Shown: piece by piece, positions 1 through 28,158 of the stretch | Layout: every line of letters starts with the position of its first letter | Numbering within the stretch: position 1 is the stretch's first letter | Source of the DNA: a virus | DNA: 28,158 nt | Reading direction: 5' to 3' (one strand) | IMG/VR virus record: IMGVR_UViG_3300021962_000500 | Span: 1 to 28,158 of that record | Program-made: the position numbers and the translations under genes | The notes under the pieces: model-generated | What the model was told of the DNA's origin: nothing | Seen by the model: the letters and a program-made list of their open reading frames with translations, nothing else | Databases searched by the model: none

Positions 1-839
1 GCAACACCGGGTACTTCTACGAGGCCGTGGACGGCTCCAAGCGGGAGTTCTGGGAGAGCGAGAAGATCGACGCCCGCACCGTCGAGGGCACCGACAAGAG
101 CATCTACCAGCAGATCATTGACGAGTACGGCGAAGACTCCGACGAGGCCCGGGTCGAGGTCTACGGTGACTTCCCCAAAAGCGGCCAAGACCAGTTCATC
201 GCACCCCACTCGGTCGATGACGCCATGAAGCGCCCACAGTACAAGGACATGACAGCACCCGTGATCATTGGCGTTGACCCGGCCCGTGGCGGCATGGACA
301 GCACCGTGATTGCCGTGCGCCGTGGCCGTGACATCGTGGCGATCAAGCGCTTCAAAGGCGAGGACACCATGAGCGTGGTGGGTCACGTCATTGACGCCAT
401 CGAAGAGTACCGCCCAGCACTGACCGTGATCGACGAGGGTGGTCTGGGCTACGGCATCCTTGACAGATTGAACGAGCAGAAGTACAAAGTGCGCGGGGTG
501 AACTTCGGCTGGAAGGCCAAGAACCCCGTGATGTGGGGCAACAAACGGGCTGAGATTTGGGGTGCCATGCGCGATTGGGTCAAGACGGCCAGCTTGCCGC
601 AGGACCGACTGCTCAAGAGCGACCTGATCGGCCCGATGAAGAAGCCCAACTCGGCGGGTACCATCTTTCTTGAGGGGAAGAAGGAGATGAAGGCCCGGGG
701 TGTGGCCTCGCCCGATGCCGCCGATGCAATTGCCGTAACATTCGCCTACCCCGTTGCACATCGGGAGTACAATGAACGCACAATGGTTCGACGCAACGCA
801 CAGAATGGCGCTGCATTAACTTCTTGGATGGGGTCGTGA
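1..839 (+). CDS. terL: Large terminase subunit, C-terminal part (5' end outside window)
   Basis: The reading frame is already open at the left edge; the first whole codon is at base 3. What remains is the nuclease half of the DNA-packaging motor that cuts concatemers and pumps DNA through the portal. The RNase H-like nuclease core is visible as a strand ending in GVDPARGGMDST (first metal-binding Asp), then LTVIDEGGLGYG (second acidic site), and near the C terminus SPDAADAIAVTFAY with the last acidic cluster. The ATPase half with Walker A and B lies upstream of the window. The stop TGA overlaps the next ATG (TGATG). The frame's GTG at 27 is internal and is not the start. Family identity is well supported; the packaging strategy (headful or cos) cannot be told from this part. 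Confidence 0.93.
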   Translation, partial: NTGYFYEAVDGSKREFWESEKIDARTVEGTDKSIYQQIIDEYGEDSDEARVEVYGDFPKSGQDQFIAPHSVDDAMKRPQYKDMTAPVIIGVDPARGGMDSTVIAVRRGRDIVAIKRFKGEDTMSVVGHVIDAIEEYRPALTVIDEGGLGYGILDRLNEQKYKVRGVNFGWKAKNPVMWGNKRAEIWGAMRDWVKTASLPQDRLLKSDLIGPMKKPNSAGTIFLEGKKEMKARGVASPDAADAIAVTFAYPVAHREYNERTMVRRNAQNGAALTSWMGS

Positions 840-1102
840 TGGCTACAAAGAAAAGTGTTTCGCTAAGTGTTGGTCGTGGTGAGAAGTTGCCCGCATCCAA
901 GGGTGCTGGTCTGACCGAAAAGGGTCGCGCCAAGTACAACGCCGCTACCGGCAGCAAACTCAAAGCCCCCGCGCCGAGTCCCAAGACGGATGCAGACAAA
1001 GGCCGCAAAGCAAGCTTCTGCGCCCGCATGGAAGGGGTTGTCAAAAACGCCAAGGGCCCAGCGGAGCGGGCCAAGGCATCACTCAAACGATGGAAGTGCT
1101 GA
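839..1102 (+). CDS. Small basic phage protein, DUF6321-like
   Basis: An 87-residue Lys/Arg-rich protein. I chose the ATG at 839 because it overlaps the terminase stop (TGATG); an in-frame TTG at 824 would lie inside terL without need. The pattern SVGRGEKLPASKGAGLT, then KGRAKYNAATGS, a proline-rich linker, SFCARM and a C-terminal SLKRWKC resembles a family I recall as DUF6321, often found beside phage terminase or portal genes. Function is unknown. The charge and position suggest DNA or head association, but that is inference. It ends two bases before the next ATG, in a chain of coupled genes. Confidence 0.8.
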   Translation: MATKKSVSLSVGRGEKLPASKGAGLTEKGRAKYNAATGSKLKAPAPSPKTDADKGRKASFCARMEGVVKNAKGPAERAKASLKRWKC

Positions 1103-1104
1103 TC

Positions 1105-1275
1105 ATGGCTACAAAACCCGGACTCTATGCCAACATTAACGCCAAACGCGCTCGTATCGCCGCTGGCTCTGGTGAGAAGATGCGCAAACCCGGCGCTGCT
1201 GGTGCACCCACCGCCAAAGACTTCAAAGAATCGGCCAAAACGGCCAAAAAACCTGCAACAAAGTCCAAAAAATGA
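1105..1275 (+). CDS. Short basic protein of the terminase-portal interval
   Basis: A 56-residue Lys/Ala-rich protein beginning MATKPGLYANINAKRARI. The ATG at 1105 lies two bases after the preceding TGA; an in-frame ATG at 1090 would overlap the upstream gene and is less likely. The motif GLYANIxAKRxRIAAGSGEKMRKPG followed by a Lys/Ala tail looks like a small conserved phage protein, but I cannot assign a function. Its last codons overlap the next start (ATGA at 1272-1275). The low-complexity basic tail suggests a partly disordered, nucleic-acid-binding peptide; this is inference only. Confidence 0.72.
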   Translation: MATKPGLYANINAKRARIAAGSGEKMRKPGAAGAPTAKDFKESAKTAKKPATKSKK

Positions 1276-1520
1276 CCATCCAAGCCCTGCAAGACTGCCT
1301 GATTGTTCGCCCTGACATCGAGAAACACGCCCTGTTGATCATGCTGCGAGAGAAGAAAACGGGCACTGGCACCGTTATCTCCGCTGGCCCACAGGCTATG
1401 GACATCAAAGTCGGCGACAAAGTATTGTTTGGCGATTCCATCGGTCAGGACTTAAAATGGGAAGGTGAAGACCTCCTCGTAATGCGCGAGTTGCACACCC
1501 TCGGAGTATTTGAAGCATGA
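1272..1520 (+). CDS. GroES-like co-chaperonin (Cpn10) encoded by the phage
   Basis: An 82-residue protein with the GroES layout: an N-terminal strand LQDCLIVRP, a flexible mobile-loop region (about residues 17-31) with a hydrophobic LLIML patch where GroES carries its IVL GroEL-binding triad, then TGTGTVISAG, IKVGDKVLFG and the C-terminal GEDLLVMRE signature. E. coli GroES is 97 residues; this form is shorter, mainly in the loop and roof. GroES caps GroEL during folding of encapsulated clients. The gene sits by ATGA overlaps between the small basic protein and the portal gene, so it is made with the head proteins, and P22-type coat proteins are known GroEL clients. It is likely to work with the host GroEL, since no GroEL gene is in the window. 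Confidence 0.82.
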   Translation: MTIQALQDCLIVRPDIEKHALLIMLREKKTGTGTVISAGPQAMDIKVGDKVLFGDSIGQDLKWEGEDLLVMRELHTLGVFEA

Positions 1521-3724
1521 AAGACACCACCGGAATCGTCGCCGCAGGAAATGTGGCAAACAACGGCCCGTACCCCTCAAAAGGCGGTTCCGATGACGTT
1601 CTTGCCGTTGCCCGCTCACGCATGACAATGGCGATCTCGGCCTACTCGGACACCCGAGAGGACGAGCTTGACGATCTGCGGTTCTACGCAGCGTCCCCGG
1701 ACAACCAGTGGCAGTGGCCCGCCGATGTGCTCCAAACCCGTGGCGCTGTCCAAGGTCAAACCATCAACGCCCGCCCCTGCCTGACCATCAACAAGCTGCC
1801 CCAGCACGTCCACCAGGTGACGAACGAGCAGCGCATGAACCGCCCTGGCATCAAAGTCATCCCCGCCGATGACAAAGCCGACGTGGACATGGCCGATGTG
1901 TTCAACGGCGTCATTCGCCACATCGAATACATGAGCGATGCTGACGTGGCCTACGACACCGCTTGCGAGAACCAAGTGTCCTACGGTGAAGGCTACATCC
2001 GTCTGCTGACCGAGTATTGCGACGAAGACACATTCGACCAAGACATCAAGATTGGCCGCATCCGCAACAGCTTCAGCGTCTACATGGACCCCATGATCCA
2101 AGACCCCACGGGCGCAGACGCCCGTTGGTGCTTTGTCACGGAAGACCTGACCAAAGCTGAATATGAGCGTCTGTACCCCAATTCCGCACCCATCAGCACC
2201 CTGATGAGCCTTGGCGTGGGCGACCAGTCGATCAGCCAGTGGATCAACGAGAACACGATCCGCATTGCCGAATACTTCTACATCGAGTACGAGAAGCAAA
2301 CGCTCAATTTGTACCCCGGCAACCAGACTGCGTTTGACGGCACCCCCGAAGACAAGTCTTTCCGAATGATGTTCGGCAAGCCCTTGCGCTCCCGCGAAGC
2401 CGACCGCAAAAAGGTCAAATGGTGCAAGATCAACGGCTACGAGATCTTGGAAGAGCGCGAGTGGGCCGGTGCATACATCCCCGTGGTGCGCGTGGTGGGC
2501 AACGAGTTTGAGGTTGATGGCCGCATGTACGTCAGCGGTCTGGTGCGTAACGCCAAAGACGCGCAGCGCATGTACAACTACTGGGTGTCGCAGGAAGCCG
2601 AGATGCTGGCACTCGCACCCAAAGCCCCTTTCATCGGCTACGGTGGTCAGTTCGAAGGCTACGAGCAGCAGTGGAAGACGGCCAACACAAACAACTGGCC
2701 CTATCTGGAAGTCAACCCTGACGTGACCGACGGTCAGGGTCAGGTGCTGCCTTTGCCAGCCCGCGCCCAGCCCCCAATGGCCTCCAGCGGCCTGTTGCAA
2801 GCCAAATCGGGTGCCGCAGAAGACATCAAGTCAGCCACCGGCCAGTACAACGCATCGCTGGGTATGACCAGCAACGAGCGCTCCGGTAAGGCTATTTTGG
2901 CCCGCCAGCGTGAGGGTGATGTTGGCACCTACCACTACGTTGACAACCTGGCCCGTGCGATCCGTCACATTGGCCGTCAACTCGTGGACCTGATCCCCAA
3001 GATTTACGACACCGAGCGCATCGCCCGGATCATTGGTGAAGATGGTGAGCCATCGACCGTCAAGATGAACCCGATGCAGCAGGAGCCGGTCAAACGCATC
3101 GTGGACCAAGAAGGCACCCTGATCGAGAAAATCTACAACCCCAGCGTGGGCAAGTACGATGTTCGCGTGATCACCGGTCCCGGTTACGCCACCAAGCGCC
3201 AAGAAGCTCTGGAGAGCATGGCTCAGTTGTTGCAGGGCAACCCACAGTTGTGGCAAGTTGCTGGCGACCTGTTTGTCAAGAACATGGACTGGCCCGGTGC
3301 CCAAGACCTTGCCAAGCGCTTCAAGAAAACCATCGACCCCAAAGTGTTGGCCGACGAGGATGACCCAGCCTTGGCCGCTGCCAACCAACAGTTGGAGGCA
3401 ATGAACGCTGAGATGCAAAATATGTTCCAGATGTTGCAAAACGTCAGTCAGAGCATGGAAGCCCGCGAACTCCAGATCAAAGAGTTTGAAGCCGAGGTCA
3501 AGGCTTACGGTGCCGAAACACAGCGCATCAGCGCGGTGCAAGCTGGCATGTCGCCCGAGCAGATCCAAGACATCGTGATGGGCACCATCGCTGCGGCAAT
3601 GGACACTGGCGACTTGGTTGGTGGTGCACCTCAGATGCCCCCGATGCAGCCGCCCCAGATGCCGATGGAGCAGCCTGAAATGGCCCCACCACAAGGTCAA
3701 ATGCCACCTGAAGGGATGATGTAA
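1517..3724 (+). CDS. Portal protein, P22 gp1-like
   Basis: A 735-residue protein, close to the 725 residues of the P22 portal. The dodecameric portal is the vertex through which DNA is packaged and ejected and on which the tail is built. Recognisable features are the N-terminal ARSRMTMAISAYSDTREDE helix, the TINKLPQHVHQVTNEQRMNRP segment, YGEGYIRL, and the region around SATGQYNASLGMTSNERSGKAI that is typical of P22-type portals. About residues 620-680 are helical with coiled-coil potential, in the position of the P22 barrel. The last 40 residues are a Pro/Met/Gln-rich tail, probably disordered. Its ATG overlaps the GroES stop (ATGA), and its TAA overlaps the next start (TAATG). Confidence 0.93.
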   Translation: MKDTTGIVAAGNVANNGPYPSKGGSDDVLAVARSRMTMAISAYSDTREDELDDLRFYAASPDNQWQWPADVLQTRGAVQGQTINARPCLTINKLPQHVHQVTNEQRMNRPGIKVIPADDKADVDMADVFNGVIRHIEYMSDADVAYDTACENQVSYGEGYIRLLTEYCDEDTFDQDIKIGRIRNSFSVYMDPMIQDPTGADARWCFVTEDLTKAEYERLYPNSAPISTLMSLGVGDQSISQWINENTIRIAEYFYIEYEKQTLNLYPGNQTAFDGTPEDKSFRMMFGKPLRSREADRKKVKWCKINGYEILEEREWAGAYIPVVRVVGNEFEVDGRMYVSGLVRNAKDAQRMYNYWVSQEAEMLALAPKAPFIGYGGQFEGYEQQWKTANTNNWPYLEVNPDVTDGQGQVLPLPARAQPPMASSGLLQAKSGAAEDIKSATGQYNASLGMTSNERSGKAILARQREGDVGTYHYVDNLARAIRHIGRQLVDLIPKIYDTERIARIIGEDGEPSTVKMNPMQQEPVKRIVDQEGTLIEKIYNPSVGKYDVRVITGPGYATKRQEALESMAQLLQGNPQLWQVAGDLFVKNMDWPGAQDLAKRFKKTIDPKVLADEDDPALAAANQQLEAMNAEMQNMFQMLQNVSQSMEARELQIKEFEAEVKAYGAETQRISAVQAGMSPEQIQDIVMGTIAAAMDTGDLVGGAPQMPPMQPPQMPMEQPEMAPPQGQMPPEGMM

Positions 3725-4086
3725 TGAGTTGCGCTGAATTCATGGGTGAATTGTTCTTGGCGCGGGATGTGGCCCATTCCGTGCATCTCAACACCCGCAG
3801 TTTTTCCAAACACTCGGCGTTAAACACGTTTTACGACGAGATTGTCGAACTTGCTGACAAATATGCCGAGGCGTACCAAGGTCGTCATGGCATGATTGGA
3901 CCAATTTCTCTGAAATCTGCCCGCAAGGATGGTGCGATTTTGGCGTTTTTGGAAGACTCGATGAAGTACATCGAGGACAATCGGTACAAAGTCTGTGACA
4001 AGACCGACTCTGCGCTGCAAAACATCATCGACGAGATTGTTGGGTTGTACCTGTCAACAATCTACAAACTCAAATTCCTCGCATAA
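3724..4086 (+). CDS. Ferritin/Dps-like helical protein (DUF5856-like)
   Basis: A 120-residue, mostly alpha-helical protein starting at the ATG that overlaps the portal stop. The segment HLNTRSFSKHSALNTFYDEI followed by VELADKYAEAYQGRHG resembles the first helix pair of Dps/ferritin-like proteins (the HxxTxSxxxHxAL pattern followed by an acidic helix). Phage proteins of this kind have been grouped, as far as I recall, as DUF5856. Whether it binds iron is uncertain: His and Glu/Asp residues are present, but the protein is shorter than Dps (about 160 residues). Its place between portal and scaffold suggests a virion or assembly accessory, but no such role is shown by the sequence. Confidence 0.7.
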   Translation: MSCAEFMGELFLARDVAHSVHLNTRSFSKHSALNTFYDEIVELADKYAEAYQGRHGMIGPISLKSARKDGAILAFLEDSMKYIEDNRYKVCDKTDSALQNIIDEIVGLYLSTIYKLKFLA

Positions 4087-4095
4087 GGATCAACC

Positions 4096-4365
4096 ATGTC
4101 TTCCAATTACGCACAAATCACCGCCACCCGTCAGATCAAGCCCATGTCGGCCAAGCTGAAGGGTATTTTTGTCAGCGCTGCGTCAAGCACCCCGACAATC
4201 ACCGTGTACGACTCCGCTGTGTCCAGCGCCAGTGATCCTGTGATCCTTGCCACGTTCACTCCTGTGGCCGCTACACACTACAACTTTTTTGACGGCATAT
4301 TTACCAACAAAGGTCTGTATGTTGTCATTTCGGGCACCGTTTCTTGCACTATTGCGTTTGAATAA
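4096..4365 (+). CDS. Small beta-rich protein, possible head accessory
   Basis: An 89-residue protein with alternating hydrophobic strands, Ser/Thr-rich, and no charged helices. The start at 4096 has the Shine-Dalgarno AAGG in TAAGGATCAACCATG, an intergenic string repeated almost exactly before the gene at 12475. The fold looks like a small beta sandwich or barrel (strands around AKLKGIFVSA, TITVYDS, HYNFFDGIF, GLYVVISG, CTIAFE). Similar short beta proteins occur in head operons as decoration or hypothetical proteins. I cannot name a family. A head decoration role is a guess from position between portal and scaffold. Confidence 0.65.
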   Translation: MSSNYAQITATRQIKPMSAKLKGIFVSAASSTPTITVYDSAVSSASDPVILATFTPVAATHYNFFDGIFTNKGLYVVISGTVSCTIAFE

Positions 4366-4430
4366 AATTCAGGTGTAAGATGTCCCCTGTACCGGCCCAG
4401 TAGACCGGGGAATCGAAAGGTTCATTTTCC
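4366..4430 (+). promoter_or_regulatory. Structured mRNA leader of the scaffolding gene (candidate translational control)
   Basis: This 65-base gap is unusual in an operon whose genes otherwise nearly all overlap. It can form a CCGG/CCGG stem (4392-4395 with 4405-4408, 9-base loop). Directly after it comes a 5-bp stem GAATC/GGTTC (4410-4414 with 4419-4423) closed by a GAAA (GNRA) tetraloop at 4415-4418. The only Shine-Dalgarno-like bases (AAAGG, 4416-4420) lie in the loop and 3' arm of that second hairpin, 10 bases before the scaffold ATG. No good -35/-10 pair was found. P22 scaffolding protein is known to repress its own synthesis post-transcriptionally, so a translational switch is a reasonable inference. 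Confidence 0.45.
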
Positions 4431-5231
4431 ATGACTGATGAAGTCCAAAACTTAGCGGAAGCAGACTCCGCGCCAGCAACCGAGGTGACGGCCACCACGG
4501 ACAACGCTTTAAACTCGCCGGTAGTCGCTGATAACGAAGGTGAGCAAACAGCAGAAGAGAAGAAATTCTCCCAAGCCGAACTCGATTCGATGATTGGCAA
4601 GCGCCTCGCAAGAGAACAGCGCAAATGGGAACGTGAGCAGCAAGCAAAGCTGGCCGAAAGGCAAGCCGCGCAATCGGTGCCCAAGGAACTCCCGCCTGTG
4701 GATCAATTTGAGTCCCCTGAAGCCTATGCGGAAGCGTTGGCGATGAAGCGGGCCGAAGAAATGCTCCACCAGCGTGAACTCCAAAAGCAACAAGCTGCGA
4801 TTGAGGACACCTACGCAGAGCGTGAGGAAGAAGCGCGGAACAAGTACGACGACTTCGAACAAGTCGCCTACAACCCCCAGCTTCGAGTCACCGATGTGAT
4901 GGCCGAAACAATCAAAAGCTCCGATCTTGGACCCGATCTGGCCTATTGGCTAGGTAGCAACCCCAAGGAAGCTGAACGCATTTCTCGTCTGTCGCCGTTA
5001 TTGCAAGCGCGTGAAATTGGAAAGATCGAAGCCAAAATTGGTGCCGAACCTGTCCAAAAAAGAACCTCGTCCGCGCCTGAACCGATTCGTCCGGTCACCG
5101 CCCGTGCTGTCAACCCTGGTGTCACCGACACCACCGATCCTCGTGCTGTAAAAACCATGAGCACATCGGACTGGATTGCAGCCGAGCGCCAACGACAAAT
5201 TGACAAAGCACGGGCACTCCGCAATCGCTAA
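4431..5231 (+). CDS. Scaffolding protein, P22 gp8-like in role
   Basis: A 266-residue acidic and then highly charged helical protein directly before the coat gene, the standard place for the scaffold that guides procapsid assembly and then leaves. Residues 1-42 are acidic and Ala/Thr-rich, probably disordered. Residues 45-140 are a long Glu/Lys/Arg/Gln helix region with strong coiled-coil character. The C-terminal 25 residues are a basic helix (WIAAERQRQIDKARALRNR), matching the basic C-terminal coat-binding element known in P22 scaffold. P22 gp8 is 303 residues. Sequence identity to gp8 is not evident by eye, so the call rests on composition and position. Translation may be controlled by the leader just upstream. 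Confidence 0.85.
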   Translation: MTDEVQNLAEADSAPATEVTATTDNALNSPVVADNEGEQTAEEKKFSQAELDSMIGKRLAREQRKWEREQQAKLAERQAAQSVPKELPPVDQFESPEAYAEALAMKRAEEMLHQRELQKQQAAIEDTYAEREEEARNKYDDFEQVAYNPQLRVTDVMAETIKSSDLGPDLAYWLGSNPKEAERISRLSPLLQAREIGKIEAKIGAEPVQKRTSSAPEPIRPVTARAVNPGVTDTTDPRAVKTMSTSDWIAAERQRQIDKARALRNR

Positions 5232-5245
5232 TTTTAGGAATCATC

Positions 5246-6454
5246 ATGGCAAACAGCCTTTTAACCATTGACATGATCACCCGCAAGTCTCTCGAAATCC
5301 TCGAGAACAACCTGGTGATCACCCGTAACGTGAACCGTCAGTACGACGACAGCTTTGCTGTTGAAGGTGCAAAGATTGGTTCGACCCTGCGTATCCGTTT
5401 GCCCGACCGCGCTCTGGTCACCGACGGTGCCGCTCTGACTGCTCAAGACGACAACGAACAGTACACCACCTTGACCGTTTCTAGCCAGAAACACATTGGT
5501 GTGCAGTTCACTTCTGCCGAATTGACCATGCAGTTGGACGATTTTGCCGAGCGTGTGTTGAAGCCACGTATCAGCCAGTTGGCCTCCTCGGTTGACGCTG
5601 ACGTCGCAAACGCTTTCAAGACCATTGGTAACTCGGTTGGTACCCCCGGCACCACTCCCGCTACCGCTTTGGTCCTGTTGCAAGCCCAGCAAAAGCTCAA
5701 CGAGAACGCCGCCACCATGTCGCCTCGCTACGCTACCGTGAACCCTGCCGCCAACGCTGCATTGGTCAACGGTTTGTCTGGTTTCTTCAACCCCACCGAT
5801 GTCATCTCCCGCCAGTTCAAGAACGGCATGATGGGTGAGAACGTGTTGGGCTACGAAGAAGTCAACATGAGCCAGTCGATCAAGTCGTTCACGACCGGTT
5901 CGCGCACCGCCACTGGTGGTACGTTGTCTGCCGCTGTGAGCACTCAGGGTGCTACCACAATCGCCATCACTGGTGCCGGTGCTGACGCTACTGTGAAAGC
6001 TGGTGACGTGTTCACCGTTGCTGCCACCTACGCTGTCAACCCCCAGACCCGTGAATCCACCGGTTCGCTGTTCCAGTTTGTGGCTTTGGCCGACGTGACT
6101 TTGAACGGTTCTGGTGCTGGTAACATCACCGTGGCTCCAATCTACACCTCGGCAAACGCCTTGGCAACTGTTGACGCCTTCCCTCAGTCGGGTGCCGCTG
6201 TTGTGTTCGTTGGTGCTGCTTCCAGCGCCTACGCTCAGAACTTGGTCTATCACAAAGACGCGATTGCTTTTGCAACTGCCGACTTGTTGTTGCCCGGTGG
6301 TGTGGACATGGCTTCCCGTGCCGTTCACAACGGTATCAGCTTGCGCGTTGTTCGTCAGTACGACATCAACAACGACCGCATGCCTTGCCGTGTTGACGTT
6401 CTGTACGGTTACAGCACCATCCGTCCGCAAATGGCAGCCCGCATCTGGGGTTGA
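5246..6454 (+). CDS. Major capsid (coat) protein, P22 gp5 family
   Basis: A 402-residue protein (P22 coat is 430) with the N-terminal pattern of P22-type coats: SLLTIDMITRKSLEILENNL, then FAVEGAKIGSTLRIRLPDR and a QDDNEQYTTLTVSSQKHIGV strand region leading into the HK97-fold core. Residues about 220-330 are a Thr/Ala/Gly-rich insertion, in the place of the P22 I-domain that aids folding. The C terminus with LLPGGVDMASRAVHNGISLR and VLYGYSTIRPQMAARIWG is typical. Codons are strongly biased to GGT, GCT, GTT and GAC, as expected of the most highly expressed phage gene. The RBS is TAGGA, eight bases upstream. A strong terminator follows within 20 bases. Confidence 0.94.
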   Translation: MANSLLTIDMITRKSLEILENNLVITRNVNRQYDDSFAVEGAKIGSTLRIRLPDRALVTDGAALTAQDDNEQYTTLTVSSQKHIGVQFTSAELTMQLDDFAERVLKPRISQLASSVDADVANAFKTIGNSVGTPGTTPATALVLLQAQQKLNENAATMSPRYATVNPAANAALVNGLSGFFNPTDVISRQFKNGMMGENVLGYEEVNMSQSIKSFTTGSRTATGGTLSAAVSTQGATTIAITGAGADATVKAGDVFTVAATYAVNPQTRESTGSLFQFVALADVTLNGSGAGNITVAPIYTSANALATVDAFPQSGAAVVFVGAASSAYAQNLVYHKDAIAFATADLLLPGGVDMASRAVHNGISLRVVRQYDINNDRMPCRVDVLYGYSTIRPQMAARIWG

Positions 6455-6470
6455 TTGTTTAAGTGACGCA

Positions 6471-6503
6471 AAAGACCCCCGCCTAAAACGGGGGTCTTTT
6501 TTT
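6471..6503 (+). terminator. Intrinsic terminator after the coat gene
   Basis: A perfect 11-bp stem AAAGACCCCCG / CGGGGGTCTTT (6471-6481 with 6489-6499), loop CCTAAAA, followed by further T residues to 6503. This is a textbook Rho-independent terminator, 17 bases after the coat stop. Only 17 bases then remain before the next gene, with an RBS (AGAGGA) but no visible promoter. Downstream tail genes must therefore depend on read-through or antitermination, or on a promoter I cannot recognise. It probably sets a high coat-to-tail mRNA ratio. Confidence 0.92.
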
Positions 6504-6520
6504 CAACAAGAGGATTTCAA

Positions 6521-6769
6521 ATGAACGTGACAATGACTCACCCGATCCACGGTGCCAAGATTGCCATCAACGAAACTGAAGCCGAGATGGATGAAAAAAA
6601 TGGCTGGACAAGGTACAATCCTGACACGCCCGCAGTGGTGGCATCTGAGTCGGTGACTGACGCGCCCAAGCGCAAGTACACCCGCAAAGTGACCGATCAA
6701 CCCGTCGAACAGCCCAACGAAGTCCCACCGTTTTTGACTTCGGCAAGCGACGAATCCGAAGGAAAGTAA
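6521..6769 (+). CDS. Small protein with phage 'HPxxGxxxxV...GW' head-region motif
   Basis: An 82-residue protein. Residues 1-32 (VTMTHPIHGAKIAI...MDEKNGWTRY) fit a short motif often seen in small phage head-region proteins: a beta hairpin beginning M-x-HP-x-x-G and ending KxGW. The remainder is a hydrophilic, Pro/Glu/Thr-rich tail with a basic patch PKRKYTRKV, probably disordered. It lies between the coat terminator and the gp4-like gene, ending one base before the next ATG. The RBS is AGAGGA. Function is unknown; a head-to-tail accessory is plausible from position only. Confidence 0.72.
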   Translation: MNVTMTHPIHGAKIAINETEAEMDEKNGWTRYNPDTPAVVASESVTDAPKRKYTRKVTDQPVEQPNEVPPFLTSASDESEGK

Positions 6770-6770
6770 C

Positions 6771-7478
6771 ATGGCAACCGCTGGCGACCAAATCAACCGA
6801 GCACTCCGTTTGCTCGGCATCCTTGCCGAAGGTGAAACCCCGTCAGCGGCAACCAGTCAGGACGCATTGATGGCGATGAACCAGATGATCGACTCGTGGA
6901 ACACCGAGCGGCTGTCTGTGTTTTGCACTGAGGACCAAGTGTTCACATGGCCCAGCAGTCAGATCAAACGCACCCTTGGCCCTAGCGGCGATTTTGTGGG
7001 CAACCGCCCAATTCAGCTTGATGATGCTACGTATTTCAAAGCCCCCAGCGGTGTGTCTTACGGTGTCAAATTCATCAACCAAGACCAGTACAACGGCATC
7101 GCTGTCAAGACCTCGACATCGACATTCCCGCAGGTCATTTTTGTCAACAACACGTTTCCCAACGTGGAAATGTTCATTTACCCAATGCCCACACAGGACT
7201 TGGAGTGGCATTTCATCTCGGTCAAACAGTTGACGCAACCTGCCGCTTTGACGACAGAGTTGCACTTTCCACCCGGTTACCTGCGGGCATTTACTTACAA
7301 TTTGGCGATGGAGATTGCGCCCGAGTTTGGCGTTGAACCATCGCCTCAAGTGATGCGCATTGCCATGACCAGCAAACGCAACCTCAAGCGCATCAACAAC
7401 CCATACGATGTGATGACAATGCCGTATGCCATAGTGGCAAGTCGTCAGCGATTCAACATCTACGCCGGGAACTTCTGA
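6771..7478 (+). CDS. Tail accessory factor / packaged-DNA stabilisation protein, P22 gp4-like
   Basis: A 235-residue protein. The N-terminal ATAGDQINRALRLLGILAEGETPSA followed by QDALMAMNQMIDSWNTERL is the hallmark of the gp4 family, which docks under the portal and is the first protein to close the vertex after packaging. P22 gp4 is 166 residues. Here an extra central beta-rich part (roughly residues 45-155, with VEMFIYPMP and LEWHFISV) separates the helical N terminus from a C-terminal helix pair around GYLRAFTYNLAMEIAPEFGV. The larger size is common in relatives outside the Salmonella phages. Its TGA overlaps the gp10-like start (TGATG). Confidence 0.87.
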   Translation: MATAGDQINRALRLLGILAEGETPSAATSQDALMAMNQMIDSWNTERLSVFCTEDQVFTWPSSQIKRTLGPSGDFVGNRPIQLDDATYFKAPSGVSYGVKFINQDQYNGIAVKTSTSTFPQVIFVNNTFPNVEMFIYPMPTQDLEWHFISVKQLTQPAALTTELHFPPGYLRAFTYNLAMEIAPEFGVEPSPQVMRIAMTSKRNLKRINNPYDVMTMPYAIVASRQRFNIYAGNF

Positions 7479-8923
7479 TGGACTCCCCGATCCTTGGTTC
7501 AAGCTATGTTGCCCGCAGCGTCAACGCTGCCGACAACCGCATGGTCAACATGTACCCGGAAATCGTGCCCGAAGGTGGGAAAAGCGCGGCTTTCTTGTCG
7601 CGCTGCCCTGGCCTTCGCCGACTCGTGGCCGCAGGTAACGGACCGATCCGTGGCCTGTGGGTGCTCAAGGATTACCTGTACGCTGTCTCGGGCGACACGT
7701 TTTATCGGCTCAACGTGATTGACGGTACGAGTCGCTGGCGCGTCAAGCCTTTGGGTACCGTGACAGGCAGCGGTCCCGTGTCCATGTCGGACAACGGCAC
7801 CCAGATCTTTATTGCTTGCAACCCCGACGGCTTCATCTACAACGAAACCACTGAGGTGTTCGCCCAGATCACCGATCCAGATTTCCCCGGTGCGGTCAAG
7901 GTGTCGTACTTGGACGGCTACTTTGTGTTCAACGAGCCAAACAGTGCTCGGGTCTGGGTGACATCATTGCTTGACGGCTTGTCTGTCGATCCGCTTGACT
8001 TTGCCAGCGCCGAAGGTGACCCAGACGGTTTGGTGTCCTTGATCGTGGACCACCGTGAAGCGTGGCTGTTTGGCAGCAACTCGGTCGAGGTTTGGTACAA
8101 CGCCGGTTTGCCAGATTTCCCATTGCAGCGCATCCAGGGTGCTTTCAACGAAATTGGATGCGAAGCCCCCTACTCGGTCGCCAAGCTCGACAACGGCCTG
8201 TTTTGGCTCGGTTCTGACGCCCGTGGGCGGGGTATCGTCTACCGCGCCAACGGCTACACCGGCCAGCGCATCTCGACCCACGCTGTTGAGTGGCAAATTC
8301 AGCAGTACGGCAACATGTCGGATGCGATTGGCTACACGTACCAGCAAGACGGTCATGCGTTCTACGTGCTCATTTTCCCCACTGCGCAGACCACCTGGGT
8401 CTACGACGTGGCAACGGGTGCGTGGCATGAGCGGGCCGGTTGGTCCAACGGCAATTTCGTGCGTCACCGCTCCAACTGCCAAGCGGCCTACAACAACCAG
8501 ATCATTGTTGGCGACTTTGAAAACGGCAACATCTACGCCTTTGACCTTGAAGAATACGCCGACAACGGCGATATTCAAAAGTGGTTGCGCTCGTGGAGAG
8601 CATTGCCGACTGGGACCAATAACCTAAAGCGAACCGCCCAGCACAGTCTGCAAATTGACTGTGAGTCGGGGGTTGGCACCAACACGGGTCAGGGCAGCGA
8701 TCCACAAATGATGCTGCGCTGGTCTGACGACGGTGGTCACACTTGGTCAAATGAGCACTGGACCTCGGTGGGCAAGATCGGCGAATACTATCGCCGGGTT
8801 ATTTGGCGGCGCTTGGGCATGACGCTCAAGCTGCGTGACCGTGTGTACGAGATTTCGGGCACCGACCCAGTGAAACTCGCTATCATGGGTGCTGAACTGC
8901 ATGTGACGCCGACCAATGCCTGA
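7478..8923 (+). CDS. Tail hub / packaged-DNA stabilisation protein, P22 gp10-like
   Basis: A 481-residue protein, close to P22 gp10 (472 residues). Family features are an N terminus with SYVARSVNAADNRMVNMYPE and SRCPGLRRLV, then repeated short beta blades: GLWVLKDYLYAVSGDTFYRL, VSYLDGYFVFNEPNS, LIVDHREAWLFGSNSVEVWY, LDNGLFWLGSDARG. These suggest a beta-propeller-like body. gp10 forms the hub between the gp4 ring and the tail needle or tailspikes. Start and stop both overlap neighbours (TGATG at the start; 8 bases with the fibre gene at the end), and the order gp4-gp10 is as in P22. Confidence 0.88.
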   Translation: MDSPILGSSYVARSVNAADNRMVNMYPEIVPEGGKSAAFLSRCPGLRRLVAAGNGPIRGLWVLKDYLYAVSGDTFYRLNVIDGTSRWRVKPLGTVTGSGPVSMSDNGTQIFIACNPDGFIYNETTEVFAQITDPDFPGAVKVSYLDGYFVFNEPNSARVWVTSLLDGLSVDPLDFASAEGDPDGLVSLIVDHREAWLFGSNSVEVWYNAGLPDFPLQRIQGAFNEIGCEAPYSVAKLDNGLFWLGSDARGRGIVYRANGYTGQRISTHAVEWQIQQYGNMSDAIGYTYQQDGHAFYVLIFPTAQTTWVYDVATGAWHERAGWSNGNFVRHRSNCQAAYNNQIIVGDFENGNIYAFDLEEYADNGDIQKWLRSWRALPTGTNNLKRTAQHSLQIDCESGVGTNTGQGSDPQMMLRWSDDGGHTWSNEHWTSVGKIGEYYRRVIWRRLGMTLKLRDRVYEISGTDPVKLAIMGAELHVTPTNA

Positions 8924-10841
8924 ACAGCAAAACATAACCAACATTCCATCCAATCGTGTTGAGATCATTGATCCGCGCACGGGGATGGTGTCGCGTGAGT
9001 GGTACCGGTTCTTCCTGAACTTGTTTACCCTTGCGGGCAATGGCGGTAACCAAACATCCCTAGACGACTTGCAAATTGGTCCACCACCTCAGCCAGATTC
9101 AGGTAGTGGTGGCGGTGGCGGTGGCGGTGGCTCGGGTACGGTTACCTCCGTAGACGTGTCTGGTGGCACCACTGGCCTGACGACAAGTGGTGGTCCGGTT
9201 ACGTCTAGCGGCACGATTACGCTTGCCGGTACGCTCAACGTGGCAAACGGTGGCACAGGTGCCACAACAGCCGCTGATGCGCCATTTGCTCTCAAAGGTG
9301 CAAACGCTGACATCACCAGCATGAGCGGTGTGACTGGTGGCATTTCGTCGCCCGATTTCATCCAGTTTGATACTACGGCGACTGTCACTGACGCCACCGG
9401 CAAGCTGTACTACGACGATGCAGACCAATTCCAAACGCTGACGTTCCAGATGAACGGCGGCACGATTCAGCGTGTTGGTGAAGAGCTGTACTACCGTGTC
9501 AAACTCTCCGCAGCGGCCACCAAAGGTCAGGTGTTGATGTTCACCGGCACGTTGGGGGCCAGTGGCGGTTTGCAAGCTGCACCAGCCACCGGGCTGCTGC
9601 CTGAACAGGCCAACTACATTTTGGGTGTTGCGCATGAAAGCGGTGCAACAAACGACTGGGTATTTGTCACCACATTTGGCGAAGTCAAAAATATCGACAC
9701 TACCGGCGGCGCTGAAACTTGGGTGCAGGGTGACATCCTGTACTACAACCCGCTGGTCACCGGTGGTTTGACAAATGTTAAACCCGCAACCCCCGCTGCG
9801 ATTACCGTGGTGGCTGCTGTGGTGCATGTCGGTTCTTCAAACGGTGTACTGTTCGTGCGCCCGACGTATGGATCGGTGCTCGGCGGCACTGATGGCAACG
9901 TCAACTTCACGTCGCTGGCATCGGGCAACACGCTGATTTATGACGCCGTTGATGGGGTTTGGAAAAACGCCAACTTGACCGACGGTACCGGCATTAGCAT
10001 CACCGAGGGCGCTGGGTCAATCACCATTACCAACACCGCCCCCGATCAAACCGTGTCTTTGACAGACGGCACTGGGATCAGTACGTCTGGAACGTACCCC
10101 AACTTCACCATCACCAACACAGCACCCGATCAGGTTGTCAGTTTGACGGGCGCTGGCACGACCGCTGTCACCGGCACCTACCCCAACTTCACCATCTCCT
10201 CGAACGACTCCACCACCGGCACCGTGACATCGGTGGACACCGCAGGTAGCGTCAGCGGGTTGACTTTGACCGGTGGACCCATCACAACGTCCGGCACGAT
10301 TACCCTTGGCGGCACACTCGCAGTCACCCCATCCGACTTCGCATCGCAGAGCGCCAACACGTTCTTGGCCGCACCCGATGGGTCTGCTGGTGTGCCCACG
10401 TTCCGCACCATTGCGGTGGCCGATGTGCCCACGCTCAACCAGAACACCACCGGTACGGCTGCTGGGTTGTCGGCAACGCTGGCTATTGCGTCGGGCGGCA
10501 CGGGTCAAACGACTCAAACGGCTGCATTTGACGCACTGGCCCCTACGACCACCAAAGGCGACCTGATCGTCGATGATGGCACCAACAACGTCCGTTTGGC
10601 CGTGGGCACGGATACCTACGTGCTCACAGCCGATTCCACCGCTGCGGCAGGGGTCAAGTGGGCCGCCGCTGCCGGTGGTGGCAGCAACATCACGGCGCAG
10701 GGAATGTGGGAAAATAACACCACCATCTCGAGCAACTACACGATTGCAACTGGCAACAATGCCATGTCGGCAGGTCCGATCACCATCGCATCTGGCGTCA
10801 CGGTTACTGTGCCGACAGGCTCGGTCTGGACCGTTGTTTAA
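8916..10841 (+). CDS. Repeat-containing tail fibre protein in the P22 needle (gp26) position
   Basis: A 641-residue Gly/Thr/Ser/Asn-rich protein. Residues 1-42 (including VEIIDPRTGMVSREWYRF and FLNLFTLAG) form a conserved phage anchor segment. An eight-glycine linker follows (65-72). The body is beta-structured with repeats: GTVTSVD...GLT..GGP(V/I)T(S/T)SGTITL occurs at residues 74-107 and again at 435-468. A unit of the type LTDGTGIS...ITNTAPDQ occurs twice, around residues 350-400, followed by a shortened third copy. (N/S)GGTG(A/Q)TT occurs twice. The last 50 residues (NNTTISSNYTI ... NAMSAGPITI) recur in the protein at 15508. The gene directly follows gp10, where P22 has the needle gp26, so it may be a needle-fibre hybrid; that part is inference. 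Confidence 0.83.
   Translation: MPEQQNITNIPSNRVEIIDPRTGMVSREWYRFFLNLFTLAGNGGNQTSLDDLQIGPPPQPDSGSGGGGGGGGSGTVTSVDVSGGTTGLTTSGGPVTSSGTITLAGTLNVANGGTGATTAADAPFALKGANADITSMSGVTGGISSPDFIQFDTTATVTDATGKLYYDDADQFQTLTFQMNGGTIQRVGEELYYRVKLSAAATKGQVLMFTGTLGASGGLQAAPATGLLPEQANYILGVAHESGATNDWVFVTTFGEVKNIDTTGGAETWVQGDILYYNPLVTGGLTNVKPATPAAITVVAAVVHVGSSNGVLFVRPTYGSVLGGTDGNVNFTSLASGNTLIYDAVDGVWKNANLTDGTGISITEGAGSITITNTAPDQTVSLTDGTGISTSGTYPNFTITNTAPDQVVSLTGAGTTAVTGTYPNFTISSNDSTTGTVTSVDTAGSVSGLTLTGGPITTSGTITLGGTLAVTPSDFASQSANTFLAAPDGSAGVPTFRTIAVADVPTLNQNTTGTAAGLSATLAIASGGTGQTTQTAAFDALAPTTTKGDLIVDDGTNNVRLAVGTDTYVLTADSTAAAGVKWAAAAGGGSNITAQGMWENNTTISSNYTIATGNNAMSAGPITIASGVTVTVPTGSVWTVV
9108..9131 (+). repeat. (GGTGGC)4 polyglycine-coding tandem repeat
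   Basis: Four perfect copies of the hexamer GGTGGC encode eight glycines between the N-terminal anchor and the first beta repeat of the fibre protein. Such a repeat can change length by slippage, which would alter the linker in steps of two residues without breaking the frame. Confidence 0.9.
9135..9236 (+). repeat. Fibre repeat module, copy 1
   Basis: The 34-codon module beginning GTVTSVDVSGG and containing SGTITLAGTL is repeated, diverged, at 10218-10319. The two copies agree in framework residues GTVTSVD, GLT, GGP, SGTITL and GTL, while positions between them vary, as in shaft repeats of other fibres. Confidence 0.75.
10218..10319 (+). repeat. Fibre repeat module, copy 2
   Basis: The second copy of the 34-codon fibre module begins GTVTSVDTAGS and contains SGTITLGGTL. 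The DNA of the two copies is diverged at many third positions, so the duplication is old rather than recent. Confidence 0.75.
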
Positions 10842-10850
10842 GGAACCGCA

Positions 10851-11192
10851 ATGACAGTTACCGCACGAAATCTGGTGCCCGCCAAGCTGGTGGAAAACAC
10901 CCAAACCACCCAATACATTGTGGCAAGCAACGTTACGGCCACCATCATCGACAAGTTCACCGCTACGAACGTCAGCGGTAGCACGGCGACCATCAGCGTC
11001 AACTTGGTCACGGGTTCGGACACCCCTGGGGACAGGAACCTGATCACCAAAACCAAGAGCTTGGCTGCGTCCGAGGTGTACACTTTCCCCGAATTGGTGG
11101 GTCAGATTCTGCCCAACACGGCGTTCATCTCGACCATCGCCAGTGCGCCAAGTGCCATCAACATGCGCGTCAGCGGACGCGAGATCACATGA
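10851..11192 (+). CDS. Small beta-sandwich virion-type protein of unknown function
   Basis: A 113-residue protein beginning MTVTARNLVPAKLVENTQTTQY. Alternating strands (TIIDKFTATNVS, ATISVNLVTG, NLITKTKSLA, EVYTFPELVGQIL, INMRVSGREIT) suggest a compact beta sandwich. Small proteins with this pattern (DKFTxTN...NLV...ETYxxPELVGQ...SGREIT) recur next to fibre genes of short-tailed phages. I know no function. Its stop overlaps the cupin gene start by four bases (ATGA), so the two are probably made together. It could be a virion component or a fibre accessory. Confidence 0.68.
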   Translation: MTVTARNLVPAKLVENTQTTQYIVASNVTATIIDKFTATNVSGSTATISVNLVTGSDTPGDRNLITKTKSLAASEVYTFPELVGQILPNTAFISTIASAPSAINMRVSGREIT

Positions 11193-11659
11193 GCATTACA
11201 GTAACTTACGGCAAAGGTTTTGAGGTTCAGCCGACTCAGACCTTAAAAGAGCGCGTGGATGCGCTGCAAGAAGAAATATCAAAACACCCCCAATACGAAC
11301 CGCCAACAGACCATTTGTTTCACGGCGGTATGTACTGCCGTCAGGTCTGGCGTCCAGCGGGTTGTTTAATTGTCGGCAAGGTCCACAAAAAAGAACATTT
11401 TTACATGGTCGTTTCAGGTACCGTTAAAATCACGACTGAGGATGGTGTGCAAACCATCACGGGTCCGTTTTTACTGTGCAGCAGCCCGGGTACAAAACGT
11501 GCAGTCTATGCTGAAACCGATGCAATGTGCATGACGATTCATAGGGTTGATTCAACCACCGTTGAGGAAGTAGAATCGGAACTAGTGGAAGACGACCCAA
11601 AGTCCATGTTCACTGTTGGCAACAAAGTGAAAAATCTTGAAATCGAGGTGAAATCATGA
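11189..11659 (+). CDS. Cupin-fold protein with an incomplete metal site
   Basis: A 156-residue protein. Residues 55-118 match a cupin barrel: motif 1 is seen as GKVHKKEHFYMVVSGTVKI (His66, Glu69 and His70, then the Gly turn), and motif 2 as GPFLLCSSPGTKRAVYAET. In motif 2 the usual metal-binding His after PxG is missing; Lys, Arg and Ala stand there. The protein therefore may bind a small ligand or be purely structural rather than an enzyme. The N-terminal 40 residues are helical, and the C-terminal 35 are acidic with a final KVKNLEIEVK strand. The gene overlaps both neighbours by four bases, so it belongs to the virion operon. Cupins occur in other phage structural regions, with no settled role. 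Confidence 0.75.
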   Translation: MSITVTYGKGFEVQPTQTLKERVDALQEEISKHPQYEPPTDHLFHGGMYCRQVWRPAGCLIVGKVHKKEHFYMVVSGTVKITTEDGVQTITGPFLLCSSPGTKRAVYAETDAMCMTIHRVDSTTVEEVESELVEDDPKSMFTVGNKVKNLEIEVKS

Positions 11660-12465
11660 GTTTTGTTACAGCAGCCCTGATTGTGGGTGGTACTACGCTG
11701 ACCAGTGCGTATTTGGGTTCAAGAGCCGCAGATAAAGCATCAAGAATACAAGCAGATGCTGCGAATCAAGCTAGCCAGCTTCAGTCAGACGCTGGTATTC
11801 GAGCGGCTGAGATTCAGCGAGAAATCGCAAACGCAACTATCGCCGAGCAACGGCGGCAGTTTAACCGCACAGAGCAGCTACAAAAACCGTGGTATGAGGC
11901 GGGTAGAAACGCACTCACCCAACTTGTTCCTTTGGTGTCCAATTACACCCCATTTGGCATGGAGCAGTTTGAAGCTGACCCTGGGTATTCGTTCCGCATG
12001 GACGAAGGAATGAAAGCGCTTGAGCGATCTGCCGCTGCTCGTGGTGGATTGCTGTCGGGTGGCATGATGAAAGGTATTCAACGGTTTGGTCAGGGTCTGG
12101 CGTCCGACGAGTACACCAACGCCTTCAACCGGTATCAGACCGAGCGCGCCGCTCAAATCAACCCGCTCCAATCTCTCGCAGGTGTGGGTCAAACTACGGC
12201 GCAGCAGATCGGTCAGGCCGGTCAAACAATGGCAAACAACATTGGTCAGACCAACCAAGCAATGGGGTCCAATTTGGGCAACATTTACACATCGACAGCA
12301 GGCAATATTGCCAACAACGCAATGAGTGCCGCAGACGCCCGAGCGTCGGGGTATATGGGTCAAGCCAACGCGCTTAACAGCGCACTGAACACTGGTGTGA
12401 ACTATTACCAAAACATGCAGATGATGAACATGCTGAAACCATCAATGGTTCTCGGTGGCGGTTAA
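11656..12465 (+). CDS. DNA ejection protein, P22 gp7-like
   Basis: A 269-residue protein (P22 gp7 is 229). The N terminus has a hydrophobic Gly/Ala/Thr segment (residues 4-22), then a Gln/Ala/Glu-rich helix. The conserved core is EQLQKPWYEAGRNALTQL, GYSFRMDEGMKALERSAAAR and GLLSGGMMKGIQRFGQGLAS, ending in YQTERAAQINPLQSLAGVGQ. This core is widespread in phage ejection or DNA-transfer proteins. The C-terminal 90 residues are Gln/Asn/Ala-rich and low in charge. Ejection proteins leave the capsid first and help form the path for DNA across the envelope. It is the first of three such genes in the P22 order 7-20-16. Confidence 0.8.
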   Translation: MSFVTAALIVGGTTLTSAYLGSRAADKASRIQADAANQASQLQSDAGIRAAEIQREIANATIAEQRRQFNRTEQLQKPWYEAGRNALTQLVPLVSNYTPFGMEQFEADPGYSFRMDEGMKALERSAAARGGLLSGGMMKGIQRFGQGLASDEYTNAFNRYQTERAAQINPLQSLAGVGQTTAQQIGQAGQTMANNIGQTNQAMGSNLGNIYTSTAGNIANNAMSAADARASGYMGQANALNSALNTGVNYYQNMQMMNMLKPSMVLGGG

Positions 12466-12474
12466 GGATCAATC

Positions 12475-13833
12475 ATGCCAATCAACCCAAACATTGCACT
12501 TTCTTTTCGCAATATCGAACTGCAAGACCCGCTGGCTCAATACGGCAAAGTTGCGACTATCCAAAACGCGCAGCAGCAGAACGCACTTGCCCGAATGGAA
12601 ATGGCTAAAGCGGAGCGTGACCTTGAGACTACCAATGCGCTGAACCAAGCGTACAAAGATGCGTACAGTTCCAAAACCGGTGAATTTGATTTCAACGCGC
12701 TGCGCAAAACGATGGCCGATAGTGGTTACGGCTCCAAGTTGCCTGAGATTGAGAAAAAATACTACGAGTCGCGTGAGTCGAAAAGCAAAGCGCTAAAAGG
12801 TGAAGCCGAGTTGTTCGACACGTCCATGAAACAGATTCGCAACGCTTGGGGCAACGTGCGTACAGTCGAAGATGCTTTGGCAATTCACAACGCAACTCAC
12901 AGCAACCCTGTAATCGAAAAGCGATTGAGAGAACTGGGCGTTACCGAGGAAATGGGTCGTCGGACCATCATGGAGGCGGCAAAAGATCCTGCGGCGTTTT
13001 CTGAATTTCTAAAACGTGCTCAACTGGGCGCTGAAGAATTCATCAAAGCAAACAAGCCCAACACGATGCAAGTCAATCGTAATGGTCAAACAGACATTAT
13101 CCAAACCCCCGGGCTTGGTGGCGCACCTACGACCGTGGGCACGTTTGCCGAGGTTCCGTTGCCCGCCGATGTCCAAGCGCAAAAGCTGCAAGCTGCTCGG
13201 GCTGGTAGCACGAACATAAACATGGTTCAAGAAAGGGCCGAGAAGGGTGCTCGTGGCACAATGCTCGTCGATCAGTACAAAGACGTGTCAAACGCTGCAA
13301 AAGTTGGCTTGCGCACACTGCCGTCACTTGAGTCGAACTTGGCAATTCTGAACAAAGGTTTTGACACAGGGTTTGCAACGGAAGCAAAAGCTGCCGGTGC
13401 TTCTGTGTTAGCGGCACTGGGTGTTGAGGATGCTAGTAAGTTTGCAACCAACGCTCAAACCTTTTTGGCTAACGCATCTCAAGCCGTGTTGCAACGTCAG
13501 TTGGAGCAAAAGGGTCCGCAGACCGAAGCTGACGCCCAACGTATCACGCAAACCGGTGCGCAGTTGGGTAACACCAAGGCGGCTAACGAGTTCTTGATTA
13601 ACGTGGCAAAAGCGCAAATTAAACGCGACGTTGACCAACGCAACTTCTACGATTCTTGGTGGAAGAACAACAAAACCTACGACGGTGCTGAGGATGCTTG
13701 GTACGGTTCAGAAGGTGGTCGTTCGTTGTTTGAGCGACCAGAGTTGAAGAAATACAACGTCACTGAGCCAGCGCCCGCTGCCGGTCAACCCAATAGACCA
13801 CCTCTTGGCGCAATCTTTCAACCAAGGAATTAA
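12475..13833 (+). CDS. Probable ejection protein (P22 gp20 position)
   Basis: A 452-residue, largely helical, Ala/Lys/Gln-rich protein (P22 gp20 is 471). Long amphipathic helices occupy residues 35-150 and 235-390, with a proline-rich tail. I see no enzyme motif. The assignment rests on position between the gp7-like and gp16-like genes, on length and on composition. The RBS string TAAGGATCAATCATG is nearly identical to the one before the gene at 4096. A long internal virion protein made of helices fits the known role of forming part of the ejection conduit. Confidence in the coding call is high, in the role moderate. Confidence 0.72.
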   Translation: MPINPNIALSFRNIELQDPLAQYGKVATIQNAQQQNALARMEMAKAERDLETTNALNQAYKDAYSSKTGEFDFNALRKTMADSGYGSKLPEIEKKYYESRESKSKALKGEAELFDTSMKQIRNAWGNVRTVEDALAIHNATHSNPVIEKRLRELGVTEEMGRRTIMEAAKDPAAFSEFLKRAQLGAEEFIKANKPNTMQVNRNGQTDIIQTPGLGGAPTTVGTFAEVPLPADVQAQKLQAARAGSTNINMVQERAEKGARGTMLVDQYKDVSNAAKVGLRTLPSLESNLAILNKGFDTGFATEAKAAGASVLAALGVEDASKFATNAQTFLANASQAVLQRQLEQKGPQTEADAQRITQTGAQLGNTKAANEFLINVAKAQIKRDVDQRNFYDSWWKNNKTYDGAEDAWYGSEGGRSLFERPELKKYNVTEPAPAAGQPNRPPLGAIFQPRN

Positions 13834-13835
13834 TC

Positions 13836-15473
13836 ATGGCTGACCAGTTCCGTGACCAAGTAAACACGGCTCGACGGGCCGGTTACTCAGACGCCGAGAT
13901 TGCTGGGTTTTTGAAAAACACAGACCCTCGCGTTGACGAAGCCTTGAAATTTGGGTATAGCCCTGAAGAAATCGTTGAACACCTCGCACCCAAACTGACA
14001 ATGGGTGAGGAAGCTGTACGTAAAACAGGGGTTGCTGTTCGCGGGCTAAATGAGGCGTTGGCCCCTGTAACCGCTGGTGCTTTGGGCGGCGCGGGTCTTG
14101 GTTTGATGACGGGTGTTGCCGCTCCAATAGCCGTCCCTGTCGGTGCGTTGGCTGGTGGTCTTGCTGTTCCTGCGGCTGACGTGGTGGTTGGTGGCTACAA
14201 CAGACTGACCGACAGTAATGTGCGCTTACCCTCGCAGGTTATTTCTGAAATGCTGCCCGGTCCACGGGCTGAGACACCTGTCGAGCGGGTTCTTCAGTCT
14301 ACAACTGGTGCTCTTGGTAGCACTACTGGTGCGGTAGGTGCAGGTCGTGGGATTGTGCAAGCCGCAAAAACTCCACCCGGTCTGCCGTCTTCAGTGGCCC
14401 CGGGTTTACAATCTATCGGTCGAGAAGCCGCAAGTCGTCCTGTTGCGCAGATTGCCACAGCACCTGTGGCTACGGCTGTTGGACAAACCGTTACCGAAGC
14501 GACAGACAACCCGTTTCTTGGGCTGGCTGCGGGTGCTCTAACCAGCACTGCTGCCAGTGTGCGCCCAACAAAACGCGAAACTGTTGATGCTGACGCATTG
14601 TTGGCAAAGTCCAAAGCCAACTACGAACTCCTTGACAACTCGGGCCTCCAGTTCGACACAAAGCAATTTACCGCACATATGGGGTCGTTGACCTCAAAGT
14701 TGCGCAAAGACCTGGGGTATGTCGAATCGGTCAACCCAAAGGTTGCGGGGGCGTTTAAGGAACTTACCTCAAACGCACCTAAAGACGTGGCAGAAATCAC
14801 AGCTTTGCGCAAGATCATCGGTAGTGCGGCTGGCAGTTCAGACGCATCCGAGCGCAAGATCGCCATGAGCTTGCTTGACGAGTTTGACGATTATGTGATG
14901 AACGCGCCATCGACTGCGATTGTCGGGGGTGACAAGTCCGCTATTGATGCGTGGAAAACCGCTCGGGCTGATTACGCCAAAGTCAAAAAAGCCGAGTTGA
15001 TCGAGGACATCATTGCCCGCGCCGAAGTGTCTCAGGGCGGCAAAGAGTCAACGATTGCCCAAGGCTTGTCGTCTTTGGCAAAAGATAAAAAGAAAATGCG
15101 GTTTTTTACACCCGACGAGCAAAAGGCTATCCGCGATGCTGCCGACGGGGGTAAGTTGCAAACGATGCTGCGAACTGTGGGTAAATTCACACCGCTGACC
15201 CCCGCTGCTGCCATTTTCACAGCGGTCAACCCCTACGGTGCATACACAGCAGCTGCGGGTTTTACCGCTCGTGAATTGGCAACCGCTCGCCGCAGTCAGC
15301 AAGTTCAGCAACTAGCTAACAGGATGCTTGTGGGTCGAGAACCCAAGGTTCTTGAAGGGTCGTTTGAGAACACCCCTGTGTTCTTTAGTCGTGGTATGCA
15401 AAACATGATGAACCCACAGCAGCAAAATTTGATGTCACCTCGGCGCGATAACCAAAACGCTCTTGTGCGCTGA
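13836..15473 (+). CDS. Probable ejection / internal virion protein (P22 gp16 position)
   Basis: A 545-residue protein (P22 gp16 is 609). The first 60 residues contain two short helical units of the type ARRAGYSDAEIAGFL and ALKFGYSPEEIVEHL, a repeat often found at the N terminus of phage ejection proteins. Residues 73-106 are a Gly/Ala/Val-rich hydrophobic stretch that could insert in a membrane. A second Ala/Val-rich stretch lies at about 455-475. The middle is helical and charged. No lytic transglycosylase motif is visible. It is the last gene of the ejection trio, separated from the fibre cassette by 34 bases that hold a possible promoter. Confidence 0.75.
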   Translation: MADQFRDQVNTARRAGYSDAEIAGFLKNTDPRVDEALKFGYSPEEIVEHLAPKLTMGEEAVRKTGVAVRGLNEALAPVTAGALGGAGLGLMTGVAAPIAVPVGALAGGLAVPAADVVVGGYNRLTDSNVRLPSQVISEMLPGPRAETPVERVLQSTTGALGSTTGAVGAGRGIVQAAKTPPGLPSSVAPGLQSIGREAASRPVAQIATAPVATAVGQTVTEATDNPFLGLAAGALTSTAASVRPTKRETVDADALLAKSKANYELLDNSGLQFDTKQFTAHMGSLTSKLRKDLGYVESVNPKVAGAFKELTSNAPKDVAEITALRKIIGSAAGSSDASERKIAMSLLDEFDDYVMNAPSTAIVGGDKSAIDAWKTARADYAKVKKAELIEDIIARAEVSQGGKESTIAQGLSSLAKDKKKMRFFTPDEQKAIRDAADGGKLQTMLRTVGKFTPLTPAAAIFTAVNPYGAYTAAAGFTARELATARRSQQVQQLANRMLVGREPKVLEGSFENTPVFFSRGMQNMMNPQQQNLMSPRRDNQNALVR

Positions 15474-15490
15474 TCCGAATTAGTTAGAAT
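15463..15490 (+). promoter_or_regulatory. Possible sigma70-like promoter before the fibre cassette
   Basis: TAGAAT (15485-15490) matches five of six bases of the -10 consensus. TTGTGC (15463-15468) matches three of six of the -35, at 16-base spacing. It lies in one of the few gaps of the late region and would drive the fibre and lysis genes. The weak -35 makes this uncertain. Confidence 0.28.
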
Positions 15491-15507
15491 CGACCAAGGA
15501 CTAAGAC

Positions 15508-16185
15508 ATGGCTTCACTCTCTCCACTTCCAAAACTCCAGTTCTTCGGGACTGATGGGTTGCCTCTTGTTGGGGGCAAGCTGTACACGTATGCAGCGGGC
15601 ACCACGACCCCCATCGCCACGTACACCGACCACACCCAAGCCAACCTGAACACCAACCCGGTGATTCTGGACTCGGCGGGCCAGGCTGGTGTGTGGTTGA
15701 CCGACACGGTGACGTACAAGTACACCCTGACCGATGCCGATGATGTGTCGTTGTTCACGGTGGACTATGTGTCTGTCCCAGCCACAGCCAACTCGTTTGC
15801 CGCACCCCCACCCATCGGCAGCGACGTGCCCAACGTGGGCACTTTCACCGACTTGAACGTGGTTGACCTGTTGACCTTGGAGAGTACAGGCGCTGCGATT
15901 CTGAACGTGGGCACCACGGCTGAACGCCCCGCAGACCCCGAAGACGGCATGGTGCGGTTCAACAGTACCACGAACAAGTTTGAGGGCTACAACGGCGCAT
16001 GGGGTGCCTTGGGTGGTGGTGCTACCGGTGGTGGCTCGGACTCGATCTTCATCGAGAACGGCCAAACGGTCACCACGAGCTACACGATACCCGCCACCAT
16101 CAACGCCATGAGCACTGGCCCCATCACGGTTAACGATGGCATTACTGTAACAATCCCTGACGGTAGCCGTTGGGTAATTCTTTGA
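15508..16185 (+). CDS. Short tail fibre/tailspike-like protein with head-binding module
   Basis: A 225-residue protein in modules. Residues 8-85 carry the widespread phage adaptor pattern (G.DG.PL.GGKLYTY.AGTTTP, then TYTD, NP(V/I)ILDS.G and a VTYKYTL strand) that attaches tailspikes and fibres to the virion. Residues 105-160 hold a short linker module (GTTAERPADPEDGMVRFNS) typical of fibre shafts. Residues 176-225 repeat the C-terminal module of the 641-residue fibre (TTSYTI ... NAMSTGPITV ... GITVTIPDG). There is no large receptor-binding or enzyme domain, so this is probably a trimeric connector or a small fibre to which other cassette products add. Confidence 0.8.
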   Translation: MASLSPLPKLQFFGTDGLPLVGGKLYTYAAGTTTPIATYTDHTQANLNTNPVILDSAGQAGVWLTDTVTYKYTLTDADDVSLFTVDYVSVPATANSFAAPPPIGSDVPNVGTFTDLNVVDLLTLESTGAAILNVGTTAERPADPEDGMVRFNSTTNKFEGYNGAWGALGGGATGGGSDSIFIENGQTVTTSYTIPATINAMSTGPITVNDGITVTIPDGSRWVIL

Positions 16186-16195
16186 AGGAAACACC

Positions 16196-16738
16196 ATGTC
16201 GATTACGCTAGACGGAACCACGGGGATTGTTGCCCCGAGCGTCACCGGAACCCCTGTCATTGGTGGCTTGGTGTCAGGCACTGCTGTTGCTTCTACCAGC
16301 GGAACTACGATTGACTTCACAGGTATCCCATCGTGGGCCAAGCGCATCACGGTGATGTTTAGTGGATTGAGTACGAATGGCTCAAGTATCCCGCTAGTTC
16401 AGCTTGGTGACTCTGGTGGCGTTGAAACAACTAGTTATTTAGGGTCAATTAACCAAGGCGGCGGGTCTACGCCATCTTCTGCTGCTTATTCGAGTGGTTT
16501 TGCTTTTGCAACATCTTGGGGCGCAGCAGCCGTAACACATGGCGCTGTGACATTGACTTTGATTGGCTCTAATGTATGGGCTGCAACCGTGTTGCATGGT
16601 ATTTCTAACTCTTCTGGCGTGTATTACGGCGCTGGTTCCAAAACCCTTTCCGACACGCTGACCCAAGTTCGCATCACCACGGTCAACGGCACAGACACCT
16701 TTGACGCTGGCACCATCAACATCATGTACGAGGGCTGA
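16196..16738 (+). CDS. Small fibre-tip-like protein, paralogue A
   Basis: A 180-residue Ser/Thr/Gly-rich beta protein. It shares with the protein at 17447 a conserved N-side block (residues 28-64: GTAVASTSGTTIDFTGIPSW and the following WAKRITVMFSG) and an almost identical C-terminal block (VRITTVNGTDTFDAG ... INIMYEG). The centre (residues 65-154) differs and is richer in A and T. The pattern, fixed ends around a variable core, suggests a receptor-contact domain whose centre has been exchanged or has diverged. The RBS is AAGGAAA. It starts 11 bases after the previous stop, and the next ATG comes two bases after its TGA. No enzyme motif was seen. Confidence 0.75.
   Translation: MSITLDGTTGIVAPSVTGTPVIGGLVSGTAVASTSGTTIDFTGIPSWAKRITVMFSGLSTNGSSIPLVQLGDSGGVETTSYLGSINQGGGSTPSSAAYSSGFAFATSWGAAAVTHGAVTLTLIGSNVWAATVLHGISNSSGVYYGAGSKTLSDTLTQVRITTVNGTDTFDAGTINIMYEG
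16277..16387 (+). repeat. Paralogous fibre block, copy A
   Basis: Codons for the block GTAVASTSGTTIDF through STNGSS. The corresponding block at 17594-17704 is nearly identical in protein and clearly homologous in DNA, for example GCTGTTGCTTCTACCAGCGG in both. It could serve as a recombination site between the two fibre genes. Confidence 0.8.
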
Positions 16739-16740
16739 AC

Positions 16741-17280
16741 ATGAGCAAAATTACACTAAGCGGGAACGCCAGCGGCACGGGTACGCTGACGATTGCATCC
16801 CCCAACACCAGCACTGACCGCACCCTGACGCTGCCCGATGTCACTGGCACACTCTCGACCAACGGCCCTGCGTTCTTTGCCAACGGTGCAACCAGCGCAT
16901 CGCTGACTGCGGGTACAAACACCAAGGTCGCTGCGTTCTCGTCTGAGGTCTTTGACACCAACAGCAACTTTGACACAGCCACCAGCCGGTTCACACCCAC
17001 GGTTGCAGGTTACTACCAAATCTCAGCGTCTGTTCGCAGCAACACATCGCTGACGGTGCATCACGCATCCGTGTACAAAAACGGAACAGCTTACGCTGCT
17101 GGCAATTTAAGGTCTATTGCGTCAGGTGTTGCAAATAACACATCCACGGTGTCCACGCTTGTTTACTTGGACGGAGCTACGGATTATGTTGAGATATATG
17201 CGTTTGTTAACGCTACCGCAACAACGGACACAACGGCGGCTCAGACTTGGTTTTCTGGTGTTTTAGTGAGGACTGCGTAA
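16741..17280 (+). CDS. Fibre protein with C1q/TNF-like C-terminal domain
   Basis: A 179-residue protein. Residues 1-42 are the common phage connector motif (GTGTLTIASPNT ... RTLTLPDVTGTLST). Residues 43-179 follow the C1q-like jelly-roll layout: PAFFANGAT, a strand ending in VAAFSSEVFDTNSNFDTATS, RFTPTVAGYYQISASV, VYKNGTAYAAG, VYLDGATDYVEIYAFVN and a final WFSGVLVRT. In phages this trimeric domain caps fibres and binds ligands. The F-T-P-x-x-A-G-x-Y-x-(I/F) centre is the best diagnostic. Its TAA overlaps the next ATG (TAATG), so it is coupled to the XkdW-like gene. Confidence 0.82.
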   Translation: MSKITLSGNASGTGTLTIASPNTSTDRTLTLPDVTGTLSTNGPAFFANGATSASLTAGTNTKVAAFSSEVFDTNSNFDTATSRFTPTVAGYYQISASVRSNTSLTVHHASVYKNGTAYAAGNLRSIASGVANNTSTVSTLVYLDGATDYVEIYAFVNATATTDTTAAQTWFSGVLVRTA

Positions 17281-17447
17281 TGACACTCTACGAAAAAATT
17301 ATGGCTTTGTACCCAGAACTCACGATTGATGATTTCATGACCGTGATTTCTTTGCAGAATGATGCCGATGGTCAAGGCGACTACATCGCAAAGTGGGAAC
17401 ACCCAACATTGGCTCGACCAACTGACGAACAACTGGAGCAAGAATAA
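17280..17447 (+). CDS. XkdW-like small fibre-region protein
   Basis: A 55-residue protein. I chose the ATG at 17280 because it overlaps the preceding TAA and gives a compact protein; the frame also runs back to an unlikely upstream GTG. The motif YPELTIDDF, then ISLQNDADGQGDYIAKWEHP and a TLARPTDEQL end, matches the short XkdW-type proteins found beside tail fibre genes (known in the PBSX region of Bacillus) and the ends of fibre-assembly proteins. Likely role: fibre assembly or a fibre component; not proven. The stop overlaps the next fibre gene (TAATG). Confidence 0.72.
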   Translation: MTLYEKIMALYPELTIDDFMTVISLQNDADGQGDYIAKWEHPTLARPTDEQLEQE

Positions 17448-18049
17448 TGGCAAACGGAACATTAGCTGCAAGTCAGCTTGAGATGCTGTCGCAAAGCGGC
17501 ACTGGCATCGCCACCATCGTCCCACCAGCGACCAACACCAACCAAACCCTGACGTTGCCCGATAGCACGGGTACGCTCTCGACAATGGGTGTGGGTACGG
17601 CTGTTGCTTCTACCAGCGGCACAAGCATCGACTTTACTGGCATCCCATCGTGGGCTAAAAAGATCACGGTGATGTTCAGTGGTGTGAGTACGAACGGCAC
17701 TAGTAATGTGTTACTTCAGCTTGGCGCTGGTTCTGTAACTTCTAGTGGATATTTAGGTTCAGCCACAGTTTTAACTGCTAGTGCTGCTTCCAGTCTTTTT
17801 ACCGCTGGTATGGGTATTGTCACAAGTAATGCTGCTAGTTCAGTTGTTAATGGCATGGCTACTATTACTAACATCGGAAGTAACATTTGGGCTATGTCCA
17901 GCAATGTCGCATTTTCAAATGCCGCAGGAACTATGAATTCTGCATCTAGCGTAACTCTTTCAGGCACCCTTGATCGCGTCCGCATTACCACAGTCAACGG
18001 TACTGACACCTTTGACGCTGGCTCAATCAACATCATGTACGAGGGTTAA
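17447..18049 (+). CDS. Small fibre-tip-like protein, paralogue B
   Basis: A 200-residue Ser/Thr/Ala-rich beta protein built as a mosaic. Residues 1-48 hold the connector motif (TNQTLTLPDSTGTLST) also present in the C1q-like protein. Residues 50-86 repeat the block of the protein at 16196. Residues 87-174 form a unique core. The last 26 residues (VRITTVNGTDTFDAG, then INIMYEG) again match 16196. The core has about 40-45% GC in the 60-base lines I counted (17701-17880), well below the coat and portal genes. This looks like a fibre variant made by module exchange. It starts by TAATG overlap after the XkdW-like gene. Confidence 0.75.
   Translation: MANGTLAASQLEMLSQSGTGIATIVPPATNTNQTLTLPDSTGTLSTMGVGTAVASTSGTSIDFTGIPSWAKKITVMFSGVSTNGTSNVLLQLGAGSVTSSGYLGSATVLTASAASSLFTAGMGIVTSNAASSVVNGMATITNIGSNIWAMSSNVAFSNAAGTMNSASSVTLSGTLDRVRITTVNGTDTFDAGSINIMYEG
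17594..17704 (+). repeat. Paralogous fibre block, copy B
   Basis: The counterpart of 16277-16387, encoding GTAVASTSGTSIDF through STNGTS. A second shared block encodes the C-terminal 26 residues of both proteins (16658-16735 and 17969-18046). Confidence 0.8.
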
Positions 18050-18055
18050 ACCACC

Positions 18056-18193
18056 ATGCACCGCATAGTCGTAAACGTCCAAACTGGTGCGGTCACTCAA
18101 ATTGAGTTGACCGCAGAAGAAGTTGCTGCTGCCGAGGCACAGTACCAAGCATGGCTGGAATCTCAGCCGCAACCCGAGGAGCAACCACAATGA
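18056..18193 (+). CDS. Tiny 45-residue protein after the fibre cassette
   Basis: The ATG at 18056 opens a 45-codon frame that begins MHRIVVNVQTGAVTQIELTA and continues EEVAAAEAQYQAWLESQ, ending in a Gln/Pro/Glu tail. It starts six bases after the fibre stop, and its TGA overlaps the lipoprotein ATG (ATGA), the same coupling seen throughout the operon, which supports it being real. The pattern of a strand followed by an LTAEE helix resembles the small fibre-assembly-like peptides found at the end of phage fibre cassettes. Function is unknown. Confidence 0.65.
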   Translation: MHRIVVNVQTGAVTQIELTAEEVAAAEAQYQAWLESQPQPEEQPQ

Positions 18194-18654
18194 AACTACT
18201 CGCAACCGCAATCGCAGCCTTGACGCTGACTGCATGTGCCACTGGCAATGACGCCTACTACGCCGCTGTGGAAGCCCGTGAAAAGCGTCTCGCCGAGCAG
18301 GAGATGCGGGCTGACATGGCTGTGGTCGAGATGGCTGCAAAGGGTGACGCCCAAGCCAAGGGTGCTGCCCAGATGTACTTTGCCTTGAAGAACGCTGGTG
18401 CCAAGTCGAGTCAGCAGACCATTGCCGCACCCAAGAGCACCGCCGAGGCTTTGCTGCCTTGGGCATCGCTCATCATCCCCAGCGTGACCCAGTTCTACTC
18501 GATCACCAAGAACGCTGAGATCGCGATCAACTCCAGCAACAACGCTCTGGCTGGCAAGATCGACGACAACGATATGGTCACCGACTTGGTGAAGGGTCGT
18601 GGTCCCATCGTTGGCACAGCAGAAGATCGCTTGATTTACCCTGTGGCTGAATAA
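18190..18654 (+). CDS. Phage lipoprotein of unknown function, start of lysis block
   Basis: A 154-residue protein from the ATG at 18190 (ATGA overlap). A longer frame opens upstream, but only this start places a signal peptide at the N terminus. MKLLATAIAALTLTAC is a clear lipoprotein signal with lipobox L-T-A-C (Cys16). The mature part is helical, with an acidic/Ala-rich coiled stretch at residues 20-70 and a hydrophobic segment LLPWASLIIPSVTQFYSI around 90-107. It directly precedes Rz (TAATG overlap). It is too long to be the usual outer-membrane spanin, and a nested Rz1 exists, so its role may be envelope interaction or superinfection exclusion; both are inference. Confidence 0.75.
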   Translation: MKLLATAIAALTLTACATGNDAYYAAVEAREKRLAEQEMRADMAVVEMAAKGDAQAKGAAQMYFALKNAGAKSSQQTIAAPKSTAEALLPWASLIIPSVTQFYSITKNAEIAINSSNNALAGKIDDNDMVTDLVKGRGPIVGTAEDRLIYPVAE

Positions 18655-19115
18655 TGTTCCCGACGCCCTACATTGCAGCAGGTGCGCTGGCTGTGGGGCT
18701 TCTCACTGGCTGGACGGCCAACGGCTGGCGACTCAACGGTAAAATCGACGAGATGGTGCTTGAGCACACTCAGGCGCTTCAGGTGGCGACCGAACGGGCC
18801 GCAAAAGAAACAGCACGGATGCAGGGGGAAAAAGATGCAGCGCTCAGAAAAGCCGTCGAGATTGTTCGGCGCAACGTGGTTGACGCCACTGCTGCTCGTG
18901 ATGAGCGTGACCGGCTGCGCGACGAACTCGCTGCCAGTCGTAGCACCTTCGCCGACGCTACCGTCCCCTCCCTTGTTGAACACGCCCGCACCCTCAGTGT
19001 CGTATTCGAGCAATGCACTCGCGAATATTCAGAGTTGGCGGCAAAAGCTGACGGACACGCCGCTGACGCCGAAACTCTCTTCACAGCTTGGACAGCAATA
19101 GCACAGGTGAAATGA
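18654..19115 (+). CDS. Rz: Inner-membrane spanin, Rz-like
   Basis: A 153-residue protein with one N-terminal membrane anchor (about residues 5-24: PYIAAGALAVGLLTGW), then a long periplasmic Ala/Arg/Glu helix with coiled-coil character (40-105). The C terminus has VEHARTLSVVFEQCTREYSELAAKADGHA, the typical end of Rz proteins. Spanins fuse inner and outer membranes in the last step of lysis of Gram-negative hosts. The partner Rz1 is nested inside this gene in another frame. Both ends overlap neighbouring genes (TAATG at the start; ATGATG at the end). Confidence 0.86.
   Translation: MFPTPYIAAGALAVGLLTGWTANGWRLNGKIDEMVLEHTQALQVATERAAKETARMQGEKDAALRKAVEIVRRNVVDATAARDERDRLRDELAASRSTFADATVPSLVEHARTLSVVFEQCTREYSELAAKADGHAADAETLFTAWTAIAQVK
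18835..19101 (+). CDS. Rz1: Outer-membrane spanin lipoprotein, Rz1-like, nested in Rz
   Basis: An 88-residue protein lying wholly inside the Rz gene in a different reading frame. The ATG at 18835 has a strong Shine-Dalgarno GGGGGA a few bases upstream. The protein has a basic N terminus (MQRSEKPSR), a hydrophobic stretch WLTPLLLVMSVTGC and a lipobox V-T-G-C at Cys28. The mature region is Ser/Pro-rich (PSPTLPSPPLL), the classic Rz1 composition. The mature lipoprotein would be 61 residues. The frame continues upstream to 18673, but that extension would bury the signal peptide. An embedded Rz1 is a known lambda-type arrangement, and this supports the Rz call. Confidence 0.83.
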   Translation: MQRSEKPSRLFGATWLTPLLLVMSVTGCATNSLPVVAPSPTLPSPPLLNTPAPSVSYSSNALANIQSWRQKLTDTPLTPKLSSQLGQQ

Positions 19116-19345
19116 TGGACCCAGTTGAGATCGACCCCGTAAAGTATGGTGCGCTTTGGCAAAAGGTGCAGGACTACGAGCGTCGCTTCGAGGTCGTGGA
19201 TAAAAAACTCGACAAGATGGAGCACCAGCTTGATGAACTACTCGCCTTGGCAAACAAAGGCCGTGGTGGTTTTTGGGCCGGTATGACCATTGCCTCAACG
19301 GTTGGTGCCATTGTGTCGTGGGTTGCCGCGCATATGAAGGGGTGA
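19112..19345 (+). CDS. Single-span membrane protein with coiled coil, holin candidate (XhlA-like)
   Basis: A 77-residue protein starting at tandem ATGs (19112 and 19115) that overlap the Rz stop. Residues 16-48 form an amphipathic coiled-coil helix (VVDKKLDKMEHQLDELLALA). Residues 53-73 form one membrane span (GFWAGMTIASTVGAIVSWVAA). This N-in coiled coil plus C-terminal span resembles XhlA-type lysis proteins and some small phage holins or antiholins. Its place between the spanins and the endolysin supports a lysis role. The RBS is AGGTG. Which of the three membrane proteins here forms the hole cannot be decided from sequence. Confidence 0.75.
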   Translation: MMDPVEIDPVKYGALWQKVQDYERRFEVVDKKLDKMEHQLDELLALANKGRGGFWAGMTIASTVGAIVSWVAAHMKG

Positions 19346-19348
19346 CCC

Positions 19349-19795
19349 ATGTTGTTGGAACTGGCCGCAGCCAACGCAGCCTTCGCTGTCATCAAGGAAG
19401 CGGTCCAGAACTCCGGTGACATCATGAACGCCGGTCAGGCGCTCTTTGACTACTTCGACAACAAAGCAGTCATTCAAAAGAAAGCCAGTGCCAAGGGTGG
19501 CTCCGACCGGGGCGACCTTGAAGAGTTTATGGCCTTGGAGAAACTCAAGAAGCAAGAGGAAGAGCTTCGAGAGATGATGATCTACCAAGGTCGCGCTGGC
19601 CTGTGGACCGACTGGTTAAAATTCCAACTTGAGGCCAAAAAGAAACGCGAAGAGGCCGAGCGCCAGAAGGTGCTGCGCAAGCAACGCATTATTGGGCGCA
19701 TCAAAGACATATTCATGATCATCTTGATCATCGTCCTGCTGGGTGGTATCGGACTGATCATCGGTTGGGCAATTTGGATGTCGAGGAAAGTATGA
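19349..19795 (+). CDS. Tail-anchored membrane protein of the lysis block
   Basis: A 148-residue protein. The N-terminal 40 residues are an Ala-rich helix with NAAFAVIKEAVQNSGDIMNAG and ALFDYFDNKAVIQKK. Then comes a long Lys/Glu helix (55-115) and a single C-terminal span (about 121-143: IFMIILIIVLLGGIGLIIGW) with a basic end. I recognise the N-terminal pattern as recurring in phages near endolysin genes but know no function. A peripheral helix plus tail anchor would suit a regulator of the holin or a membrane-remodelling protein. The stop overlaps the next lipoprotein start (ATGA). Confidence 0.74.
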   Translation: MLLELAAANAAFAVIKEAVQNSGDIMNAGQALFDYFDNKAVIQKKASAKGGSDRGDLEEFMALEKLKKQEEELREMMIYQGRAGLWTDWLKFQLEAKKKREEAERQKVLRKQRIIGRIKDIFMIILIIVLLGGIGLIIGWAIWMSRKV

Positions 19796-19956
19796 AACTA
19801 CTCACCGCACTTTTCGTTTTACTATTGGCTGGCTGCTCGGATGCGTACCGATACCCGTGCCAAGACCCCAAGAATTTCGGAACCCCGAAATGCGAACCCC
19901 CTGCCTGTGAGGCGGACGGGACTTGTACCAAAGACCTTTTAGGACAACCCAAATGA
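19792..19956 (+). CDS. Small cysteine-containing lipoprotein
   Basis: A 54-residue protein from the ATG at 19792 (ATGA overlap; an upstream in-frame ATG at 19765 would lengthen it and hide the signal). MKLLTALFVLLLAGC is a lipoprotein signal with lipobox L-A-G-C (Cys15). The mature 40 residues contain four more cysteines in the pattern YPCQDPKNFGTPKCEPPACE ... TC, suggesting two disulphides in the periplasm. Similar YPCQDP lipoproteins occur in other phages beside lysis genes. It could be a second outer-membrane spanin-like peptide or an immunity/exclusion lipoprotein; neither is shown. Confidence 0.76.
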   Translation: MKLLTALFVLLLAGCSDAYRYPCQDPKNFGTPKCEPPACEADGTCTKDLLGQPK

Positions 19957-20231
19957 AGCAAGAAGCCACTCTGGACGAGAAGCTGAAGTTCTGTATTGGC
20001 ATCGGCATGACCATGACCCTGATGGGCATCGTCGGCACGGTGCTGTACTCGCTGGTGTTCGTAACCCAGCCGATGGGCCAAATGGCACCCAACGATGCCC
20101 GATTCTTTGAGCTGCTGTTCCCAATTGCCACGTTCATCACTGGCAGCTTGGGCACCCTGTTGGCGCTGAACACAGACAACGGCAAGCCCAAGAAGCCTGA
20201 AGCCCCCACCGACACACCTGACGGAGTTTGA
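19953..20231 (+). CDS. Two-span membrane protein, holin candidate
   Basis: A 92-residue protein from the ATG at 19953 (ATGA overlap). It has two membrane spans (about residues 14-37, IGIGMTMTLMGIVGTVLYSL, and 52-73, LFPIATFITGSLGTLLAL) separated by a short polar loop, with a charged, proline-rich C-terminal tail. Size, topology and position directly before the endolysin fit a class II holin, which lets the endolysin reach the wall. It has no SAR-type signature. Of the three membrane proteins in this block this is the one I would rank first as the holin. Confidence 0.76.
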   Translation: MKQEATLDEKLKFCIGIGMTMTLMGIVGTVLYSLVFVTQPMGQMAPNDARFFELLFPIATFITGSLGTLLALNTDNGKPKKPEAPTDTPDGV

Positions 20232-20233
20232 AC

Positions 20234-20701
20234 ATGACCCAACTGACCCGTAACTTCTCGCTGCACGAGTTGACCAAGAGCGAAACCGCTGCCCGCCACG
20301 ACATGGAGAACAACCCCGGTCCTGTCGAGATCGGCAACTTGACCGAGTTGGCTGGCAAAGTGCTTCAGCCTATCCGTGACCACTTCCAAAAGGGTGTGCA
20401 CATCAACAGCGGCTTCCGCCACCCCGATGTCAACGCCAAGGTGGGTGGATCGCGCACCAGCGACCATTGCAAAGGCATGGCCGCTGACTTGGAAATCCCC
20501 GGTGTTGCCAACGCTGAGTTGGCCGAGTGGGTCAAGAACAACCTCGAATTCACACAGTTGATCTTGGAGTTCTACACCCCAGGCATCCCCGACAGCGGGT
20601 GGGTCCATGTGTCCTACGACCCCAACAATCTCAAGAAGCAGGTGATGACTGCGACGAAGCAGGGCGGGAAGACCGTTTACCTGCCGGGACTGGTTGCCTG
20701 A
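20234..20701 (+). CDS. Endolysin, M15-family zinc peptidase
   Basis: A 155-residue protein. I chose the ATG at 20234, with ACGGAG eight bases upstream, over a TTG at 20228. The core reads HINSGFRHPDVNAKVGGS, RTSDHCKGMAADLE and GWVHVSYD, giving the M15_3-type zinc ligands His78, Asp85 and His125. Such enzymes cut peptide cross-links of peptidoglycan (L-alanyl-D-glutamate or DD-carboxy/endopeptidase activity). No signal peptide is present, so it needs a holin. The last 71 bases overlap, tail to tail, the HTH gene on the other strand. No terminator lies between the converging operons. Confidence 0.88.
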   Translation: MTQLTRNFSLHELTKSETAARHDMENNPGPVEIGNLTELAGKVLQPIRDHFQKGVHINSGFRHPDVNAKVGGSRTSDHCKGMAADLEIPGVANAELAEWVKNNLEFTQLILEFYTPGIPDSGWVHVSYDPNNLKKQVMTATKQGGKTVYLPGLVA

Positions 20702-20930
20702 ACCACCTGTCGAAGTTGAGGTACAGCCGCACATCGCTGCCGTACATCCCCATCGCCTTGCGCGATGTGAGCAGGTGGTGCTCCAAGGTGCGCAGCGGCA
20801 GGTCTTCCGCATGGCTGGTGCGCTTGGTGCCACCGTACAGACAGACAAGGCGGATCGTCATGCACTGGTGGGGCGTAAGCCCCCACGGGTTGTCATTGGC
20901 CCGGTTGTAGTCAATCTCGTCCGGGGTCAT
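20631..20930 (-). CDS. LuxR/GerE-type helix-turn-helix protein
   Basis: A 99-residue protein. The ATG at 20930 overlaps the previous stop (ATGA) and has GGAAGG upstream; a start at 20981 is possible in frame but would overlap the upstream gene by 50 bases. Residues 16-65 resemble a LuxR C-terminal HTH: GLTPHQCMTIRLVC, then DLPLRTLEHHLLTSRKAMG, where R-T-(L/V)-E-H-H-L-x-x-(A/S)-R-K is the recognition-helix signature. The tail (80-99) is Ser/Pro/Arg-rich and lies antisense to the endolysin 3' end. Likely a DNA-binding regulator, perhaps of late genes. It is the last gene of the minus-strand operon. Confidence 0.72.
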   Translation of the reverse strand: MTPDEIDYNRANDNPWGLTPHQCMTIRLVCLYGGTKRTSHAEDLPLRTLEHHLLTSRKAMGMYGSDVRLYLNFDRWFRQPVPAGKRSSRPASSQSSPAS

Positions 20931-21136
20931 GGCAGCGCCTTCCGACTGGGTTCGTCGGTTTGCTTGAATATCGGTACCCACTTGGTGCGTGGTTCGGCGG
21001 CGTGTTGAATGTAGAAATGAATCAAGTGATCGAACACTTGGACATAGCTCATTTGAACCCCGGTCTGTTGTGCGATGAACTCACGGATTTTGTCAATATT
21101 GGTATCCACAAAAATCGTGACGCGCTTTGATTTCAC
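20927..21136 (-). CDS. Small protein, possibly ribbon-helix-helix
   Basis: A 69-residue protein using a GTG start at 21136 that overlaps the upstream stop (GTGA). A strong GAGGAGG lies just upstream, inside the previous gene. The N terminus KRVTIFVDTNIDKIREFI reads as a short strand followed by a helix, and YVQVFDHLIHFYIQ as a second helix. This is the layout of ribbon-helix-helix DNA-binding proteins, though the match is loose. The adjacent LuxR-type HTH gene makes a regulatory pair conceivable. Function otherwise unknown. Confidence 0.68.
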   Translation of the reverse strand: MKSKRVTIFVDTNIDKIREFIAQQTGVQMSYVQVFDHLIHFYIQHAAEPRTKWVPIFKQTDEPSRKALP

Positions 21137-21267
21137 AGCGGTGCCTCCTCGAACTGATCAAGATCGACCTTGGGCTTGGGTTGGCGCTTGTTCCAATCGG
21201 CTGGCAACAGTTGCTTACCGTCCTCATCGAACTGTGGGAACGGCCAGTAAGGGTTGTATTCCTTCAT
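21133..21267 (-). CDS. 44-residue hypothetical protein
   Basis: A very small protein from the ATG at 21267, which overlaps the upstream stop (ATGA) and has GAGGAG upstream; the longer frame to 21336 would overlap the neighbouring gene. It begins MKEYNPYWPFPQFDEDGKQL and is rich in Pro, Trp, Tyr and charged residues, ending in an acidic tail. No family recognised. The four-base overlaps on both sides are the main evidence that it is translated. Confidence 0.62.
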   Translation of the reverse strand: MKEYNPYWPFPQFDEDGKQLLPADWNKRQPKPKVDLDQFEEAPL

Positions 21268-21473
21268 TGCTGCTCCTCGATGGGTCTGTTGACGTAGGCC
21301 GTCAAGCGCTTGATCCGTGCGTCGTGGTATTTGCACATGGCGTCAGCGTACTCCCGGTTGGACTGCGCTTCGAGCAGACTGCGCTTGGCGTCGTTGAGTT
21401 CTTGTGTAGCCAGCACCTCGGCATTCGGGGTGATGATTGAGTTCTTGAGCCATTCTTTAAATTCACTGAACAT
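21264..21473 (-). CDS. Small helical hypothetical protein
   Basis: A 69-residue, almost fully alpha-helical protein: an N-terminal amphipathic helix FSEFKEWLKNS, then AEVLATQELNDAKRSLLEAQ and DARIKRLTAYV, with coiled-coil character. Short proteins with this A-E-V-L-A-x-Q-E-L-x-x-A-K-R-x-L-L-x-A-Q pattern recur in phage early regions; function unknown. The start context CGGAGTAACCGTAATG resembles those before the polymerase and SSB genes. It follows a 43-base gap after the MazG-like gene. Confidence 0.7.
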   Translation of the reverse strand: MFSEFKEWLKNSIITPNAEVLATQELNDAKRSLLEAQSNREYADAMCKYHDARIKRLTAYVNRPIEEQQ

Positions 21474-21516
21474 TACGGTTACTCCGTTGGTTGATGTGTA
21501 ACAAGTGTATCACAGT

Positions 21517-21972
21517 TTACGCGCAGTCTTCAAGCGCTGGTGGCACGTAGTTCGGGCCTTTGAGAATCTTGCCGTTCTGGTCGAAGTAGGGCTGACCCTC
21601 GGGGCTGAACTTGCTCCAGTTGCTCGTGGTCACAATGTCCACGGCTTTGGTGATCTTCATGTTGGCTGTGTGGCCGACGCCAATGGCTGTTACGACCTGA
21701 TCTGCGAGGGCGTCCACGAGTTCCTTGCGGTTGGCGATGTCGGCGGTGATGCGACCAGACTTCAGACCATCGGCAAAGTCTTTGACCTGCTGGTAAATCA
21801 TGCTGTTCTTACCGGGCATCTCCACACCGGTGCCGTTCTTGTGCGTGAAGCGCAGGGCTTCGATCATCTCCACAAACTCTTCCATGTGGCAACCGAGTTG
21901 CACGTTGAAATCTTGCTCGGTGGGAGTGGGGCGGGCGCGTTTGTGCCAGAGTTCGATGCAGTCGATGGTCAT
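21517..21972 (-). CDS. MazG-like NTP pyrophosphohydrolase
   Basis: A 151-residue protein from the ATG at 21972, one base after the helicase stop, with AAGGAAA upstream; the frame extends to 22071 but would run into the helicase gene. It has the all-alpha NTP pyrophosphatase metal-binding pattern EExxE (Glu31, Glu32, Glu35) and, 50 residues on, ELVDALAD (Glu84, Asp87, Asp91). The C-terminal segment NWSKFSPEGQPYFDQNGK followed by KGPNYVPP is typical of phage members. Such enzymes hydrolyse (d)NTPs to monophosphates and may clean the nucleotide pool or lower (p)ppGpp. It sits in the replication operon, which fits nucleotide metabolism. Confidence 0.84.
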   Translation of the reverse strand: MTIDCIELWHKRARPTPTEQDFNVQLGCHMEEFVEMIEALRFTHKNGTGVEMPGKNSMIYQQVKDFADGLKSGRITADIANRKELVDALADQVVTAIGVGHTANMKITKAVDIVTTSNWSKFSPEGQPYFDQNGKILKGPNYVPPALEDCA

Positions 21973-21973
21973 G

Positions 21974-23380
21974 TCAGTTTCCTTTTGATTGACGGTATTG
22001 CTTGACTGCGTTTCGCAGCCCAGCTTGGGTTGTTGCTTTATCGTCGAGTGCGAGAGCCTGTGCCTGATCAAGTGTGTCTTGCATCAGGATGCGGTGGCAC
22101 ATAACTGGGGCACCTTGGCCTTGGCGGCGCACTCGGGCGTTGAACTGCTCGTACAGGTCAAGGCTCCAGTTTAAGCCGTACCACACGAGGATGTGGCCGT
22201 TCTTCTGGAGGCCGTCGATGCCGTGACCCATGCTGGCCGGGTGGCCGATCATGAGTGAGCAGTCGCCAATTTTCCAGCGGTGCATGGCGTTGGTCAGTGA
22301 CGCTTCGGTCTTGCACTCGGTCAGGTTGATCGGGCGCAGCGCCTTGAACCTCTCCATGATCCGAGCAGCGTCAGACCGGTAGGCGTAGGCGCACAGGATG
22401 GGTGACCCCTGCGCCTCGTCGATGATGTCCTCCAGCGCGTCGAGCTTCATGTCATGCACCGGCTCCCACAGCGGCATCCCAGCGATGGGGTACATGGCAC
22501 CGTTGGAGAACTGCAAGCACTTGTTGGTCAGGGCCGCCTGGTTGAACGCCTCGATCTCTTTGCCGCTGTCGAGCACCAAGAAAAACTCTTTCTCCAACCG
22601 GTCGTACTTGGCCCGCAGATCGTCGGGCATGTCGATCTCGATGTTGTTGACGATGAGGTCGGGCAGCGGGTTGTAGTCCTCGGCGCTCATCTCCAGCGTG
22701 ATGTCCCCGATCAGCTTCTTGATCGTGTCCTCGGTGTCCTCGTAGGGCACCTCCTTGTACGGTCCGACCTTCTTGTAGAACCGGGTGCGGAAGGCCGTCT
22801 TGCTGGTGCCCAGACGCTCACCCTTGTCCACCACGAGGAACTGGCCGTGGAGGTCTTTGTAGCCGTTGCTGGCTGGGGTGCCGGTCAGGCCCGTGGTCCA
22901 GTCGAACTTGTCGGCGATCTTGCGAAACGCCTTGACCCGGTTCGTGGCGCTGTTCTTCATCTTGCTGATCTCGTCCCAGATAATCCCGTTGAACGGCATC
23001 GGGCGATCCTTCTTGACGAAGTAGGTCTGTAAGGTTTCAGCAAGCCAGCCAAGGTTCTCGTAGTTGATCATGTACACGTCAGCGGGACGCAGCAGGGCGC
23101 GGGTGCGCTGGTCCTTGGTGCCCGTGATCATGCTGAACTTCAAGTGCTTGGTGTGTTCCCACTTCGCAGCCTCTTGACGCCACACCAGACGGATGACTCG
23201 GATGGGTGCGACGATGATGACACCGCGCAGGAAGCTGGTGCGGATCAGGTGGGCCAGCGTGGTCAGCGTGATCACGGTTTTACCCAGACCCATGTCCAGC
23301 CACAGCATCGAGTGAGGGTGCGTGGACTGGAAGTTGACGGCCTTTTGCTGGTAGCCGTGGAGCAGGTCAGGTGTCAGCAT
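21974..23380 (-). CDS. SNF2-like DEAD/DEAH-box helicase
   Basis: A 468-residue superfamily 2 ATPase. Motif I DMGLGKT (residues 29-35), motif II DEIS (136-139), motif III TGTP (166-169), a motif V-like GHPASMGHGIDGLQ (379-391) and motif VI YEQFNARVRRQGQ (410-422) are all in place, with arginine fingers in the last. GLGKT plus the Q-F-x-R-x-x-R-x-G-Q ending points to the SNF2/RapA branch, which translocates on double-stranded DNA. The ATG at 23380 overlaps the methyltransferase stop by 7 bases; a GTG at 23392 is also possible. Role: replication, recombination or DNA processing with the VRR-NUC nuclease next door. Confidence 0.9.
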   Translation of the reverse strand: MLTPDLLHGYQQKAVNFQSTHPHSMLWLDMGLGKTVITLTTLAHLIRTSFLRGVIIVAPIRVIRLVWRQEAAKWEHTKHLKFSMITGTKDQRTRALLRPADVYMINYENLGWLAETLQTYFVKKDRPMPFNGIIWDEISKMKNSATNRVKAFRKIADKFDWTTGLTGTPASNGYKDLHGQFLVVDKGERLGTSKTAFRTRFYKKVGPYKEVPYEDTEDTIKKLIGDITLEMSAEDYNPLPDLIVNNIEIDMPDDLRAKYDRLEKEFFLVLDSGKEIEAFNQAALTNKCLQFSNGAMYPIAGMPLWEPVHDMKLDALEDIIDEAQGSPILCAYAYRSDAARIMERFKALRPINLTECKTEASLTNAMHRWKIGDCSLMIGHPASMGHGIDGLQKNGHILVWYGLNWSLDLYEQFNARVRRQGQGAPVMCHRILMQDTLDQAQALALDDKATTQAGLRNAVKQYRQSKGN

Positions 23381-23973
23381 TGTCCACCCCACTGGGCAGC
23401 CATTGCATCAGCAATGCCTTGATAGGTTGTGCTTCGGAGTTTCCATCTGTCGGCAGACGGGGGAAGGTGATGCACCCGCTCTCTTTCTCTTTTTGGCAAC
23501 TGCATCATTTCATCCTTGACGTTGTTGGTAGGTTGCAACAAAGGAAGCCCTTCAAGCCAAAGACAAGTGGCTTTTTGCTCCATGTGTCCAAACATCCAAG
23601 GTTGAATAACTTGGCTTTGTTTTTGACCGATGCGCTCTCTAGCATATTTGTGCTGAATTGGGTTCTCAATGCATTTGCGTGGGATTGAACATTCAAGTAG
23701 TGCTTTAAAAAATGATGCACCTTCGTCAAGCAACGCCCAACGTGATGGGTCTTTATGTAACCAGCGAACACCTGAGTTTGTAAGATATGTGCAAGGAGGA
23801 TGAGCAATTAGCAGATCCCACCCTTGACCGAGGATATCGGTTACATCACCTTGGTAATGCAACCCTGGTGTATCGCTTGGCAGCAGGTCACACGACATTG
23901 CAAAGTGGCCCATCTTTGAAAACGCATCCCGCACCCGACCACTGTACTCACAAGCCACAAGTACTTTTAGCAT
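23374..23973 (-). CDS. Small C5-cytosine-type DNA methyltransferase-like protein
   Basis: A 199-residue protein. The SAM-binding start is VLVACEYSGRVRDAF (motif I), then CDLLPSD (motif II). IAHPPCTYL (catalytic Cys61 in the P-P-C of motif IV) and ENP (103-105, motif VI) follow. The C-terminal STTYQGIADAMAAQWG resembles motifs IX-X. Full C5 methyltransferases are 300-400 residues; there is little room here for a target-recognition domain, so specificity or activity may differ. The gene is AT-rich: four 60-base lines within it (23521-23760) average about 43% GC against 57-60% in lines of the helicase gene. It overlaps both neighbours by 7 bases. Confidence 0.78.
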   Translation of the reverse strand: MLKVLVACEYSGRVRDAFSKMGHFAMSCDLLPSDTPGLHYQGDVTDILGQGWDLLIAHPPCTYLTNSGVRWLHKDPSRWALLDEGASFFKALLECSIPRKCIENPIQHKYARERIGQKQSQVIQPWMFGHMEQKATCLWLEGLPLLQPTNNVKDEMMQLPKRERERVHHLPPSADRWKLRSTTYQGIADAMAAQWGGQC

Positions 23974-24251
23974 CCCATCACCATCACGTCGATCATGGTC
24001 TTGCCTTCGGTCACGTTGTCAATCACAAAGACGTTCACTTTTTGCTGTCGGAGTCGGGTGTGCTCTCGGTCTTGTGCTGCTGTTGGCTTTTGGCCTTCAC
24101 GCTTAAATTCACAGAACCACACACGGCCATCTGGCGAGATGAACATACGATCTGGCACAGCAGCCCGTGCGGGGCTGGTGAACTTGTAAGCAAGCACACC
24201 CTTTGATTTGGCGTAGTCACAGACTTTGGCCTCAATTTGTTTTTCCAGCAT
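23967..24251 (-). CDS. VRR-NUC domain nuclease
   Basis: A 94-residue protein that is essentially one VRR-NUC domain: EKQIEAKVCDYAKSKGVLAY (Glu7), SPARAAVPDRMFISP (Asp34), VWFCEFKREGQKPTAAQ (Glu48, Lys50, Gln60) and VNVFVIDN. These residues make the PD-(D/E)XK active site. VRR-NUC enzymes resolve branched DNA or act as nickases in phage replication modules, often beside an SNF2 helicase as here. The ATG at 24251 lies 20 bases inside the end of the DUF3310 gene, with GGAGG upstream. The stop overlaps the methyltransferase start by 7 bases. Confidence 0.86.
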   Translation of the reverse strand: MLEKQIEAKVCDYAKSKGVLAYKFTSPARAAVPDRMFISPDGRVWFCEFKREGQKPTAAQDREHTRLRQQKVNVFVIDNVTEGKTMIDVMVMGC

Positions 24252-24507
24252 TACGGGCCTCCAACTCGATCAGCAACTCGATGTAGTGCTTGGCCTTCTC
24301 AAGGTCAGCCACACCGTTCTTTTTGCGCCAGCGGCTCACGTACTTGATCACGTTGCCCTCAAAGTACCCAATCGCATTGGCGTGGATGAACTCAACCGGT
24401 TGGATCGGCAGGTCTTTGTAATGGTTACCGGCCACTTGTTTGTTCAATGCAGTCATCTTGTTCCACTCCTCAAGTTCTTCAATGGTTACTTCGGTTACGC
24501 TGTTCAT
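24232..24507 (-). CDS. DUF3310 protein
   Basis: A 91-residue protein from the ATG at 24507, with AGAGGAG nine bases upstream; a longer frame to 24612 would overlap the HNH gene and lacks support. The core VAGNHYKDLPIQPVEFIHAN, then IGYFEGNVIKYVSRW and DLEKAKHYIELLI is the DUF3310 pattern, common in phage replication regions and sometimes labelled nucleotide kinase without proof. The role is unknown; the fold is predicted helical. It lies one base after the HNH stop, and its RBS is within the HNH gene's last codons. Confidence 0.86.
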   Translation of the reverse strand: MNSVTEVTIEELEEWNKMTALNKQVAGNHYKDLPIQPVEFIHANAIGYFEGNVIKYVSRWRKKNGVADLEKAKHYIELLIELEARNAGKTN

Positions 24508-24508
24508 T

Positions 24509-25018
24509 TCATCTCCTCTTAATGTGATTCCAGCTTCGCCCTTTGCGAATGTGGCAAATGTTTCCCGGCGTAACGCCGTATCGTTTTGCAAGATCAATAC
24601 CTCGCTCATCACTTTGCAGAATGTGCATAACGTCCTGCTCAGTCAATTTGGATGTATGGACGGGTTCGCCATGCACCCATGTTCCGTGTCGTCGCATGTC
24701 GTCATTGTTCTCTTGCGTGGTGCCCCACTTAAGATTCACGGCTCTGTCGTCTTGACAATTCCCGTTCAAGTGCCGCAACACAGCATTCACAGGGCGCGGA
24801 CCGTGAAAGGTTTCGGCAACGAGTATTGGAATTCGCACCACTCGTCGCTTTCCATTGGCATACAGGTTCACTTGCCTGTATCCCCCCGGTGTAACAATAA
24901 ACTTCAACATGCGGGGCTGTACTGGAGGTTTTGCGTTTTTTCTTTCGGGCAACCATGACCGAACGCTGCCGTCACGCGACACCTCATACCCATCAAAATT
25001 AAGTACACGTTTCCACAT
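24509..25018 (-). CDS. HNH homing endonuclease (free-standing)
   Basis: A 169-residue protein. Residues 1-22 are a NUMOD4-type motif (MWKRVLNFDGYEVSRDGSVRSW shortened: W-K-x-V, GYEVSRDGSVRS). The HNH core is LRHLNGNCQDDRAVNLKWGT followed by QENNDDMRRHGT (His83, Asn95 and Asn103/104 region). The C-terminal part (123-166) is an HTH-like DNA-binding segment: SKLTEQDVMHIL, DLAKRYGVTPGNICHIRKGR, W. The ATG at 25018 is one base after the polymerase TGA. GC is about 50% by my line counts, lower than the polymerase. These enzymes cut an allele lacking their gene and so spread. No intron splice structure was evident. Confidence 0.87.
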   Translation of the reverse strand: MWKRVLNFDGYEVSRDGSVRSWLPERKNAKPPVQPRMLKFIVTPGGYRQVNLYANGKRRVVRIPILVAETFHGPRPVNAVLRHLNGNCQDDRAVNLKWGTTQENNDDMRRHGTWVHGEPVHTSKLTEQDVMHILQSDERGIDLAKRYGVTPGNICHIRKGRSWNHIKRR

Positions 25019-25019
25019 T

Positions 25020-26870
25020 TCAAACAAGCCCCAATACGAGTTTTTCCACTTCCCGAATGTAGTAGTCGTAGTCAATCTCAACATCGTCTGCGTCACGAAT
25101 GTTGTTACATGGTCGAACACCCCATCCACTTTCAACACCGATCTTGCGCCACTCTTGCTTACCCTTCAAAGGGGGAAGCCACTTAAACAGACGACCACCG
25201 TTTTTAGCTATTATATAACGAGTTATGTTCTGAAGCTGCGAGGTCACACCGTCGCGCTCGATGGCGAGATGGCTGGACCGTGGCACCTTGGTGCGCAGCA
25301 TGAAGTCCATGATGTCGGGCCACTGCTCTAGCGTCTTGCGAATGGGCGCACCATCGACCAGCACCTTCTCGGCCACCTTGGCGACCACCATAGCGCCGTG
25401 GTTCTGATGCCAGTCCATGTCGTGCTCATACGCACCCTTGCGCTTGGTGCCACCACCCTCGTAGACCGCAATGTAGTTGTTCACGTCACGGATCATCATG
25501 GCCTTGTAGATGGCCTCTTCAAGGTTCAGCCCGGTGCGAAGCTGCCACGCTGCGCGGGCCATGTCCACGAGCAGCTTGTGCTCACGGGGCACCTTGACCG
25601 TCAGGCCGTCGGTGTTGACTTGGATTAGGCGCAGCCCTGGGATGTGCATCAACCCCTCGGCCAGCAGACACAGCAGCAGTTGCCCGTTGAGCGTGATGCT
25701 CATGGTGAACAGCGGGTCATAGAACACTGAAAATTGGTTGTTGCTGTCACCGTACACACCGTTGAGCGCCAGCTTCAGCATCGCTGATTCTGCTGACTTC
25801 TTGGGGTACTGCTTTCGCTGTTCGAACAGGTGCTTGTAAATGCTGACAAAATCTTTGCCGAGATGGGCCGGGTGAAACCCATTCGTGATTGCCAGGTTTG
25901 GATAGTATGAAGTGACATCCAAGTCCACGATGATGGACTCAGCGTCCGACTCGATGACCTCCGACTCGACTGAGCCGTGGATGCCCCCAAGACCGAAGAC
26001 AAAAGTGAATCCATTGATGGTTGACGTGAGGTCAGTGAAGACCCCCTTAGTCTCCGTGATTGACTGAGCCTTGAGCCAGTTGAGTACCCGGTTGAAGTCG
26101 GGCTGCTCGAACTCGATCCAAGGCAGGATGGCGTCTTTGAGCGCGATGACTGGGCGCTTGGTCTGCCGAGGTGTGCGGCCCTTGGAGCCAAAGTCGTAAC
26201 AGGCAACACCGGCTTCTTCTAGCTTCATGATGAAGTAGTCTTTGCCGATCTTGGTGTCGTTGTGGTTCATGAAGTCACGGTCATACTTGCGCGTCAGTTC
26301 CTCGCGGAACGTGATCATGTCGAGTGACTGGTGGTAGAACTTCTTTGTCTGGGCAACGTCGTGCTTGTTGTAGTTCTTGAGCACGGGCACCTGACCCTGC
26401 GTGAGCACGGTACCCACCGGGAACGGCAAGTCCTCGATGCTCTCGCTGCGCATGTTGAACTCCAAGACCTTCAAGCTGGTGGCTCGGGCCTTGTTGTCGA
26501 AGTGATGGATCTTGAACAGGTCAATCTGCTCAACGAACCGGTCAGACGGGTTAACCTGGTGCAGCCACTTGCTGCCATCCTCGTCTTGCGAGTGGATGAT
26601 CGCCATCGCCTTTTGGTACAGGGTGGTGGCGTCACTGTGACCCATGCGAATCAGGGTGTGCAGCACAGGGTAATCGAACCCAAGACTGTTGAATCCCACC
26701 ATGCGGGCGTTGGTCTGCTTCAGGTACTGAACAAACTCGATGATGGCTCGGCTGTCGTTGCGCCAGTCGCTGATCTCAAACTCCCACGTTATCGGGAGCC
26801 ATGCGTGTTCAGCGGCCAGCGTGAATACATTGGGAAATGTCTCAATATCCCAAACGATGTCGTTACTCAT
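25020..26870 (-). CDS. Family B DNA polymerase with 3'-5' exonuclease
   Basis: A 616-residue replicative polymerase, shorter than T4 gp43 (898) and nearer phi29 (575). Exonuclease motifs: WDIET (Asp8, Glu10), GFNSLGFDYP (Asn61, Asp66), YNKHD (Tyr167, Asp171). Polymerase motif A is DVTSYYPN (Asp318, Ser321, Tyr322). Motif B is KLALNGVYGD (Lys366, Asn370, Tyr373). Motif C reads VNTDGL (Asp421), where the usual Y-x-D-T-D-S has its first Asp replaced by Asn419. No terminal-protein insertion regions were recognised. The C terminus WGVRPCNNIRDA ... YDYYIREVEKL looks complete. A UUCG hairpin lies just upstream of the start. Confidence 0.92.
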   Translation of the reverse strand: MSNDIVWDIETFPNVFTLAAEHAWLPITWEFEISDWRNDSRAIIEFVQYLKQTNARMVGFNSLGFDYPVLHTLIRMGHSDATTLYQKAMAIIHSQDEDGSKWLHQVNPSDRFVEQIDLFKIHHFDNKARATSLKVLEFNMRSESIEDLPFPVGTVLTQGQVPVLKNYNKHDVAQTKKFYHQSLDMITFREELTRKYDRDFMNHNDTKIGKDYFIMKLEEAGVACYDFGSKGRTPRQTKRPVIALKDAILPWIEFEQPDFNRVLNWLKAQSITETKGVFTDLTSTINGFTFVFGLGGIHGSVESEVIESDAESIIVDLDVTSYYPNLAITNGFHPAHLGKDFVSIYKHLFEQRKQYPKKSAESAMLKLALNGVYGDSNNQFSVFYDPLFTMSITLNGQLLLCLLAEGLMHIPGLRLIQVNTDGLTVKVPREHKLLVDMARAAWQLRTGLNLEEAIYKAMMIRDVNNYIAVYEGGGTKRKGAYEHDMDWHQNHGAMVVAKVAEKVLVDGAPIRKTLEQWPDIMDFMLRTKVPRSSHLAIERDGVTSQLQNITRYIIAKNGGRLFKWLPPLKGKQEWRKIGVESGWGVRPCNNIRDADDVEIDYDYYIREVEKLVLGLV

Positions 26871-26887
26871 TACGGTTACCGGGTAGA

Positions 26888-26905
26888 CGGGGGCCGAAGC
26901 CCCCG
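26888..26905 (-). promoter_or_regulatory. C(UUCG)G hairpin in the SSB-polymerase gap
   Basis: On the minus strand the sequence CGGGGGC-TTCG-GCCCCCG forms a perfect 7-bp GC stem with a UUCG tetraloop, the most stable known loop. It ends 17 bases before the polymerase ATG and begins 5 bases after the SSB stop. No U run follows, so it is not a standard terminator. The polymerase has only a weak Shine-Dalgarno (CCGGTAACCGTAATG). It may protect the SSB mRNA 3' end or reduce polymerase expression relative to SSB. Confidence 0.6.
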
Positions 26906-26910
26906 GTTGA

Positions 26911-27579
26911 TTACTGAGCGCCCATCATGAAGGGAGGCATGGGCATTGCGGGTGCTGCGGGTGCAGCAGCCGGGGCGAACATGCCAGCAGGAGCGCCAGC
27001 CACAGCACCGAACAGGTTCGATGCGTCAACAGCACCTTCACCGAATGGGGTGTCATCAGCAGCAAACTGGACAGCGATCAAGTCGCAGCGGATGCCACGG
27101 CCATGCTTGTTGTCCTGCGGCCAAGGCTTGATGGCAGCGTTGACACGGCAACCACCGTACATCTTGCGGGCCAACTGCTGGTACGCCATCGTGTTGGATG
27201 GGTCGATGGGTGTGCCATCGGCTTGGATCATCTGCGGTGGGTTGTCACGACCAGCGGTGATGAACACGTTGCCGGTGTAGCCGTCGTAGGGTTGGAAGGT
27301 CTTTTTGTTGATCTTCTCCGAACCCATGCCGTAGCAGCGGGTCTTGCGGTCCTGCTGGATCATTGCCATGACGGCTTGGGCGTGTTCTTTCCACTTCTCC
27401 AAGGCCAGGGCACCGTAGCGCTGCATGAACTGCTGAAAGCCAGCGTGATCCTGCGGCATGATGAACTCGCAGTTGTACGAGATGCGTTCCTTGCCGGTCT
27501 GCTCATTCACTTGGCGCTGGGGTTCAGCGAGGTGGGGGAAGGACAGACGGACGTTCGACAAAAAGATGATTTCAGACAT
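26911..27579 (-). CDS. Single-stranded-DNA-binding protein, DUF2815 type
   Basis: A 222-residue protein. The N terminus IIFLSNVRLSFPHLAEPQ, the SYNCEFIMP strand, the YDGYTGNVFITAGRDNPP region and GGCRVNAAIKPWPQDNKH with GIRCDLIAVQFAADDTPFG match the DUF2815 / Enc34-type ssDNA-binding family, an OB-fold group related in role to T7 gp2.5. The C-terminal 40 residues are Ala/Pro/Met-rich and, unlike many SSBs, end without an acidic tip (PFMMGAQ). It would coat single strands and recruit replication partners. It precedes the polymerase gene and follows the DUF2800-type gene, with TGGAGTAAATGTAATG as its start context. Confidence 0.87.
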   Translation of the reverse strand: MSEIIFLSNVRLSFPHLAEPQRQVNEQTGKERISYNCEFIMPQDHAGFQQFMQRYGALALEKWKEHAQAVMAMIQQDRKTRCYGMGSEKINKKTFQPYDGYTGNVFITAGRDNPPQMIQADGTPIDPSNTMAYQQLARKMYGGCRVNAAIKPWPQDNKHGRGIRCDLIAVQFAADDTPFGEGAVDASNLFGAVAGAPAGMFAPAAAPAAPAMPMPPFMMGAQ

Positions 27580-27594
27580 TACATTTACTCCAGT

Positions 27595-28158
27595 TTAAGA
27601 AAGCCAAGCGGGAAGCTCGGCGGGGGTTTCAACTGCGCTAAAGAGTGGCGCAGCATTCAGTGTGACGGCTTTACGCTCGTCAGATTCAGGGACCACGGTC
27701 AACTTGCCAGCCATCTTGACCACGTACTCTTGCTCCATGCGGGAAAGTTGGCGGTCAGTCAGGGACACTTTGGTGCCGTCACGTTTCTCCCACGTCAGCT
27801 TCTCAGCCTTGGCAGGGGACACGAGTTTGGTTTCGTAGATTGCGGTCTTGGGGATGCCCATCTTCACGAGCTTGTCGGCCATCTCCTCCTCGGGCAGTGC
27901 CCAAGCGCGGGAGCCACGACCATTGACCAGCTTCAAGCCAGGAATGACCTGACCAGCTTCCATGCGACGCAGTGCTTCCTTCTCGACAGCTTCGAGTAGT
28001 TGGCGCATCAAGGGGGCGGCTTCCATGATCTGTGCGATCTGGGACATATCCATCGTAGATGGGTCTTTGTTGGCAGATTGCTGCGCAACATCGGGCAATT
28101 GAGTTACTGGTTGGAACATGACTCCCACATCCTTCATTACGTTACTTGCCAGCGCGGC
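27595..28158 (-). CDS. DUF2800-type protein, C-terminal part (5' end outside window)
   Basis: The frame stays open to the right edge of the window (seven codons upstream of the ATG at 28137 read AALASNV), so this is probably the end of a longer protein rather than a gene starting at 28137. The visible 187 residues include PGLKLVNGRGSRAWALPEEE, MGIPKTAIYETKLVSPAKAEKL and KLTVVPESDERKAV, the C-terminal pattern of the DUF2800 family, whose N-terminal half is a Cas4/RecB-like PD-(D/E)XK nuclease. That half would lie outside. It neighbours the DUF2815 SSB, a pairing common in phages, suggesting a recombination or replication exonuclease. Confidence 0.8.
   Translation of the reverse strand, partial: AALASNVMKDVGVMFQPVTQLPDVAQQSANKDPSTMDMSQIAQIMEAAPLMRQLLEAVEKEALRRMEAGQVIPGLKLVNGRGSRAWALPEEEMADKLVKMGIPKTAIYETKLVSPAKAEKLTWEKRDGTKVSLTDRQLSRMEQEYVVKMAGKLTVVPESDERKAVTLNAAPLFSAVETPAELPAWLS

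Follow-up and report, generated by a model that had tools for sequence, protein, structure and literature searches.

The scaffold gene locus and its leader

The window, meaning the whole 28,158-base stretch of DNA that was analyzed, is a virus record with a P22-type head module. In the ORF list, a 735-aa ORF in the portal position (1517-3724) is followed by a DUF5856/phrog_858 protein (3724-4086; the family is named starvation-inducible transcriptional regulator), which lies between portal and scaffold, and by an 89-aa ORF (4096-4365). The scaffolding protein gene on the plus strand at 4431-5231 encodes 266 aa and matches the head scaffolding protein family phrog_8865 (E 5e-31). Directly after it comes the P22-type coat gene (5246-6454; PF11651, E 2e-39). 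Among annotated relatives, Phage DSL-LC05, which comes from a lake, is the nearest, with 82.5% DNA identity across the scaffold and coat genes. A sequence-only reading of this DNA had pointed to 65 bases ahead of a scaffold gene, and this is borne out: the leader (4366-4430) extends from the stop of the 89-aa ORF at 4365, directly 5' of it, to the scaffold ATG at 4431, and the family matches confirm the scaffold and coat identities.

All leader elements are given on the plus strand. Hairpin 1 (4392-4408) has the arms CCGGCC (4392-4397) and GACCGG (4403-4408) around a 5-nt CAGTA loop. A single G (4409) separates it from hairpin 2 (4410-4423), in which GAATC (4410-4414) and GGTTC (4419-4423) flank the loop GAAA, and a spacer (4424-4430; 3-7 nt in relatives) leads to the start codon. 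Both stems had been proposed earlier and are present, hairpin 1 with one mismatch, C4396.A4404, at which the relatives have C.A or U-A with an invariant A. The same reading placed Shine-Dalgarno (SD)-like bases in the loop and 3' arm of hairpin 2, and the best SD match, AGGT at 4418-4421 (inside AAAGGT, 9 nt before the ATG), is located exactly there, where the stem is predicted to mask it. The GNRA cap that it described is not a conserved feature; the window cap is GAAA, but GAAA is found in just 3 of 67 distinct hairpins, the commonest loop being TTAG. A third element was overlooked. Upstream of a UA linker (4390-4391), the 5' flank of hairpin 1, CTG at 4387-4389 (ACYG, AACCG and similar in relatives), is predicted to pair with the hairpin-1 loop at 4398-4400, which would make an H-type pseudoknot of 3 bp in the window.

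The leader folds at -13.8 kcal/mol, and 129 of 200 shuffled sequences did equally well or better (z = +0.36). By energy alone, the window leader could be chance; as the single-sequence energy is not significant, we dropped it as evidence, and comparison with relatives decides. Rfam 15 gave no match at the gathering score in the window, none for 4340-4480 at E values up to 10, and none in nine relatives. An intrinsic terminator was rejected, since neither hairpin is followed by a T-run and terminator-like matches in the region are at background.

The region might also be read as a short upstream ORF or a readthrough start. Such an ORF exists in the window at 4380-4403 (7 codons, MSPVPAQ-stop), from an ATG at 4380 to a TAG at 4401-4403, overlapping the leader and in frame with the scaffold start. 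Against this reading, which we consider extremely improbable, the in-frame upstream ATGs of relatives (32 of 106 have them) are scattered in position and belong to no conserved ORF, and L004, at 95% protein identity, lacks the ORF. It was rejected for this non-conservation.

Covariation of hairpin 1 and the pseudoknot among close relatives

Relatives were collected from IMG/VR as 80 loci through the scaffold and 80 through the coat, together with phage records. A strict anchor, consisting of TA and four outer pairs, fits 107 of the 111 placeable leaders. The four outside it are L151 and L160, which were found by the covariance model, L141, whose start is misplaced, and the divergent ctNMl277. 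Because the anchor demands four pairs, the paired fraction at these pairs is no evidence, and the base changes within them are the evidence. Covariation was assessed with shuffled and slid controls and with parsimony on a tree. A covariance model built from 43 relatives places the window leader at 4384-4424 with 58.1 bits (E 1e-13), the sole significant match in the window; the window leader is itself among the 43 rows, and relatives not included in the model likewise have scores far above background.

Among 92 distinct leaders, hairpin 1 has two-sided changes at four of its six pairs. For example, one pair is C-G in 55 leaders and U-A in 37, and another is C-G in 61, G-C in 26, U-A in 4 and A-U in 1. 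The fifth pair is U-A in 23 and C.A or another non-pair in 69, and its A is invariant. In the same leaders, four or five bases 5' of the UA linker pair with the hairpin-1 loop, one pseudoknot pair being UA in 49, CG in 36 and UG in 6, and the next GC in 75 and UA in 4. Doubly changed cells numbered 133 in this set compared with 42 in shuffles, and the signal was lost when the partners were slid. On the scaffold/coat tree, three hairpin-1 pairs switched between Watson-Crick pairs in at least 10, at least 18 and at least 19 events, and one pseudoknot pair made at least 19 double switches; recombination could inflate these counts and would not yield matched pairs.

The letters of the pseudoknot can be exchanged almost freely, whereas UA, A4404 and G4409 hardly vary. 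The linker (columns T7 and A8) and the G between the hairpins (column G26) are invariant in the 92 leaders, where the anchor had demanded the TA linker too and as a whole lost just 4 of 111 leaders. A true pseudoknot and a switch between two hairpins would produce identical covariation, and the two cannot be told apart from base changes. A knot of 3-5 bp with a 4-7-nt loop is tight, and the 5-nt loop of the window gives little room for crossing.

Hairpin 2 and the masked Shine-Dalgarno sequence

Hairpin 2 forms all five pairs with a 3-, 4- or 5-nt loop in 92 of the 99 leaders tested; five of the others form four of the five pairs and two form a shifted 4-bp stem. The 43 leaders of the tetraloop class show two-sided changes at four of five pairs and 103 doubly changed cells compared with 28 in shuffles, though this subset was chosen for complete pairing and only the variety of pairs counts. 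The check that had been suggested, a search for covarying pairs in related scaffold leaders, thus came out positive, as both stems show compensatory changes far above the shuffled and slid controls. On this comparative evidence, a conserved RNA structure in the leader is nearly certain. The leader belongs to a new scaffold-leader RNA family that consists of a flank-loop pseudoknot, a UA linker, a G after the stem, an SD-bearing hairpin and the scaffold ATG.

The masked SD generalizes beyond the window. Of 67 distinct versions of hairpin 2, 64 carry their best SD match in the 3' arm, either alone or together with the loop, and so inside a covarying stem. Its forms include GGA, GAG, AGGA and TAAGG, its spacing from the AUG is normal, and 3-7 nt separate the hairpin from the ATG. 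Compared with the SD of the coat gene, that of the scaffold gene is weaker (mean duplex energy -3.7 vs -4.9) and more often paired (unpaired 0.39 vs 0.61), with n = 22 for the coat SD in both comparisons. Hairpin 2 is only moderately stable, with a mean of -4.3 kcal/mol, so the masking may be partial. Because the SD is masked, the leader likely restrains scaffold translation.

A promoter-like site upstream of the pseudoknot

Also overlooked earlier was a candidate extended -10-like promoter element, TGTAAGAT (4374-4381, plus strand), which ends 5 nt before the pseudoknot strand at 4387-4389. Inspection of the sequence found a weak -35-like hexamer, TTGCGT (4352-4357, plus strand), 18 nt 5' of the -10. 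A scan of the window favored another hexamer further 5' over the element at 4374-4381. Of 51 non-redundant relatives, 29 have a best -10 hexamer that ends 3-10 nt 5' of the pseudoknot, compared with 20% in dinucleotide shuffles (p = 6e-9). Many relatives have TTGACA or TTGCCA at 15-18 nt from the -10, whereas the -35 of the window is weak. The within-gene promoter control was uninformative, because the coding sequences, once aligned, have the same weak hexamer in common. From the predicted promoter, transcription in the window may start close to the pseudoknot's 5' strand or even inside it.

The location at a predicted promoter and the nearly palindromic hairpin 1 would also suit a double-stranded DNA element, such as an operator or an early-transcription site, whose dyads mimic hairpins. 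This seems very improbable to us. G-T cells on the plus strand (8 in hairpin 1 and 21 in hairpin 2) fit RNA, and the flank-loop pairing, the preserved pairing of a hairpin 2 that varies in sequence, and the strict placement relative to the ATG and SD likewise speak against DNA. Short inverted repeats are centered on the -10 region in many relatives (e.g., L045, L051, L142 and L147; TGCCGCATAATAGCGGCA, CAGCATAATGCTG), and these are perhaps an operator or an extra hairpin.

Distant P22-coat phages

Phages whose coat is just 31-40% identical to that of the window have the same leader plan in other letters. In isolates, the pseudoknot strands are AACCG..CGGTT (Thalassomonas BA3), GGC..GCC (Shewanella X14 and Vibrio FGH) and AAGC..GCTT (Vibrio VvAW1); they are AGCT..AGCT in ctn9Y15 and AACCT..AGGTT in cta1H496. 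Marine relatives of BA3 have AACG..CGTT, AACCC..GGGTT and AACGT..ACGTT. In distant cases picked by eye as motif carriers (22-24), at least three contiguous Watson-Crick pairs adjoin the junction in 19 of 22 distinct cases, compared with 2.0 when loops were shuffled among sequences (maximum 8 of 22 in 20,000 shuffles), and pair counting over 24 sequences gave a pseudoknot covariation score of 0.76 vs 0.19. When all 51 distant leaders were taken unpicked, some of them near-duplicates, 33 reached a descriptor score met by 0.8% of shuffled leaders. BA3-type phages carry the SD in another hairpin, within its loop or 3' arm, and in ctkAd229 and ctNMl277 hairpin 2 is nearly or wholly absent.

The leader is missing from P22-coat phages in which hardly any gap separates portal and scaffold: the gap is 13 nt in P22 and 14 nt in the EBPR podovirus, and the genes overlap in P26218. 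In P22 (NC_002371), where the portal gene ends at 3879 and gene 8 starts at 3893, the bases upstream of gene 8 contain no pseudoknot. A prophage-like P22-coat locus was observed at about 4120-4180 of L279, a 769-kb contig of Rhizorhabdus histidinilytica. It has an ACCG/CGGT pseudoknot and a 7-bp hairpin with AGGA in its loop before the scaffold ATG, and it received no score from covariance model R1.

Other copies of the pseudoknot

In a scan of IMG/VR, the exact core precedes scaffold genes in 183 of the 183 matches listed, 181 of these genes being assigned by homology and two by the start sequence only. Near-complete relatives carry one strong copy each, and 2 of 19 have a second, weaker copy at E about 0.001-0.002. 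The weaker copy consists of a pseudoknot that lacks the usual hairpin 2 and precedes a small phrog_6228-like gene just 5' of the scaffold gene. A dedicated search found such pseudoknot-only copies before the phrog_6228-like gene in at least 15 of 34 distinct loci (e.g., L033:2645, L105:2778, L005:1207, L161:852 and L156:2219). Some of these copies are then followed by a hairpin with an SD in its loop (TTTTGATTGGAAATCAAAATG). Because of the copies before another gene, and of ctkAd229 and ctNMl277 with little or no hairpin 2, the role of the pseudoknot may not be tied to the scaffold SD. That it is reused ahead of another gene hints that this role is broader. A generic pseudoknot descriptor run over whole genomes scored no higher than on shuffles and was unusable for finding copies genome-wide.

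Significant model matches in four MAGs score the same as those on coat-bearing contigs. With strict filters, the covariance model had no match in 199 other genomes of the family of the hit-bearing Rhodoferax MAG, and capture of a host RNA was rejected on both grounds.

The copies before a different gene would also suit a 5'-end protector, in which the pseudoknot ties up the first nucleotides and shields the scaffold-coat mRNA from 5'-end-dependent decay. It would need no ligand, and hairpin 2 would be a secondary brake or a spacer. The tendency of promoter-like -10 elements to end 3-10 nt before the pseudoknot strand, the interchangeability of its letters as long as pairing is kept, and the missing leader in phages with almost no portal-scaffold gap agree with such a role. 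However, it leaves the location of the SD in a covarying stem (64 of 67) unexplained, and the likely +1 in the window could fall inside the 5' strand. We consider protection of the 5' end rather unlikely.

Proposed function of the leader

The best explanation, in our estimate with a probability of about 0.6, is that the leader represents a structured cis-regulatory RNA family that controls scaffold translation. Transcription would often start close to the 5' strand of the pseudoknot, and the fold would form as the RNA emerges. The ribosome would have to open hairpin 2, so that the scaffold gene would be translated less than the coat gene of the same mRNA. Anything that stabilizes the pseudoknot and the neighboring hairpin 2 would lower scaffold translation further. 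Speculatively, the stabilizer could be unassembled scaffold protein, giving an autogenous control that matches scaffold to coat supply, a step that we would sooner doubt than accept.

P22 scaffolding protein (gene 8) reportedly turns down its own synthesis (1985 work attributed to Wyckoff and Casjens, among the references of PMC5744158), which makes the scaffold protein the natural candidate binder and autogenous control plausible by analogy. We know of no RNA target described for this P22 autoregulation. The window shares with P22 the gene, the portal-scaffold-coat order and the coat family, and differs in that the 13-nt gap of P22 has no such fold. The earlier proposal of a new cis-regulatory leader stands in its structure, compensatory changes and masked SD, whereas its P22 analogy is not directly transferable. 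Since the pseudoknot letters are exchangeable while UA, A4404 and G4409 hardly change, recognition would be by shape and a few unpaired bases, as in T4 gp32. A wider reading is that in many P22-coat phages of alpha-, beta- and gammaproteobacteria, the 5'-end pseudoknot senses the free scaffold pool and closes the adjacent SD hairpin, and that the knot module is reused before other late genes. We hold this to be tentative and somewhat doubtful; if true, it would be a widespread class of phage RNA sensor through which head assembly would exert feedback on its own translation.

Among mechanisms that have been worked out, that of the T4 gene 32 operator is the closest (PMC535899). In T4 and RB69, the autogenous gp32 pseudoknot is a translational operator of gene 32 (PMC535899, PMC3014915). 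As in gene 32, a small pseudoknot lies 5' in a phage mRNA leader, ahead of the ribosome site, and structure is kept while sequence has diverged. The regulated gene is unrelated, and gp32 spreads from the pseudoknot across a less structured, UUAAA-containing SD region, whereas the SD of the scaffold leader is in a covarying hairpin almost directly after the knot. A less structured, UUAAA-rich SD region 3' of the pseudoknot was accordingly not found in the scaffold leader. The rpsO (S15) operator is also an autogenous translational control of pseudoknot type (mentioned in PMC3014915), on a host ribosomal-protein gene.

In tisB, a 5' pseudoknot is proposed to serve standby translation (PMC7708055). 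By analogy, the scaffold leader might enable rather than repress translation, its 5' pseudoknot recruiting 30S/S1 before hairpin 2 is opened. The two parts are indeed the same, a 5' pseudoknot and a sequestered RBS, and yet we find this reading quite unlikely. The tisB standby region lies about 100 nt upstream, while the elements here are 0-1 nt apart; the group of the window has no single-stranded standby stretch, the BA3 group having about 10 nt between elements. tisB is a host toxin mRNA, and its pseudoknot differs in topology, the loop pairing with the 3' flank. Standby and protection of the 5' end, both of them constitutive roles, are the chief rivals of a regulatory leader.

The leader makes up an RNA family that is new but of a familiar kind, a phage mRNA leader with a pseudoknot and a masked SD. 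It is called new because Rfam has no match and no scaffold-leader RNA was found in searches of open-access papers. Many podoviruses, isolated phages among them, carry this compact covarying leader at their scaffold genes; it defines which bases to mutate, and the scaffold/coat balance in phages becomes a directly testable question. The leader would also add a new RNA family for annotation. In three Vibrio phages (1.184.A, 41E34.2 and 1.211.A; L306, L343 and L345), the annotated scaffold start, 5' of the coat gene, is an ATGGC that forms the 5' strand of the pseudoknot, and the RNA leader there seems to be annotated as coding sequence.
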